Of a stretch of 64,000 nucleotides of DNA, positions 1 through 64,000 are shown piece after piece. The stretch comes from an uncultured Ardenticatenia bacterium (GTDB lineage Bacteria > Chloroflexota > Anaerolineae > 4572-78 > NAK82). The stretch lies in the NCBI GenBank assembly GCA_937127125.1, contig CAKZLO010000015.1:1-64000 (forward strand). The letters run 5' to 3'. How positions within the stretch are numbered: the first letter of the stretch is position 1; every line of letters starts with the position of its first letter. The notes under the pieces are model-generated. The model made no database searches. It saw nothing but the letters and a program-made list of their open reading frames with translations, and was not told the DNA's origin. The position numbers and the translations under genes are program-made.

Positions 1-173
1 CGTGGGTATCTTGGTGATGGTGGGCGAGGTCGTCGGTGTTGCCGCGGGCGAAGGGGTGTGGGTAGCTGTCGCCGTTGCCGTTGGCGTCGCCGTGGGCGTG
101 GGTATCTTGGTGATGGTGGGCGAGGTCGTCGGTGTTGCCGCGGGCGAAGGGGTGTGGGTAGCTGTCGCCGTTG
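1..173. repeat. Tandem duplication, 96-bp period, inside the Pro/Thr-rich gene
   Basis: Bases 1-77 recur at 97-173 with practically no change, a period of 96 bases or 32 codons, so the frame is kept. After the shared block the copies differ by one 6-base Thr-Ala unit. The array may continue left of the window. Confidence 0.85.
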
Positions 174-726
174 GCGTCGCTGTAGGCGTGGGTGTCTCAG
201 TGGCGGTAGGTGAGGCTGTCGCTGTGGCTGTGGGCGAAGGGGTATTGGTAGTCGTGGGCGATGGTGCTGCTGCAATCAGATCGATCAGTGACGCGATGGG
301 GAGTGGTGTCCACGTCGGCAACGGCGTGCGCGTCGGCACCGGCGTGCGTGTTGGCGTATTGGTGGATGTAGGGGATGGCGTGCGTGTGGCGGTTGGTGTA
401 GCGGTAGGCGACGCGGCAAACAAGGGTGATAAAGTGTGTGTGGGCAGCGGCGTCCATGTCATGGTAGGAGAAGGTGTCGAGGTGGGTGTACGCGTGTTGA
501 TCGGACTTGGCCACACCTGCGGAGTGAAGGTGGGAGTGAAGGTGGGACGCAAGGTGGCTTTGGGCGTCGGAGTGACGGACACACTGCTCTGCGAAACCGT
601 TGTCCGTGGACTGGCCCATATGTCAAAGGTGAGAATGAGTGCCCCCAGTCCGCCCAACACCACTACATTTATTAGTGCTAATAAAGCAAGCAGCACAGCC
701 CATTGCCACGGCTTGAAATCTGGCAT
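1..726 (-). CDS. Pro/Thr-rich single-pass membrane protein (partial, C-terminus off window)
   Basis: An open frame of 242 codons runs from an ATG at 726 to the left edge without a stop. Residues 1-8 are cytoplasmic-looking, about 9-36 form one hydrophobic segment, and from about residue 45 onward the chain is almost entirely Thr-Pro-x repeats with some Ala and Ser, like an extended extracellular stalk. It begins 3 bases after the stop of another protein of the same design, so the two are probably co-transcribed. A 96-base unit is duplicated near the left edge. I do not recognise a family; such stalks are common in Chloroflexota. The plus-strand open frame covering the same bases is a low-complexity shadow with no start context or hydrophobic segment. 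Confidence 0.7.
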
Positions 727-729
727 GCC

Positions 730-1482
730 TCACCGCACCTGCTGAAATATGACCTCGTATGAATAGTGATATAGCGAATTGGCCACCGGATTCCCTGTCT
801 TGTCGCAGATTTCAGAACGCGCGATGTCGGGTGTCAGTGGTCCGACCACTTCGCTGTCCAAATCAGCCAGTCGTAATGTGTAGCTGCCCTTAAACATGGC
901 GAAGTCGACGAACCCGGGATGGACTTCCAGCTTGCGGCCAGTCGTGGCGTATGTTTCACCACCTGGCCACGTGATGTGCACGCGTGCATTGGGAATGCCC
1001 TGACCTTCCTTATCGCGCACATGGATGAAAATGTGATGTTTTCCTTCGTTTTCGCACGGCGACAGCTGGCGCACCGAAGCGATGAAATCGTGCGCGGGTG
1101 TCGGAGTGGAGGTAGGAGTAGGCGGCCGCGGTGCCTCCATCACAATCTGTTCCGGGGTAGGTGGCTGCGGTGTCTGCGTAGGTGTGGACGTCTCAGTGGG
1201 TGTCGGGGTCACCGTATAGAAGGGCGTCCAGGTGGGTATGCGTGTGTAAGTAGGACTGGGTGTCACTGGCACGGTGGGCGTGAAGGTAGGCCACGGCGTA
1301 CGGGTTGCAATAGGTTGGGCCATAACACGGCCGCGCACAGAATGCGGCATAGACACTCTGTTCAACACTACCCAACTGAAGCTGGTCATAGTGACCAGAT
1401 TGGCCATCACCAGGAGACTGATCAGCAACTTCCAGTCCCTGGGCGGGACATCCTGGAACTCGAGGTTAAGACGATCCAACAC
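730..1482 (-). CDS. Membrane-anchored protein with Pro/Thr stalk and Ig-like C-terminal domain
   Basis: A 250-residue protein. A short N-terminal cytoplasmic part precedes one membrane segment at about residues 18-40, then a Pro/Thr-rich linker at about 55-130 and a compact domain at about 133-250. The last domain has the pattern VRDKEGQGIPNARVHI followed by a Gly-Phe-Val-Asp-Phe strand and a Ser-Tyr-Thr-Leu strand, as seen in carboxypeptidase-regulatory or transthyretin-like beta-sandwiches that display surface ligands. It is the first gene of a two-gene minus-strand unit with the gene at 1-726. The cell-surface location is inferred from topology. No catalytic motif is visible and the partner is unknown. 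Confidence 0.75.
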   Translation of the reverse strand: MLDRLNLEFQDVPPRDWKLLISLLVMANLVTMTSFSWVVLNRVSMPHSVRGRVMAQPIATRTPWPTFTPTVPVTPSPTYTRIPTWTPFYTVTPTPTETSTPTQTPQPPTPEQIVMEAPRPPTPTSTPTPAHDFIASVRQLSPCENEGKHHIFIHVRDKEGQGIPNARVHITWPGGETYATTGRKLEVHPGFVDFAMFKGSYTLRLADLDSEVVGPLTPDIARSEICDKTGNPVANSLYHYSYEVIFQQVR

Positions 1483-1695
1483 TGTTGTTCACCGTCCCAG
1501 TTATGCAACCCGGCTGCGCACAACAATTGGGGGCATTTGCCCGCAGCGCATCCTATTTAGGTGCCACCGCTTACTGCCTGTCCTGCTAGAGAATGGTCTC
1601 CTAATGCCATACGATGAGGATCACTTGGTATTATAGCACAGATTTTTTGTTATGGCAAGTCATTATGACGAGTTTTTACAGGAATCCCAGAGAGC

Positions 1696-1723
1696 TTGAC
1701 TTCGTTCGATATCGCGATAATAT
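1696..1723 (+). promoter_or_regulatory. Candidate promoter with overlapping palindrome
   Basis: TTGACT at 1696-1701 is followed after 16 bases by TAATAT at 1718-1723. A perfect 10-base palindrome, TATCGCGATA, lies at 1710-1719 and overlaps the -10 box, so a repressor could sit there. LacI-type operators often have such a central CG. It would serve the sugar ABC operon. Confidence 0.4.
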
Positions 1724-1771
1724 TAAGGTATGCGTTAGCTACCAGCCTCTAGTCTGTAGGAAAGGAGGTGC

Positions 1772-1789
1772 ATGGCCAAGAAGAAGTAA
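1772..1789 (+). CDS. Five-codon mini-ORF (Met-Ala-Lys-Lys-Lys)
   Basis: AAAGGAGGTG at 1761-1770 is a near-perfect Shine-Dalgarno site just before an ATG that opens a frame of only five codons ending in TAA. It lies in the presumed 5' leader of the transporter operon, about 95 bases before the binding-protein start. It may be a leader peptide, or the remnant of a longer gene broken by mutation. The ribosome site is stronger than those of many full genes here, which is why it is listed. Confidence 0.3.
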   Translation: MAKKK

Positions 1790-1884
1790 TACAGCGCTCT
1801 AAAATACTCACACACAGTTGTTCGGTCGGCGGTGAGAGTTACGAGATTCTGGCCAGTTTTCTAATTCCAAAGGAGGAATAAGCG

Positions 1885-3297
1885 ATGACCAGAAAAATCC
1901 TTGTTTTGCTGGTTGTTTTAACGTTGGCGTTAGTTTCGGTGCCGATGACGTTGGCTGCTGAGCCGGAGGAGATCACCGTTGCCGTGCATGCTGTGCCCCA
2001 TGCGAACGGTGTCTATATGTTCCGCGATCAGTTTGAGAAGGAATTCGGCATCAAGATCAATGTGGTCGAAATGGCACCAGAGGCCATATTTGAGAAACAG
2101 ATGACCGAATTCACTGCCGGCACAGGTGCCTATGACGTCGTGCAGTTCATGCCGGCCTGGATCGCGGATTACAGCCGTTACCTGGAGCCGCTAGAGCCAC
2201 TTGCTGAAAAGAACGGCGTCGATCTGCAACGCGACGACGTCGCCCCTGCCTTCCGCGATATCTACAACAAGTGGGGTGGGGTCACCTACGCGATGACATG
2301 GGACGGTGACCTGAACATCTTCTACTACAACCGGCTGGCTTTCGAGAACCCCGAGTATCAGGAAAAATATTTGAAAGAGACCGGCAAAGATTTGCGCGTG
2401 CCCCAGACGTGGGACGAGTACGTGGAGACGTGCAAGTTCTTCGCCGGTTGGGACTGGGACAATGATGGCCAGAATGAATTCGGCTGCGATGAATATCTAC
2501 AGCGCGGTCGTATGTACTGGTGGTTCTTGGATCGCTTTGCCTCGATGGGTGGTGTCTATTTCGATGAGGAGATGAAACCACTTATCAACACCAAAGCTGG
2601 CGTGATGGCGCTGCAGAACATGATTGATGCATTGCCCTATATGCCCACCGGCGCGCTCAATCACGGCTACACCGAGTTGCGTTTGGCCATCATCAACGGC
2701 GACGTGGCAATGGGCAAGCAGTGGACCGACGTGGGCAAGGCGGCCGATCTTGCTGAGGAGTCGAAGGTCAAAGGACTTATCGGCTACGCGATGGTGCCCG
2801 GTTGGAGATGGGGCGACAAGGTCGTGCACCGTCCGATGCTGGCGGGCGGCTGGCAGCTGGGCATCCCCAAAGATTCCAAGCATAAGGACGCCGCCATTAA
2901 GTTCATCGGCTTCATCACACGGCCTGACATCAGCTTGGCGATCACCAAAGATCCTGGCACCGCGCTGGACCCCTATCGCATCTCCCACTTCCAGTCAGCA
3001 GAGTTCCAGAGCTTGTGGCCCACCGCCAAGAACTATCTGGCGGCAATTATGGTGACCGCCCAGTACGGTTTCCCAGAGCTCCAAATCCCTGGAGCGGCGG
3101 AGTATATGGACACGCTGGATCTCGAGCTGACAGAGGCATTGGCAGGCAACAAGGGTCCGCAGGAGGCGTTGGATGCGGTGGCGGAGCGGTGGGAGGAGAT
3201 CACCGACCGCCTGGGCCGCGATACGCAGAGGGAGCTGTGGAACAAGGAGTATGATGCGATGAAGGCAGCCGGCATCCAGTACCAGCCGCTGCCCTGA
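1885..3297 (+). CDS. Sugar ABC transporter substrate-binding protein (family 1)
   Basis: A 470-residue extracellular solute-binding protein. Residues 1-24 are a signal peptide ending at AAEPEE, and the mature part has the family-1 (MalE/UgpB type) layout, starting with a hinge strand ITVAVHA and a region KQMTEFTAGTGAYDVVQF. A DxDxDG loop at residues 190-195 (DWDNDG) looks like a calcium site. The start is fixed by AAAGGAGG ten bases upstream. It delivers a sugar or polyol to the two permeases that follow. No ATPase gene is present, so a shared MsmX-like ATPase elsewhere is expected. The substrate cannot be read from sequence. Confidence 0.9.
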   Translation: MTRKILVLLVVLTLALVSVPMTLAAEPEEITVAVHAVPHANGVYMFRDQFEKEFGIKINVVEMAPEAIFEKQMTEFTAGTGAYDVVQFMPAWIADYSRYLEPLEPLAEKNGVDLQRDDVAPAFRDIYNKWGGVTYAMTWDGDLNIFYYNRLAFENPEYQEKYLKETGKDLRVPQTWDEYVETCKFFAGWDWDNDGQNEFGCDEYLQRGRMYWWFLDRFASMGGVYFDEEMKPLINTKAGVMALQNMIDALPYMPTGALNHGYTELRLAIINGDVAMGKQWTDVGKAADLAEESKVKGLIGYAMVPGWRWGDKVVHRPMLAGGWQLGIPKDSKHKDAAIKFIGFITRPDISLAITKDPGTALDPYRISHFQSAEFQSLWPTAKNYLAAIMVTAQYGFPELQIPGAAEYMDTLDLELTEALAGNKGPQEALDAVAERWEEITDRLGRDTQRELWNKEYDAMKAAGIQYQPLP

Positions 3298-3318
3298 CGC
3301 GCACATGATGTGACTGAG

Positions 3319-3345
3319 GAGGGGACAGCATGGGACTGTCCCCTC
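3319..3345 (+). terminator. Perfect hairpin between binding-protein and permease genes
   Basis: GAGGGGACAG at 3319-3328 and CTGTCCCCTC at 3336-3345 pair over ten bases around a 7-base loop, followed by TTTACTCT. It lies 22 bases after the binding-protein stop. It may act as a partial terminator or a 3' stabiliser that gives more binding protein than permease. Confidence 0.6.
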
Positions 3346-3528
3346 TTTACTCTATGGGCAGGGCATTGTTGCGATCAGATGTCACCCGATCCAGTCCCAT
3401 GATGCTTATTAAACGCTCATCGAAAAGACCCGGGGAATTTTCCATCTTGATGCTCGCTATCCAAAGTGTGATCAGATATGGGACGATCTCGCACGGTGAA
3501 CACAGATTTTCCTAATGAAGGAGTTGCA

Positions 3529-4464
3529 GTGCGGCGTGGTGCCTTGGATGTCCTAAGTGCGAGAAGGCGACGCGATGCATTGCTGCGTTGGCTCGAGCAG
3601 AAATCGTTGGTAATCCCGGTAACACTGCTCCTGTTTGGGATCACGATCTTTCCACTGGTTTATTCGCTGGCAGTGAGCTTTCATATCTATGACCTGCGTC
3701 AGGAGGTTTTGTGGAAGTTTGCTGGTTTGGAAAACTACCGCATCGCCTTGTTCGAGGATGCACGTTTCTGGGGTAGTCTGTTCACCACGCTGCGCATTGG
3801 TGTGGCAGCGGTGACCATTGAGTTTTTGCTGGGTCTGGGCATCGCTCTGCTGCTTTACGGCCCAATCGTTGGGCGACGTTTCTTTACCACATTGCTGGCA
3901 TTACCAGTGATGGTGTCCCCCGTCGTCTCGGCGCTGATCTTTCGCATGATGCTGCATGAGAAGTATGGTGTCATCAACGGCACTATCAATATGCTGCTCA
4001 CCCATTTTGGGCTGGGCAAGGAGTTTGCTATCCTGGCGGATCAACGCTGGGCCGTCTGGGCAGTGGTGTTGACCGATGTGTGGCAGTGGACACCGCTGAT
4101 GATCATGATCCTGCTGGCAGGCCTGCAGTCTATGCCCTTAGAGCCACTCGAGGCAGCGCGTGTGGACGGCGCCGGTCGCTGGCAGACCTTCTGGTACGTT
4201 ATGCTACCCATGTTGCGCCTGGCTATTTTCGCTGCGCTGTTGTTGCGCTTCATTGATGTCATCAAGATCTTCGATCTGCCGTTCATCCTCACCGGCGGTG
4301 GCCCAGGCAGGGCGACCGAGACGATCTCTATCTACATTTATTTGAACGGGTTCCGTTACCTGCGCATGGGTTATGCCACTGCAATGTCATATTTGTTGCT
4401 CATCCTGACAGTTGTGCTGAGCACCATTTTCATCCGTAACGTAGTGCAGCGCAGGGAGGCGTGA
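3529..4464 (+). CDS. Sugar ABC transporter permease (MalF/UgpA type)
   Basis: A 311-residue inner-membrane permease with about six membrane segments. The cytoplasmic EAA loop that docks on the ATPase is at EPLEAARVDGAGRWQTF, about 100 residues from the C-terminus. I chose the GTG at 3529 because GAAGGAG precedes it by about 6 bases. The in-frame ATG at 3478 has no ribosome site and would add 17 polar residues. It is second in the operon, behind the hairpin at 3319-3345, and is followed almost directly by the second permease. Confidence 0.88.
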   Translation: MRRGALDVLSARRRRDALLRWLEQKSLVIPVTLLLFGITIFPLVYSLAVSFHIYDLRQEVLWKFAGLENYRIALFEDARFWGSLFTTLRIGVAAVTIEFLLGLGIALLLYGPIVGRRFFTTLLALPVMVSPVVSALIFRMMLHEKYGVINGTINMLLTHFGLGKEFAILADQRWAVWAVVLTDVWQWTPLMIMILLAGLQSMPLEPLEAARVDGAGRWQTFWYVMLPMLRLAIFAALLLRFIDVIKIFDLPFILTGGGPGRATETISIYIYLNGFRYLRMGYATAMSYLLLILTVVLSTIFIRNVVQRREA

Positions 4465-4465
4465 C

Positions 4466-5296
4466 ATGCCGAGGCAAAGGGTGCGCATCCGGCTGGATAG
4501 AGTGCTTGTTCACATCGTGCTGATCATTGTGACATTGGCTTTCCTCTTTCCCTTGTTGTGGATGTTTTCCACCTCTATCAAGACACAGGCCGAATATTTC
4601 ACGTATCCTCCTATGTGGATCCCGGCACACCCCACACTGGAACATTACCGCTACATCGTGTCAACGACAGGCCTGAACGCGGTGCGCAACAGCCTCATCG
4701 TGGCGTCGGTCAACGTGGCGCTGGTGATGGCGGTGAGCATTCCGGCGGCTTATGCTATCGCGCGCTTTCGCATTGGAGGACACGATTTCTCCTTCTGGGT
4801 GCTCTCGCAGCGCATGCTGGCACCCATTGCTGTGATCCTGCCGCTCTTCTTGCTGTTCAGCCAGCTGAAGCTGGTGGACACACACCCTGCGCTCATCTTG
4901 GGTTATACAAGCTTCAACGTGGCCTTCGCGGTATGGCTGCTAATCGGCTTCTTTGAAGAGTTTCCCACTGAGATTGAAGATGCTGGTTTGGTGGATGGAT
5001 GTTCGCGCTGGGGCGTGTTGTTTCGTGTCACGCTGCCCATTGTGGCGCCCGGTCTTGTGGTGACGGCATTGTTTTGCTTTGTCTTCGCTTGGAATGAATT
5101 TCTGTTTGCTCTGATCCTCACCCGTCAGTTTGCTGCCACAATTCCGGTGCAGCTAGCCTCGTTTCAGGCGCCTACCAAGATCCTCTGGGGCGAGATGTCC
5201 GCTTTCGCCACAGTGGGTATTCTGCCGCCGCTAGTTTTCGCCTTCCTGTTACAGCGTTACCTTGTGCGCGGATTGGCAGTGGGTGGCATCCGCTAG
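4466..5296 (+). CDS. Sugar ABC transporter permease (MalG/UgpE type)
   Basis: A 276-residue permease, the usual length for the MalG-like partner. A first membrane segment at about residues 12-33 is followed by the periplasmic loop typical of the family, and the EAA loop reads EIEDAGLVDGCSRWGVLF. The start codon lies one base after the stop of the first permease, so translation is probably coupled. With the 3529-4464 product it forms the transmembrane channel for the sugar bound by the 1885-3297 product. Confidence 0.9.
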   Translation: MPRQRVRIRLDRVLVHIVLIIVTLAFLFPLLWMFSTSIKTQAEYFTYPPMWIPAHPTLEHYRYIVSTTGLNAVRNSLIVASVNVALVMAVSIPAAYAIARFRIGGHDFSFWVLSQRMLAPIAVILPLFLLFSQLKLVDTHPALILGYTSFNVAFAVWLLIGFFEEFPTEIEDAGLVDGCSRWGVLFRVTLPIVAPGLVVTALFCFVFAWNEFLFALILTRQFAATIPVQLASFQAPTKILWGEMSAFATVGILPPLVFAFLLQRYLVRGLAVGGIR

Positions 5297-5319
5297 AGTA
5301 CGGTACAAGGAGGAGTGCA

Positions 5320-6606
5320 ATGAACACGCGTGAGAGGTTTCTGGCAACCATGCGCTTCGAGCGGGGAGTGCCAGCGCCCAAGTGGGAGTTCGGCTACTGG
5401 GGTGCGACCATCAAGCGATGGTATCGCGAAGGGTTGCCGGAGAAAAATTACCCCACCATTCCCACCCACATCGTCACGACCTCGTCCTCGCTTTACACCA
5501 CTGCTTGGACACATGACTGGCGCAAGCGGCGTACCCTGTTCGAACTGAGCTACGCCGAACGGCAACAGCGCATCGAGCTGCCGGACGGCATCGGGGTGTG
5601 GGGTGGGGCGCTCTACTGGCCAAGCCAAGGTTTCCCGCTGGATCAGGACGTGACCGATTATTTCGGAATGGATCGCAGCACAGTGCTAGTTCAGGTGGAG
5701 CAGCTCTTTTGGCCTCATTTCGAGCCGCGCGTGCTGTTCGAGAGCGAAAAGTATGTGGACTACGTGGACATCGACGGCATCACACGCCGCTATCAAAAAG
5801 TGGAGGGGGTGATTCCCACGGCGATGTCGTGGCCGATCCGCGATTGGCGGACATGGCAAGAGATTAAGAGCGAGCGGTTGCGCCTCGACACGGTCACCCA
5901 GCGTTTCCCGCCCCATTGGCCAGAGCTGCTACAAGAATATCGCAACCGCGATTATCCGCTGGCCGTAGGTGGCTATCCGTTGGGGCTGTTCGGCACACTG
6001 GTGCATCTGCTGGGCTATCAGAATCTCTTCTACAGCTACTATGATCAACCTGATCTGCTGCACGACATCCTTGGCCACCTCACAACCTTATGGATGTCCA
6101 TTTGGGAAGAGGTGATGGCGCAAGTGGAGGTGGATGTGGTCCACATTTGGGAGGATATGTCTTCATCGCGTGGCTCGATGATTTCCCTGACCACGTTCCG
6201 CGAATTTATGACACCTTACTACAAGCGCCTCACCGATTTCCTGAAAGCTCATGGAGTGCAGGTGATTCTGGTGGACACCGATGGGAACTGTGCCCAACTC
6301 ATCCCGCTCTTCCTGGAAGCAGGCATCACTGGCCTATATCCAATGGAGGTGAGCGCCGGGATGGATGTGCTGGCGGCGCGGCGGGAATACCCCCAGCTGC
6401 AGATTATGGGTGGCATTCCCAAGAGCGACCTGGCCAAGGGTCGGGCGCGCATCGACGCCATTCTTGAGGATGTTGCGTTGTTATTGCGCAGCGGAGGATA
6501 CGTCCCCTTCGGCGACCACCTCATCCCGCCGGAAGTGCCATGGGAACACTTCAAGTACTACCGCGAGCGTCTTAATGTGCTGATCGAACGCGGCGGCAGA
6601 TTATGA
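5320..6606 (+). CDS. Uroporphyrinogen decarboxylase-superfamily protein
   Basis: A 428-residue protein of the URO-D superfamily, which includes HemE and the corrinoid methyltransferases MtaA/CmuA. The opening MNTRERFLATMRFE and the segments HIWEDMSSSRGSMIS, VDTDGNCAQLIPLFLEAG and IMGGIPKSDLA fit the barrel fold of the uncharacterised branch that often lies near sugar ABC transporters. It is longer than HemE (about 350) and is not expected to make haem. AAGGAGGAG places the start, 23 bases after the permease gene, so it belongs to this operon. A role in metabolising the imported compound is inferred from position only. Confidence 0.75.
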   Translation: MNTRERFLATMRFERGVPAPKWEFGYWGATIKRWYREGLPEKNYPTIPTHIVTTSSSLYTTAWTHDWRKRRTLFELSYAERQQRIELPDGIGVWGGALYWPSQGFPLDQDVTDYFGMDRSTVLVQVEQLFWPHFEPRVLFESEKYVDYVDIDGITRRYQKVEGVIPTAMSWPIRDWRTWQEIKSERLRLDTVTQRFPPHWPELLQEYRNRDYPLAVGGYPLGLFGTLVHLLGYQNLFYSYYDQPDLLHDILGHLTTLWMSIWEEVMAQVEVDVVHIWEDMSSSRGSMISLTTFREFMTPYYKRLTDFLKAHGVQVILVDTDGNCAQLIPLFLEAGITGLYPMEVSAGMDVLAARREYPQLQIMGGIPKSDLAKGRARIDAILEDVALLLRSGGYVPFGDHLIPPEVPWEHFKYYRERLNVLIERGGRL

Positions 6607-6613
6607 TACCTGC

Positions 6614-6644
6614 ACTGTCTGCGCTGTGAGCACCGCAGAACAGT
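6614..6644. terminator. Hairpin between convergent genes
   Basis: ACTGTCTGCG at 6614-6623 pairs with CGCAG-A-ACAGT at 6634-6644, ten pairs with one bulged A. It lies between the ends of the transporter operon and the minus-strand osmC gene. There is no clear T run on either side, so this is a weak bidirectional terminator at best. Confidence 0.4.
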
Positions 6645-6663
6645 CTACCCAGACCTATATGGA

Positions 6664-7086
6664 TCAGCGCACCAGCTTGGCAGTCAGGATGATCTCCTCA
6701 ACCGCTGCGAGTGCCTTCGAAACGGGGCATTCTTGCTTGGCGCGCGCGGCCAGCTCCTGAAACTTGGCCTCATCCAAACCAGGCACTTCCGCTTCGCAGT
6801 TCAAGGCAATCTTGCGGATGGTAGGACCAGCCTCAAGATGAACGCTGGCAGTCGTGTGGACACGCCGGGGTGGCGCGCCGGCCTCGCTCAACAGAGCCGA
6901 CAGGTACATAGAAAAGCAACCGGCATGTGCGGCGCCGATCAGCTCCTCAGGGTTGGTGCCTTTCCCCTCCTCGAAACGTGAGGCGAAGGTGAAGGGGCCC
7001 TCACACAGGCCGCTGCCCAGCTTCATTGTACCGCTGCCCTCTTTCAGCGTGCCCTGCCAAGTCGCTTCTGATGTGCGGACTGCCAT
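6664..7086 (-). CDS. OsmC-family peroxiredoxin
   Basis: A 140-residue OsmC/Ohr-family thiol peroxidase, which reduces organic hydroperoxides in the cytoplasm. The two redox cysteines are visible in AHAGCFSMYLSALL and KQECPVSKAL. I chose the ATG at 7086 because GGGGAGGT precedes it and because the protein then has the normal length; an upstream in-frame start would add about 52 residues unlike the family. It stands alone, converging with the ABC operon, and is the second peroxide-detoxifying gene in the window. Confidence 0.9.
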   Translation of the reverse strand: MAVRTSEATWQGTLKEGSGTMKLGSGLCEGPFTFASRFEEGKGTNPEELIGAAHAGCFSMYLSALLSEAGAPPRRVHTTASVHLEAGPTIRKIALNCEAEVPGLDEAKFQELAARAKQECPVSKALAAVEEIILTAKLVR

Positions 7087-7181
7087 GGTGTACCTCCCCG
7101 AATTTATGCAATATTGGATGCTGATACTCATTATAGCATGCTCGTGTGCCTTCAGGCAACCAGGGGCGATCTCGGGCGATC

Positions 7182-7961
7182 TCACATCTGAATGAACCCA
7201 TAAGCCATCCAGCCGCCATCGATGATCATTGCCTGTCCACACATAAAGTCGGATTCGCTAGAGGCAAGAAAGACGGCGGGCCCAATCAGGTCTTCCATCC
7301 TGCCCAGACGTCCCATCGGCGTGCGCTTCTCGATCGCTTCCAAGTTGAGCTGACCGATCTGAATCTGATGCAAGATGATGTCAGTGGCGAAGTAGCCGGG
7401 CGATAACATGTTGACATTAATGCCATATTTGGCCCACTCAACACCCAGCCCGCGCGTCAGCCCGAGCAGTCCTGTTTTGCTGGCAATGTAAGCGGCACGG
7501 AAGGGAGCTCCACTGTGCGCCTGCATAGAGCCCACCATGATGATCTTGCCATAACCCGCCTTTATCATTGACCTGGCGACAGCCTGACTGACCAGAAAGC
7601 TGCCTGTCAGGTTTGTGTTGATGACGCGTTGCCAGTCCTCATAGGAGAGTTCCTCCGAGGGCGCAACAGCTCTGCTGCCGGCGGCGTTGAACAGGATATC
7701 TACACGCCCGAATCGCTCCAGACTGGCAGCCACCATGGCATTTACCTGGTCGACCTGGCATACGTCCGCCTGCACCGCTAAAGCACTGCGGCCGATGGCC
7801 TCGATCTCTTGAGCTGTCTGCGTCACTTCATCTCGACTGCGTGCTGCAACGATCACATCGGCCCCTTCGCGGGCATAGGCCAGAGCGACAGCTTTACCGA
7901 TGCCGCGCCCGCCGCCAGTCACCAGGGCAACCCGCCCCTGTAGTCTTATCCTTGTCTCCAT
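7182..7961 (-). CDS. Short-chain dehydrogenase/reductase (SDR)
   Basis: A 259-residue classical SDR. The cofactor motif TGGGRGIGKA lies near residue 15, and the catalytic Ser, Tyr and Lys are in GSMQAHSGAPFRAAYIASK. It is close to gluconate 5-dehydrogenase and sorbitol/ribitol dehydrogenase-like enzymes that oxidise or reduce sugar acids and polyols with NAD(P). GGGGGAGGGAG lies before the ATG, and a promoter (8021-8048) lies just upstream. The next gene downstream, osmC, has its own ribosome site and may be co-transcribed. The exact substrate is not readable. Confidence 0.88.
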   Translation of the reverse strand: METRIRLQGRVALVTGGGRGIGKAVALAYAREGADVIVAARSRDEVTQTAQEIEAIGRSALAVQADVCQVDQVNAMVAASLERFGRVDILFNAAGSRAVAPSEELSYEDWQRVINTNLTGSFLVSQAVARSMIKAGYGKIIMVGSMQAHSGAPFRAAYIASKTGLLGLTRGLGVEWAKYGINVNMLSPGYFATDIILHQIQIGQLNLEAIEKRTPMGRLGRMEDLIGPAVFLASSESDFMCGQAMIIDGGWMAYGFIQM

Positions 7962-8020
7962 ATGAGGTCTCCCTCCCCCTGTGAAGTACTCTTGACGATA
8001 TATGTTAACAACACTTCTCC

Positions 8021-8048
8021 ATTCTACTCGCTTGCTTAATCTTTACAA
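8021..8048 (-). promoter_or_regulatory. Candidate promoter for SDR gene
   Basis: On the minus strand TTGTAA (8043-8048) is followed after 16 bases by TAGAAT (8021-8026), about 60 bases before the SDR start. Confidence 0.45.
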
Positions 8049-8078
8049 CGCATTGTGCACCGCATGTGCCGGTGACAC

Positions 8079-8107
8079 TTGCCCACAGGTGCAGAGCCTG
8101 CTACAAT
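8079..8107 (+). promoter_or_regulatory. Candidate extended -10 promoter for small membrane proteins
   Basis: TTGCCC at 8079-8084, a 17-base spacer and TACAAT at 8102-8107. TG one base before the -10 box makes it an extended -10 promoter. It faces the gene starting at 8148. Confidence 0.45.
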
Positions 8108-8147
8108 CTTGTTTGATCGATAAGTCTGAGCGGAGCAACCGCAGGCA

Positions 8148-8420
8148 ATGGAAAGGCGAAATCTCTGGCAGCGTATGAGTGGCCCCCTTAAGGTGGGTGT
8201 TGTGTTTGCTGCCATAGGCATGATTCTCACCATCATAGGCGTGATCCGCGATCCCAGCACACCCGACACCGTTTGGGCGTTCGGTGTGGGAGCGCTCATT
8301 TCCGGTGCCACGTGGGGGCTGGTTAGCTGGGCAATTGCCACCGCTGCCGTCGAGGTGGAACGTGACCTGGCGCGTAAGGCGGCGGAAGACCACGACAGCC
8401 ACGGGGACCATGGCGCTTAA
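8148..8420 (+). CDS. Small two-helix membrane protein, His-rich tail
   Basis: A 90-residue protein with two hydrophobic segments (about 15-33 and 42-65) and a charged tail ending in HDSHGDHGA. The short loop RDPSTPDTVWA joins the helices. Its stop overlaps the start of the next gene by 11 bases, so the two are translationally coupled and probably form one membrane unit. I do not recognise the family. The acidic and His-rich end could bind a metal, but this is a guess. Confidence 0.65.
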   Translation: MERRNLWQRMSGPLKVGVVFAAIGMILTIIGVIRDPSTPDTVWAFGVGALISGATWGLVSWAIATAAVEVERDLARKAAEDHDSHGDHGA

Positions 8421-8811
8421 TGCGCTGATGCTCGCAGCCTCGGGTGGCATTGGCGCGGCGATGCTGCTCACCCTCGCTGCAGTGTACCTCACGGTAAGTG
8501 GTATGGTGCCTCGCGTGGTGCCAGCTGGGCTGGCCAGCTGGTTGCTGCTCTGTTTTGTACTGGTGTTTTCGCTCGGAGAGCTGCCACCTATGATTCTGGC
8601 GCTGCGCCGTATGGTTGGCAGCGCCTCGGATCGCATTGGCAACATCCTGGCACTAGTCACCACGGCTGCTTTTGTGTTTTTTGCTGCTTTTTACGCTGCT
8701 CCGTTCATTGTATTGACGGGTCAGGTGGTGGCGGGTGTGGCACTGGCAGCATTGTGTCTGGTGCGACTGCTTTGCGTGTGGATATTCGTGCCTGTCCGCA
8801 AATCCTTCTGA
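8410..8811 (+). CDS. Four-helix membrane protein, unknown function
   Basis: A 133-residue protein beginning MALNALMLAAS at an ATG inside the end of the preceding gene. It shows four hydrophobic segments, the last at VVAGVALAALCLVRLLCVWIF, and an Arg-containing loop LALRRMVGSASDRIG. The frame is open further upstream, but only this start avoids a long overlap. No family recognised; its coupling with the 8148-8420 product suggests a joint function in the membrane. Confidence 0.65.
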   Translation: MALNALMLAASGGIGAAMLLTLAAVYLTVSGMVPRVVPAGLASWLLLCFVLVFSLGELPPMILALRRMVGSASDRIGNILALVTTAAFVFFAAFYAAPFIVLTGQVVAGVALAALCLVRLLCVWIFVPVRKSF

Positions 8812-8856
8812 GTGTGGGAGAAAGATCACAGCGATTCCCCCTGCGCCTGAGATGAT

Positions 8857-9687
8857 ATGGTGATGCCGATGACTGATTTACCACGTGCTACTTACCGATC
8901 TCCTGAGGAGCTGCGCACTATCGAGGCATTGGTGATTGATATGGATGGTGTGCTTTGGCGTGGCGATGTGCCTATGCCCGGTTTGCATGCCTTCTTCGAT
9001 TTACTGCGCAGTCGCCCGATCCGCTTTCGTCTTGCGACTAACAATCCTACACGTACCCCGGAGCAGTACGTTGCCAAGCTGGCACGCATGGGCGTGCATG
9101 TGACACCTCAGGAAATTCTCACTTCTGCCATTGTCACGGCACGCTATCTGGCCAAGGAGATGCCAGGAGCGCGAGTATTTGTAATTGGTATGGATGGCCT
9201 GCATCAAGCGCTGTTGGAGCATGGACTGCGAATCGGTGATGGAGAGGCGGCTGACTGTGTGGTGGTGGGGCTGGACACCCAACTGACCTATGCCAAGCTG
9301 GCCGATGCCGCGCTCCTCATCCGAGCGGGCGCTCGCTTCATAGGCTGCAACCCTGACGTCACCCTGCCTAGCGAGCGAGGGTTGCTACCTGGCAACGGCG
9401 CCACACTCGCTTACCTGCAAGCTGCCACTGGCGTGGCGCCCTTAATTATTGGCAAGCCGGAACGTGCCATCTTCGATGCAGCGCTTGAGGCAATGCAAGT
9501 GCCTGCCGCACGCGCTGCCACGCTAGGTGACCGTCTGGAGACCGACATTCTGGGCGGCCAACGCGCAGGTATGCACAGCATCTTGGTGCTCAGCGGCGCC
9601 ACCGATTCCGCTCAGCTCGCTAGCAGTCCAATCCAGCCTGACTGGGTGTTTGAAAGCATTCAGGAGCTGGCCGCTGCCTGGCCATGA
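8857..9687 (+). CDS. HAD hydrolase, NagD-like (subfamily IIA) phosphatase
   Basis: A 276-residue phosphatase. Motif I is DMDGVLW, motif II LATNNPT, and motif III/IV IIGKPERAIFDAAL then LGDRLETDILGG, all in the order of NagD and p-nitrophenylphosphatase-like IIA enzymes with the C2 cap between them. Members dephosphorylate small metabolites such as nucleotides, glycerol phosphate or 2-phosphoglycolate. The glycolate operon at 33-38 kb makes the last an attractive guess, but nothing in the sequence proves it. Its last codons overlap the rlmN start (ATGA at 9684-9687). Confidence 0.85.
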   Translation: MVMPMTDLPRATYRSPEELRTIEALVIDMDGVLWRGDVPMPGLHAFFDLLRSRPIRFRLATNNPTRTPEQYVAKLARMGVHVTPQEILTSAIVTARYLAKEMPGARVFVIGMDGLHQALLEHGLRIGDGEAADCVVVGLDTQLTYAKLADAALLIRAGARFIGCNPDVTLPSERGLLPGNGATLAYLQAATGVAPLIIGKPERAIFDAALEAMQVPAARAATLGDRLETDILGGQRAGMHSILVLSGATDSAQLASSPIQPDWVFESIQELAAAWP

Positions 9688-10799
9688 ACATGCTTCCAGG
9701 CGGATGCATTCCTCCTCAAGAAGTGTCTGTGCCGCGTCTCAGCATTCTCGATCTTAGCAAGGAGCAGCTCCAGCACCTGCTGCGCGAATGGGGTGAGCCG
9801 GCTTACCGTGCCAGACAGGTGTGGCACGGCCTCTACTGCCAGCTGGCTGGAACACCCGAGGCCCTGAGCAATTTGCCCAAAGCGCTGTGTACACGGCTGA
9901 GCCAAGAAATTCTCTGGGATCCATTGACCCCGCTGACTACGCTGCGCTCGCGTGACGGACAGACGTACAAGCTGCTCTTTGCTCTGCCTGACGGTGCACA
10001 GGTAGAAGCTGTACTGATGCACTATGCGCGACGGCATACAGTTTGTTTGAGCACGCAAGCAGGCTGTGCCATCGGATGTCCTTTCTGTGCCACTGGACAG
10101 GGTGGCTTCCAACGTAATCTGAGCGCAGGCGAAATTGTCGCTCAGGTGCTTTACTTTGCCCGTCAGGTCGCAGCACAGGGAGAGCGTATTACCAACGTGG
10201 TGCTGATGGGCATGGGTGAACCGCTGGCCAACTATGAAGCGACATGGACTGCCATTCGCCGTTTGAATGACCCGGAAGGTTTCAATCTAGGGGCACGGGC
10301 GATGACGCTCTCTACTGTGGGGTTGGTGCCAGGCATCCGGCGTATGGCGCACGAATCGGAGCAAGTAAACCTGGCCGTCTCGTTGCATGCTGCCAACGAC
10401 GCGTTGCGTGATCAGCTCGTGCCGATCAATCGTCGTTTTCCGCTGGCACAGGTACTGGAAGCATGTCGTTACTATGTCGCGCAAACTCATCGGCGTGTCT
10501 CGTTTGAGTATGCCCTTATGGCAGATGTTAACGATCGCGATGAGGATGCGCACCAGCTGGCTGAGCTGTTGGGTGGCTTGCTGGCGCACGTGAATCTGAT
10601 CCCGCTCAACCCCACACCGGGCAGCTTATTCCGGCCCTCTCCACGTGCGCGCGTACAAGCGTTCCAGCGCATTCTGCAGCAACATCATATTAGCTGCACG
10701 GTGCGGTTGCGTCGTGGTCTGGACATCCAGGCCGGCTGCGGTCAGCTGCGCCTGCACCAGCGTGAGGGAAAAAAACCTCTCCTTAGTGGGAACGACTAG
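9684..10799 (+). CDS. rlmN: 23S rRNA/tRNA adenine-C2 methyltransferase RlmN
   Basis: A 371-residue radical-SAM enzyme that methylates C2 of A2503 in 23S rRNA and A37 in some tRNAs. The cluster motif CxxxCxxC is in GCAIGCPFCATGQGGF, and GMGEPLANYEATW, MTLSTVGLVPGIRR and NLIPLNPTPG are RlmN signatures. The other family cysteines lie in the C-terminal RRGLDIQAGCGQL. The start overlaps the HAD gene by four bases; an in-frame GTG 13 codons later is an alternative. Cytoplasmic, acts on ribosomes. Confidence 0.95.
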   Translation: MNMLPGGCIPPQEVSVPRLSILDLSKEQLQHLLREWGEPAYRARQVWHGLYCQLAGTPEALSNLPKALCTRLSQEILWDPLTPLTTLRSRDGQTYKLLFALPDGAQVEAVLMHYARRHTVCLSTQAGCAIGCPFCATGQGGFQRNLSAGEIVAQVLYFARQVAAQGERITNVVLMGMGEPLANYEATWTAIRRLNDPEGFNLGARAMTLSTVGLVPGIRRMAHESEQVNLAVSLHAANDALRDQLVPINRRFPLAQVLEACRYYVAQTHRRVSFEYALMADVNDRDEDAHQLAELLGGLLAHVNLIPLNPTPGSLFRPSPRARVQAFQRILQQHHISCTVRLRRGLDIQAGCGQLRLHQREGKKPLLSGND

Positions 10800-10832
10800 C
10801 TCATCCTCGAGTCAACCGCATACCTAAATATT

Positions 10833-10879
10833 TTCCCCATCAGTTCTTAACAATTTCCTAACGGATGCTGTTGTATACT
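10833..10879 (+). promoter_or_regulatory. Three 11-bp direct repeats before a -10 box (OmpR/PhoB-type site)
   Basis: TTC-led repeats begin at 10833 (TTCCCCAT), 10844 (TTCTTAAC) and 10855 (TTCCTAAC), each 11 bases apart. TATACT lies at 10874-10879 and no good -35 box exists; the repeats stand in its place. This is how OmpR/PhoB-type activators work, and such a regulator is encoded at 11817. Confidence 0.55.
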
Positions 10880-10954
10880 GGTGGTGCATAACATCGATCG
10901 GACTCTCGATCAATCGAAGGTGTGACGCATAAGATGTAGAAAGGAGAAAGAAGG

Positions 10955-11632
10955 ATGTTGAGGACATTGAAGTTTGCTTTGGCAGGATTGTTGGTGGTTG
11001 GAGCGCTGGCCACCCTTCTGGTGACGGGTAGTGCGCTGGCGCAGGACGTGACGCCCACCAGCGCGCCGCAGGCACCCGCAGTGGGACAGGGGCGTGGCTG
11101 GCTGGGAGGTGGGCTTGGCATGTGTGGCCAGGCAGGCTTCGAAGCAGTTGCGAAGGCTCTCAATCTCACCACGGAGCAACTGCAAGCAGAACTGTGGGGT
11201 GGCCGCACACTGGCTGAGCTGGCCGACCGCGCCGGTGTCTCCCTGACCACGGTACAGGAGGCGGTGCAGGCGGCATGCCGCGACGTGCAGAAGCAGGCGA
11301 TCGAACAGGCTGTTCAGGACGGCCGCCTTAGCCGTGAGAAGGCGGACTGGCTGATCGAAGGTCTGGAGAAGGGTTTCTGGGGCGCTGGAACGGGTGCGTG
11401 GCGAGATGGTTGCGGCTGCTTTTGCCTCGGAGGGCGCGGTATGGGTATGGGCATCGGCCCCTTCGGTAAGGGAGGCGGCTGGGATAGCTCGTGGCGTGAC
11501 CGGGGCGATGGAGCACAAGGCAGGTTCGGTAACTTTATGCGCGGCCGAGGCGGAGCACGTGGTGGGTTTGGCGCTCCCTTTGGTGGCCCAATGGGTGGCT
11601 GGCAGCAGCCCTCACAACAGCCTACTGAGTAG
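10955..11632 (+). CDS. Secreted Gly/Arg-rich protein of unknown function
   Basis: A 225-residue protein with a signal peptide at 1-30 (cleavage after GSALA), a helical middle (about 62-135) with NLTTEQLQAELWGGRTLAEL and a second helix-turn pattern, and a C-terminal third rich in Gly, Arg and Phe (GGRGMGMGIGPFGKGGGW). The middle resembles small extracytoplasmic helical proteins that sit beside two-component systems. GAAAGGAG places the start. It is the only gene between an OmpR-type repeat array and a terminator, immediately before the response regulator, so it is a likely target of that system. Confidence 0.7.
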   Translation: MLRTLKFALAGLLVVGALATLLVTGSALAQDVTPTSAPQAPAVGQGRGWLGGGLGMCGQAGFEAVAKALNLTTEQLQAELWGGRTLAELADRAGVSLTTVQEAVQAACRDVQKQAIEQAVQDGRLSREKADWLIEGLEKGFWGAGTGAWRDGCGCFCLGGRGMGMGIGPFGKGGGWDSSWRDRGDGAQGRFGNFMRGRGGARGGFGAPFGGPMGGWQQPSQQPTE

Positions 11633-11684
11633 GTCAGCTGCTATACTCCCCCATTGACGTGACGCCAACGGCAACAGGGAGAAC

Positions 11685-11735
11685 GGGATGTTCTGGATGC
11701 CCTACAAGGTGTCCAGGACATCCCTTCATTTTTCA
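11685..11735 (+). terminator. Rho-independent terminator
   Basis: A 13-pair stem, GGGATGTTCTGGA at 11685-11697 with TCCAGGACATCCC at 11712-11724 (one G-T pair), followed by TTCATTTTTC. It ends the secreted-protein transcript and separates it from the two-component genes. Confidence 0.8.
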
Positions 11736-11816
11736 CGATGTCTGGGACTTTGAGGGCAAGTTGGGTTATTATAGAATAGGGTGTTCATTGCAAGGGTCTA
11801 AATAGTGAGGTGAAGA

Positions 11817-12509
11817 ATGGCAAAAACCATTCTGGTGGTAGATGATCAAGCGAATGTGCGTCGGCTGTTGCGCGAGTACCTTGAGGAGGAAGGGTTTCGC
11901 GTGGTGGTAGCTGAGAATGGTCGGGATGCGCTCTATGCGGCGCGCCGTGAAAAGCCTGATCTTATTCTGCTTGACATTATGATGCCAGAAATGAGCGGCT
12001 ACGAGTTCATGCGAACTTTCACCAAGGAGCAGGACACTCCTATTATCCTTCTCACGGCAAAGCTGGAGGAATCGGACAAGGTGCTGGGGCTGGAGCTGGG
12101 TGCCGATGACTATGTGACCAAGCCTTTCAGCATGCGCGAGCTTGTGGCACGCGTCCGTGCTGTGTTGCGGCGTGCGGAGAAGGGCGGTGCAGGTTCAGGT
12201 GTGCTGCGTGTGGCAGACATCACGCTCGATCGAGATGCGCGTACCGTGACGGTGGGTGAGCGCCTTGTGCGCCTGACCCCCACCGAGTTCGAGCTGCTTG
12301 CTACTCTAATGGCGGCGCCCGGGCGTGTCTTTTCCCGCGCAGCTCTGCTGGAGGCAGTGCAGGGAGTGTCGGTGGAAACGATGGAGCGCGCCATCGACGT
12401 GCACATTCGCAATCTGCGCACTAAGATTGAGCCAGACCCGAGTAATCCTCGCTATATCGAGACGATCTTCGGCGTGGGCTATCGCTTCCGTCCCCCGGAA
12501 CAAGGGTGA
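11817..12509 (+). CDS. OmpR/PhoB-family response regulator
   Basis: A 230-residue regulator. The receiver domain (1-120) has the acidic pair after ILVVDDQ, the phosphate-accepting Asp in LILLDIMMPEMSG, Thr in ILLTAKLEE and Lys in YVTKPF. The C-terminal winged helix ends IETIFGVGYRFRPPEQG. GAGGTGAAGA precedes the ATG. It is followed with overlap by its sensor kinase, and it probably binds the 11-base repeats at 10833-10865. Confidence 0.95.
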   Translation: MAKTILVVDDQANVRRLLREYLEEEGFRVVVAENGRDALYAARREKPDLILLDIMMPEMSGYEFMRTFTKEQDTPIILLTAKLEESDKVLGLELGADDYVTKPFSMRELVARVRAVLRRAEKGGAGSGVLRVADITLDRDARTVTVGERLVRLTPTEFELLATLMAAPGRVFSRAALLEAVQGVSVETMERAIDVHIRNLRTKIEPDPSNPRYIETIFGVGYRFRPPEQG

Positions 12510-13951
12510 GTATGTCAGGGATGTTCCGTTCACTCACCTTCAAATTAGTAGTGGCTTTCTCGCTGGTGAGCATCGCCGGAGTGGCGCTGAGCACCTTGTT
12601 TGCACGCTGGGTGATCTTGCGCGAGTTTGATCGATTGGTGGTAGAACGCGCTGAAAACACCTTCGTGGCTGGGGTTCAGAGCTACTACGAGGCCACCGGT
12701 TCATGGCAGGGTGTCGAGGTCTTCCTGAACGCCCGCCGGCCGTTTTTCGTTGTTCTGCCGCCGGGACAAGACATGATGCATCGCCAAATGGCGAGGCGTG
12801 GGCAGATGCACGAGCCCGTACCCCCTGTGTTTGCCCTGGCGGATCAAGATGGTGTCATCATAGTACCAGCCGGTCAGTACCAAGCTGGTGAGCGCGTGGG
12901 TGCCGATGTCTTGCGTCAGGGTATTCAGGTGCTGGTAGATGGTCAAGTGGTCGGCACCGTGCTGCCGACGGGACGTGCTCCTGAGATGGTGCCGCAAGAG
13001 ATTCGCTACCTGGCCCGCATCAGCTATGCCTCGTTTCTGGCAGCATCGCTGGCGGTGGTGATTGCTCTCGTTCTAGGTGTTTTCCTGGCGCAACGGTTGT
13101 CACGGCCACTGCGTGAGCTCACGGCCGCCACGCGGGCGGTGGCGCGCGGCGAGCTGGAACAACGTGTGCCGGTCCGCTCGCGGGATGAATTAGGGGAGTT
13201 GGCTGCTGCATTCAACCAAATGAGCGCCGATCTGGCACGTCTCCACCAAATGCGACGCCAGATGACTGCCGATATTGCCCACGAATTGCGCACGCCGCTC
13301 ACCGTGATGGTGGGTTACCTGGAAGCACTGCGCGATGGGGTGCTCAAGCCGACCCCGGAACGCTTCGAGGCGATGTACCAAGAAGCGCGCCACCTGGAAC
13401 GGTTGGTAGAAGACTTGCGCACGCTCTCACTTGCTGATGCTGGGGAGCTGTCGTTGAACCGTGAAGCAGTGTCCCCGCGCCTGGTACTGGAACAGGCAGC
13501 TACTATCTATCGAGACCAAACGGAACAACGGGGCATCTCACTGGAGGTCTCGCTAGAGGATGGGCTGCCGGATATTTTCGTGGATCCGGACCGCATTGCT
13601 CAGGTGTTGGGCAACCTGATCACCAACGCCATTCGGTACACGCCTTCAGGCGGGCGCATCACGATGGCAGCATCCCGTCAGGGAGATAATGTGATACTGC
13701 GCGTGCAGGACACTGGCAGCGGAATCGCACCCGAGGATCTGCCCTATGTGTTTGATCGTTTCTACCGTGGGGACCAGACGCGTCAGTCCGCGGGGGGCGA
13801 ATCGGGATTGGGACTGGCGATTGCGCGTTCCATCGTGGATGCGCACGGAGGAAGCATTGCGGTGACGAGCGTCTTGGGCCAAGGTAGCACGTTCACCATC
13901 ACGCTGCCGCGTGCTGTTCGACCATCCCCCGCTGGACATGCGGGATCGTAG
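12506..13951 (+). CDS. Sensor histidine kinase
   Basis: A 481-residue membrane kinase. A membrane segment at about 13-31, a periplasmic sensor region to about 170, and a second segment at about 177-198 are followed by HAMP, HisKA (H-box DIAHELRTPLTVMVGYLEAL) and HATPase (N-box NLITNAIRYTPSGG, G1 VQDTGSGIAPEDLPYVF, G2 SGLGLAIARSIVDAHGG). The GTG at 12506 overlaps the regulator's stop; an ATG two codons on is equally possible. The sensor part contains a Met/His-rich stretch (DMMHRQMARRGQMH), which could bind a metal, but the signal is unknown. Confidence 0.95.
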   Translation: MSMSGMFRSLTFKLVVAFSLVSIAGVALSTLFARWVILREFDRLVVERAENTFVAGVQSYYEATGSWQGVEVFLNARRPFFVVLPPGQDMMHRQMARRGQMHEPVPPVFALADQDGVIIVPAGQYQAGERVGADVLRQGIQVLVDGQVVGTVLPTGRAPEMVPQEIRYLARISYASFLAASLAVVIALVLGVFLAQRLSRPLRELTAATRAVARGELEQRVPVRSRDELGELAAAFNQMSADLARLHQMRRQMTADIAHELRTPLTVMVGYLEALRDGVLKPTPERFEAMYQEARHLERLVEDLRTLSLADAGELSLNREAVSPRLVLEQAATIYRDQTEQRGISLEVSLEDGLPDIFVDPDRIAQVLGNLITNAIRYTPSGGRITMAASRQGDNVILRVQDTGSGIAPEDLPYVFDRFYRGDQTRQSAGGESGLGLAIARSIVDAHGGSIAVTSVLGQGSTFTITLPRAVRPSPAGHAGS

Positions 13952-13983
13952 TAGAGCAGTGTTAGACTACTGCACTAGCGTCT

Positions 13984-14961
13984 TTATTGCCCTTGAACTT
14001 CCTCGCCAATGACTATTATGGTGCCGACGCCGGCGAGTATGAAATTGGCACCGAACTGATCACGGAACAATTGGCGCGCCGTGTCACCGGTGCAATGACA
14101 AGGTGCCACCTTCTGCACGCCCAGCCCCTTCAGTGCTGTCACTACGCTCGTGATCTGGCTCGCGCTTTCGTTCATCAGGTGGAATCCACCTATGGCCAGA
14201 TGCACTTCGCCGTATGTCTTTGCCTGTCGCACGATCTCGACAATGCCAGGATGTGCACAACCAGTCAGGACAACCAGGCCTCTGTTCGTCTCGATAATGA
14301 GTGACTGCTCAATGATGTTTGAGCCAAGCTCGCCTGTGATGCGAATCTGGTCTGTAATTGTCATAGGATTATGCACTTCAACTAACTGCCGGACGCGTTT
14401 AGCAACGTTGGTCTTGAAATCGGCCGGAAAGGACTGTGGCACATACACCGCTTCGGGAGCGCCAACCTCGAGCAACGAGTCCAATCCACCGGTGTGGTCG
14501 GCGTGATAGTGCGAAAGGACCACGCTGTTGATCCGGCGTGGGTCGATTCCTAGCATCTCCAGATTGGTCATCAGAGTGGGCCCGTCGCCGCCCGTGTCGA
14601 ACAACACGGTTAGCCCGGGTGTTTCGACGACGCAGGCAAATCCCCAGGCAGTCTTGAGCCGTGCGTCAAAGGCGTTATTGTCGTACGCGACTGTCAACGT
14701 GATTGGTGTGGATGACATCATAGCTTCCTGGCTTTCTCCGGGTATGGGTAACGTTCTTTGGGTCGGAGGAGTGGGTGGCGCAGTGATTTGTTCTTGCACA
14801 GCCGCCGGGGCGTCACCAGACTGAACGGGCATTGCTTGTTGTTTCGACGGCGCCGGTGCAAAAGCACTTGGCACCTGGTGCGCTAACCATAATCCAAGCA
14901 TACAGGCGGCCAGTATTAATAGACATATTAGTCGTGCCATACGGGCTTGTCCACTGTTCAT
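13984..14961 (-). CDS. Membrane-anchored metallo-beta-lactamase-fold hydrolase
   Basis: A 325-residue protein with an N-terminal signal or anchor (about 9-27), a Pro/Gln linker to about 75, then an MBL domain with the metal motif SHYHADHTGG and later GCAHPGIVEIV and a His in GGFHLM. This arrangement matches the branch related to 7,8-dihydropterin-6-methyl-4-aminobenzene-5-phosphate synthase. Enzymes of this branch bind two metals; the substrate here is unknown and the exported location is unusual for that synthase. It lies one base after the methyltransferase-like gene and is probably its operon partner. Confidence 0.82.
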   Translation of the reverse strand: MNSGQARMARLICLLILAACMLGLWLAHQVPSAFAPAPSKQQAMPVQSGDAPAAVQEQITAPPTPPTQRTLPIPGESQEAMMSSTPITLTVAYDNNAFDARLKTAWGFACVVETPGLTVLFDTGGDGPTLMTNLEMLGIDPRRINSVVLSHYHADHTGGLDSLLEVGAPEAVYVPQSFPADFKTNVAKRVRQLVEVHNPMTITDQIRITGELGSNIIEQSLIIETNRGLVVLTGCAHPGIVEIVRQAKTYGEVHLAIGGFHLMNESASQITSVVTALKGLGVQKVAPCHCTGDTARQLFRDQFGANFILAGVGTIIVIGEEVQGQ

Positions 14962-14962
14962 C

Positions 14963-15412
14963 CTACAGCCAGCGCCTCGTCCTCCTCTTGTACTCCTGCC
15001 ACGTTTGACCGAATCGTTCTGCGAGCATATGTTCCTCTATCTCGATGAAGTGTCTGTCCATCAGGATAGGGAAGATCACGATGATCGCCCAAGGCGTCAG
15101 GGACCCAATCAGAATCGCTACGCCAGCGAGGATGAGCATAAAGCCGAGGTACATTGGATGGCGACTTACTCGGTACACACCGTTGGTTACTAGGGTGCGT
15201 GACTCCTCGAAAGGCTTGACAGTGGTGCCAGCTTTGCGAAGGGCGTTATCCGCAGCGAGATTTAGGGCCAATCCAATGCCCAATGGGAGGATGCCCAGAA
15301 CATTCCATGGCATAGGGATAAGTACCAGCCCAGGCACTAGAAAGTGCAGCAACAACATTGCCAAAATGGCTATGAGCAGGTAAGTGATGGGCGTTATCCT
15401 TTTGTCTGGCAT
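14963..15412 (-). CDS. Isoprenylcysteine carboxyl methyltransferase-like membrane protein
   Basis: A 149-residue membrane protein of the ICMT/PEMT-like family. It shows four hydrophobic segments and the family core: GVYRVSRHPMYLGFMLILAG in the middle and ERFGQTWQEYKRRTRRWL at the end, which form the S-adenosylmethionine pocket. Bacterial members methylate small or lipid-like acceptors; the real substrate is unknown. It lies between the lipoprotein upstream and the MBL gene downstream on the same strand, with gaps of 24 and 1 bases, so all three may be one operon. Confidence 0.85.
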   Translation of the reverse strand: MPDKRITPITYLLIAILAMLLLHFLVPGLVLIPMPWNVLGILPLGIGLALNLAADNALRKAGTTVKPFEESRTLVTNGVYRVSRHPMYLGFMLILAGVAILIGSLTPWAIIVIFPILMDRHFIEIEEHMLAERFGQTWQEYKRRTRRWL

Positions 15413-15436
15413 ATGCTTCTCCTGAGCAGAGCGAGC

Positions 15437-17524
15437 TCAGTCATCCCACGAGAACTTTCGCTCGAAAGTGGGCATAGAGGCAACTGCTTCGATGGTCAAT
15501 TGTCGGTCGCCTGCTGTACTATCGAACCAGGCTGCCGGATCCACCGGGTCTGAGATCAGCCAAGGACAAAAGGCAAACAAGTAGTCCGGCAATGGCTTGC
15601 CATCAGAGAGGCGCCCGGTGCGAAACCAATTGAAGACTTCCAGATGGTAGTCTCGGTGCAGCGCTTCGGTAATCGCTGGGAAGCGATCATCCTGTTGCTC
15701 TCCAAGACGCCAGCCGCCCTCACCCGCAATCATCACTGGTATGAACCCCAGTTCCTCCTCAAACACACGCGCGAACTCGCGAAAGCCGAGCACACCGTGA
15801 ATGTCCTCAACGTAATGAGGGGGATGGTTTAGTCCGTGTAGATGGGGCACGAAAAACATGCGCTCGAAAATGTAGTGCATTTTGGCCGCTTTCATCTCGC
15901 GCAGCGTGGCACGCAACCAATCCGGGTTGATGAGTTGTAGTCCGACGTAGCCACCTGCTTCGTAGACCTGTTGCGCCGCTGGCAGCAAATTGTGCAGGTA
16001 GGTTTTCTGGCTCACCGCACACAGTCCGTCCCATTCTTGTTCCAATTCGGGCTCGTTGTACAGCTGCATGTACGGTGCGATCCCCCGACCTCGCAAGAAC
16101 CCCACGTCTTCAGCCCAGCTGACATAGGTCTGATAGGGACGCACGAACGGTCGCCAGACAACCGTGATACCTGCCGCCTGGAATATGGGCGCAGTTCGCA
16201 CCAACTGCTCGTGGTCAGCGTACTGCACCAGTGCCCAGCGCACTCCCAAGCTCACCATACGATTGACCTGACGTTGTGCCTCGATGGCGTCATATTGGTG
16301 CGTCTGTAAGAAGTGTATGCCGCGCCCATTGTCACCGCGCGGCCGCGGCCACGTCTGCAACCAACGCAGGTACGACGCACTGGGTGAGGGGAATGAATGC
16401 GGTGGGGGCAACACTTCCCGCGTGGGCTCAATAGGTACAAAGATAGCCTGACGTCGCACATCGGCGTCGATGGCGTGCCATACAGTTCCATCAAAGTGCA
16501 CTTTGCCGCGCCGCCCGACGAACCACGGTGTGTCGTTCTTGTCCAGCACAACAAACTTGTGGCGCTCGAGCAACACTGGGTTGTCTACATCGGTGTAGAC
16601 TGCTGCGGCATCGCATGTGACGATACGGGCGATGTGATCCTTCCCCGCAACCCATAGCGTGCCGTCAACTGAGCGTGCCAGCGACAGAACCGGTGTGTCA
16701 AAAGTGACCGGGTTGGGGTTTGGGAAGCAAAGAGATGTCGATCGATCACGATAGACATATACCCCGGCGGAAGTCGCAATCCATACAGGCCCATCCATTT
16801 CGGCCAGCAATGCATATACCACTGGTTGCCCCGGTAACGTCACGCGATCCAGCCATTGTCGGGCACTCACAGCATAGTGAAACAGCTCCCCCGATCTCGT
16901 GGCCACCCATACTTCATCGCGCATGGGAGCATAGGCTACCGCGTTGATACCCTGAAGTGCGTCGCGAATCGCAGGCGGAGCAGCAATCAGCTGAGGTTCG
17001 ACCGTCGCCTCTGCAAGGGGTATCATCACCAGACCCTCACCGGGACAGGCGCACCAAAGGTTCTCTCTTACGTCCTGCGTCATAGAAGTCACCGCATTTT
17101 TGCTGCAGGCTCGCATCGACCGCCAGCCGTTTTGTGCCAAGATCCAAAGCAACCTTGTGTCGGTCCCAGCAGCCAAGTAGGAACCAGCTGCGGCTAGGGA
17201 GCGAACTACTGACCCGTCCGGGATGCGATGTTGTTCGTAGGAAGTGTCCTGGACGTTCCAACGGGTGAGCAACCCGGATTCGTTCGCTGTCCATAAGGCG
17301 TCCTCCGTCCACAGTGCAGCAGTAGCCTCTGGATAATTGTGTTGTTCCTCAGCTGTTCTTGGCTTGTGCAACCCGGCCAGCGCCTGTTCGCCAGGTCGAC
17401 ACACCGTCGCGGTAGTAGCTGCATCAAGGTGTGTCATATTGGATGATATCGGGGATGGTCCGGTACAAGCCAGGAGGCTTTGTACCGCAGCGACAAACAA
17501 GGCCATCCCTGCAGCATAGCGCAT
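15437..17524 (-). CDS. Lipoprotein with propeller domain and glycosidase-like barrel
   Basis: A 695-residue protein from the ATG at 17524, whose first 22 residues are a lipoprotein signal with the lipobox SLLACTG. A longer in-frame start at 17698 would bury that signal. Residues from about 55 to 370 contain repeated blades such as AVAYAPMRDEVWVATRSGEL and SLARSVDGTLWVAGKDHI, as in two-component-regulator propellers. From about 390 the pattern changes to a TIM-barrel glycosidase-like domain (SLGVRWALVQYADHEQLV, QLYNEPELEQEWDG), with a Glu in the NEPE motif that fits an acid/base catalyst. The substrate is unknown; the protein is probably anchored at the outer face of the membrane. Confidence 0.7.
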   Translation of the reverse strand: MRYAAGMALFVAAVQSLLACTGPSPISSNMTHLDAATTATVCRPGEQALAGLHKPRTAEEQHNYPEATAALWTEDALWTANESGLLTRWNVQDTSYEQHRIPDGSVVRSLAAAGSYLAAGTDTRLLWILAQNGWRSMRACSKNAVTSMTQDVRENLWCACPGEGLVMIPLAEATVEPQLIAAPPAIRDALQGINAVAYAPMRDEVWVATRSGELFHYAVSARQWLDRVTLPGQPVVYALLAEMDGPVWIATSAGVYVYRDRSTSLCFPNPNPVTFDTPVLSLARSVDGTLWVAGKDHIARIVTCDAAAVYTDVDNPVLLERHKFVVLDKNDTPWFVGRRGKVHFDGTVWHAIDADVRRQAIFVPIEPTREVLPPPHSFPSPSASYLRWLQTWPRPRGDNGRGIHFLQTHQYDAIEAQRQVNRMVSLGVRWALVQYADHEQLVRTAPIFQAAGITVVWRPFVRPYQTYVSWAEDVGFLRGRGIAPYMQLYNEPELEQEWDGLCAVSQKTYLHNLLPAAQQVYEAGGYVGLQLINPDWLRATLREMKAAKMHYIFERMFFVPHLHGLNHPPHYVEDIHGVLGFREFARVFEEELGFIPVMIAGEGGWRLGEQQDDRFPAITEALHRDYHLEVFNWFRTGRLSDGKPLPDYLFAFCPWLISDPVDPAAWFDSTAGDRQLTIEAVASMPTFERKFSWDD

Positions 17525-17858
17525 CACACATATGCATTGGGGCGACCGCGTAAGCCAGCCAGACAGTGACAGCTTCAGGCTGATCGATGCGCCTCCCTTC
17601 CCTACCAGGTCCGCTTGGGCCAACCATAGGGCAATTGGGCAGAACAGCAATGACGCAAGGAATCGGTAGCGCACAAAGCCTGTTTGACTGACCAGCAAAT
17701 CTTCTACCTCAGTGCGAACGCCGGGCAGCCCTGTCGATCTTCAGGTCGATGACCTATCCTACAGCTGCTTGACGATGGCTTCCCCTAGCGCCTCGGCCGT
17801 GATGCTGGATGGGTCATCTGTTCTGCCCAATGCCCGCCACCCGACGTTTGCTGAGCTC
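17525..17858. other. Gap holding a possible coding remnant
   Basis: Between the peroxiredoxin stop and the lipoprotein start. In the +1 frame the minus strand stays open just past the peroxiredoxin stop for about 33 codons and ends ALGEAIVKQL-stop near 17761. It may be a former C-terminal extension or the tail of another gene. The rest shows nothing I can support. Confidence 0.3.
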
Positions 17859-18563
17859 TTAGGGCTTCCAGACTTCCCAGACCCTGCCCACCAAATCCGG
17901 ACCGGGTTTGAGTGTCACCTGTCCGGGCTGCCAGCCTGAGGGTGTCACTTCGCCGGTAGCTCGCACGTGCTGGAAAGCCTTAATCTGCCGGATCAGCTCG
18001 TCGGGGTTCCGACCTACCTCAGGGGTCAGCACCTCCATTGCCCGGATAACGAAGTCGGGATCGATGATGAAACGACCTCGGATATCCACACCTGCGGCTT
18101 CGTCATACACTCCGTATACCATGCCAATCTTGCCACCAGGATCGGATAGCATGGGGAATGGCACTCCTCCGCTCACCATTTTGGATAATTCTTGTTCCTG
18201 CCAGATCTTATGCACAAAACGGCTGTCGGTGCTTACGGCCAGCACTTCGACACCCAATTGCTTGAATTCTCCATACAGGGCGGCGACCGCCGCCAATTCG
18301 GTCGGTCAGACAAAGGTGAAGTCGCCTGGATAGAAACACAAGACAATCCACTTGCCTTTGTAATCTGAGAGTTTGACCGGCTGAAACCCTACACCCTGAA
18401 TGAAGGCGTTCGCTTCGAAGTCAATCGCTTCTTGTCCAACGCGTGCGATCATTTTGCTAACCTCCTGTGCTAGTGGAGCCCCTGCTCCGGGAGTACTGGA
18501 TGGGGCAGCGGGCACGATCGGCCCGCGTGCAGGTTTGACACAGCCATCTTTAAGCTCTGCCAT
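17859..18563 (-). CDS. prxU: Selenocysteine-containing peroxiredoxin (UGA at catalytic position)
   Basis: A 234-codon AhpC/TSA-family peroxiredoxin that reads through one in-frame TGA at 18306-18308 (codon 86). The flanks are GDFTFV before and [14 protein letters not shown] after, so the TGA stands exactly where the family has the peroxidatic Cys of FVCPTE. The frame is intact on both sides, and the downstream part keeps the conserved blocks [35 protein letters not shown] and [15 protein letters not shown]-like hairpin follows. Such PrxU enzymes are known from anaerobes. No resolving Cys is present: GEVTPS replaces the usual GEVCP, and the only cysteines are at 8 and 75. Two starts are possible, 18563 (GGGAGGAGG upstream) and 18452 (AGGAGG with 8-base spacing, 197 residues, the normal length). 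It lies 99 bases after the MinD pair. Confidence 0.85.
18279..18308 (-). promoter_or_regulatory. UGA codon with bacterial SECIS-like hairpin
   Basis: On the minus strand the UGA (18308-18306) is followed, with 17 bases between it and the loop, by GGCGGC (18294-18289), loop GGUC (18288-18285) and GCCGCC (18284-18279). The known bacterial SECIS rule is an apical loop about 16-37 bases after UGA with a G among its first two bases, and both hold. GAATT/AATTC outside the hairpin may add a lower stem. Confidence 0.7.
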
Positions 18564-18595
18564 AGAGACCTCCTCCCATTTTTTGCAGAATTATT

Positions 18596-18621
18596 GAATA
18601 CCTCACGGATGGAACACCTCA
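18596..18621 (-). promoter_or_regulatory. Direct repeats upstream of the selenoperoxiredoxin
   Basis: On the minus strand TGAGGTGTTC (18621-18612) and TGAGGTATTC (18605-18596) are repeated with a 16-base period, 33 bases before the first start codon. They could be a regulator site. No convincing -10/-35 pair was seen with them. Confidence 0.3.
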
Positions 18622-18662
18622 GCGATTCGGATGTATCAGGGCCTATGCGATAATCCGTTACG

Positions 18663-19589
18663 TCACTCAAGGTTTCCCAGTCGCTGCAAGAAGGCGTCCC
18701 AAACTGTGCACATGGCCCGAGCTGCCGGGCCACCAACCGCAGTCACTGGCCGTCCACTGCTCATAGCGTGGGTCACTGCCACATCGAAAGGAATTATCCC
18801 TAGTAAGGGGATCTTTTTTTCGTGGCAGAAGCGCTCGATCTGCTGAGTTCCCTGTGGACAGATGTCCGCTTTGTTGATGACAGCAGCAACGGGGATGCCG
18901 AAGTGGTGTGCCACGCCCCAGGCGCGTTCAAAGTCGTGCAGACCGGCTACGCTCGGCTCGGTGACGATAAGCACCATGTCGGCGCCTGCCGCTGCACTGA
19001 TGGCTGGGCAGCCGATGCCGGGCGGCCCATCCACCAGCACCAGCGGGTAAGAGTTATCCAGCGCCAGGAAGCGTGCCATTTGTTTTACCAGAGTGACCAG
19101 CTTACCCGAGTTCTCCGCTCCGGGTCGCAGGGCGGCATGGAAAAGCGGTCCGTAGGGTGTCACTGAACGAAACCATTGTCCCACCAGCTGTGGCTGCATA
19201 TGGATTGCTTGCTGGGGACACGCGTAGAGACATGCCGCGCATCCCTCACAGGCAAACTCATCCACTCGTGCATACGCCGGCCCAGGCGCTGAGGGGATTG
19301 AGATGGCATCAAAACGACACACTGTCTCGCACACCCCGCAACCTGAGCATAATTCCGGGTCGACTACTGCCAGCTCACCGGCAACGAAGTCATGCGCCTC
19401 CAGCTGTCTTGGCTGCAACACGAGCTCGAGATTCGAGGCATCCACGTCAGCATCCACGAGCACGAGACGAATCTGACTAGCTGAAGGGGCATCGGGGACA
19501 TGATTAGCAGCTGCCAGGTGTGCAAACGCGGCGACCAAGCTGGTCTTGCCTGTACCGCCCTTGCCGCTAAGAACCACCACCTGTTTCAC
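18663..19589 (-). CDS. MinD/Mrp-type ATPase with inserted 2x[4Fe-4S] ferredoxin domain
   Basis: A 308-residue P-loop ATPase. The deviant Walker A is SGKGGTGKTSL at residues 8-18, and two CxxCxxCxxxC clusters follow in CSGCGVCETVCRFDAI and CEGCAACLYACPQQAI at about 80-130. The switch motif VDGPPGIGCPAI replaces the canonical DxP. Such pairs carry or insert Fe-S or mixed-metal clusters; in Desulfovibrio the ORP operon has the same pair. Its start overlaps the stop of the paralogue upstream by four bases. The protein is cytoplasmic and probably dimerises with that paralogue. Confidence 0.9.
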   Translation of the reverse strand: MKQVVVLSGKGGTGKTSLVAAFAHLAAANHVPDAPSASQIRLVLVDADVDASNLELVLQPRQLEAHDFVAGELAVVDPELCSGCGVCETVCRFDAISIPSAPGPAYARVDEFACEGCAACLYACPQQAIHMQPQLVGQWFRSVTPYGPLFHAALRPGAENSGKLVTLVKQMARFLALDNSYPLVLVDGPPGIGCPAISAAAGADMVLIVTEPSVAGLHDFERAWGVAHHFGIPVAAVINKADICPQGTQQIERFCHEKKIPLLGIIPFDVAVTHAMSSGRPVTAVGGPAARAMCTVWDAFLQRLGNLE

Positions 19590-20476
19590 GTGCGGATGCC
19601 CCTTGCCTCGAGTAGCTGGATGTGTTCAAAAAGATTACGCAATGCCATCCCATATGCCGGCCGCACTGCGGTCAGTGGCTGTCCAGCTGCCAGCGCTTGG
19701 CCGATGTCACGTTCCAAGGGGATGCGCATCAGAACGGGAAGGTTCGCCTCGACGCAGAAACGCTCCAATGCTCCGTCGTTTGCCATGTCGCGATTGATAA
19801 TGACCCCAGCTGGCAGGTTCATTTCGTGAACCAGCTCCACAATTAGGCGCAAGTCGTGTAAGCCAAATGGAGTAGGCTCGCTCACCAACAATGCAAAATC
19901 GGCGCCGCGCAGTGTTTCGACCACAGGACAGGAAGTGCCGGGTGGTGCGTCTCGGATTTCTACCGCTTCTGGGCTTAGTGCATGGGGAAACAGTTCCGTC
20001 CTGACTGCCCATTTCTTGAGCTGCCGGATGATCGGCGACGCGCTCAGTTCACCGATTTCGAGTACGCCACGAGCGAAGGTAATACCTGTCTTGGTGCTAC
20101 CTGCCTCGAGCACTCCCAATGGCCTTCCATATTCGCTGAGCGCTGCCTCCGGGCAATTCGCTACACAGCTGCCGCAACCGTGGCAGAGTTCCGGGAAGAC
20201 CAACACCTTGCCGCTCATTACCGCGATGGCGTGATACCTGCAGATCTCTGCGCAATGACCACAACCGGTGCATCGCGTTTGGTTGACGACCGGGACCGGT
20301 CGATCGACTTGTTGGCGCCAGATGAGCTCTGGTCTCAGTATCAAATGCGCATTTGGCGCCTCCACATCGCAGTCGAGAAACAAGACCGGCCTATCCTCCA
20401 ATGCCAGTGCCAGTCCAGTGGCGATGGTGGTCTTGCCAGTACCACCCTTACCGCTGGCAACAGCGATGCGCATCAA
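19586..20476 (-). CDS. MinD/Mrp-type ATPase with inserted ferredoxin domain (paralogue)
   Basis: A 296-residue relative of the next gene downstream, with Walker A SGKGGTGKTTI, the two cluster motifs CTGCGHCAEICRYHAI and CHGCGSCVANCPEAAL, and RDAPPGTSCPVVETL in place of the switch region. The two copies differ enough to be separate partners in a heterodimer rather than a fresh duplication. It overlaps both neighbours by four bases, so three genes are translationally coupled from 20859 to 18663. A role in delivering clusters to the NifX-like proteins is inferred from the ORP precedent. Confidence 0.9.
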   Translation of the reverse strand: MMRIAVASGKGGTGKTTIATGLALALEDRPVLFLDCDVEAPNAHLILRPELIWRQQVDRPVPVVNQTRCTGCGHCAEICRYHAIAVMSGKVLVFPELCHGCGSCVANCPEAALSEYGRPLGVLEAGSTKTGITFARGVLEIGELSASPIIRQLKKWAVRTELFPHALSPEAVEIRDAPPGTSCPVVETLRGADFALLVSEPTPFGLHDLRLIVELVHEMNLPAGVIINRDMANDGALERFCVEANLPVLMRIPLERDIGQALAAGQPLTAVRPAYGMALRNLFEHIQLLEARGIRT

Positions 20477-20859
20477 CGGGTTCCTGCGGTCAATCCGTGG
20501 TGTCCGCGTGAAGTTGGTCCAGCCACAGACTGCAGGGTTCCTGCTCGATACTGGTGCAAAAGCTGCCGCACGGAAGGTGGCTCACCACGCGGCGCCACGT
20601 ACATCGCCAGGCCTGCCGCGCTGAGGGCTCGATAAGCGTTCGGACCAAAGTCACCGCTGATAACCACAGTGGCACCTTGGTTGGCCACGAACTGAGCCGC
20701 CTGCACCCCGGCGCCGCCGGGCGCCTCTACCGCCGGATTGGCGTGGAACTGCCATGTTTCTGTCTCTTCGTCGAAGATGATAAAGTAAGCTGCCCGCCCG
20801 AAGCGCGGGTCAAACGGTGCATCCAAATCGGTGCCGCTGCTCGTGATGGCTATTCGCAT
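20473..20859 (-). CDS. NifX/NifB-C-like (dinitrogenase iron-molybdenum cofactor family) protein
   Basis: A 128-residue protein of the DiNase FeMo-co family, which includes NifX, the C-terminus of NifB and the orange protein ORP. The family pattern is seen in DPRFGRAAYFIIFDE and GATVVISGDFGPNAYRALSAAG. It likely binds a metal-sulfur cluster for transfer. The tail after residue 105 is poorly conserved. The ATG overlaps the MinD paralogue downstream. No nitrogenase genes are in the window, so nitrogen fixation is not implied. Confidence 0.87.
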   Translation of the reverse strand: MRIAITSSGTDLDAPFDPRFGRAAYFIIFDEETETWQFHANPAVEAPGGAGVQAAQFVANQGATVVISGDFGPNAYRALSAAGLAMYVAPRGEPPSVRQLLHQYRAGTLQSVAGPTSRGHHGLTAGTR

Positions 20860-20898
20860 GAATCACCTCGATTGTTGGCGCAATGTTGTCTGGAGTTC

Positions 20899-21105
20899 CT
20901 ATTCCCGTATCATCTGCGTCCCGCATTTGGGGCACGTCAGCTCATAGCACGGCTGTCCGGTCTGGTGCTCGACTCGGTGGCCACATTTGGGGCAGATACA
21001 ATATCCGCCTGGGCCGGCTGCTTTCGGTCCACCGCGACGTCCTGGGCCGCGTCCGCCACCCTGACCACCGCCTCTTCCTGATCCTTGACCTCTTCCGAAT
21101 CTCAT
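20899..21105 (-). CDS. Small zinc-ribbon-like protein
   Basis: A 68-residue protein. The N-terminal half is Gly/Arg-rich and the C-terminal half carries CICPKCG and CYELTCPKCG, giving a four-cysteine zinc-ribbon or rubredoxin-like site. Small proteins of this type recur beside NifX-like genes in anaerobes. AGGAGG lies close before the ATG, and the gene sits 39 bases from the NifX-like gene on the same strand. It may be a scaffold or metal donor, but no function is known to me. Confidence 0.7.
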   Translation of the reverse strand: MRFGRGQGSGRGGGQGGGRGPGRRGGPKAAGPGGYCICPKCGHRVEHQTGQPCYELTCPKCGTQMIRE

Positions 21106-21147
21106 GTTATTAGCCTCCTGAAATGGGAAAAAATTATCGTCGCTGAG

Positions 21148-21525
21148 TCAGTCGTGACATCGGCCGTGAGCCCCTTCCTCCGGGCAGGGCATCGCGCCGC
21201 GCAACTCACCCGTAAGATATCGTTGTAAAGTCTCGCGTACGTTGCCAGCAGCGCCAGTGATTGCTTCGATACCATACCCCTGAAGGGCCTGTGTTGCGCG
21301 TCGTCCCATACCACCCGATAGCATCACCTGCACGCCCTGTTCTGCTAGAAACCTTCCAACCTGACCACAACCGTGGCTGCCGCAGAATGGATTGACGATC
21401 CCGGTGACCGAGTGGACTTGATTGTTGTCAGTGTCTATCAGTATGAAATAGGCTGCATAGCCGAAGTGTGAGCTGACCTTGCTATCCAGTCCGTTGTTCT
21501 CCTCTGCTGTAATGGCGATCCGCAT
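21148..21525 (-). CDS. NifX/ORP-like protein (second copy)
   Basis: A 125-residue DiNase FeMo-co-family protein starting MRIAITAEENNGLD at 21525, where TTGGAGGT supports the start. It keeps SSHFGYAAYFILID and GVQVMLSGGMGRRATQAL. It has several Cys and His residues (NPFCGSHGCGQV, AMPCPEEGAHGRCHD), more than the other copy, so it is the better candidate to hold a cluster itself. It lies upstream of the zinc-ribbon gene on the same strand. Confidence 0.87.
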   Translation of the reverse strand: MRIAITAEENNGLDSKVSSHFGYAAYFILIDTDNNQVHSVTGIVNPFCGSHGCGQVGRFLAEQGVQVMLSGGMGRRATQALQGYGIEAITGAAGNVRETLQRYLTGELRGAMPCPEEGAHGRCHD

Positions 21526-21623
21526 GAAATACTGGTACCTCCAAATTGAGTTTTTGTTGGGATGCTGGGTGAGAGATGAGAGAGCAGTAACAATTGCCAC
21601 TGCTCTCTCACCACGGTGGCAGG

Positions 21624-21968
21624 CTACTTCTGTTCCAGCTCTGCGATGCGTTCATTAGCGCGCTCCAGAGCCGCCTGCAGGTTCTCGACGTGCGCTTTGA
21701 GCCATTCCAGCTCCTGCTCGCGCGTCACGGATAGCGCGTAGGGTGGCACCGGCCACGCTCCACCGAAGCGCACCCAGCCAGGCAGACCAGTGGCGTAGAA
21801 CCAGTGCCGCCAACCACGGCCGCCGAAGCCATAGCCGTAGCCTACTCGCGCACCGAAGCCTGGAATGGGGTTCATATAGCCCGGGACCGGGTAACCGGCG
21901 CAATAACCGGCACGCCGACCTGTCATAGGCCCTGCACCCCAAGGACCTGTGCGATCTCCGCGTGGCAT
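21624..21968 (-). CDS. DUF5320-type protein with C-terminal coiled coil
   Basis: A 114-residue protein beginning MPRGDRTGPWGAGPMTGR, the typical opening of DUF5320 proteins. The middle is Gly/Tyr/Trp-rich (GARVGYGYGFGGRGW), and the last 35 residues (LEWLKAHVENLQAALERANERIAEL) form a coiled coil. Proteins with this opening sit beside NifX-like and MinD-like genes in many anaerobes. Function is unknown; the coiled coil suggests an assembly role. Confidence 0.78.
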   Translation of the reverse strand: MPRGDRTGPWGAGPMTGRRAGYCAGYPVPGYMNPIPGFGARVGYGYGFGGRGWRHWFYATGLPGWVRFGGAWPVPPYALSVTREQELEWLKAHVENLQAALERANERIAELEQK

Positions 21969-22106
21969 CTTATCTCACCTCATTTCTCTCAGGATCCACA
22001 AAGTACCTTTTTCATTACCGCTTCCGCCAGAATGTCCTGATTGGTTCAGACATCTGACATAGCGATGATTTAACACTCGACGCTATACAACACCAGCTCG
22101 TTACAG

Positions 22107-22586
22107 TCACGAACGAGGACCTCTCTGCCGGTAACGGTGGCGCCACATGCGGCCGACAATTGTCGTGCCGAGCCCTTGAGTGCGCGACAACGGACTGCTC
22201 GTCACACGACGGTCCAGCACCTGCAGCGCAATATCGGCCAGATGGGGTGCCAGTGCTGTGCCGGCCCAGCGCAGAAATGAAGCCATCAGCGGCAAGAATG
22301 ACGTCCTTTGGTGCGTGACCAGCGGTCCCGACGGCATCGTCGCCGCCGGGACAGAAGGCTGCGCTGTGGGCCGCGTCATCAGCATTTGCGACCCCGGCTC
22401 CACCCTTTCTACCAGCAGGATGGCGCCCTGTGTACAGGCATCTGCACAGGCGCCGCAATTGTCGCACCGTTCCACCGTCAATGTAGCGACCCCGCCTTGC
22501 AGCGAGATGGCCCCCTTTGGACATACGTTCACGCAAGTGCCACAACCAGTGCACAATTGTTCGTCAATCTGGATCATCTGATCCAC
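22107..22586 (-). CDS. Ferredoxin-like 2x[4Fe-4S] protein with C-terminal extension
   Basis: A 159-residue protein. Residues 1-60 are a bacterial 2[4Fe-4S] ferredoxin with CTGCGTCVNVCPKGAI and CDNCGACADACTQGAI. The remaining 100 residues are Pro/Ser-rich, then contain one weak hydrophobic stretch, and match nothing I know. It lies 3 bases after the PadR gene and starts the metal-cluster genes. It may pass electrons to the MinD-type ATPases. Confidence 0.82.
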   Translation of the reverse strand: MDQMIQIDEQLCTGCGTCVNVCPKGAISLQGGVATLTVERCDNCGACADACTQGAILLVERVEPGSQMLMTRPTAQPSVPAATMPSGPLVTHQRTSFLPLMASFLRWAGTALAPHLADIALQVLDRRVTSSPLSRTQGLGTTIVGRMWRHRYRQRGPRS

Positions 22587-22589
22587 TCC

Positions 22590-22964
22590 CTATACCTTGT
22601 CCAGACGAGGCGTCGCATCGTATGCTGCCAGCAAGGCGTCGATCTCGCGGCGTGTCTGGCGCAGATCGGCGATCCACTGAGCCAGATACTCCTCCCCAGC
22701 CGGCGTGACGCGATACACGCGTCGCTGTGGCCCGAGACTCTCATCCGACCATTCTGAGGTCACCAGACCAAGAGATTCCATCTCACGCAGCGCCCGATAC
22801 ACCAGGCTCGGATCCAGAAACTCTGGATCGAAGCCAAACTCGGCCAGGTCATCCAGCAGACTGTAGCCATGCGCCTGATCACGCCGCAACAACACTAGCA
22901 GGCAAGGCTGCAGAAAGCTGATGATGCGCCGTCGCCGTCCAAAACCTCTTCCACCCCACGGCAT
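22590..22964 (-). CDS. PadR-family transcriptional regulator
   Basis: A 124-residue PadR-type winged-helix protein. The family core is visible at residues 20-95: AHGYSLLDDLAEFGFDPE, PSLVYRALREMESLGLV and YRVTPAGEEYLAQW, and a short C-terminal helix gives dimerisation. The Arg-rich start (GFGRRRRII) is unusual but fits. It heads the cluster. A palindromic operator sits inside its own promoter, so it should repress itself and the cluster until a ligand or redox signal releases it. Confidence 0.9.
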   Translation of the reverse strand: MPWGGRGFGRRRRIISFLQPCLLVLLRRDQAHGYSLLDDLAEFGFDPEFLDPSLVYRALREMESLGLVTSEWSDESLGPQRRVYRVTPAGEEYLAQWIADLRQTRREIDALLAAYDATPRLDKV

Positions 22965-22989
22965 ACCACTACCTTCCTCTTATACTTTC

Positions 22990-23024
22990 GTCTATAGTAT
23001 ATCACACTATAGACTATTTGTCAA
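22990..23024 (-). promoter_or_regulatory. Promoter of the PadR cluster with perfect palindromic operator
   Basis: Minus strand: TTGACA (23024-23019), 17 bases, TATACT (23001-22996). A perfect inverted repeat GTCTATAGT / ACTATAGAC (22990-22998 and 23006-23014, 7-base spacer) covers the -10 box and most of the spacer. Binding there must block the polymerase, so autorepression by the PadR protein is likely. Confidence 0.8.
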
Positions 23025-23043
23025 TAGGTAAGAGGAGCAAAAA

Positions 23044-23072
23044 TTGACAAAATCATGTAAACGCTTTATCAT
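23044..23072 (+). promoter_or_regulatory. Promoter for sugar isomerase/kinase operon with LacI-like half-site
   Basis: TTGACA at 23044-23049, a 17-base spacer and TATCAT at 23067-23072. The spacer contains TGTAAACGCTTTATC, which has the AAnCGnTT core of LacI-family operators. It faces the genes from 23166 onward. Confidence 0.6.
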
Positions 23073-23165
23073 CGTTTGCTGAACAAATGTACACGCCTGA
23101 ACATTGGACAGCATCACATATGGTGCTACATCCCCCAGCTGAGTTTATGACACACAGGTGACCCC

Positions 23166-23774
23166 ATGACCCCTGAAGAAATCTTGCACACAGCGCGTTC
23201 TGTTATCCAGCAAGAGAGTCAGGCAGTTGCCGGCTTGGTGGAACAGATCGACACTAATTTTGTTCGGGCCGTTGAGATGCTCTTCGCCTGCGAGGGGCAT
23301 GTACTGGTGGCCGGGTCGGGTACTTCGCATGCAGTGGGTGCACGTCTAGCACATCTCTTGTCGTGTTGCGGTACACCAGCACTCTTCATCCATCCCGGCG
23401 ACAGTCAGCACGGACTCTCCGGAGCGGTCACGGCTCGGGATGTCCTGATCGCTCTCTCCAAAGGCGGTGAGACGGCTGAGGTGAATTTCCTGGTGTCTAT
23501 CGCCAGACGACGTGGGGCAAAGGTTATCGCGATTACCGAACGTCCGGATTCCACACTAGGCCAGCAGAGTGACGTGGTGTTGTGCGTACGCTCGCCTGCT
23601 GAGGCCGATCCGTATGGGATGATCGCTACCGGCAGCTCATTGGTGAACTGCGCCTTCGGCGATGCATTGTGTGTGACCCTGCTGCACCTGCGTAGGTATA
23701 CGCGCGACCAGTTTGGCGAGACGCATCCGGGTGGCGCAGTGGGCAAACGCATTGCTGCAGAAAAGGGAGTGTGA
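23166..23774 (+). CDS. SIS-domain sugar phosphate isomerase
   Basis: A 202-residue SIS-domain protein. [16 protein letters not shown] is the sugar-phosphate loop, and [15 protein letters not shown] and [25 protein letters not shown] are the other family blocks. It is of the KdsD/GutQ/HPI (6-phospho-3-hexuloisomerase) group and lacks CBS domains. GTGACCCC just upstream gives only a weak ribosome site. It overlaps the kinase start by four bases and may act on the same sugar phosphate. Confidence 0.85.
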
Positions 23775-25288
23775 TGCCAATGATGCACTTGATCGGGTTG
23801 GACATTGGTACGTCAGGCTGTCGCGCCATCCTCTTTGCCGAGGATGGCACGCCACTTGCTGGTGCCAGCCGCGAATACAACGTGGATATTCCACAGCCGA
23901 TGTGGGCAGAGCAGGATGCCGAGGCCGTCTGGCGCTACGCCATAGATGCATTGCGCGAGGCAATTGCTACCTCCCACGTTGACAGGGTCGCCGCCATTGG
24001 GCTCTCGGTGCAAGGTGAAGCGGTTATCCCAGTGGATGAGCAAGGTAACGCATTGCGTCCGGCCATCCTGGGCATGGATACTCGCACCGGGGAGCAAAAC
24101 CGTTGGTTAGCGGATACCTTTGGCGCCGAGTACCTTTTTGAGCGCACCGGCATGCCCATTCACACCATCAATACGTTGCCGAAGTTGCTATGGCTGAAGC
24201 AATATGAGCCCACGATATGGTCACGGGCACATCGCTTCCTGCTTTATGAGGATTTTTTCATCCATAAGATGTGCGGCCGGGCAGTGATCAGCCGCTGTCT
24301 GGCGTCGCGTACCCAGCTGTATGACCTGCTCGATGATCGCTGGTCGCCTCATATCCTCAAGACGATTGGACTGGAGGAGCAGCGTCTTGCAACCGTGCAA
24401 TCCTCTGGTGTGGCAGTCGGCGAGATGCATCGCGCGCTCGCAGCCCAGCTGGGCCTGATCCAACCACCGCTGATAGTGACTGGTGGCCACGATCAAGCAT
24501 GTGGCGCGTTGGGAGCCGGTCTGACACAACCTGGGTTGGCTATGGTTTCCACTGGCACCGCTGAAGTGGTCGAGATAGCTATGCAAGTTCCCCAGCTGAA
24601 CGAGACATTGCGCCAAGGCAACATCTCTGTGTACGCACACGTGGTGCCCGGTCTCTACTTGGCAATGGTCCTCAATCACAGTGGTGGATTAGTGCTGCGC
24701 TGGTACCGTGACACTTTTTGTGAGGCGGATGTGCAACGGGCGCAGACGAGCGGGCGCAGCGCTTATGACTTGATCCTGGCGGATGCCTCCCCGGAGCCAT
24801 CGAGGCTGCTATTTCTGCCGCATCTCTCTGGGAGTGGTACGCCATGGTTAGACATTGCTTCCAAGGGAGCTGTGCTGGGCCTAACGTTCGGTACAACACG
24901 ACGCGACGTCGCTAAGGCAATCTTAGAGGGTCTCACGTTCGAGTTGCGCATCAACATGGATTTGCTCAGACAGGGTGGTGTCCTTATCAACGAGTTGCGT
25001 GCTATTGGCGGCGGTGCGCGTTCGCCGCTATGGCTTCAGCTCAAAGCGGATATCCTGGGTGTTCCAGTGGTAGTGCCAGCGGTGACGGAAGCGGCATGTC
25101 TGGGAGCGGCATTGTTAGCTGGCATAGGCGCAGGTGTGTATTCCGATGCCGGACAAGCTGTGGCGCAGGTGCTGCACTTCATGCATACGTATCAACCGCA
25201 TTCTGAGCGTGCTGCACGCTACGAGCAGTTGTATGAGCTCTATCGTGCCGTTTATCCGGCCGTAGCGCCCATCACCCATCGGTTGTGA
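23771..25288 (+). CDS. FGGY-family carbohydrate kinase
   Basis: A 505-residue sugar kinase of the gluconokinase/xylulokinase group. Phosphate-binding [14 protein letters not shown] starts the chain, [12 protein letters not shown] is in the substrate lobe, [15 protein letters not shown] contains the catalytic Asp region, and [23 protein letters not shown] is the adenosine motif. It phosphorylates a pentose, a hexulose or a sugar acid. The overlap with the isomerase gene and the shared promoter suggest a two-step catabolic unit. Confidence 0.9.
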
Positions 25289-25402
25289 CGCTGAGATGAC
25301 CTCTATGCCTGGTGGGGTTCTGCAACTTCCTTTGCATCTCAATCTATGCCATGGTACATTATTCGATATTCTACTGAGCGATACCAAGGGAGATGCTGGG
25401 TT

Positions 25403-25879
25403 GTGAAGAAAGTGCGCATCGGGGGCATGATGCATAGTTCCGGGCTGGCGATGGTGGGTGTGTTAGCGATGCCATCGCGTCCCGGGATTGCCGGCAAGAT
25501 TCTCTCGACGCTGGGAGACCATACCATTAATGTACCGTTCATTGTGCAAATTGTGGATCACAATGGCAATGACCACGTGGTCTTCTGTGTAAGGAGTGTG
25601 GATCTGCCGGCCGTTCTGGAATTACTAAAAGACGTCCGCCAAGAAGTGCTGGCAAAGGAAGTGCTACACGAGACAAATGTGGGCACTGTCAGCATTTTTG
25701 GCCCCGACTTTCGTCAACGACCCGGTATCGCTGGCCAGATGTTTGCAGCGCTGGGACGTGTCGGCATTAACATCAAGGCCATCAGCACTTCTATGTCCAC
25801 CATTACATGTGTGATTCAGGGTGACCGCGTTCGCGACGCGCTTGCAGCGCTTGAAGAGACTTTTGAGCTCCCCTGTTAG
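25403..25879 (+). CDS. Tandem ACT-domain protein
   Basis: A 158-residue protein made of two ACT domains like the regulatory tail of aspartate kinase. The blocks are VLAMPSRPGIAGKILSTLGD, then IFGPDFRQRPGIAGQMFAAL and GINIKAISTSMSTITCVI. I chose the GTG at 25403 because AAGGGAGATG lies 7-15 bases before it. It may bind an amino acid and regulate a partner enzyme encoded elsewhere. It is the last plus-strand gene before the convergent chelatase pair. Confidence 0.8.
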   Translation: MKKVRIGGMMHSSGLAMVGVLAMPSRPGIAGKILSTLGDHTINVPFIVQIVDHNGNDHVVFCVRSVDLPAVLELLKDVRQEVLAKEVLHETNVGTVSIFGPDFRQRPGIAGQMFAALGRVGINIKAISTSMSTITCVIQGDRVRDALAALEETFELPC

Positions 25880-26817
25880 GACGTTACCAGTTCACTGCGC
25901 ACTGTGTGATAGAGTGCTTCGGCACGCAGTTGGTGCAAGGTATAGCAGGGCGCTCCCATAGTATCAGCCAGCGCCTGAGCCAAGCCACGATCAAAGGAAG
26001 CATGCTCCATATTGATCACCACGGAGCGGATGTGCGCCTTGCGAATCAGATCTGCCACACGGTGCGCCTCTTCCTGAGCTGGCATGCCGGTCACCGATAC
26101 ATTCGCGGCCCCGTCAGTGAGCAGGATCAACAGAGGCATAATCTCTGGATGGGCACGTCTCTCGCGACGCAGCACCCGATAGGCCAGCAGTAGGCCAGCC
26201 GAAAGGGGTGTTTTGCCTCCCACTGGTACGTCGGCCAGTTTGCGCTTAGCCAGCTCCACGCTCGAAGTCGGCGGCAAAACCAGACGCGCGTCCTCCTTTT
26301 GGAAGACCACGAGCCCTACCTGATCGCGGCGTTGGTAGGCGTCGAGCAGCAAAGACATAATTGCCCCCTTAGTCGCTTCCATCCGCTCCGCTGCAGCCAT
26401 GCTCCAGCTAGCGTCTACGACAAACAGGATCAGGTTCGCCGCACGCCGCACGCGAACCTTGCGCTGCAGGTCAGATTTCTCGATCGCAATGGCAGCGTCA
26501 TTATGCTCTCGATGCACCTGAAAAGGGGCGGCGGCGCGAAACGTGGCGTCGAAAGCGATGTCCGAGCTATCGCCATTTGCCGGGCGTGCTTGGACGTAGC
26601 GCCCGCGTTTACGTTCGGTTGTGGTACGGCTGCGCTTGCCAGCTTGATTCCGCGTCATGCGGTCGAGCGGGGTCTGCAATTTCCTGGGACGAAAAGCATC
26701 TCCAATCGCAACTGCCATCTCGAAAGTGCGTTCGTTGCCTGTGGGTGGCATGCTGTGTGGGTTAAGTGGCAGGGAGGAGAGAGGCGGGGCAGTGATCTGC
26801 TGTTCACCGCCTACCAT
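25876..26817 (-). CDS. VWA-domain protein, Mg-chelatase D-like
   Basis: A 313-residue protein. The N-terminal 110 residues are basic and low in structure, with the Arg/Lys-rich stretch NQAGKRSRTTTERKRGRY. The VWA domain follows: the metal site DASWSM, then RDQVGLVVFQKE and LLILLTDGAANVSVTG. It is a short BchD/ChlD-like partner of the AAA subunit, and it overlaps that gene by seven bases. No large H subunit is nearby, so a MoxR-like metal-insertion or assembly role is as likely as tetrapyrrole chelation. Confidence 0.87.
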   Translation of the reverse strand: MVGGEQQITAPPLSSLPLNPHSMPPTGNERTFEMAVAIGDAFRPRKLQTPLDRMTRNQAGKRSRTTTERKRGRYVQARPANGDSSDIAFDATFRAAAPFQVHREHNDAAIAIEKSDLQRKVRVRRAANLILFVVDASWSMAAAERMEATKGAIMSLLLDAYQRRDQVGLVVFQKEDARLVLPPTSSVELAKRKLADVPVGGKTPLSAGLLLAYRVLRRERRAHPEIMPLLILLTDGAANVSVTGMPAQEEAHRVADLIRKAHIRSVVINMEHASFDRGLAQALADTMGAPCYTLHQLRAEALYHTVRSELVTS

Positions 26818-27917
26818 CTCACCAGCGTTTTTTTTTCCTCGGCGACAGAAACGCTCTCCGCGAGCCTTTCCTGTGCTTGTCGGCTCGCTTCTTGGCGTGC
26901 CTGCGCTAGTCGGTCGGCCAGCTCTTGGAAGCGCATCTCAGTGTCCTGGAATGGCTGACGCTTGAGGCGATGGGGCAGTGCCAGTTCGGCTGCGACCAGA
27001 ATGTCCTCATCATTGATCTGATCGCGCTCGTGATATGCGGCATGCGCGATGGCTGTCTTCAGAATAACGATATCTGCTCGGTGGCCGTCAACGTGCATTT
27101 CGCTGGTCAGATCAGCAATTGTGTATAGATCATCCGGGCTGTATCGCACGTTGGTCACCCGCAGACGTGCGCGCTCAATGCGCTGGGAGAGTTCTCGTTC
27201 GCGCGGCTCCCATTCTTGGTAGAAACGCTCAGGGTCGCGTTCGAATTGTACGATGCGCTTTAAGATCTCGACGCGGTCTTCGGTCTGGTGGATGCCCTGA
27301 ATGTCCACGCACAACGCAAAGCGGTCCAGCAGCTGGGGTCGCAAGTCGCCCTCCTCGGGGTTCATGGTGCCCACCAGGATGAAACGTGCTGGATGCGAAA
27401 AGGAGATCCCTTCCCGTTCCACTACGTTGATCCCCATCGCTGCCGAGTCAAGCAAGAGGTCGACCACATGGTCGTCGAGCAGGTTCACCTCGTCTACGTA
27501 AAGCAGTCCGCGATTGGCAGCAGCTAGGACGCCCGGCTCAAAATGGCGTTCTCCCTTCTTGATTGCCAGCTCGATGTCCAGTGTGCCAACCACACGATCT
27601 TCGGTGGCGCTCACGGGCAGGTCCACAAAGCGGGTGCGTCGCCGCGCCACTGGCAGCTCCTCGCCACGCTGCACACGCTCGCGGCAGTTATCACACTGGC
27701 GGTCCGCGTGGTGGGGATCACAGCTGAAAGGACAATCAGCCACCACCTCGATTTCAGGCAATAAAGAGGCGAGCGCACGGGCCGCTGTGCTCTTGGCGGT
27801 GCCGCGCTCACCCCGGATCAAAACCCCACCAATCTGGGGACTGATCGCATTGAGAATCAAAGCGGTTATCATACGACGTTGTCCGACGATAGCAGTGAAC
27901 GGAAACACTCTCGGCAT
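26811..27917 (-). CDS. Mg-chelatase I-like AAA+ ATPase
   Basis: A 368-residue AAA+ ATPase of the BchI/ChlI group. Walker A is RGERGTAKSTAARA, Walker B is LLYVDEVNLLDDHVV, and the ring-forming and sensor regions are at GTMNPEEGDLRPQLLDRFALC. The four-cysteine stretch in CDPHHADRQCDNCRERVQRG is also typical of BchI. The ATP-driven motor loads metal through its VWA partner. A TATAAT box about 45 bases upstream on the minus strand is the likely promoter. Confidence 0.9.
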   Translation of the reverse strand: MPRVFPFTAIVGQRRMITALILNAISPQIGGVLIRGERGTAKSTAARALASLLPEIEVVADCPFSCDPHHADRQCDNCRERVQRGEELPVARRRTRFVDLPVSATEDRVVGTLDIELAIKKGERHFEPGVLAAANRGLLYVDEVNLLDDHVVDLLLDSAAMGINVVEREGISFSHPARFILVGTMNPEEGDLRPQLLDRFALCVDIQGIHQTEDRVEILKRIVQFERDPERFYQEWEPRERELSQRIERARLRVTNVRYSPDDLYTIADLTSEMHVDGHRADIVILKTAIAHAAYHERDQINDEDILVAAELALPHRLKRQPFQDTEMRFQELADRLAQARQEASRQAQERLAESVSVAEEKKTLVRW

Positions 27918-28020
27918 ACACCTACTCCAGACGTACGATTTCTAAATACCAGCTTCTCTATTATACATACAAGGGTATGATATAGGCAAAGCCCCCCTTC
28001 CTCGCACTTCGTTGCTTCTT

Positions 28021-28049
28021 TTGACAGGAAAAGGTATATCAGTTACTCT
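28021..28049 (+). promoter_or_regulatory. Candidate promoter before Ser/Thr kinase
   Basis: TTGACA at 28021-28026, a 17-base spacer and TACTCT at 28044-28049. Its position excludes the long in-frame start at 28012. Confidence 0.4.
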
Positions 28050-28104
28050 ATGTATTATGGAGGAGACCGGCGTTGGCTTACAGCCATCGTCGGGGAAGGG
28101 GAAG

Positions 28105-29223
28105 ATGTTTCAACCACTGAGCCCAGGCACCGTCCTGTGGTCGCGCTACCGCATTGTGCAGCTGGTAGGCCGGGGAGGGATGGGAGCGATATACCAGGCT
28201 GAGGACCTGCGCCTGGAAGGCCGCCTGTGTGCCATTAAGGAGATCATCCCCGAACCTGAAACTAACAAAGAGAGGGCCGAGCAGCTGCAATCTCAATTCT
28301 ACCGCGAGGCGACTGTCCTGGCTTGCCTCGACCACCCTAATCTACCAAAAGTGTCCGATTATTTCGCCGAGGGTGGGCGTGACTATCTAGTAATGGATTT
28401 TGTTCCAGGACCTGATCTGCGCGAGCTCATCGAGGAAGCCCGTGCCAGGGGAGAATTTCTGTCTGAAGAGCAGGTGCTGGTGTGGGCAGGGCAGCTCTTT
28501 GATGCCCTGGAATATCTCCACAGTCAGGATCCGCCACTGGTGCACCGCGATATCAAACCTGCCAATATCAAGCTCACGCCATCCGGAACGATCAAGCTGG
28601 TGGATTTCGGATTGGTCAAGCTAATGGCACCCGAAGATGAAAGCACGGTTACTGTGCTGCAGGGCCGCGGGACCGTCCAGTACACACCCCTCGAGCAATA
28701 TGGCGGTGAAACCGGACACACCGACGTGCGTTCAGACATTTACTCGACTGGTGCCACTCTATATCATCTTCTAACCGGACATCCGCCCGCGGACGCAAAG
28801 CAGCGTTTCCTCAAGCCGCATGCACTCCCGCCTCCCCGCCAACTGAACCCCAGCATCTCGCCGCATGTGGAACGCGCCATTCTGCATGCTATGGCGATGC
28901 ATCCTGATGAGCGTCCACCCAGTATTGCTGCGTTGCGCGCTGAGCTTATGGGTGGTGTGCTGGCCGGGCCAATCAACGCATGGACGCCACGTGATCCGCT
29001 CCTGGTGGAAGCGGCCGCTTCTCCCCACTTTCAGCGGAACAGCAGCGCAACGTTCCTGGATGCCCTATGGCAGAATCGCCTGCTCTTTGTGCTAATTGGG
29101 TTGCTGCTGGTGCTGGCCATTGCGGCGACCGCTTTGCCGGCCGACCGTCCTGTGGCTCCGGATGCGGATGCAGAACACGTGACACCTATCGTTTATCTCT
29201 TCACATATTGCGTGTCTTTTTAG
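28105..29223 (+). CDS. Membrane-anchored Ser/Thr protein kinase (PknB-like)
   Basis: A 372-residue eukaryotic-type kinase. The Gly loop is [14 protein letters not shown], the Lys is in LCAIKEII, the catalytic loop is [12 protein letters not shown], and DFGLVKL starts the activation segment. A hydrophobic segment ([20 protein letters not shown]) near the C-terminus anchors it with a very short outside tail. I chose the ATG at 28105 because GGGGAAG precedes it and because homologues start close to [13 protein letters not shown]. An ATG at 28057 is also possible. Substrates are unknown. It converges with the next gene with only two bases between. Confidence 0.88.
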
Positions 29224-29225
29224 CC

Positions 29226-32200
29226 TCACCTCTTTGAGGCAAGGTAACTTATAATCCTCCGCACATCCTGGTTGGCTGTCACCCACCAACCAACCCCAAA
29301 GAAGATCAGACAAACCGCAACCGGCAATACCTCGTGGGGCAGTCCGTTGGAGAACGCACGTCCTATCCACGCAACGCGCTCTAAAGGCAATAGACCGATT
29401 GCATACAGGGTGTAACCGACTAATCCCAGAGCACATCCTACAAGAGAACGCATCAAACGTTCAGAAGGGATGATCAGCTGCCTGGTTCTTATATGAAACG
29501 TGATGATGCCGGCCAGCCCAAGCGCCATCACAGATAGAAACAAATCCAGTGCGCTGACCGTCTTTCCCGGTGAGATGAGGGGCGATTCGGTGTGGGGCGG
29601 GGTCGCCTCCGGAGTAGTAGGGGCAGGTACAAAGCCTGGTGTCGATACCGTGACCGCGGATGACCTGGCGGGCGTTGGCTGGGTCGTTGCTGTTGTCTGA
29701 GGACGGTCGATGCCGACTTCCACAGGACCTTGTTCGGGTATTGTGACAATTAAGCGTACTGAGCGTTGGGCAGGCTCGCTGACCGCGGTGACTTGCCATG
29801 TGCCACTACGTTCTAGATTGAAATTGACCGTCGCCACACCGTCGATGGTAGTTGCAGGCAGACGCGCCTCCAAGGACTGAGCGGTATCCAGCAGTCGGAA
29901 CTCAACAGGTGTCCCATCTGGAACTGGTCGTCCGTTACGGTCCAAGATCTTGTTCGTGCGCAGGCTAAGCATATCCCCAACTTTCAGGTTCAGTTTCACC
30001 GGTAATGGGGTTGTTTCCGGCAGTGGTGTAAGAGTGGGTAAAGTTGTGCCCTCTGCTTTCCCTGAACCCGTCACGACCTCGATGCCGATAATCTGGTCGG
30101 GGGCCGGCCGGGTTACCTCGATGATCTGGTAACCTGTCGCATTAACATCGACTGGAGATGTTCCACGCGGCTGGAACTCCTGGAACAACAACCGCACTGC
30201 TGCCTCTAAGAAGGGTGCAGTCTTGCTATACAATCCGTAATAGGCTGTCAGCTTGCTGACTTCTGTAGCATCCAGAAAGTAGGGAGCGTTGAAGGCCAAC
30301 ACGATGAGCTTCTTACCCTCCAACGGGTCAGGCCATTCGCTCAAGAAGGTCTTGACAGCATCCGAGTCGGGATACAGGGCTGGGTCAACATTCAGCATAG
30401 CGAAGATGAGCCAATCAGATTCCCGGATCAGATTAACGCTGTCCAGGGGGCCTGGGGCAGATGGGGTGCTCAAAAGAGATCGAGACACAGCCGTATCCAT
30501 TAAGCTGCCTGGTACAGCCGGGGAGAGATTTGTCCCAGTTGAAGAGGCGAAAGCTGCCTTTGGGACAATCTTTTGCACATTCAAGCGCTCGGTCAAAGCT
30601 CTTTTCAGATCCTGGAAGGTCAGGCTTTTGACATGCTCCGACATTATCTGGTCAGTTGCCTCGGGACCGTACAGTTTCAGAATCAGGGACTCGAGTGCAG
30701 TGGGGCTGATATCGTAAAATGGTGTGCAATCGTTGCATTCCTGAGAAAGCCGGGCATCTGTGACAATCAAGATTTTCTCGCCACTTAGAGGAGGGCTCGG
30801 AATGCGCCCGGATAACTCCCCTGCGCTGGGGTAGATGAGAGTTGCTGCCCCCTGAGCTATCTCAGCAACCACCGGATACCCTTGTTTGGCTATCTCTCTG
30901 ATTTCCTCTTCATTCCGCAACACGTTCTGTGGCGAGAACTGGCCATATATTCTAAGCTTGTGCTTCAGTATACGCGCCACGGACTCGTTTACACGAGATT
31001 TAAAGGTGGGGTCGAAATCATAGCGGTCTCGGAAGAACAGAGCGGTGGCTTCAATGTTCGCCACCTGGGCATTCCAGTCATCGTTCAGGTCGAACCGTGC
31101 CAGATACAACAGGTCGTTTCCAGCGAGAAAAGCCTCCTGAGCGATACGCTTGGCAGGGAAAGTCTCCAGGTTGGGATCATAGAACTTGCGGATGGACGGC
31201 ACACCCAGCTCCTGGCTGAGCAGCAAACCTCCCGCAGTGCGCCACGCAGCCAGCTCGGGCAGGCTCAGGATGGTGGGCAGATTCTGTGCATCCAGGCTGA
31301 TGGGACGCGACAGCTGACGAATATTTCCCTGGAATCCACGATACCGCACGTGGGAGATCATCAGTGCGTCTGTAGTGGTGAGTGGGTCGTCTTGACGGGG
31401 TACTGCGACCGAAAAGAACGGCACCAAGTCTACAGAACGCAAGGTTTCCAACGATTTCTGAATGGTGGGCAGCTCTCTGCTGGGGTCGCGGTCGGCACCT
31501 CCCAGTCCGGGGAAGTGCTTCGCTACCGTGAGCACCCTGTTTTGTGCGCCTTTGTGTATCCCCCGGATGTAAGCCTGTCCAAACTTGCTCACCCAAAAGG
31601 GGTCTCCACCAAAAGAACGGACGCCAAGGGTGCTTGCTGATGTAAGTGCTGGCCTGTCTAATACGTCAAGAGAAGGCCCAAGGAGCATGTTGACGCCAAT
31701 GGCATCCAGCGCCAAGCCCACAATTTCGCCCACCTGCTCTGCGTAGCCCGGATTCCATGTCGCCCCTAGTGCCATTGCGCTCGGCAGAGGGGTCAACCCA
31801 CCCCATAACGCTGTATAAGGTGGACCATCGCCTTCCTCATTGAGTGCGATAAACAACGGTATAGGGGTATATAGGCGAGTGGAGGTTAAGGATGGAATGC
31901 GCACCTCAGGCGGGGTAAGCGCAAGCAATTGCAATCGATTAATCAAGCCCACCAGCTGCTCGGGTGCCTCTTCGTGATTGACAAAGTTGCCGTTGGCAGG
32001 TGAAAGCACCACCCCACCTATTCGCACCTGCTGGATCAGACGCGCAATCTCAGAGCTGGCCGAGACATCATTGCCCTGGAACGTGATGAGAAATAGCTGC
32101 CCCACCTTTTCCAGGGAAGTCATACGCTCCATCAGACGTTCTACTTCGGGGTTTAAATCGACACCCACACCCTGCTGTGCCGTTGCAGGCGAGCTCAGAG

Positions 32201-32270
32201 CAGCGAGCAGGAGCGCCACGGTCAGAGCTGTTAAAGCTGCCGTGCGAGCCGCTGAAGTGAGTGATGGCAT
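29226..32270 (-). CDS. Exported GH3-like membrane protein, catalytic residues altered
   Basis: A 1014-residue protein with a signal peptide (about 1-31), a GH3 N-terminal-like barrel (about 40-420) with AKHFPGLGG and DALMISHV, a second GH3-like C-domain (about 450-690) and a Pro/Thr linker before two or three membrane segments at the end. It belongs to the beta-N-acetylhexosaminidase branch in outline. But the KHFPG motif continues GADRDPSRELP, where NagZ has D-S-H, and the nucleophile loop reads SQEL instead of SDD. Function as an active glycosidase is therefore doubtful. It abuts aroQ on the same strand. Confidence 0.75.
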   Translation of the reverse strand: MPSLTSAARTAALTALTVALLLAALSSPATAQQGVGVDLNPEVERLMERMTSLEKVGQLFLITFQGNDVSASSEIARLIQQVRIGGVVLSPANGNFVNHEEAPEQLVGLINRLQLLALTPPEVRIPSLTSTRLYTPIPLFIALNEEGDGPPYTALWGGLTPLPSAMALGATWNPGYAEQVGEIVGLALDAIGVNMLLGPSLDVLDRPALTSASTLGVRSFGGDPFWVSKFGQAYIRGIHKGAQNRVLTVAKHFPGLGGADRDPSRELPTIQKSLETLRSVDLVPFFSVAVPRQDDPLTTTDALMISHVRYRGFQGNIRQLSRPISLDAQNLPTILSLPELAAWRTAGGLLLSQELGVPSIRKFYDPNLETFPAKRIAQEAFLAGNDLLYLARFDLNDDWNAQVANIEATALFFRDRYDFDPTFKSRVNESVARILKHKLRIYGQFSPQNVLRNEEEIREIAKQGYPVVAEIAQGAATLIYPSAGELSGRIPSPPLSGEKILIVTDARLSQECNDCTPFYDISPTALESLILKLYGPEATDQIMSEHVKSLTFQDLKRALTERLNVQKIVPKAAFASSTGTNLSPAVPGSLMDTAVSRSLLSTPSAPGPLDSVNLIRESDWLIFAMLNVDPALYPDSDAVKTFLSEWPDPLEGKKLIVLAFNAPYFLDATEVSKLTAYYGLYSKTAPFLEAAVRLLFQEFQPRGTSPVDVNATGYQIIEVTRPAPDQIIGIEVVTGSGKAEGTTLPTLTPLPETTPLPVKLNLKVGDMLSLRTNKILDRNGRPVPDGTPVEFRLLDTAQSLEARLPATTIDGVATVNFNLERSGTWQVTAVSEPAQRSVRLIVTIPEQGPVEVGIDRPQTTATTQPTPARSSAVTVSTPGFVPAPTTPEATPPHTESPLISPGKTVSALDLFLSVMALGLAGIITFHIRTRQLIIPSERLMRSLVGCALGLVGYTLYAIGLLPLERVAWIGRAFSNGLPHEVLPVAVCLIFFGVGWWVTANQDVRRIISYLASKR

Positions 32271-32281
32271 CCGTTCAGACC

Positions 32282-32746
32282 TTATGTTCGGGAATGGCTG
32301 CTACCTGGATGCTCCGCCAGATAGCCTTGCAAGGCGTAGAGCGCAACCAGGTAACTGCGCCATCCGAAACCGGCTACCTGTCCCACACAGACCGGAGCGA
32401 GCAAGGAACGATGGCGAAACTCCTCTCGGGCATAAACGTTGCTGAGATGCACTTCCACGACGGGTAGCCCGGTCGCTACAATAGCATCACGCAGCGCATA
32501 ACTGGTATGGGTGTATGCTCCGGGGTTGAAAACCACACCATCGGCCCAGCCCATGGCCTCATGCAACGCGTCCACCAGCGCACCCTCATGATTGGACTGG
32601 AAAGCGCGGAGCACAAGACCTTCTTGCTGAGCATATTGCATAAGGCGCGCGTTGATCTCATCCAGGGTGAGTGAACCGTAAATGGAAGGTTCACGTTTCC
32701 CTAGCAGGTTAAGGTTGGGGCCATGTAGTACCAAAATTGCAGCCAA
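32282..32746 (-). CDS. aroQ: Type II 3-dehydroquinate dehydratase
   Basis: A 154-residue enzyme of the shikimate pathway that dehydrates 3-dehydroquinate to 3-dehydroshikimate. [16 protein letters not shown] carries the Tyr base loop and its Arg, NHEGALVD and [16 protein letters not shown] are substrate contacts, and [16 protein letters not shown] closes the site. Length is normal for the dodecameric type. It starts in the intergenic region shared with the glycolate operon and ends 11 bases before the GH3-like gene. Confidence 0.95.
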
Positions 32747-32857
32747 GTGTCACCTACCATTTGGCCAACCGGTCAGAGAATTCCCGCCGAAGCAGATATC
32801 TTCAGGAGGGAGCCATTTCATTATAGGAGTAACAGCAAGGGACGTCAAACAATTGGT

Positions 32858-32886
32858 TTGTGTGGCTTTCTGCCTTGGCATATAAT
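32858..32886 (+). promoter_or_regulatory. Promoter of glycolate oxidase operon
   Basis: TTGTGT at 32858-32863, a 17-base spacer and a perfect TATAAT at 32881-32886. It precedes the glcF start by about 100 bases. Confidence 0.55.
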
Positions 32887-32987
32887 AGCCTTCCAATATG
32901 TGCCCTCCCATGTGAGCTCCATCGCGGCTGTGCTAATAATAAGGGGGGTTATAAAACTCGTTAAGGTATGGGGTTCTTAGCTTGTCC

Positions 32988-34334
32988 ATGATACGCGACA
33001 TTGAGCTGCTCAGATCTCCGGAGTATCGGCGCAAACTCTCCCAATGTGTTCATTGTGGCTTGTGCCTGCCAGTTTGCCCCACTTTTGCTGTTTTTGGCAC
33101 CGAGACGGATGGACCACGCGGACGCATCGCTCTTATGCGAGCTGTTTCAGATGGCAGGGTGAGTTTCGAAGACTTTCAACGTGCTTTCGCGCCCCACATT
33201 ATGCTATGCTTGGCCTGTCGGGCTTGTGAAACCGCATGCCCATCCGGTGTGCAATATGGCGCGCTGGTGGAAGTGGCGCGGGTGGTCATAGAGCACAATC
33301 GTAAGCCAGGCGTTGGAGAACAGCTGCTGCGCTGGCTGGGTATGCGACTGGTGTTGCCCCGGCTGGGGTTATTAAAGCTCATTGCACGCTTGCTCTGGCT
33401 GTACCAAGTCAGCCGATTGCAATTGGTAGTGCGTGCATCTCACCGCTGGATGCCTAAAACACTCAGGGCGATGGAAAGCATCCTGCCCTCTATTGTGCCC
33501 CGTTACCATGACTATCGCCGACCCGCTCCAGCAATGGGAACGCCGCGCGGTCGTTTGCTCTTCTTCACTGGCTGCATTCAGGAAGCTTTTCTCTCCCAAG
33601 TTAACCAAGCAACCTTGCGCGTTCTACAACGCAACGGCTATGAGGTATATGCTCCGGCTGCGCAGACCTGCTGCGGAGCGCCCCATCTGCATTTGGGTGA
33701 TTTGGAAAGTGCCCGCCAGCTCGCACGGCGCAATATCGACGCGTTCCTGAGCCAGGATGACGCATACGAAGCAGTGATCTGCAATGCTGGGGGATGCGGT
33801 GCAACGCTGAAGGAGTATCCACATCTTCTGGCGGGAGACCCAGCCTATGCCGAACGTGCCAAGCGTTTCGCTGCTATGGTCAAGGATGTAAGCGAGTTCC
33901 TGGCTGATCACTTGGTTGTTGCTCCGCAGGGTGAGATCAGGGCACGAGCTACTTACACCGACTCGTGTCACCTGCGTCACGGCCAAAAGGTGGTGAACCA
34001 GCCGCGCAAGTTGCTTAAGTCCATTCCTGGCTTGCAGCTGGTCGAGCTGCAGGCGCCTGATCGTTGCTGTGGCAGTGCTGGTGTGTACAACATTGCCCAA
34101 GTGGACACTGCTAATGCCATCCTGGATGCCAAAATGGCCGATATTGCTGCCACAGGTGCTGATTTGATCGTGACAACGAACACGGGTTGTCATATGCAGT
34201 TGCTCGCTGGAGTGCGACGCGCTGGCCTCTCCGCACAGGTTATGCATCTTGTTGAGGTACTGGATCTCTCTTATCGCAAGAGCGAGGAACTCTCTGCTGC
34301 AACGGCTGTTTCTCATGGGGAAGGCGCGCGATGA
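32988..34334 (+). CDS. glcF: Glycolate oxidase iron-sulfur subunit
   Basis: A 448-residue Fe-S subunit. CVHCGLCLPVCPTF and CLACRACETACPSG bind two [4Fe-4S] clusters near residues 20-90. Two cysteine-rich CCG-type domains follow, with TCCGAPHLHLGD and RCCGSAGVYNI, as in GlcF and heterodisulfide reductase B. The subunit passes electrons from the flavin subunits to the respiratory chain. A TTG at 32982 could start the same frame two codons earlier. Its stop overlaps the next gene by four bases. Confidence 0.92.
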   Translation: MIRDIELLRSPEYRRKLSQCVHCGLCLPVCPTFAVFGTETDGPRGRIALMRAVSDGRVSFEDFQRAFAPHIMLCLACRACETACPSGVQYGALVEVARVVIEHNRKPGVGEQLLRWLGMRLVLPRLGLLKLIARLLWLYQVSRLQLVVRASHRWMPKTLRAMESILPSIVPRYHDYRRPAPAMGTPRGRLLFFTGCIQEAFLSQVNQATLRVLQRNGYEVYAPAAQTCCGAPHLHLGDLESARQLARRNIDAFLSQDDAYEAVICNAGGCGATLKEYPHLLAGDPAYAERAKRFAAMVKDVSEFLADHLVVAPQGEIRARATYTDSCHLRHGQKVVNQPRKLLKSIPGLQLVELQAPDRCCGSAGVYNIAQVDTANAILDAKMADIAATGADLIVTTNTGCHMQLLAGVRRAGLSAQVMHLVEVLDLSYRKSEELSAATAVSHGEGAR

Positions 34335-36952
34335 AAGCAACAGTGGTACCCACCTCAGTCTCTGCTAAGCCTTTGGAAACACTCCCCCAGATATTGAATT
34401 CTGGGCAGGTGATTACGCATCCAGTTGAGCTGATCGCTTATGAACGCGATGGCACTATGGTGCGTGGCCGCCCTCAAGGAGTGGTGCTGCCCCATTCCTT
34501 GGATGATGTGGTGCGTATAGTGCATTGGGCGGCGGAGCACCATATCCCGTTGGTAGCTCGTGGAGCTGGGACAGGACTCTCCGGAGGCGCTGTCGCCGAG
34601 CGCGGCGGTGTGATTGTGAGCTTCGCGCGTATGAACCGCATCCTCCAATTCGACCGCGCTGGCAGCTTGGTGGTCGCAGAGCCGGGCGCTACCAATCAAA
34701 CGCTGGACGAGGCTGTGAAGAAGCAGGGATTGTACTTCCCACCCGATCCGTCCAGTGGTCGTTCTGCCACCATCGGTGGCAATATTGCCGAAAACTCAGG
34801 GGGGCCTCACTGCTTCAAGTACGGTGTCACCACAAACTATGTCAATGGTTTGCAGGTAGTGCTGAGCGACGGACGTGTTGTCCATCTGGGCGGTCCAGCC
34901 GTTGATTACCCGGGTTATGACTTTATCAGCCTTTTGACCGGCAGCGAGGGTACGTTGGGATTGATTACCGCCGCCACGTTGCGTCTGATGCGCAACCCTC
35001 CTGCGGTCAAGACGATGATGGCTGCCTTCGACTCGGTGGAGGAAGCGGGCAATGCAGTCTCCGCAGTGATCGCACGTGGCCTGATGCCGGCGACGATGGA
35101 GATGATGGACCAAAAGATTATGACTATCATCGAGGCATATGTGCACGTCGGTCTGCCGGTGGAAGCAGGCGCAGCCCTGATCATCGAGGTAGACGGGTAT
35201 CCGGAGAGCTTAGATGCGCAGATGGACGAGGTGGTCACGCTGCTGCGCCAGCACAATGCGCGTGAGCTGCGCGTGACACAGACGCCCGAAGAACGCGAGA
35301 AACTCTGGTATGGACGCAAAAGCGCTTTTGGTGCCATCGCTCGCCTGGCACCTGCCTACTACGTGTTGGATGGGACAGTGCCACGCAGCCAGCTAGGCGC
35401 TGCACTGGTGGGCGTTAATCGTATCTGCAACGCCCTTGACTTGCGCGTAGGCAACGTGTTCCATGCTGGCGACGGCAACTTGCACCCTCTGGTGCTGATC
35501 GAAGATCCCGACGATAGTGGACTGCTCGAGCGCGTGCATGAGGCAGGCCGGCAGATTATGCAGCTATGCCTGGAGCTGGGTGGTAGCATTACGGGGGAGC
35601 ATGGTGTTGGTATTGAGAAACGGGACTATATGACGCTTATGTATGACCACGGCGAGCTCTCCGCTATGTGGGACATCAAGCGTGTGTTTGACCCGGTCGA
35701 GCTGTTCAACCCAGGTAAGGTGTTGCCACCCTTGCCGATCGTTTCCAACCCGGCCGGTGAACCGACATCCCAATCAAGTGCTCCTGAGACGCCTTTTGCA
35801 GCCACCTCCGCCTCTGAGGTGGCAGAATCTTTGCGCGCGTGGATGTCCGAGGGTCGCACGGTCTACATCCATGGTGCTGGCAGCAAGTTTGTTCCACCTC
35901 TCGACAACGGAGCAGCGATACTCACCACGCAAGCTATGCGCGGCATCAGCAAGTATGCGGTGGAGGATCTCTATGTGACAGTGCATGCGGGCACGTCGCT
36001 GGTGGAGCTGCAGACCGAGCTGGAACGTGATGGCATGTGGGTGCCCTTGGTTTCACCATGGGCGACATCGACGCTCGGTGGCATACTGGCCAGCAACTTC
36101 AACGCGCCGCTGCGCATGCGCTATGGTGCGATTCGAGACCTTATACTGGCTGCTACGATGGTGCTGCCGGATGGTCGCATCATCCGCATCGGGCGGCCTG
36201 TGGTGAAGAATGTGGCAGGTTACGATCTGCACAGGCTGTTTGTGGGTTCATACGGCACCTTGGGCGTTATCACAGAGGCGACGCTGCGGTTGTTCCCGCA
36301 GCCGCGTGCGCGAGGTAGCTTATTTGTGCCGTGCGACACTTTGTCCGAAGCCCTACAGTGCACTGCCCAGCTGCTCCCAGTGTGTCTGATCGCTTCTGCG
36401 CTGTTGCTTTGTCACCGTTGCACAGCCCCTGCTGAGGTGGGAGAGATTGATTCTCCTTACTTCGTGCTCTACGCCGCTGAAGGTGTGCCTGAGGACGTGC
36501 GCGCTGAATTGGATCAGGCGCGCGCGGCGCTGCGCTCTGCCGGGCTGCCCATCGGATTGGAACGCAACCAAGTGAACGGTAATGTGGTCTGGGCAGATTG
36601 GCTGGCCTCCAGTTCGCAAGGACATCTTAATGAACTGGTGCGGGTAGGTGTCGGGCGCAAGGATTTGCCCCAGCTGCTCACCAACCTGGTGCCTCTCTTG
36701 CAGGATCTGACCTATTGCGCCGACATGGCGGCGGGATTGCTATACGTACCAGGTGGCGCGAACCATCTGCAGCAGATGGGGCGGGTAGCGTCGGAAATGG
36801 GAGGCTACGCCATCCGGCCGATGTTGCCCCGCCTGGACGCTGTCGGCGAAAACGGGTGCGGCGCAGCTCCGGAGAGCCTGGAGCTCATGCGCCGCCTGAA
36901 AGCGCGTTGGGATGCCCAAGGCCGATTGAACCCTGGCCTTCTTTTTGCCTGA
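34331..36952 (+). CDS. Fused glycolate oxidase GlcD-GlcE flavoprotein
   Basis: An 873-residue protein joining two subunits that are normally separate. Residues 1-470 are GlcD-like: FAD loop GAGTGLSGGAVAE, SLLTGSEGTLGLI, the substrate-site VFHAGDGNLHPLVL and the GGSITGEHGVGIEKRDYM block. A Pro/Ser/Thr linker at 478-495 leads to a GlcE-like half with HAGTSLVELQTELERDG, the hallmark VVKNVAGYDLHRLF and GSYGTLGVITEATLRLFP. It oxidises glycolate or a related 2-hydroxy acid and hands electrons to GlcF. The reading frame is unbroken across the junction. Confidence 0.92.
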   Translation: MKATVVPTSVSAKPLETLPQILNSGQVITHPVELIAYERDGTMVRGRPQGVVLPHSLDDVVRIVHWAAEHHIPLVARGAGTGLSGGAVAERGGVIVSFARMNRILQFDRAGSLVVAEPGATNQTLDEAVKKQGLYFPPDPSSGRSATIGGNIAENSGGPHCFKYGVTTNYVNGLQVVLSDGRVVHLGGPAVDYPGYDFISLLTGSEGTLGLITAATLRLMRNPPAVKTMMAAFDSVEEAGNAVSAVIARGLMPATMEMMDQKIMTIIEAYVHVGLPVEAGAALIIEVDGYPESLDAQMDEVVTLLRQHNARELRVTQTPEEREKLWYGRKSAFGAIARLAPAYYVLDGTVPRSQLGAALVGVNRICNALDLRVGNVFHAGDGNLHPLVLIEDPDDSGLLERVHEAGRQIMQLCLELGGSITGEHGVGIEKRDYMTLMYDHGELSAMWDIKRVFDPVELFNPGKVLPPLPIVSNPAGEPTSQSSAPETPFAATSASEVAESLRAWMSEGRTVYIHGAGSKFVPPLDNGAAILTTQAMRGISKYAVEDLYVTVHAGTSLVELQTELERDGMWVPLVSPWATSTLGGILASNFNAPLRMRYGAIRDLILAATMVLPDGRIIRIGRPVVKNVAGYDLHRLFVGSYGTLGVITEATLRLFPQPRARGSLFVPCDTLSEALQCTAQLLPVCLIASALLLCHRCTAPAEVGEIDSPYFVLYAAEGVPEDVRAELDQARAALRSAGLPIGLERNQVNGNVVWADWLASSSQGHLNELVRVGVGRKDLPQLLTNLVPLLQDLTYCADMAAGLLYVPGGANHLQQMGRVASEMGGYAIRPMLPRLDAVGENGCGAAPESLELMRRLKARWDAQGRLNPGLLFA

Positions 36953-37018
36953 TAGCCTCGCTGGGCAGCAGGTGTGACACCTTTCACACAACAATCTTAT
37001 GATTCAGGAGATAGTGTT

Positions 37019-38134
37019 ATGCCAGATGAACTGAGTCTTCAAGTTCCCGAACGGATCCTGTTGGGCCCCGGGCCAAGTATGGTGCATCCGCGCGTGCTCC
37101 GCGCCATGCAACAGCCCGTGCTAGGCCACCTGGACCCCCAGTTCCTGGCTCTCATGGCCGAGATTCAGGAGCAGCTCCGCTTTGTCTTCCAAACCCAGAA
37201 TAAGATGACCATCCCTGTCTCGGGCACTGGCAGTGCTGCTATGGAGTGTGCCCTCTGCAACTTCATCGAACCGGGTGACAGCGTGATCATCTGCGTCAAT
37301 GGCTATTTTGGCACACGAATGTGCGATATGGCAGCTCGCTACGGTGCGACGGTGCGTCGCCTGGACAAGCCGTGGGGTGACATCTTCTCCTTCGAAGAGA
37401 TCGAAGCTGAGCTCAAGAAGGGCCCTGCCAAGCTGGTGGCTATCGTGCACGCAGAAACCTCCACCGGTGCCCTGCAGCCTATTGAAGGTCTGGCTGACAT
37501 CGTGCATCGCTATGGGGCTCTACTGGTGATTGACTGCGTCACCTCGCTGGGGGGTGTGCCAGTGAAGGTGGATGAGTGGAATGTGGATGTTGCGTACAGC
37601 GGCACGCAGAAATGCTTGGGCGCTCCTCCGGGATTGGGACCTATCACGGTGAGCGAGCGCGCCGTTGAGGTATTGCGTAATCGTAAGACGCCGGTTGCCA
37701 ACTGGTATCTCGATCTGTCCTCCATTGAGAAATACTGGGGCAGCACGCGCACATACCACCACACTGCACCCATTTCAATGAATTATGCCCTGTACGAGGC
37801 GCTGCAGATGGTGCGCGAGGAGGGATTAGAGGCACGCTTTGCTCGCCATCGGCGCCACGCTGAAATGCTGTGGCAAGGACTTGAGGAGATGGACCTGGCG
37901 CTGCACGTCCCCTTGAAGCATCGATTGCCAATGCTCACTACGGTGCGCATTCCGGAAGGCGTGACCGACATGGATGTGCGTAGCCGGTTGATCAAGGAGT
38001 ATAACATCGAAATTTCGGGTGGTTTTGGTGAGCTGGCCGGCAAAATCTGGCGCATTGGTCTGATGGGCTACTCATCGCGGCCGGAAAACGTAACCCTGCT
38101 GTTGAATGCCTTGAAGGAGATCCTCGGGCGCTGA
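37019..38134 (+). CDS. Alanine-glyoxylate / serine-pyruvate-type aminotransferase
   Basis: A 371-residue class V PLP aminotransferase. The PLP Lys is in YSGTQKCLGAPPGLGPI, and PVSGTGSAAMECAL, HAETSTGALQP and LVIDCVTSLGGVPV are family sites. I chose the ATG at 37019 because AGGAGAT lies 8 bases before it. It turns glyoxylate from the preceding oxidase into glycine with alanine or serine as the donor, so the three genes form a glycolate-to-glycine route. Confidence 0.92.
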   Translation: MPDELSLQVPERILLGPGPSMVHPRVLRAMQQPVLGHLDPQFLALMAEIQEQLRFVFQTQNKMTIPVSGTGSAAMECALCNFIEPGDSVIICVNGYFGTRMCDMAARYGATVRRLDKPWGDIFSFEEIEAELKKGPAKLVAIVHAETSTGALQPIEGLADIVHRYGALLVIDCVTSLGGVPVKVDEWNVDVAYSGTQKCLGAPPGLGPITVSERAVEVLRNRKTPVANWYLDLSSIEKYWGSTRTYHHTAPISMNYALYEALQMVREEGLEARFARHRRHAEMLWQGLEEMDLALHVPLKHRLPMLTTVRIPEGVTDMDVRSRLIKEYNIEISGGFGELAGKIWRIGLMGYSSRPENVTLLLNALKEILGR

Positions 38135-38147
38135 GAGTCTGGAGCGA

Positions 38148-38174
38148 CGACTCAACCTTGTCCTACTTGAGTCG
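38148..38174 (+). terminator. Hairpin after aminotransferase gene
   Basis: CGACTCAA at 38148-38155 pairs with TTGAGTCG at 38167-38174 around an 11-base loop. It lies 14 bases after the stop and is probably the first of two stops. Confidence 0.5.
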
Positions 38175-38239
38175 TTACCCATAGAGGACAACACTTTGCA
38201 GCACGTAGGCGGCTTGATCGATATGCCACAGCGACTTGA

Positions 38240-38274
38240 AACACTGGGGCAGGTCCTGTACCTGCCCCAGTGTT
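38240..38274. terminator. Strong bidirectional hairpin between convergent genes
   Basis: AACACTGGGGCAGGT at 38240-38254 and ACCTGCCCCAGTGTT at 38260-38274 form a perfect 15-pair stem with a 5-base loop. It sits between the glycolate operon and the minus-strand dehydrogenase. There is no strong T run on either side. Confidence 0.65.
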
Positions 38275-38334
38275 CTGATGTAACCTGGGTAACCCCAGCT
38301 ATTTGGCTGCTATTTGTGGGTCAAACTCGCATTC

Positions 38335-39372
38335 TTAGGTTGTGAGGACCACCTTGATCGCAGTCTGCTGCGGATCAGCCAGCGTCTGGAACGCTTTCTC
38401 ATAATCGTTCAGAGAGAAGATGTGGCTGGATAACAGGTCTGGATCAATCACGCGCCGTGCCAGCAAATCCAACGCGATCGGGAAATAGTGGTTAGGGATA
38501 GCGTGTGAGGCGCGCAATTGCAGCTTCTTGAAGTGAAACGCATTGACGTCGAAAGTCACCTCGGCGCCGGCGCCGAACTCGATACCGATGAGTCCGATGA
38601 TGGCACCGAAGCAGGCGATCTCAAATGCCAGAGGCAGTGTGCGCGGCGGCGCCGTCACCAGAACGCGCTGCACTCCCTGGGGCACCGCTGCCTTGATCGC
38701 AGCGAGGACATCATCCTCTGCTTCGCTCAACACTACGTCGGCACCCATTTGAAGACCTACCTGTAGGCGGTGTCGACCGCGCGGCGTCGAACGGTTGGAA
38801 CCCACCAAGAAGACGCGTCGTGCGCCACGCAATTTCGCCAGACGGGTCAGCATCAGGCCGATCGAACCAGGCCCAAAGACGGCCACCTCATCGTTCAGAT
38901 CAGGGTCGGCGCGCTGCAACAGATCAAGCGCCACAGTCAGCGGCTCGGCTAATGCAGCTTGTTGCGGCGACAATGCCTGCGCATCGTAAGACTGTACCAT
39001 GTCCTGGCGCACGCGCAGATAATCGGCGAAGCCGGCTCGATCCTCCATATAGCTGGTCAGATTCTGGCAATACAGTGCACGTCCATTCTTGCATGGTGCG
39101 CACACACCGCAGGCGGTGTGGTTCTCTACAATAACTGTCTCGCCCTCCTTCCAATCTCTCACGTGTGAGCCGGTCGCTGCAATGACGCCGGCTACCTCAT
39201 GACCTAAGGGAGTCCATTCTTGATTGTGGCGCAAGAAGTGCAAATCGGTACCACAGACGCCGCATGCGGTCACACGCACCACCACTTCATCCGGAGCGGG
39301 ATCAGGAATAGGCAGTTCCCGCAGCTCGAATTGGAATGGCGCCTTACCCCACAACGAACGCATTGTCTTCAT
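38335..39372 (-). CDS. Zinc-dependent medium-chain dehydrogenase (polyol/sugar type)
   Basis: A 345-residue MDR enzyme. ACGVCGTDLHF holds the first catalytic Zn ligand, GHEVAGVI the second, and CGVCAPCKNGRALYC the structural zinc. The Rossmann motif is VFGPGSIGLM. I chose the ATG at 39372 because AAGGAAG precedes it; the longer frame runs into the permease gene and adds 100 unlike residues. It is last in the minus-strand ABC operon and probably oxidises the imported sugar or polyol. Confidence 0.9.
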   Translation of the reverse strand: MKTMRSLWGKAPFQFELRELPIPDPAPDEVVVRVTACGVCGTDLHFLRHNQEWTPLGHEVAGVIAATGSHVRDWKEGETVIVENHTACGVCAPCKNGRALYCQNLTSYMEDRAGFADYLRVRQDMVQSYDAQALSPQQAALAEPLTVALDLLQRADPDLNDEVAVFGPGSIGLMLTRLAKLRGARRVFLVGSNRSTPRGRHRLQVGLQMGADVVLSEAEDDVLAAIKAAVPQGVQRVLVTAPPRTLPLAFEIACFGAIIGLIGIEFGAGAEVTFDVNAFHFKKLQLRASHAIPNHYFPIALDLLARRVIDPDLLSSHIFSLNDYEKAFQTLADPQQTAIKVVLTT

Positions 39373-39395
39373 TTGCTTGCTTCCTTGTTTTTGTT

Positions 39396-40430
39396 TCAGC
39401 CTTTGATGGCGCCCACCAGCAGACCGCGTGCAATGTAGCGTTCCAGTGCGACAGCGATGGCGATAACGGGCACAATCATGATCAATATCAGCACTGACAT
39501 ATACCACCACTGTGGCCCGCGGGTGGCATTCTGAGCTGCCACAGTAAGCGGCAAAGTCTGCGACTTGGCTCCGGAGAGGAATAGTGCCAGCAAGTACTCG
39601 TTCCATGCAAATACTAACACAAACAGGAACGTTGCCACCAGGCCAGGAACCGCTAGTGGGAGCACAATGGACCAAAAAATGCGGTAGCGCGAGGCACCGT
39701 CAATGGCGGCGCACTCTTCCAGCTCAAGCGGAATGGATTGGAAGTAATCGCGCATTAGCCACACTACAATGGGCAGGTTGACCGCCAGATAGGTGATGAT
39801 CAGCGCGAGGTGGGTGTCTAAGAGTCCCAGACGCTGGAAAAGCACATAGATGGGGATGACCACCGCGACAGGTGGCAGCATGCGTTGGGAAATCAGCCAG
39901 AAGGCGATGTCGCTGTTCTTGAGCGAGCGCTGAAAGCGGCGTGCCACCGTTTGCACCAGGATGACGAACAGGGCTATCCCGGCCAGTATGGCCACCTGCC
40001 ATGGCGCACCAAGGGTGATTGCAGCGACAACTATCACCAGCGTACCAAGAAAACAAAGGATCAGACCCAGACGCGGTCGATACTCGAAGCGTGTCAGACC
40101 GTATGCAGCTGCCGTGCCCAGCAGGAGTGCTAGGCTGGCGCTGGTGGGAGCTACCACAACCGTGTTGAAGTAATTGCGCCGTGTGTCATTGGCCAGATCG
40201 CCCACCAAGATGTAGTCCCACGCATGCAGAGAGGGCTGAAAATCAATAAATGGCAGGTAAAAGGGGCCCATATTAACGTCTATGGGCAATTTGAACGACG
40301 TGACAAGCAGCCAGTAAAGCGGAAAAATCACCACCCCTGTCCAAATGATCAAGATGAGGTAGGAGATAGCCATTTCAAGGGGTGATAAGGCAACCGGGGA
40401 ACGGCGACGAAACGGGTTTGGTATCACCAT
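39396..40430 (-). CDS. Sugar ABC permease (MalG type) with two extra membrane segments
   Basis: A 344-residue permease, about 65 residues longer than usual. The extra part lies between the GLTRFEYRPRLGL and FWLISQRMLPP blocks and holds two hydrophobic stretches (CFLGTLVIVVAAITLG and VAILAGIALFVILVQTV). The EAA loop is LEECAAIDGASRYRIF. It lies 3 bases after the first permease gene of its operon, both on the minus strand. The extra segments may change assembly or regulation. Confidence 0.87.
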   Translation of the reverse strand: MVIPNPFRRRSPVALSPLEMAISYLILIIWTGVVIFPLYWLLVTSFKLPIDVNMGPFYLPFIDFQPSLHAWDYILVGDLANDTRRNYFNTVVVAPTSASLALLLGTAAAYGLTRFEYRPRLGLILCFLGTLVIVVAAITLGAPWQVAILAGIALFVILVQTVARRFQRSLKNSDIAFWLISQRMLPPVAVVIPIYVLFQRLGLLDTHLALIITYLAVNLPIVVWLMRDYFQSIPLELEECAAIDGASRYRIFWSIVLPLAVPGLVATFLFVLVFAWNEYLLALFLSGAKSQTLPLTVAAQNATRGPQWWYMSVLILIMIVPVIAIAVALERYIARGLLVGAIKG

Positions 40431-40433
40431 AGC

Positions 40434-41609
40434 TCACACCTCCACAACGCGGCGGCGGAGGATATTGACATAGCTCATGCTGAGAAACGTGACGAGGAAT
40501 AACAACATATAGGCAATCGCAGCAGAGCCTCCCAGATCCAATGTGCGCCAGGCAATGAATGCGTGTAATGTCATCGACTCGGTAGCCGTGCCTGGCCCAC
40601 CGTTCGTGAGCACGTTGGGCAGGTCTACAATCTTGAATGCCTCTATCATGCGAATCAGGATCAGTGTGGTGCTGACCGGCAAAATCTGGGGCAGGGTAAT
40701 GTGCCAGAAGACCTGCCAGCGGTTCGCCCCGTCGACCAGAGCTGCCTCCATCAGCTCCACCGATTGTCCCTCCAAGGCAGCCAGCAGCACGATGTACATA
40801 AAGGGAGTCCACTGCCAGATGTCGCTGATGATGACTGCGGTGCGTGCTCCCCATGGGTCGTTGACCCAGGAATACAACCCAAGCCCCAATGCCTGCCAAA
40901 TAGGCTGGAATGGCCCCTTGTCCGTGTCGGTCATCATACGGAAGGTGTAAGCGATGCCTACGGGTGTGATCATCATTGGCAGCAGAAAGACAACGCGAAA
41001 GAAGCGTCGTGCGGGCAGTCGTTGTGTGGTTAACATCGCCAGCAACAGGCCCAAGGCATATTGCACTGCGATGCCAATAAAGACATAGAGCAAGGTGACC
41101 ACCACAGTGCCAGGCCTTCCTTCGGGGCTGAGCGTGTGCGCTAATAGCCAGGCAATTGAGCCGAGCAGCACGACGGTCAGCACTCGCCCGACCAAGCTGA
41201 CGACACTGGAGCTACCGGCACGAATGTAGCGCACCAATCTCCAGATCAGGAAAGCCATCACCCCTAGGAAGAACAACCAGCCAAGGAGTGAGGGGCTGCC
41301 GAGCACGCCCAGAAAGTGGTTCTGTTCGCTGCCGAACAACAGTTTGTGGTAATTCGCTAGCCCGACAAATTTAATCTCAAATCCACCTTTGACAAACTTG
41401 AGGCGGGACAAGGACAGCGACAGGGAAAGGAACAATGGGAAGATAGATAAGAACAGAACGACCAGCACTGCTGGCAGGATGAAAACATTGCCTGCCATAC
41501 GTTCGACTCGCGTGCCTACGTGGCGCAGCACAACGCTGGTTGGGGCTTCGGTCCCGATCCCTACCTCGGTTAAAGCTGATCGCGAAACTCGTTCAGTAGT
41601 CATAGACAC
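40434..41609 (-). CDS. Sugar ABC permease (MalF type) with two extra membrane segments
   Basis: A 391-residue permease with about 70 extra residues after FVGLANYHKLLF. Two additional hydrophobic stretches (LLGWLFFLGVMAFLIW and LTVVLLGSIAWLLAH) precede the region that normally follows directly (VFIGIAVQYALGLLLAML). The EAA loop is LMEAALVDGANRWQVF. Both permeases of this system carry such an insertion, each at a different point. It lies downstream of the hairpin after the binding-protein gene. Confidence 0.87.
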   Translation of the reverse strand: MSMTTERVSRSALTEVGIGTEAPTSVVLRHVGTRVERMAGNVFILPAVLVVLFLSIFPLFLSLSLSLSRLKFVKGGFEIKFVGLANYHKLLFGSEQNHFLGVLGSPSLLGWLFFLGVMAFLIWRLVRYIRAGSSSVVSLVGRVLTVVLLGSIAWLLAHTLSPEGRPGTVVVTLLYVFIGIAVQYALGLLLAMLTTQRLPARRFFRVVFLLPMMITPVGIAYTFRMMTDTDKGPFQPIWQALGLGLYSWVNDPWGARTAVIISDIWQWTPFMYIVLLAALEGQSVELMEAALVDGANRWQVFWHITLPQILPVSTTLILIRMIEAFKIVDLPNVLTNGGPGTATESMTLHAFIAWRTLDLGGSAAIAYMLLFLVTFLSMSYVNILRRRVVEV

Positions 41610-41628
41610 ATCTCATATCACACAAAAG

Positions 41629-41664
41629 CATCTCAAGGCCCGGGCACCGCCGGGCCTTGAGATG
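41629..41664 (-). terminator. Perfect hairpin between binding-protein and permease genes
   Basis: CATCTCAAGGCCCGG at 41629-41643 pairs with CCGGGCCTTGAGATG at 41650-41664 over 15 bases with a 6-base loop. On the minus strand it is followed by CTTTTGTG. It is a likely partial terminator after the binding-protein gene, like the one at 3319-3345 in the other operon. Confidence 0.75.
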
Positions 41665-41695
41665 TCAAGATCCTTCCACCCCAGCGGGTGCCCGA

Positions 41696-43210
41696 CTACT
41701 TGGTGATCCCCAACGTGCCGCGATAAGCCTCCAGCTGCTGCTCGCGGCCGAGCTCCTCCGTGATCTCCTCCCAGCCATCATAGATCTGCTTCATGCACTG
41801 CTCTTTGGTGATCTCACCTGAGAGGAACTGGCTCACTGCCTGGTCAAGCACCACCTGCTGATAACGCTGGCTCTGTGGGATGCGCAGGTCCAAGACCATA
41901 TTGGGGCTGTTGAGGCTGTCCTCAATGGCGCCCAAGTAGTCACTGGCCGCCTTGGGGCTCATACCCGCTTTCACCCACAGCTCACGGTTGAGGAACTGCG
42001 AGATGCGATAGGGGTTGAAGCCTGTCTTGCCGATTGTGACATCCACGTTGGCCTGTGCCGGCTGTGCCATATAGGAGAAGAAGGCATACGCTGCATCCTT
42101 CACCTTGGGCTCGGCAGCTGCATTGATTCCACCCGACCAGCCTCCGTAGGCTGCATACGGTGCATGGTTCACCCCATCCACCGCATAGGGACATATCTTC
42201 TCATCACATGGCACCAGCTTGCCTGTCTTGCGATCGAGCACCTTTGTGGACCCGGGCAAGATGACCGAACCAACTTTATCCTGCACTACTGAGGTCTGTG
42301 GGTCAATAGCCAGTGTGCCGATGTCGCCCCAGTCCATTGAGAGAGCGCAGCGGCCTGAGGTGAACAGGCTACGCGTGTCACCCACGTCCAGATTCAGCTC
42401 ATCCGGCGGCCCATACTTGGTTGTTTCATTGTAGATGTCCAACGCTGCGGCAAAGGCTTCGTTGTCTACCAGTGGCTTCATGGTATCGGTGTCGAAGAAG
42501 GCGCCCTGGCTTGTGCCCAGACTCTGGATGAAGCCACCTGCGACAGAGAAGATAAACCAGTATGCCTGCGCACCACGTTTCTTGGAGATGCAGGAGCCAT
42601 AGTCGGGGTCACCGTCGCCATTCAGGTCCTTGCCATGGAATGCCTTGGCAATCGCCAGATAATCATCCCATGTGGCGGGCGGCTTCATGCCCTCTTTCTC
42701 CAACAGGTCCTTGCGATAATAGACCATGTGGAAGTCGCCATCCAGCGGGATTGTATAGATGCGCCCAGCATAGGTAGCGCTGAAATCGCGGAAGAATGGG
42801 GCAATGTCATCCCACTGGATGTCTTTGTCGTTTTGTACTCGCTCGGTCAGATCCTCCAGGTAACCAGGGATGATGTAGTCCACCATCCACTGCGGCGCAA
42901 AGACAAAAGCGTCGAAGCTGTTTGTGCCAGTAGCCATATCGGTCAGGATCTTCTGGTACAGGTCACTGAAGGGAACAACGATGACGTTGATCTTTGCGCC
43001 GGTGAGCTTGGTGAAGTCAGGACCGCGTCGCTGAAGCGGCTCAGCGATTTGCGGACCGGTGAACGTGAGGACGTTGACCTCAACTCCTTCAAACGGCTTC
43101 TCTTGGGGTGCCGTTTTCTCGGGCCCACTGGCCACTACCGTCGCAACTGGCGCCCCTAGAGTGACCAACACGGTAAGCAATACAAAGATTACAAACCATC
43201 GGACTTTCAT
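41696..43210 (-). CDS. Sugar ABC transporter substrate-binding protein
   Basis: A 504-residue family-1 binding protein with a signal peptide (about 1-28). It has the same plan as the 1885-3297 product (ILTDMATGTNSFDAFVF, IYTIPLDGDFHMVYY) and a DxNxDG loop at 195-200 in the same place. GGGAGGAG places the start. It feeds the two permeases of the operon. No ATPase gene follows. The substrate is probably a polyol or sugar, judging by the zinc dehydrogenase at the operon end. Confidence 0.9.
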   Translation of the reverse strand: MKVRWFVIFVLLTVLVTLGAPVATVVASGPEKTAPQEKPFEGVEVNVLTFTGPQIAEPLQRRGPDFTKLTGAKINVIVVPFSDLYQKILTDMATGTNSFDAFVFAPQWMVDYIIPGYLEDLTERVQNDKDIQWDDIAPFFRDFSATYAGRIYTIPLDGDFHMVYYRKDLLEKEGMKPPATWDDYLAIAKAFHGKDLNGDGDPDYGSCISKKRGAQAYWFIFSVAGGFIQSLGTSQGAFFDTDTMKPLVDNEAFAAALDIYNETTKYGPPDELNLDVGDTRSLFTSGRCALSMDWGDIGTLAIDPQTSVVQDKVGSVILPGSTKVLDRKTGKLVPCDEKICPYAVDGVNHAPYAAYGGWSGGINAAAEPKVKDAAYAFFSYMAQPAQANVDVTIGKTGFNPYRISQFLNRELWVKAGMSPKAASDYLGAIEDSLNSPNMVLDLRIPQSQRYQQVVLDQAVSQFLSGEITKEQCMKQIYDGWEEITEELGREQQLEAYRGTLGITK

Positions 43211-43747
43211 GGTGCTCTCCTCCCTGAGTGACAGATTGATGAAACGAAATCCCTAACTCTGAGCGGTCAAACTGGTTTTATCCCTTTTGGTTGCCAATCG
43301 TCATGCTTCCCACCCAAGTCAATCTGCACCACCTACAGCATCCGAACGACTCTTTCCAGAACCATCTGTGCTCACTCTGGTCTTGCGGCGCTACCACCTC
43401 CCTTCAATGTCCAACTTGTAATGAAATAGAGAGTGGATCAACCTTCGGCAGCCCAGACAGATGAGAGGTCGAGAGCGATGCGAGGAGTGTCGAGAAGATG
43501 CAACTACTGCGGGCCACAGACAATCTTGGCGCTGAATCCTGTGCGTAAATCCTTGTCATCTCCACTGTGAAAAGTGTCTCCGCCACCTTCCTCACCTTTG
43601 CACCTGGATGTAATCCCGGGAGCTTCACACCAGGTTTCAGCATCTGCTGACCGATTCAGCAGCATATGGTATCGATATCACAACCTCTATAATGATACAC
43701 CAAAATTGAGAGCAAGTCAATGGCTTTTACGGGTCTGTCAGGGCTTT
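43211..43747. other. Gene-poor region upstream of second ABC operon
   Basis: About 540 bases with no supported gene; the short open frames here show no family pattern or ribosome site. A candidate minus-strand promoter lies at 43692-43720, which would give the operon a leader of nearly 500 bases. I see no known riboswitch in that leader. Confidence 0.5.
43692..43720 (-). promoter_or_regulatory. Candidate promoter, minus strand
   Basis: TTGACT (43720-43715), a 17-base spacer and TATCAT (43697-43692) on the minus strand. It may drive the ABC operon or belong to the old transposase region. Confidence 0.4.
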
Positions 43748-44098
43748 TCAATATTCCAACAAGAAAGACAAACCATAGTGTGGCAAGGCGGCGATGCAAC
43801 GGTGGCCATCCGGAACATAGCGATGTCCCAACAGTCGAATAAGATTGATGGCCGTGTTACGCAGCGTGGCCAGGGCGCCAGCAATGATGCGGGCGTGTAA
43901 GCGATCTTAACCATAGGCCATATCGCGCATGTAGAACACGCCATTCTCAACGATCCAGTGGCCTCGCTGCATCTCGGCAATGTCCTGAGCAGTGACCGTT
44001 GTGGCAGTCAGGCTGCTGACCCAGCGATGTTCCTCGACTTGCCACTGGCACTCTGTCCACCGTTTGCGCCATCGTTGAATACGCCCACACAACCGCAC
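43748..44098 (-). pseudogene. Transposase remnant (ISAs1/IS4-like C-terminus)
   Basis: The minus strand encodes the end of a DDE transposase: IAEMQRGHWIVENGVFYMRD corresponds to the RGHWxIEN block, then MAYG, a TAA where the family has Glu or Gln, and DRLHARIIAGALATLRNTAI with a Leu-Leu-rich tail to a stop at 43750-43748. The N-terminal two thirds are missing, with an in-frame stop just above 44098. No terminal inverted repeats were identified. It is a dead insertion sequence. Confidence 0.7.
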
Positions 44099-44163
44099 AC
44101 TCGAACAACCCTATTATTCAAATGTTAGAACATTGAAAAGCCCTAACCCTCCAAAACTCGGGG

Positions 44164-44192
44164 TTGACAAATTAGAACATTTGTGCTATTAT
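44164..44192 (+). promoter_or_regulatory. Consensus sigma-70 promoter upstream of topoisomerase genes
   Basis: TTGACA at 44164-44169, 17-base spacer, TATTAT at 44187-44192. It would give a leader of about 215 bases to the gene at 44415. Confidence 0.65.
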
Positions 44193-44380
44193 AAACAATG
44201 GAGTTACAGTTCCAGAAAGGATTCGCTGCTGCCTTACGGCGAAATATAACTGCCAGCAAGATCGTCATCGGGTTGACTTGTGCTACGGAGGAGGGCGTTC
44301 TATGTGCTGCTGCCCAACTTACAACACCATATATGGCACTTATAACGAAGTCAACCACAAGATACACAGAAGTGCACAGG

Positions 44381-44409
44381 TTGCGTCGGCATAGGAATGC
44401 CACTATGAT
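44381..44409 (+). promoter_or_regulatory. Second promoter just before topoisomerase B gene
   Basis: TTGCGT at 44381-44386, 17-base spacer, TATGAT at 44404-44409. The ATG at 44415 follows after only 5 bases, so a transcript from here would be leaderless or start at the later GTG at 44466. Confidence 0.45.
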
Positions 44410-44414
44410 AAGAT

Positions 44415-46613
44415 ATGGCTCGCAGCAGTAAGCGAGGAGCTTTCCTGACTCAGAGGATGTTCACAGTGACACCTAAAACCCCAACCTATACAGCGGATGA
44501 TATCGCACAATTGAAAGGTCTGGAAGCGGTGCGTCGGCTGCCCGGCATGTACATCGGAGATAATGCCGCTTACGGTCTGCACCACATCTTGCTCGAGGTG
44601 GTGGACAACGCCGTGGACGAGGCAATGGCCGGTTACTGCGACCACATCACAGTCACCATCCACAAGGACGGATCAGTGAGCGTGGTGGACAACGGGCGTG
44701 GTATCCCAGTGGAAATCAAGCCAGAGAAGGGAAAATCGGCGTTAACCCTGGCATTGACTGAGCTGCATACCGGCGGAAAGTTCGAGGGCAGTCGCGGCGG
44801 CTATCTCTCCGGCTCGGGCGGTCTGCACGGCATCGGGGTCAAAGCGACCAATGGTTATTCGGAGTGGCTGGAAGTGCGCGTCAGACGCGACGGGGTCATC
44901 TACCGTCAGCGCTTCGAAAACGGCGGTGAGCCGGTGACCGAGGTGGAAATCTTGCATCCTCGCACAGGTGAGCGCATCGGGGTCGTCGGCGAGCGGGGAG
45001 CTGCCACAGCCATCAAAGCAGCAGCGGACCGCGGCATCGGCACCGGCACCGAGGTGATCTTTCGCCCCAAGCGTGAGTGGTTCTCTCCGGCGATGGAATG
45101 GCCGCAACCGGATCAGTACGTACCGTGGGATTTCACGCGGCTGGCCACACGGTTTCAGCAGATGGCCGCCTTGAACCCCAAGCTCACCATCGAGTTCGTT
45201 GACCAGCGCGGCAAGAAACCGGTGTCGCGCACATTCTGCTATTCCAATGGCCTGCGCGACTATCTCGCCTTTCTCACAGAGGGGCAAGAGCTCCTATTCG
45301 ATGCGCCCGTTATCTTTTCTGGGCAGGGTAACAACAACGGCGGGACGATCTCCGTGGAAGTGGCGATGCAATACACCACCAGCGATGAGACGCAAATCTA
45401 CTCGTTCGTCAATTCGATCTACACGCCCCACGGCGGCACCAGCGTCTCCGGATTTCAGGCCGGTCTCACCAAGGCGCTCAATCAGTTTGCTCAGGGCCTC
45501 AAGGACAAAGATCTCAAGTCGACCACCATCAAGGGCGAGGACACATTGCTGGGTTTGACCGCTGTGGTCAACGTGCGGATGAGCGACACTCCCACCTTCA
45601 GCTCGCAGACCAAGGAGTCGCTCACATCGCCGGAGGTGCAGGGCGTCGTGATGAGCATCACCTACGATAACCTGCTCACCATCTTCAACAAGAAGCCAGC
45701 GATCGGTCGTGCCATCGTGCGTCAGTGCGTTGCGGCACAAAAAGGGCGTGAGGCCGCCAAACAAGCACGCAAGCTGGTGATGCGTCGTTCCGCACTCGAG
45801 GTGCCGGAAGCAGGTATCTTGGGCAAACTGGCCGACGTGACCAAGGGTACTCCCACTGAGCACACCATTTTGTACATCGTCGAGGGAGACTCGGCCGGCG
45901 GGTCATGCAAGCAAGCCCGTGACCGACGCTACCACGCCATCCTGCCCCTGCGCGGCAAGCCGCTCAACACCTACACGCCCAAAATCAATCGCGTCCTGTC
46001 CAATGCCGAGATCAAAGCGATCGTCGCAGCGATCGGCGCTGGCGTGGGCAGCGATTTTCAGCTCGACGAAATGCGATATGGTGGTGTGGCCATCCTGACC
46101 GACGCCGACCACGACGGGCATCACATCAAGACCTTGCTGCTCTCCTTTTTCTGGAAATACATGCGCCCGCTGGTCGAGGCGGGTCGCCTCTACGTCGCCG
46201 AGGCACCGCTCTACCTTATCCGTGAGAAGTCCGGTAAGCAGCGCAGCGCCTATGCCTACGACGACGAGGAACGCGACCGCATCATCGCCACCTTCGGCGG
46301 CCCAAACAAGGTCACAGTGCAGCGCTACAAGGGCCTGGGCGAGATGAACCCAGAGCAGCTCAAGGAGACCGTCTTTGCGCTCAATCATGAGGGTGACAAC
46401 CCGGTACTGAACAGGCACCTGGTGCGATTCGAGGTGGACGACGTGCATCACCTCAACACCGCCATGAATGTGTTGATGGGCAGCCTGGCGACGCGACGTA
46501 AGCATTGGCTATTCACGCGTTGGGAACATGGCGCCGAGGTGGCGGACGAATTCAAGACAGTCGGCGAGGAGAACGGCGAACTGATCTTGGAAGAGGAAGA
46601 GGTAGAGGAGTAA
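44415..46613 (+). CDS. parE: Type IIA DNA topoisomerase subunit B (GyrB/ParE)
   Basis: A 732-residue ATPase subunit. The GHKL site shows LLEVVDNAVDEAMAGY and VVDNGRGIPVEIKPEKGK, then GSGGLHGIGVKATNGYSEW; the TOPRIM domain has IVEGDSAGGSCKQARDR and TDADHDGHHI. The protein is cytoplasmic and wraps DNA with the A subunit encoded seven bases later. The partner lacks a clear GyrA box, so topoisomerase IV is favoured, but gyrase is possible. A GTG at 44466, with CAGAGG 9 bases before it, is an alternative start that removes 17 unlike residues. Confidence 0.88.
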   Translation: MARSSKRGAFLTQRMFTVTPKTPTYTADDIAQLKGLEAVRRLPGMYIGDNAAYGLHHILLEVVDNAVDEAMAGYCDHITVTIHKDGSVSVVDNGRGIPVEIKPEKGKSALTLALTELHTGGKFEGSRGGYLSGSGGLHGIGVKATNGYSEWLEVRVRRDGVIYRQRFENGGEPVTEVEILHPRTGERIGVVGERGAATAIKAAADRGIGTGTEVIFRPKREWFSPAMEWPQPDQYVPWDFTRLATRFQQMAALNPKLTIEFVDQRGKKPVSRTFCYSNGLRDYLAFLTEGQELLFDAPVIFSGQGNNNGGTISVEVAMQYTTSDETQIYSFVNSIYTPHGGTSVSGFQAGLTKALNQFAQGLKDKDLKSTTIKGEDTLLGLTAVVNVRMSDTPTFSSQTKESLTSPEVQGVVMSITYDNLLTIFNKKPAIGRAIVRQCVAAQKGREAAKQARKLVMRRSALEVPEAGILGKLADVTKGTPTEHTILYIVEGDSAGGSCKQARDRRYHAILPLRGKPLNTYTPKINRVLSNAEIKAIVAAIGAGVGSDFQLDEMRYGGVAILTDADHDGHHIKTLLLSFFWKYMRPLVEAGRLYVAEAPLYLIREKSGKQRSAYAYDDEERDRIIATFGGPNKVTVQRYKGLGEMNPEQLKETVFALNHEGDNPVLNRHLVRFEVDDVHHLNTAMNVLMGSLATRRKHWLFTRWEHGAEVADEFKTVGEENGELILEEEEVEE

Positions 46614-46619
46614 TTCTCA

Positions 46620-49133
<2,514 letters not shown>

Positions 49134-49166
49134 ACGCCACCCATTCGCCATAGTCCCATCCCGCTG

Positions 49167-49175
49167 TGGTATAAT
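49167..49175 (+). promoter_or_regulatory. Extended -10 promoter for leaderless dnaE
   Basis: TGGTATAAT at 49167-49175 is a perfect extended -10 box. The dnaE ATG comes only 9 bases later, so transcription should start within about 3 bases of the start codon. No ribosome site is present. Confidence 0.55.
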
Positions 49176-49184
49176 GGCGCTGCT

Positions 49185-52100
49185 ATGAACAACTTCGTAC
49201 ACCTTCATGTACACAGCGAGTACTCCCTGTTGGACGGTCTGGCACGCATCAAGGATCTCGTCAGCTGCGCCAACGCCATGGGAATGCCTGCTCTGGCACT
49301 CACCGATCATGGGGCGATGTATGGGGCGCTGGAGTTCTATCGCACTGCCCAGAGTCGTGGTATTAAACCCATCATCGGATTGGAAACCTACCTGACTCCG
49401 CTGGGGCGGCGTATGAGCGATCGGGAAGCGAATGTCGACGACAAGCGTTTCCACCTGCTCCTGCTGGCCCAGAACAACACGGGCTACCAGAACCTTCTAA
49501 AAATCGCCTCAGCATCTCAGCTGGAAGGTTTCTACTATCGCCCTCGCATCGACCGCGAGTTCCTGGCCGATCACAACGAGGGCTTGATAGCGACTACCGG
49601 CTGTGGCTCCGGAGAAATCCCACGCCTGCTGATACAGGGTGAGGAGGAAAAGGCATACAAGCGCCTGAAATGGTGGGTGGACGTCTTCGGACGCGATCGT
49701 TTCTTGATCGAATTGCAGGAGCACAGCATCCCCGAGCTGACCGCTGCGAACCGCCAGATGATAGAGTGGGCGCGGAAACTCGGCCTGCGCCTGATCGCCA
49801 CCAACGACGTGCATTACATCAAACAAAGCGATGCGCGCTACCACGACGTGCTCTTGTGCGTGCAGACGGGCGAGCTGGTCAACCAGCAAAACCGCATGCG
49901 CATGAGCGATGACAGCTATTACATGAAGAGCTATGCGGAAATGGCCGCCATCTTCGGCGAGCTGCCGGAGAGTCTCACCAACACACTGGTCGTGGCCGAG
50001 ATGTGCGAGCTCGATCTGACCCCACAGGGCTATCACCTGCCCCCGTTCCACGTACCAGAGGGATACGATCCGGCCAGCTTTCTGCGCCATCTGGTGGAGG
50101 AGGGCCTTCTCAGGCGCTATGGCGAACGCGCCGGCGACTCTCAGATTCAGGCGCGCAAGGAGCACGAGCTGAAGGTCATCCACGATATGGGCTTCGACAC
50201 CTACTTCTTGATCGTGTGGGACTTGTGCGAGTTCGCCCGTCGCCGCAATATCTGGTGGAACGTGCGCGGTTCTGGCGCTGGCAGTCTGGTCGCGTACGCC
50301 ATTGGCATCACCAATCTGGACCCGCTGGCCAACAATTTGCTCTTCGAACGCTTTTTGAACCCGGGTCGGGTGAGCATGCCCGACATCGACCTGGACTTTC
50401 CAGATGACCAGCGCGACCAGCTCATCAATTACGTTGTGGAAAAGTATGGCCAACAAAACGTGGCCCAGATCATCACCTTCGGTACCTTGGGGGCGCGTGC
50501 CTCAGTCCGTGACGTCGGACGCGCAATGGACATCCCCCTGCCAGAGGTCGATCGCATCGCGCGCATGATCCCCGGTGGTCCTAAGGTCAAAATCAGCGAC
50601 GCGCTGGAGCTCTCCCCCGAGCTCAGGACGCTCTACGAGAGCACGGACTACATCCGCGAACTGCTCGACACAGCCATGCATCTGGAGGGTCTGGCGCGCC
50701 ATACCAGCACCCACGCCGCCGGCGTGATCATCTCTGACCGTCCGCTAGTCGAATACACCCCGCTTCACCGCCCCACCAAGGAGGGCGAGACCGGCATTGT
50801 CACCCAGTATGAAATGGAAGTGCTCGAGTCGATCGGCCTGCTCAAGGTCGACTTCCTGGGCCTCTCGACGTTGACGGTGATGCGCCGGGCGTGTGAACTG
50901 ATCGAAGCACGCTATGGCGTCAAGCTCGACTTGTCCAACATCCCCGTTGACGACCCCAAGGCATTTGAGCTGCTTAGCAGTGGCCACGTGACCGGCATCT
51001 TTCAGGTGGAATCGGCCGGCATGCGACGTGTGCTCACCACGATGAAGCCAACCAAGTTCGAGCACATCGTCGCCACTATCAGTCTCTACCGTCCCGGCCC
51101 GATGGAGTACATCGACGACTACATCGATCGCATGCACGGACGCAAGCCGGTGGAGTATCATCACCCTGCCCTGGAGCCGATCCTGGCCGAAACGTATGGG
51201 ATCATCGTCTACCAGGAACAGATCATCCAGATCGCTTCGCAGCTCTCGGGATATACCCCGGGCGAAGCCGACCTGATGCGCCGCGCGGTAGGCAAGAAAA
51301 AAGAGGAAGAGCTGCGCAAACACCGCGAGAAGTTCATCCGCGGCGCGATGGAACGAGGCATTCCTGAAGATGCAGCGGGACGCATTTTCGACGACATTGA
51401 GTATTTCGCCAATTACGGCTTCAACAAGGCGCATGCCGCGGATTATGCAGTTATCACCTGTCAGACGGCCTATTTAAAGGCGCACTACCCCGTGGAGTAC
51501 ATGACGGCGCTGCTGACGGTGGAACGCCACAATATAGCGAAGGTGGGTGTCCTGATCAGCGAGTGTCGCGCGATGGGGATTCAAGTGCTGCCGCCCGACA
51601 TTAATGCGAGCGATACCCTTTTCACCATTGAGGACACTCCCTCTGGGCCAGCCATCCGCTTCGGGTTAGGGGCGGTGAAGAACGTTGGCGAGGGCGCCAT
51701 CGAGATTATCTTGCAGGAGCGTGCCCGCGGCGGCCCGTTCACGAGCATCGATGACTTCTGCCGTCGTGTGGATTTGCGTCAAGTTAACCGTCGTGCGCTG
51801 GAAAGCCTGATCCGCGTGGGTGCCCTGCGTGCTTTTGGACAGCGCGCGCAGCTGCTTGCTATTGTGGATCGCATGATGAGCCTTTCCGCTCAAACCCACC
51901 AGGCCGCGGCAGCAGGTCAGCTGAGCATGTTCGACTTAGGAGGCTTCAGCGCTCCCAACACTGGCTCAATCCTCTACCCCTTGCCCGAGGTCGAGGAGGT
52001 CTCGCGGCGCGAGATTCTGAATTGGGAAAAGGAGCTGGTGGGCGTTTACGTCTCTGAGCACCCGATGCAACCGATCATGACCAAATTGCGCGACGTGGTT

Positions 52101-52724
52101 ACCTGCTTTTTGAGCGAGATCGACGAGAGCCTGATCGGCCACAAGGTCACCGTGGTCGGGATGGTTAACTGGGTGCGCCAGGTTTACACCAAAAATAATA
52201 AAACCATGGCGTTCGTCGAGCTCGAGGACGCCCAGGGCACCATCGAGGTGGTAGTCTTCACCAAGCTATATGAGCAGACGCGTGCGCTGTGGCGTGAGGG
52301 AGAGGTGGTCAGTGTGTACGGCACAGTGGACAACAAGGATGGTCAAGGCCTAAAGATCGTTTGCGAAGCGGTGAACAACGAAATCATCCAGGTGCGTCCA
52401 TCAGAAACAGCTCTGCCGAGCTATGAACCCGCCCATGCAGCGTCCACAGCGGAAGCAACCACGCCATGCCATCTCCAGATCACCATCCCGCGCACCCAAG
52501 ACGCCGCGCGCGATCGTCAGCGCGTGCGCGAGGTCTTCGACATCCTGACATCGTTCACAGGGCAAGATCGCTTCAGCCTCTGTATTCAGGACGGCGAGGG
52601 ATTGGTGCTGTACGAATTCCCGGAGCATCGCACATGCAATTGTGTGGAATTGCAGCAAAAGCTGATCCAACTGCTGGGTGCCACCGCTGTGCGAGTGTTG
52701 CCACCACCCGGCGAGGGCAGCTGA
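49185..52724 (+). CDS. dnaE: DNA polymerase III alpha subunit
   Basis: An 1179-residue replicative polymerase. The PHP domain opens [13 protein letters not shown], the palm contains [16 protein letters not shown] with its catalytic aspartates, and [18 protein letters not shown] and [12 protein letters not shown] are conserved C-family blocks. A helix-hairpin-helix and an OB-fold ([16 protein letters not shown]) follow. It synthesises the chromosome with clamp and clamp loader. The final 120 residues look like a small extra domain. Its transcript appears to be leaderless. Confidence 0.97.
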
Positions 52725-52775
52725 CCCAATAGGATATGTCCATTGGTGTAGACGACGGCGCCTTGGCCTTAAACC

Positions 52776-55124
52776 CTACAGCGCGACAAGCCCATGCCCG
52801 GGGCGCGGACGCCGCGATACATACGCAGTGACCAGTACAGTCGCTACTACCCCGACCAGCGTCACCCCAGTGATGAGGATGCCCAGCTGCACACTGACAG
52901 GCGCATACCACACGCGTACCCGATGCTGGCCAGCCGGGATCGGGATGCCACGTAGTGCCCCGTTGGTGGTCACTATAGGCGCAGCGCGCCCGTCCACGCT
53001 GGCGTGCCAGCCGGGATAGTCCATTTCGCTCAACACCAGCAACCCATCGGCAGCCACCTTTACGTCCAGCTCAAGCACTTCGGCGGAGAAAAGGGTGACC
53101 TGTGCATAGGAGCCTTCCACCGGTTGTGAAGGCAGCATCACCTCCAACGGACGCGCGACCACAGCTGCCTGGCGCAGATCGAAGGTGTCCTGGCCGACGC
53201 GTTGCAAGGCGGCAGCACGCTCCCCCACCACTTCCACCTGGTGCACCACCCAGGCGCGTGGGAAAGGGTCAGTCACGGCATAGAGATACTCCGCTTGTTC
53301 CTCTCCCGCAGGTGGCGTTGCGGGGAACAATCGGTGCAGTCCAGGGCTCTCCAGATCCCGGTCGCTCAACACATAGTGCACATTGAGCAGCTGCCAGCGT
53401 CGCCACTCCGGCACAATCGCCTGGAACTCCTCCCACGCCGCGAGGTGCAACGGGCTATTGCCCGTGATGTCTTGGAATTCGTACACCGCCGCTGCACCTG
53501 GCCCTTGAGGCAGCAGACCACCACTCGCAATGCGCACCGGCGTGGGATGCTGCGCCAGCTGCCGCTGAAGTTCTGTGATCATCGGCGTTGGCGTGAACCA
53601 CTCCGCCGACGGCCTCAGGTTAAAACGCCAGTTGATGGTGAACAGGTTGAAAGCGACCCAGCCAGCCAACAGCACCATGCCCCACGGCCGGGCCAGATAA
53701 CGGCGCGAGCGCAGCGCCAACAGCAGTAAGCTGACTCCCAGGATGAGCAACGCGAAGATGTGATGGCGCAGCACCCCGGCGAACAGATCGCGCTGTTCGG
53801 TCGCCAATGAACCATAAATGAAGAGAAACGCAATGCCCAGCGCTGCAAGAAAGACATAGCGCGCGGCACGCTCAAAGCGTCCCATAAGGACACGTCGTGC
53901 CCGGTCGAGCGGCGCCGTGAGCGCCAACGCGCCATAACTGCTCAACATCGCGGCGCACAACGCATAGATCACATAGGCTCGCTCCTGGTGGCGCACCCAG
54001 GCGAATCCAGGCGCCACCAGGTAAAAAAGGGCATAGAGAAAGGTGTTACCCCCGAAGGAAAGCAGCAGCGCCAACGCTCCCAGGACACTCCAAAAGATGA
54101 TCGAACGACGCGGACGGCCGATGGCCCAGGCGAGCGCGATCAGCACCAGGGGTAAAATACCCACATACTGCGGCGATCCACCCAGGTAACCCGGATAGAT
54201 CAGCGCTACAAACTCGTGTAAGGGCAGTCCAAAGCTGACCTCTTGGTAGCTCATAGCCGCGCGCGGCGAATGCGCGATGAATTCAACGGTGGGCAACCAC
54301 TGGACAGCCCCGAGCAGCAGCGCAAGCACCAGAGCGATGACGAATCGACTCAGCGCACGCAGCCAGAAACGCACCACCGGCGTGCCATCCGATTGGCGTG
54401 CGATGGCAACTCGCCAGACATAGAAAGCGAGCACAGTGTAGAAGAGATACATCCACGTCTGCGGGTGTCCAGCCAACAACGCCAGGCACAATGTCAGGGC
54501 GCCCCAGATCAGAGGCATTGCGGCGGCGCGCCAGCTGGCGCCTTGTCGTGCTGCCAGATTGTCCACCGCCAGCAGTGCCCACGGCAGCCAAGCACTCACC
54601 TCGAGGATGGTCACCTGTTGCACCGGGAAGCTGGTGAGATAACCGCTGAAGGTGAAGACCAACGCGGCCACTGCACCGGCACACCGTGCCCTGCGCATGG
54701 GAGCCTGCCCATCTGTGCGCGCCAGTCGTCGGCCGAGCCAGTAAGTGCCCACCGCGGCCCACACAAAATGCAGGATCAACTGCCATTCCAGCGCGCGCGG
54801 TGAAAAGTCTGCACCGGCCGCCGTAAGCAGCAACGCCTGAAGCAACTGCGGCGGGTAAAGAGCACCTGCCTGGATGTCGGCCATAAGGGGTTGGCCGCCG
54901 TACCAGTATGGATTCCAGAGAGGCAACCGGCCGGTGGCCAGCGTCCGCGCAGCCAGAGCACGCAGCGGATAGTACTGCCCCAGAAAGTCACCTGCTGCGA
55001 TGCTCATTGCATCGGCGGGATTGGGTGTCACAACGCGCCAGAAGAAGAGAAAGGGTGACAGTGCCAGGCAGACTACGAGGATGACTTCTGGCCACTGACG
55101 TCGCAACGCGTTCCACCATCCCAT
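52776..55124 (-). CDS. YfhO-like multi-spanning membrane protein
   Basis: A 782-residue protein with about twelve membrane segments and a large C-terminal outer domain. The N-terminal region SPFLFFWRVVTPNPADAM and PYWYGGQPLMADIQAGALYPP is typical of YfhO/GT-C-like membrane proteins, which are suspected glycosyltransferases. The last membrane segment is at ILITGVTLVGVVATVLVTAY. I chose the ATG at 55124 because an extended -10 box (55132-55140) lies 7 bases before it. Upstream in-frame starts would lie inside the promoter. The donor and acceptor are unknown. Confidence 0.82.
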   Translation of the reverse strand: MGWWNALRRQWPEVILVVCLALSPFLFFWRVVTPNPADAMSIAAGDFLGQYYPLRALAARTLATGRLPLWNPYWYGGQPLMADIQAGALYPPQLLQALLLTAAGADFSPRALEWQLILHFVWAAVGTYWLGRRLARTDGQAPMRRARCAGAVAALVFTFSGYLTSFPVQQVTILEVSAWLPWALLAVDNLAARQGASWRAAAMPLIWGALTLCLALLAGHPQTWMYLFYTVLAFYVWRVAIARQSDGTPVVRFWLRALSRFVIALVLALLLGAVQWLPTVEFIAHSPRAAMSYQEVSFGLPLHEFVALIYPGYLGGSPQYVGILPLVLIALAWAIGRPRRSIIFWSVLGALALLLSFGGNTFLYALFYLVAPGFAWVRHQERAYVIYALCAAMLSSYGALALTAPLDRARRVLMGRFERAARYVFLAALGIAFLFIYGSLATEQRDLFAGVLRHHIFALLILGVSLLLLALRSRRYLARPWGMVLLAGWVAFNLFTINWRFNLRPSAEWFTPTPMITELQRQLAQHPTPVRIASGGLLPQGPGAAAVYEFQDITGNSPLHLAAWEEFQAIVPEWRRWQLLNVHYVLSDRDLESPGLHRLFPATPPAGEEQAEYLYAVTDPFPRAWVVHQVEVVGERAAALQRVGQDTFDLRQAAVVARPLEVMLPSQPVEGSYAQVTLFSAEVLELDVKVAADGLLVLSEMDYPGWHASVDGRAAPIVTTNGALRGIPIPAGQHRVRVWYAPVSVQLGILITGVTLVGVVATVLVTAYVSRRPRPGHGLVAL

Positions 55125-55131
55125 ACAAGAC

Positions 55132-55140
55132 ATTCTACCA
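55132..55140 (-). promoter_or_regulatory. Extended -10 promoter for YfhO-like gene
   Basis: On the minus strand TGGTAGAAT (55140-55132) is an extended -10 box. The ATG at 55124 lies 7 bases downstream, so the mRNA would be leaderless. Confidence 0.45.
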
Positions 55141-55153
55141 TCTTGGGGCACGC

Positions 55154-55182
55154 TTGCATATTTTTAGGGAATAGGGTAGAAT
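55154..55182 (+). promoter_or_regulatory. Candidate promoter of greA leader
   Basis: TTGCAT at 55154-55159, 17-base spacer, TAGAAT at 55177-55182. The transcript would begin near the hairpin at 55191-55211 and have a leader of about 190 bases before greA. Confidence 0.4.
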
Positions 55183-55190
55183 AAAGTCTT

Positions 55191-55211
55191 GAGACGCGTG
55201 GTACCCGTCTC
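55191..55211 (+). terminator. Leader hairpin upstream of greA
   Basis: GAGACG at 55191-55196 pairs with CGTCTC at 55206-55211 around a 9-base loop, followed by CTTTTCTTAT. It looks like a weak early terminator at the very start of the presumed greA leader. Confidence 0.35.
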
Positions 55212-55382
55212 CTTTTCTTATCCTATCGGGCGTCTTGGCAGTCGGCAGCGCTCCCAATGTTAGAGCGACTATTCTGCGCGGCTGCCCTTCGTATTTGCAG
55301 GTACCTGTAAGCTAATTGCTCAGCAACGATCGGGGCGTACTGGTACGCGTGAACTCTTTGTAATACGCTGTAGGATCGCACT

Positions 55383-55853
55383 ATGTCAGAAAAACAGGTG
55401 TTCTTGACGCGAGAGGGCTTGAGGAAGCTTGAGGAAGAGTTGCGCTATCTGGAGGATGAAAGGCGCAGCCAGGTGGCGAGCCGCATTCAGGCGGCAAAAG
55501 AAGAGGGCGACATCACCGAAAACGCCGAATACGATGATGCCAAGCACGAACAGGCTTTTGTCGAGGGTCGCATCCTGACGCTGCGCAATATGATCAGAAA
55601 CGCTGTTCTGATCGAGGAAGAAGGTCCTTCGGACGTGGTGCGGCTGGGTTCCCGGGTCACCGTGTTAGAAGAAGGTGCTACGCAACCGGAGGTCTATACC
55701 ATTGTGGGCTCCGCTGAAGCAGATCCCTCCAACGGACGCATCTCCAACGAATCGCCCATCGGACGTGCACTGATGGGGCAACAGGTGAACGCCACCGTTA
55801 CCTATATGGCGCCAGTGGGCAAAATTCGCATCAAGATCCTCGACATCAGGTGA
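55383..55853 (+). CDS. greA: Transcription elongation factor GreA
   Basis: A 156-residue factor with the normal two-part layout. An N-terminal coiled coil (about 1-75) carries the acidic tip residues in KEEGDITENAEYDDAKHEQ, and the C-terminal FKBP-like domain ends SPIGRALMGQQVNATVTYMA. It binds the secondary channel of RNA polymerase and stimulates cleavage of backtracked RNA. TAGGAT lies 6 bases before the ATG, so one transcript may be leaderless. lysS follows after about 70 bases. Confidence 0.96.
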   Translation: MSEKQVFLTREGLRKLEEELRYLEDERRSQVASRIQAAKEEGDITENAEYDDAKHEQAFVEGRILTLRNMIRNAVLIEEEGPSDVVRLGSRVTVLEEGATQPEVYTIVGSAEADPSNGRISNESPIGRALMGQQVNATVTYMAPVGKIRIKILDIR

Positions 55854-55922
55854 TCCCACAGTTTCCTTGGCATCCCCAAGGTGAAAAGCCAACGACCTCA
55901 CATACATAAAAGGGAACCGGCC

Positions 55923-57404
55923 ATGCTTGAAGATCTGGGTGATCAGGTACAGCAACGCCTGACGAAACTGAAGCAGCTGCGCGAGCGCGGCATCGATCCC
56001 TATCCCCCGCGCGTGTTACGCAGCCACACTAATATGGAAGCTATCGCGGCCCTGCAACAATCGGAAGCAAATGGGAACCCGGTTCCTTATGTGCGCGTGG
56101 TAGGTCGCATTCGGGCGTTACGCGTGATGGGACGCAGCACATTCGCACACATCGAAGATGGCAGCGGACGCCTGCAGATCTATGTAAAACAGGACGACCT
56201 GGGCGAGGAAGCCTACAACAGCTTCAAACGCGACTTCGACTTGGGGGATTTCATCGGGGTGCAGGGCCATATGTTCCGCACACGAACCGGTGAACCGACC
56301 GTGCACGTGCACTCGTATCAAATGCTCGCTAAGGCGTTGCATCCCTTGCCTGAGAAGTGGCACGGATTGCGCGATGTCGAAACGCGTTACCGGCGACGCT
56401 ATCTGGACCTGATCGCCAACGAAGAGGTGCGCCAGATCTTCATCACCCGCAGCCGCATAATCACAGCGATGCGTCGCTTTCTGGACGATCAAGGCTTTCT
56501 GGAGGTAGAGACCCCAACCTTGCAACCGATCTATGGGGGCGCCATGGCGCAACCTTTCGTCACGCACCACAACGCACTCGACATGGATCTCTATTTGCGC
56601 ATTTCGGACGAGCTCTATCTCAAGCGTCTCATCGTGGGTGGGTTCGAAAAGGTGTACGAAATTTGCAAGGATTTCCGCAACGAGGGCATCAGTACCAAGC
56701 ACAACCCCGAATTCACCGCGATGGAATGCTATTGGGCTTATGCCGACTACAACGATATGATGTGGTTGACCGAGGCCATGGTCGCCGCGATCGCGGAACA
56801 GGTGCTCGGCAGCACCAAGCTCACCTTCCAAGGGCACACGATTGACCTGACGCCACCTTGGCGTCGCTGGAAACTGCGCGATGCCATTAAAGAGATGACC
56901 GGCATCGACTATATGGAGTTTCCTACTCTGGAGGCGCTCTGGCAAGAGGTCACACGTCGCGGTTTGGACGTTAGCCCACAACCCACCTGGGGCAAGCTGA
57001 TCGACGAGCTGTTGGGGGAGATCGTGGAACCGACGCTGATCCAGCCAACTTTCATCAAGGACTATCCGGTCGACATCTCCCCGCTCGCCAAATCGTCCCC
57101 CAATGACCCAACGCACGTGGAACGCTTCGAGCTCTTCATCGGCGGGTTCGAGACCGGCAATGCCTACAGCGAGCTGAACGATCCACTTGCGCAGCATGAG
57201 CGCTTCGAACAGCAGGCACAAATCGCGCGGGCAGGCGATGTCGAGGCACACCCGATGGATGAGGACTACCTGCTAGCACTAATGCATGGTATGCCACCCA
57301 CTGGCGGTCTGGGCATCGGGGTAGACCGGCTTGCCATGCTCTTTACCGATCAGACTTCGATTCGTGAAGTCATCCTGTTCCCACACCTGCGCAGCAAGGA
57401 GTAG
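55923..57404 (+). CDS. lysS: Lysyl-tRNA synthetase, class II
   Basis: A 493-residue class IIb synthetase. The N-terminal OB-fold binds the anticodon (RVVGRIRALRVMGRSTFAHIE), motif 2 is EICKDFRNEGISTKHNPEF and motif 3 is GLGIGVDRLAML near the end. I chose the ATG at 55923 because AAAGGGA precedes it; the GTG 14 codons earlier has no ribosome site. It charges tRNA-Lys in the cytoplasm. The greA-lysS order is common in bacteria. Confidence 0.96.
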   Translation: MLEDLGDQVQQRLTKLKQLRERGIDPYPPRVLRSHTNMEAIAALQQSEANGNPVPYVRVVGRIRALRVMGRSTFAHIEDGSGRLQIYVKQDDLGEEAYNSFKRDFDLGDFIGVQGHMFRTRTGEPTVHVHSYQMLAKALHPLPEKWHGLRDVETRYRRRYLDLIANEEVRQIFITRSRIITAMRRFLDDQGFLEVETPTLQPIYGGAMAQPFVTHHNALDMDLYLRISDELYLKRLIVGGFEKVYEICKDFRNEGISTKHNPEFTAMECYWAYADYNDMMWLTEAMVAAIAEQVLGSTKLTFQGHTIDLTPPWRRWKLRDAIKEMTGIDYMEFPTLEALWQEVTRRGLDVSPQPTWGKLIDELLGEIVEPTLIQPTFIKDYPVDISPLAKSSPNDPTHVERFELFIGGFETGNAYSELNDPLAQHERFEQQAQIARAGDVEAHPMDEDYLLALMHGMPPTGGLGIGVDRLAMLFTDQTSIREVILFPHLRSKE

Positions 57405-57620
57405 TGACACAGTTGGGCATATTATGGCACTCCTGCGGCCACCATCCCTGGCTGCGCGTGGGCAGGCGGGGAGGTACACGTTCCCTGACGTCGTGGCGCG
57501 GATGGCCTTGGTGTGGCGGATTCTCAACAGGGCGGAGAGCCGCCGGATCCACTCCATGGAACCGTGACCGCGATTGCTCAGGCCGGCTTCGGGGAGACTT
57601 ACACGCTGGGGAGGGAAAAC

Positions 57621-59150
57621 ATGCACCAGGCACTGATCAGCGTCTCGGATAAAAGCGGGTTGGCAGACTTCGCGCGCGGACTGGTTGAGCTCAACTGGCG
57701 ACTCATCGCCAGCGGAGGCAGTGCCCGTGCTCTGCGCACAGCAGGCCTGCCAGTGACGGAGGTCGCCGAGGTGACCGGCGCGCCTGAAATGCTGGGCGGG
57801 CGTGTCAAGACGCTTCACCCGGCCATCCACGGAGGTATCCTGGCGCGTGACAGCGCTGCCGACCGCGCCGAACTGGACCGTTATGGCATTCAACCCATCG
57901 ACATGGTGGTCTGCAATCTCTACCCCTTCCGCGAGACAGTGGCGCGCCCGGATGTCTCACTGGCAGAAGCGGTGGAACAGATTGACATCGGTGGCGTGGC
58001 ACTGTTGCGCGCCGCAGCCAAGAACTTCGAACGCGTCACCGTGTTGTGCGACCCGCAAGACTATACCCCAGTTCTGGAAGAGCTGCGCGCCGCGGGCATG
58101 ACCTCGGCGACGACGCGTCTCCGTCTGGCCACCAAAGCGTTCCGCCACACATATGCCTACGACGCCGCCATCGCCGCCTACCTGGAACGACAGGTGTCTC
58201 CGCCGGAGGAAGAAGGGCTTCCGTCGCGCCTCGATCTGTCGCTGCCGCTGGTGCAGACGATGCGTTACGGCGAGAATCCACATCAGAGCGCTGCCTTCTA
58301 CGCACCGGAGGGCAGCGGCCCGCTGGGTGGAACGTTGTTACAGGGCAAACCGCTCAGTTACAACAATGTGCTCGATCTGGACGCCGCCTGGCGTGCTGCC
58401 TGCAGCTTCGATGATCCGACGGTGGTAATCGTAAAGCACCTCTCACCGTGCGGCATCGCCTCGGCAGCACAGCTGCCCCAGGCTTTTCGCGCCGCACTCG
58501 CCAGCGACCCGGTGAGCGCATTCGGCGGGGTCATCGCGGTCAACCGTCCGTTCGACCAGGACACGGCGGAAGCACTCGAAGATTTGTTCGTGGAGGCGAT
58601 CGCTGCGCCCGCTTTCAGCCCAGCAGCTTGCGAGCATCTGGCTGCACACAAGCCGAGCTGCCGTTTGCTCCAGATCGCCCAGCCGCTGCCGGAGCAGTGG
58701 GAATTGCGTTCGGTGGCAGGTGGGGTGCTGGTGCAATCGGTGGATCGCGGTGACCCGCCGGATGCCGTCTGGCGCACGGTGACGCAGCGTGCGCCAGACG
58801 AGCGCGAGATGGCAGCGCTGCGTATGGCGTGGAAGGCGTGTCAGCATGTCAAGAGCAATGCCATTGTCCTGGTGCGCGACAACGCCACGGTCGGCATCGG
58901 CGGCGGATTGCCCAGCCGGGTGGATGCCACGCGGCTGGCAGTCACCAAGGCAGGCGAACGGGCACGCGGTGCCGTGATGGCCTCGGATGCCTTTTTCCCG
59001 TTCCCAGATAGTCTGGAGGTCGCGGCACAGGCTGGGGTGACTGCCGTCATACAACCCGGTGGCTCCGTGCGCGACGACGAAGTCATCGCCACCGCCGATC
59101 GGTTGGGCGTGGCCATGGTGTTCACTGGGGTGCGACACTTCCGACACTAA
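57621..59150 (+). CDS. purH: Bifunctional AICAR formyltransferase / IMP cyclohydrolase
   Basis: A 509-residue enzyme for the last two steps of IMP synthesis. The N-terminal cyclohydrolase has [14 protein letters not shown] and [18 protein letters not shown]; the formyltransferase has [17 protein letters not shown] and [10 protein letters not shown], and ends with [18 protein letters not shown] and [12 protein letters not shown] chose the ATG at 57621 because GGGGAGGG precedes it; an upstream start would add 36 unlike residues. The 216 bases before it hold no riboswitch I can recognise. Confidence 0.97.
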
Positions 59151-59189
59151 ACATCGAGAGCAAGTAGACTGCGGACAGAAAAACTGCCT

Positions 59190-59957
59190 GTGAGCAATCC
59201 GATACGAGGCATCCTGTTTGACCTGGGCGGCACCCTGATGACCTTCACCGGCGACTGGAAAGAGGTTCAGCAGCGCGGTGCCGTGCAGATGGCCGCTTTT
59301 TTCAGACGCCGACGGATCGCCATTGATGAGGATCAGCTGGTGCAGATCTTCTTGGCAGAGCGAGAACTGGGTTTCGAGCGCGCCGCTGCAACCCAGATGG
59401 AAGTGTCGTGCCAGGAGTGTTTGCGCATCGTGCTGGAGAAACTGGCCGCTCCACCCGCCGCATTTGCGCTGATTCCGGAGGCAGTGCGCGTCTGCTTCGG
59501 ACCTGAGGAGGCTGCATGGCAAGCGTTTCCCGACGCCAGAGATACCCTGCGCCAGTTGGCTGCCGTGCGCACATCCGACGGACGGCCTGCCTATCGCCTG
59601 GGCGTGCTCTCCAACGCCACCGACGATGCCATCATCCAGCGCTTGGTCAACCGGCTGGGACTGCGTCCGTGGTTGTCGCCGGTGTGGACATCGGCCGCTT
59701 TGGGCCTGCGCAAGCCGCGACGGGAGGTCTTCGAAGTATTGCTGACACGCTGGAGGTTGCCACCTGCCGCAGTGCTTATGGTAGGCGATCGGCTGGAGAT
59801 CGACATTCTGGGCGCCCAGCAGGTGGGCATGCGCACTGTGCTCATCATGGCGGATGAGGTGCCCAGCAATCAGTCCTACCGCGACGTGATCATTCCGGAT
59901 GCCACGATCCAGCGCATTGGCGAACTGCCAGCACTGCTCGAATCATGGTCAACGTGA
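59190..59957 (+). CDS. HAD-family hydrolase
   Basis: A 255-residue HAD-fold phosphatase. Motif I is LFDLGGTLM, which has Gly-Gly where many have Asp-Gly, motif II is VLSNATDD, motif III includes the Lys in LGLRKPRREVFEVLL, and motif IV is MVGDRLEIDILGA. The change in motif I removes the second Asp, the usual acid/base, so the activity may differ. It starts at a GTG without a clear ribosome site and overlaps no gene, but ends just before glgA. The substrate is unknown. Confidence 0.82.
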   Translation: MSNPIRGILFDLGGTLMTFTGDWKEVQQRGAVQMAAFFRRRRIAIDEDQLVQIFLAERELGFERAAATQMEVSCQECLRIVLEKLAAPPAAFALIPEAVRVCFGPEEAAWQAFPDARDTLRQLAAVRTSDGRPAYRLGVLSNATDDAIIQRLVNRLGLRPWLSPVWTSAALGLRKPRREVFEVLLTRWRLPPAAVLMVGDRLEIDILGAQQVGMRTVLIMADEVPSNQSYRDVIIPDATIQRIGELPALLESWST

Positions 59958-59976
59958 CAGCTCGCAGAAGGATACG

Positions 59977-61491
59977 ATGAACGAAGCACACACCTCTCAA
60001 CCGTTGAAAATCTTGCTGCTTGCTGCGGAGGTGGTCCCCTTTGCCAAAACCGGCGGTCTGGCCGATGTAACCGGCTCGCTGCCACCAGCTATCCGTGCGC
60101 TGGGCTACGACATCCGGGTCGCTATGCCGCGCTACGGGCGCATCGACCCGCAGCGCTTCAACCTGTCCTTGCTCCCAATCACATTCACGGTGCCGATCGA
60201 CAATCGGGCAGAACCCGGGCAGCTGCGAGAAGGCCGCCTGGCGCATGACACGCCTATCTATTTCGTGGAAAATGCACGCTACTTCGACCGTGAAGGCATC
60301 TATATGTATCCAGACGACGCGGAACGTTTCATCTTCTTCTGCCGCGCGGCACTGGAAGGGGTGCGCCAGCTGGGATGGCAGCCGGACGTGATTCACTGCC
60401 ACGACTGGCAGACAGCCCTGGTGCCCAACTGGCTCAAGACGATTTATGCCCGGGATGCCTTCTTCAGCACCACCGCCAGCGTATACACCATTCATAGCCT
60501 GGCCTTTCGCGGTGTCTTCGGACGGCGTGTGTTGGAGATCGCCGGCATCGCCGAATATGAGTTCACCGCCAGCCCAGATGGCATCCACGGCGGACAAGCG
60601 GTGGACTTCATGGCGCGCGGCATCACCTATGCTGATGTGATCAGCACTGTCAGCCCCACGTACGCACGCGAAATTCTCACCCCTGAGTTCGGCGAGGGCA
60701 TGGACGGTCTGTTGCGGCAGCGGCAGGATCGGTTGTCTGGCATCCTGAACGGATTGGATGTAGACGACTACGACCCCGCCACCGACCCGCATCTGGCCCG
60801 GAATTACGCGCGGGACACGCTGGAGCTGCGCCTGGAGAACAAGGTTGCATTGCAACGCTACGCCGGCCTAGAAGTTGCACCCAACGTGCCTTTGCTCGGG
60901 GCCATCTCGCGGCTGGTGGATGACAAAGGCTTTGACCTGATTCAGGCGATGCTGGAACCGATGTTGACCCATTTGAACATCCAATTCGTGCTGATGGGCA
61001 CCGGCGAGGAACGGTATCATCGTTTCTTTCTGGAGATGGCGCAGCGTTACCCCAGCCGGGTGGCCGTCTTTCTGACCTTCAACACATCGCTGGCGCGCCG
61101 CATCTATGCCGGAACGGACATCTTCCTGATGCCCTCGCGCTTCGAGCCGTGTGGCCTGAGCCAGATGATCGCTATGCGTTATGGCAGCGTGCCGCTGGTA
61201 CGTGCGGTGGGCGGCCTGGTGGACACCGTGCAAGAGTATGACCCGATTGCTCAGACAGGCACCGGCTTCTTCTTCCGACCATACGAGGCTATGGCCTTTT
61301 ACACCGCGGCGGTGCGTGCGGTGGAAATGTATCGCCACTCCAGTATCTGGCGCGGGCTACAGCAACGCGGTATGGAGCAAGATTTCTCGTGGCAGGCTTC
61401 CGCGCGCGCCTATATTGAGCTCTACCAGCATGCCTGCGCCCTGCATGCTCAAGCACAACCCGCACCGCCCGGCCAGAAGGGATCTCCGTAG
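59977..61491 (+). CDS. glgA: Glycogen synthase (ADP-glucose type)
   Basis: A 504-residue GT5 enzyme that extends alpha-1,4-glucan from ADP-glucose. The substrate motif KTGGLADVTGSLPPAI is near residue 25, HCHDWQTALVPNWLK and YTIHSLAFRGVF are conserved, and the C-terminal lobe has SRFEPCGLSQMIAMRYGSVP with the acid pair. I chose the ATG at 59977 because AGAAGGA precedes it; the frame is open 26 codons further up inside the HAD gene. It implies carbon storage as glycogen. Confidence 0.96.
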   Translation: MNEAHTSQPLKILLLAAEVVPFAKTGGLADVTGSLPPAIRALGYDIRVAMPRYGRIDPQRFNLSLLPITFTVPIDNRAEPGQLREGRLAHDTPIYFVENARYFDREGIYMYPDDAERFIFFCRAALEGVRQLGWQPDVIHCHDWQTALVPNWLKTIYARDAFFSTTASVYTIHSLAFRGVFGRRVLEIAGIAEYEFTASPDGIHGGQAVDFMARGITYADVISTVSPTYAREILTPEFGEGMDGLLRQRQDRLSGILNGLDVDDYDPATDPHLARNYARDTLELRLENKVALQRYAGLEVAPNVPLLGAISRLVDDKGFDLIQAMLEPMLTHLNIQFVLMGTGEERYHRFFLEMAQRYPSRVAVFLTFNTSLARRIYAGTDIFLMPSRFEPCGLSQMIAMRYGSVPLVRAVGGLVDTVQEYDPIAQTGTGFFFRPYEAMAFYTAAVRAVEMYRHSSIWRGLQQRGMEQDFSWQASARAYIELYQHACALHAQAQPAPPGQKGSP

Positions 61492-61643
61492 TGCCAGGCG
61501 CGTTTGCCTGCCGCGCGGCCCAACGATAAGGATGTGCCATCCACCTTCTCCGCTCGCACTGCCATGCCGATACATCCGGGAAGATCCCACTTCCTTCACC
61601 CGTCTATGTACAAAACAGCACAATGTGTGGGAGAAATTTCCTA

Positions 61644-61672
61644 TTGGAGCACACATAGGTATGTGGTATGAT
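61644..61672 (+). promoter_or_regulatory. Promoter of CHASE/PAS histidine kinase
   Basis: TTGGAG at 61644-61649, 17-base spacer, TATGAT at 61667-61672 with TG one base ahead (extended -10). It contains the ATG at 61668, so that ATG cannot be the start of the kinase, and the GTG at 61719 is used instead. Confidence 0.6.
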
Positions 61673-61718
61673 TAATGCCAGACAGCCTCTGCAGAGGTGT
61701 GCTGCGAGGTGGAAAGCA

Positions 61719-64000
61719 GTGAAAGGTGCTCATTGGACGTGGCTCTTGACCCGATGGCGGCCATTGCTGGTTGCTTTGGCCTTCCTCTCCGTCATCCTAC
61801 TGGGGTGGCTCAGTGCGAATTGGCACGCCCGCCGGATGGAAAGCCGGCTGCGCGAGCAGCTGCTGCAATACGCCACCCAGCTCGCTGCCACAATTGACCC
61901 GGCGCTGGTCAAGGCACTGACGTTCACCGCCGCCGACAAAGGTACACCTGCTTTTGAGCGTCTGCGCGCCCAATTGATCGCCTACGGGCGCTACATACAG
62001 CAGCGCAGCATCTATACGATGGCGTTGCGCGACGGTCGTCTTGTCTTCGGGCCGGAAAATCTGGCCGAGGACGACCCATGGGCCTCGCCGCCCGGAACCG
62101 TCTACGAACAACCAGGCCGCGAGGATTTCCTTGTGTTCAAAGCCAGAGAGGCATTTACCCAAGGCCCCCACTCCGACGAATACGGCACCTTCGTATCGGC
62201 GATGGCACCGGTGATCGATCCCGGAAGTGGTGAAGTGCTCATGGCAGTCGGCATCGATGTGGATGCCACGGAGTGGAGTCTGCGCGTTGAGCGCAGCCGT
62301 TTGCTCCCCAATCTGGCGGCGCTGGCGCCGTTCCTGATCTTCCCTGTTGTGCTGGTGCTCCTCCAATGGCACGAACGCCGCGTCACCGGCAAATTCTGCG
62401 CCTGGCCGCGCTATGGAGAGGTAGCGATGGTAGCCACGCTGGGGTTGGCGCTGAGCGGCTTCGGTGGGTTGACCATGGCGGAAAACGAAAGCGACCAACG
62501 CTGGCTAACCTTCGCACGACTGGCCGAGTCACGCACCACGTTCGTGCGTGACGCTCTGTTTGGACTGCGCAGCGATTTAGCTTCCGTCGCGCGTTTCTAT
62601 CAAGGCAGTGAGCAGGTGACGCGCCAGGAGTTTCGCAGCTTTACCGCACCGCTGGTGGCAGGTTCCGGTTTGCAGGCCATCGGATGGGCGCCGCGCGTCT
62701 TGTCAAAGGATCGAACGTCATACGAAGCATGGGCAAGGCAAGATGGCTTGAGTCATTTTGCTTTCCAAGAGCGCTCAGATCAAGGGGCTAGGCAGCTTGC
62801 TGCGGACAGGGAGCAGTACTATCCACTTTACTATGTGGAGCCACTGGCTGACAACGCAAGTATGCTGGGATTCGACCTGAGCACAGACGCGTTGCAACGT
62901 GCCGCGTTGGAGACAGCGGAACGCACCGGCTTTGTCACCGCCACGGATCCTCTGGTAGCACAGCAAGGCAATCAGTGGCGCAAGAGCGTTGTGATTTACC
63001 AGCCAGTGGTGAGCGGCAAAGGCGGAGCGCAGTCGGGAACACCCCAGCGAGACGTGCAAGGGTTCGTTGTGGCTGTGCTGGACTTGCAGTCCCTGCTTGA
63101 GAGCGACCTGACTCGTATCAAGCACGCTGTGGATCTTCAGACCTGCCTGGTGGACTTGTCCCCCGCGGACTCTCCCCTGCGGCTGGCGTCTTACCCGTCG
63201 AGCCATGTTGAGACAGAACTGCGTCCGGTGGACGTACTCCCCCCTACACAGCCCTTCGCAATGACCACCGTGTATCCTGTGTTCGTCTTTGGGCGTGCCT
63301 GGGCAGTTGTCACTCATCCACTCGAAGGGTTCTATGTTGTTTATTCATCACAGACGGGCTGGCTCATCGGCCTGGCCGGTCTGCTCCTCACCGGCATTGC
63401 CAGCGCGCTTGTTATGACATGGCTGCAACACGAGGCCTCTCTGGAACAGCAAGTGATGGAACGCACCGCCGCCTTGCGAGAGACCGAGGAACGTTTCCGC
63501 ACCTTGGTACAGCAGGTGCCTGCCGTGGTGTACGTCAGCGTACTAGATGAAGTGGGCACCACGCTGTACATCAGCCCGCAGCTGACCGACATGGTCGGTT
63601 ACACCCCGGATGAGTGGATCGCCCAGCCCGATCTGTGGCAGCGTTGTCTGCACCCGGATGATCGCGAGCGCGTCCTTGCCGCGTATAAAGCCATGTGCGC
63701 TGGCGGTGCCCCAATGAACTGTGAGTATCGCTACATCGCCCGGGACGGACGCGTCGTGTGGGTGCACGAGATCGCCAGCGTACTACACACGCAGACAGGC
63801 AATCCATACCTCTATTGTCAGGGCATCCTGATCGACATCACCGAGCAGAAGCGGGCGGAGGAGGAACGCCTGGAGATGGAGCGTCACCTGTGGCAGAGTC
63901 AGAAGCTGGAGAGCTTAGGGGTGTTGGCTGGGGGCATTGCCCACGACTTCAACAACCTCCTGACCGCGATACAGGGTCACCTCGAGCTGGCACAGCAGCA
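61719..64000 (+). CDS. Hybrid-sensing histidine kinase, CHASE and PAS (partial, C-terminus off window)
   Basis: An open frame of about 760 codons running off the right edge. A first membrane segment (about 15-35) is followed by an extracytoplasmic sensor domain (about 45-190), further membrane segments, and a second sensor with the CHASE pattern LGFDLSTDALQRAAL near residue 390. A PAS domain begins TEERFRTLVQQVPAVVY, with a PAC part GILIDITEQKRAEEERL. The HisKA H-box GGIAHDFNNLL is last before the edge. The GTG at 61719 has GAGGTGG 6 bases upstream and follows a promoter. The signal is unknown; the ATPase domain and any receiver are outside the window. Confidence 0.9.
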   Translation, partial: MKGAHWTWLLTRWRPLLVALAFLSVILLGWLSANWHARRMESRLREQLLQYATQLAATIDPALVKALTFTAADKGTPAFERLRAQLIAYGRYIQQRSIYTMALRDGRLVFGPENLAEDDPWASPPGTVYEQPGREDFLVFKAREAFTQGPHSDEYGTFVSAMAPVIDPGSGEVLMAVGIDVDATEWSLRVERSRLLPNLAALAPFLIFPVVLVLLQWHERRVTGKFCAWPRYGEVAMVATLGLALSGFGGLTMAENESDQRWLTFARLAESRTTFVRDALFGLRSDLASVARFYQGSEQVTRQEFRSFTAPLVAGSGLQAIGWAPRVLSKDRTSYEAWARQDGLSHFAFQERSDQGARQLAADREQYYPLYYVEPLADNASMLGFDLSTDALQRAALETAERTGFVTATDPLVAQQGNQWRKSVVIYQPVVSGKGGAQSGTPQRDVQGFVVAVLDLQSLLESDLTRIKHAVDLQTCLVDLSPADSPLRLASYPSSHVETELRPVDVLPPTQPFAMTTVYPVFVFGRAWAVVTHPLEGFYVVYSSQTGWLIGLAGLLLTGIASALVMTWLQHEASLEQQVMERTAALRETEERFRTLVQQVPAVVYVSVLDEVGTTLYISPQLTDMVGYTPDEWIAQPDLWQRCLHPDDRERVLAAYKAMCAGGAPMNCEYRYIARDGRVVWVHEIASVLHTQTGNPYLYCQGILIDITEQKRAEEERLEMERHLWQSQKLESLGVLAGGIAHDFNNLLTAIQGHLELAQQ

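Follow-up and report, generated by a model that had tools for sequence, protein, structure and literature searches.

In the window, as the whole 64,000-nucleotide stretch analysed here is called, a gene for a PadR-family regulator heads a run of genes on the minus strand (Table 1). The PadR protein matches the winged-helix model PF03551 at 56.7 bits (cut-off 27). Its nearest solved relative by sequence is TM0937 (2esh, 7.9e-22), and the nearest named relative found is the Ardenticatenia MAG Nak82 (L032), with a PadR that is 95% identical. A model for PhaQ-type repressors was also tried and rejected (67 bits, cut-off 139). In the last gene of the run, an in-frame TGA at 18308–18306 falls exactly at the peroxidatic position of PrxU (GDFTFV-UGA-PTEL). 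All five of the PrxU copies among 80 related loci and the window have this TGA (WIN, L084, L073, L096 and L093), and the genome has selenocysteine machinery – SelB scores over its cut-off, and tRNA-Sec scores 71.9 bits against a cut-off of 47.

Table 1. Genes and regulatory features at the PadR locus, with positions in the window.
Feature	Position	Strand	Remarks
PadR-family regulator, 124 aa	22590–22964	-	PF03551, 2.4e-15; ATG at 22964
Ferredoxin-type protein, two 4Fe-4S motifs	22107–22586	-	PF00037 and related; starts 3 bases past the PadR end
DUF5320 protein	21624–21968	-	PF17253, 2.1e-27
NifX/orange-protein-type protein	21148–21600	-	PF02579, 7e-21; start codon not fixed
Small Gly/Arg-rich protein, zinc-ribbon-like CxxC tail	20899–21105	-	weak PF13240, below cut-off
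Second NifX/orange-protein-type protein	20473–20859	-	PF02579, 1.1e-18
Mrp/NBP35-like P-loop ATPase, ferredoxin insert	19586–20476	-	PF01656, PF10609, Fer4
Second Mrp/NBP35-like P-loop ATPase	18663–19589	-	PF10609, PF01656, Fer4
Selenocysteine peroxiredoxin PrxU, last gene of run	17859–18563	-	NF040737, 375.5 bits with TGA as U, cut-off 270
-35 box TTGACA	23019–23024	-	promoter scan
-10 box TATACT, upstream TG	22996–23001	-	promoter scan
Candidate operator O1, CTAT-TGACAAATAGTCT-ATAG	23007–23027	-	overlaps -35 box; register B; exact, -26 relative to -10
Candidate operator O2, CTAT-AGTGTGATATACT-ATAG	22992–23012	-	palindrome core; overlaps spacer and -10; exact, -11
Perfect palindrome GTCTATAGT-N7-ACTATAGAC	22990–23014	-	extends O2 by two bases on either side
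Half-site 1, CTATTG	23022–23027	-	left half of O1; 15-bp ladder
Half-site 2, CTATAG	23007–23012	-	shared by O1 (right half) and O2 (left half)
Half-site 3, CTATAG	22992–22997	-	right half of O2; starts inside -10

Two neighbouring gene groups were seen outside this run. Genes for a SIS-domain protein and a sugar kinase diverge from the PadR gene and have their own promoter, TTGACA-N17-TATCAT (23044–23072, plus strand), within which lies TGTAAACGCTTTATCA, which resembles an operator of the LacI family. Between 25876 and 27917 on the minus strand are genes whose translations resemble magnesium-chelatase-type AAA and VWA-domain subunits.

The minus-strand promoter before the PadR gene is TTGACA-N17-TATACT, with 11 of 12 consensus bases. 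Its 17-base spacer occupies 23018–23002, and a TG one base upstream of the -10 box gives it an extended -10. An earlier note on this DNA had described a perfect 9-base inverted repeat with a 7-base spacer lying over the -10 box and spacer of a near-consensus promoter, and this description holds. The sequence at 22990–23014, GTCTATAGT-ATATCAC-ACTATAGAC, has 9-base arms with zero mismatches around a 7-base spacer, and it overlaps 13 of the 17 bases of the promoter spacer and the entire -10 box. It is the sole match to GTCTATAGT-N7-ACTATAGAC in the window at up to three mismatches, and 100 shuffles of the window produced none. A second operator copy that the earlier note missed, CTATTGACAAATAGTCTATAG at 23027–23007, lies over the -35 box and overlaps the palindrome. 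The two copies share the half-site CTATAG at 23012–23007, so that three half-sites follow one another at 15-base steps.

The unit common to both copies, CTAT-N13-ATAG, was first suggested by the sequences upstream of PadR at 33 loci, which include duplicates. A single-sequence search (E ≤ 0.001, general PadR paralogues included) detected PadR homologues in 43 of 61 relatives, and an 18-row alignment (E ≤ 1e-15) detected them in 115 of 396 genomes of the class and 43 of 251 genomes of the phylum. A first set of 80 loci and the window contained 83 PadR genes, each scoring at least 100 bits; a second set contained 40 further, mostly less similar PadR genes, for a total of 123 from the class and the phylum. 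The 120 loci sampled were taken among the best matches listed. Sites were counted in the 120 bases upstream of each PadR gene.

The exact unit was present in 37 of the 83 upstream regions of the first set, where 100 shuffles gave a mean of 0.28 and a maximum of 2, and allowing one mismatch raised the count to 63, against 5.2 on average and at most 11 in the shuffles. When the spacer between CTAT and ATAG was varied from 0 to 30 bases, no other length gave more than 11 exact sites, the number seen at a spacer of 28. Without the 17 genes of the discovery set, 30 of 66 regions had an exact site and 49 had one with at most one mismatch, though this subset is no strict hold-out, as its upstream regions were inspected ahead of counting. 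The 40 later loci, one of which (L195, without the site) had already been in the discovery set, gave 19 exact sites and 28 with at most one mismatch. In total, 56 of the 123 upstream regions have the exact unit, in 21 of 32 families, and 91 have it with at most one mismatch. The other 32 regions lack it even at one mismatch; possible causes of absent sites include the lack of a recognisable promoter nearby, as for 7 of the 83 PadR genes. Family f30 (L086, L092 and L195) lacks the CTAT site and has, around the -35 box, an inverted repeat rich in GC, GCCGGCCGGC-N10-GCCGGCCGGC, which is possibly a switched operator.

In the window, then, an operator-like site that overlaps the regulator's own promoter is also conserved in relatives. 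The earlier note had proposed a PadR operator filling the core promoter of its own cluster. The part of this that stands is an operator-like element over the promoter of PadR and its cluster, built from a unit that is common in relatives; the palindrome itself is not the primary unit, and the widespread copy of CTAT-N13-ATAG is the one over the -35 box. Absence of the repeat from relatives had been named as grounds for giving up the idea, and what was found is the reverse, as many relatives carry the underlying unit at an equivalent place.

The doubled array of the window is confined to its own clade and a few other genomes. It is also found in G002, which is in one genus with the window genome (G000), and in G322 and G236; the four group together on the PadR tree with an SH-aLRT support of 94. 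All four members of this clade have CTATAG as half-sites 2 and 3, and half-site 1 begins with CTAT in two of them and with GTAT and ATAT in the other two. G371 has a doubled array with a letter-perfect GTCTATAGT-N7-ACTATAGAC ahead of a PadR gene; the genes after it, judged from their translations, resemble those for DUF5320, NifX-type and ATPase proteins. The array is nearly present in G105, and G003 has it on a contig that ends 21 bases (7 codons) into a gene starting MPRGRGR. Among the 396 class genomes, five have the full palindrome with at most one mismatch (G000, G002, G003, G371 and G237), and the reversed control gave none. Four of the five copies are at PadR-type promoters, counting G003, whose contig stops after the promoter and 7 codons; the copy in G237 lies between cation-ATPase-like and phosphatase-like genes, with no PadR promoter.

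The palindrome could be a chance by-product of TATACT and ATAG words that happen to adjoin, with only O1 of any consequence. O2 does share letters with the -10 box, and it scores 12.6 bits against 27.5 for O1 on a family matrix that was itself built from these sites; O2 could be a weak site, as its score is so far below that of O1, part of whose pattern is dictated by the -35 box itself. However, the palindrome did not arise in any of the window shuffles, and exact O2 is found in five loci (G000, G002, G322, G236 and G371). An accidental palindrome is unlikely, and O2 is better regarded as a second, possibly weaker, candidate site.

The position of the unit relative to the promoter is not the same in all PadR lineages. 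Offsets from the -10 box were measured in the 76 of 83 PadR genes that had a recognised promoter, and sites with at most one mismatch stood at fixed places: 33 at -26, 18 at +6, 8 at -41 and 6 at -11. The commonest register, B, is at -26, over the -35 box (CTATTGACAAATTGCACATAG). Register A, at +6, begins at the end of the -10 box (TATAATCTATATGCATTATGCATATAG) and is seen in other PadR lineages. Labels were assigned as B for 28 of the 83 genes, B with O2 for 5, A for 25 and none for 25; for all 123 rows the numbers were 36, 8, 29 and 50. The PadR tree is poorly resolved. On it, registers A and B change 2 times among 58 labelled rows and 3 times among 73, unlabelled rows being omitted, and all four labels including 'none' require 21 changes, where shuffled labels need 42 on average. 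Two loci have more than one PadR gene: L099 has two divergent paralogues about 0.2 kb apart, one in register A and the other in register B, and in L121 some 8 kb separates the two PadR genes.

The 15-base step recurs beyond the window clade. Half-site pairs 15 bp apart are found in 62 of the 123 loci, from 22 families (shuffle maximum 4), pairs 30 bp apart in 16 loci (maximum 5), and pairs at 45 and at 60 in 6 loci each (maximum 4 each); these counts are not probabilities, because orthologous promoters are not independent. The shuffle maximum is also surpassed at distances of 7, 8, 9, 10, 14, 19, 22, 25, 29, 36 and 37, with an excess smaller than that at 15 and mostly smaller than that at 30, and those at 7 and 22 probably stem from the -10 box beside register A. 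In 9 of the 29 other register-B promoters there is an extra CTAT at -41, and in the window clade the third half-site is at +4. The longest ladder seen is in L142, with four CTAT half-sites at exact 15-base steps (-71, -56, -41 and -26) and ATAG at the next step. With their centres separated by 15 bp, O1 and O2 differ by about 154 degrees of rotation round the helix, so that dimers bound there could occupy nearly opposite faces, though the two sites share a half-site. A tentative interpretation, which we consider possible but rather doubtful as a whole, is that PadR of this lineage recognises CTATAG half-sites arranged as a ladder with a 15-bp step, in which adjacent 21-bp operators have one half-site in common, with dimers stacked on nearly opposite faces across the core promoter, and that the ladder slid along the promoter in evolution (-41/-26/-11, -26/-11/+4, or a single site after -10) while its internal spacing stayed fixed.

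The registers also bear on the direction of control. MerR-type regulators act at the -35 region by distorting the promoter spacer, and register B lies over the -35 box, where a regulator of that sort could sit; PadR might then activate, or activate in one register and repress in another, and the extra CTAT at -41 would suit such a role. Against this, an activator should be unneeded at a promoter that is near-consensus and has an extended -10, and register A, after the -10 box, and O2, over it, are both blocking positions. Furthermore, LmrR is reported to repress its own gene and cdPadR1 to bind its own promoter in a way that fits autoregulation (PMC4534193, PMC5428041, PMC5050560). We consider activation quite unlikely and simple repression the better reading of these positions.

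The unit is nearly exclusive to PadR promoters. In 553,072 bp of sequence (the 80 loci and positions 15001–24000 of the window), 40 of the 41 exact sites lie upstream of a PadR gene at a distance of at most 120 bp, and there are 6 weak matches to the family matrix away from PadR. In the genome of the window (3,726,144 bases in 85 contigs, 95% complete) the palindrome is unique at up to three mismatches. The search for GTCTATAGT-N7-ACTATAGAC that had been proposed as a way to define a regulon thus returned no second site. A further scan of this genome likewise gave no other site, its one-mismatch matches being fewer than those of the reversed control. With no further site in the genome, control looks local to the cluster.

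Metal-cluster genes often follow PadR. Of the 70 PadR genes whose downstream sequence extends for at least 3 kb, 47 are followed within 7.5 kb by a match to a NifX-type, DUF5320 or ATPase protein, and 39 by two or more kinds of cluster gene. Of three proteins scanned in such loci, all downstream of PadR, that in L073 is an Mrp-type Fe-S carrier, and those in L068 and L081 are DUF364/DUF4213 'putative heavy-metal chelation' proteins.

Conservation alone does not name the binder, and the repeat might be the operator of a different regulator that PadR merely neighbours. That is very unlikely given the near confinement of exact sites to the upstream regions of PadR genes, the presence of the site also where the cluster is not recognised downstream, and the clustering of register on the PadR tree. 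It is highly improbable that the palindrome is a terminator or attenuator hairpin acting at the RNA level: a scan does call it terminator-like on the plus strand, but the plus-strand ORFs just before it are antisense to the PadR and ferredoxin genes, only 3 of the 9 pairs of the stem are G-C, O2 and register B are outside any transcript they would control because they lie within or upstream of the -10 box, and placement of the unit before or after -10 depending on lineage fits DNA recognition.

The reading we prefer, with a probability of roughly 0.87, is that the element serves as the operator through which the PadR encoded immediately downstream represses its own gene. A dimer of this protein would recognise CTAT-N13-ATAG, and in the window it would have two overlapping sites, made of three half-sites that reach from the -35 box a little beyond the -10 box. 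PadR bound at either site would hide the promoter from RNA polymerase. From the position of the sites, and by analogy with the reported behaviour of LmrR and cdPadR1, such blocking should occur, because both registers and O2 coincide with parts of the promoter that RNA polymerase has to contact. PadR and the co-directional genes for the ferredoxin, DUF5320 protein, two NifX/orange-protein-type proteins and two Fe-S ATPases, and perhaps PrxU, presumably on one transcript, would be kept at a low level until some signal, perhaps a releasing ligand, freed the cluster from PadR. Points against this reading are the 32 upstream regions without the unit, the 50 genes without a register label, the variable half-site 1 of the window clade, the low matrix score of O2 and the copy of the palindrome in G237 away from any PadR promoter.

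The earlier note had suggested a sensor for the metal cluster or the redox state, and residue conservation does not support this. Cysteine is absent from 19 of the 83 PadR homologues. Cys21, the only cysteine of the window PadR, is kept in all four members of the window clade, but its column has Cys in 32 of 83 homologues and Ala in another 32, and the best Cys column (Arg10 in the window) has Cys in 33. As no cysteine is conserved family-wide, a metal or redox sensor stays a guess from the neighbouring genes. His32 is found in 80 of the 83 homologues and a C-terminal His (Thr118 in the window) in 67; a tail with at least two His in the last 8 residues is found in 18 and is absent from the window PadR. 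Given Cys21, His32 and the C-terminal His, some PadR lineages may have a sensor role. An LmrR-like drug pocket was also considered. In LmrR, Trp96 is the residue that stacks on ligands; its column appears to be Leu101 in the window PadR, an invariant Leu across the homologues, and a nearly invariant Trp97 is about one turn before it.

These results provide a precise, testable operator for a large group of PadR proteins in the window's class, often before little-studied metal-cluster genes, and with it a handle for finding the signal to which these gene clusters respond. The ladder with its 15-bp step, together with the change of register between lineages, offers a clean case of a repressor and promoter staying functional while the operator moves. 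In the open-licence literature, no earlier description was found of a CTAT-N13-ATAG operator, of a ladder with shared half-sites or of the two registers, and nothing relevant by title was found there that paired PadR with an orange protein or with a Chloroflexi binding motif.

Three known systems are similar in part. In the orp operons of Desulfovibrio vulgaris, an Fe-S P-loop ATPase and a NifX-type domain are in one gene group, DVU2106 represses its own sigma-70 promoter via an overlapping site, and the operons are divergent and under a sigma-54 activator with IHF (PMC3897727, PMC6345978). The window likewise has grouped ATPase and NifX-type genes and a regulator predicted to repress itself. 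The PadR promoter, the one promoter of the cluster covered by the analysis of sigma type, is of the sigma-70 type. Unlike orp, PadR heads genes of a single direction, and the ATPase and NifX-type domains are on separate proteins. The best score against the MrpORP model among the 6 cluster proteins scanned was 65.8 bits, against a cut-off of 450. From its proteins, the cluster appears to resemble orange-protein systems in parts, and by the MrpORP model it is not one.

LmrR of Lactococcus lactis is a PadR-family repressor of its own gene that controls a drug exporter through the operator ATGT-N8/N10-ACAT; several dimers can bind its own promoter, and half-site spacing alters their stoichiometry (PMC4534193, PMC5428041). 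The window PadR is of the same family, and is a candidate autoregulator with a promoter that could take more than one dimer. Its proposed operator differs, being CTAT-N13-ATAG and placed before metal-cluster genes, and reading of the window promoter region found no canonical ATGT-N8-ACAT as given in PMC5428041.

The third system is cdPadR1 from Clostridioides difficile, a PadR-s2 protein that binds inverted repeats in its own promoter (PMC5050560). That promoter has two repeats, one of them over the predicted -35/-10, and autoregulation was proposed; the motif, TACT-N11-12-AGTA, is in two separate places, and a related motif is in about 200 other places in the genome (PMC5050560). The window shares with it two repeats in the regulator's own promoter that overlap the -35/-10 region. 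It differs in having CTAT-N13-ATAG, in copies that share a half-site, and in having no further site elsewhere in its genome; the cdPadR1-type motif was not seen in the window promoter region, where the only similar arrangement was TACT-N9-AGTA. The proposed autorepression circuit is of a known kind, with a layout that is partly new and unusually well supported.
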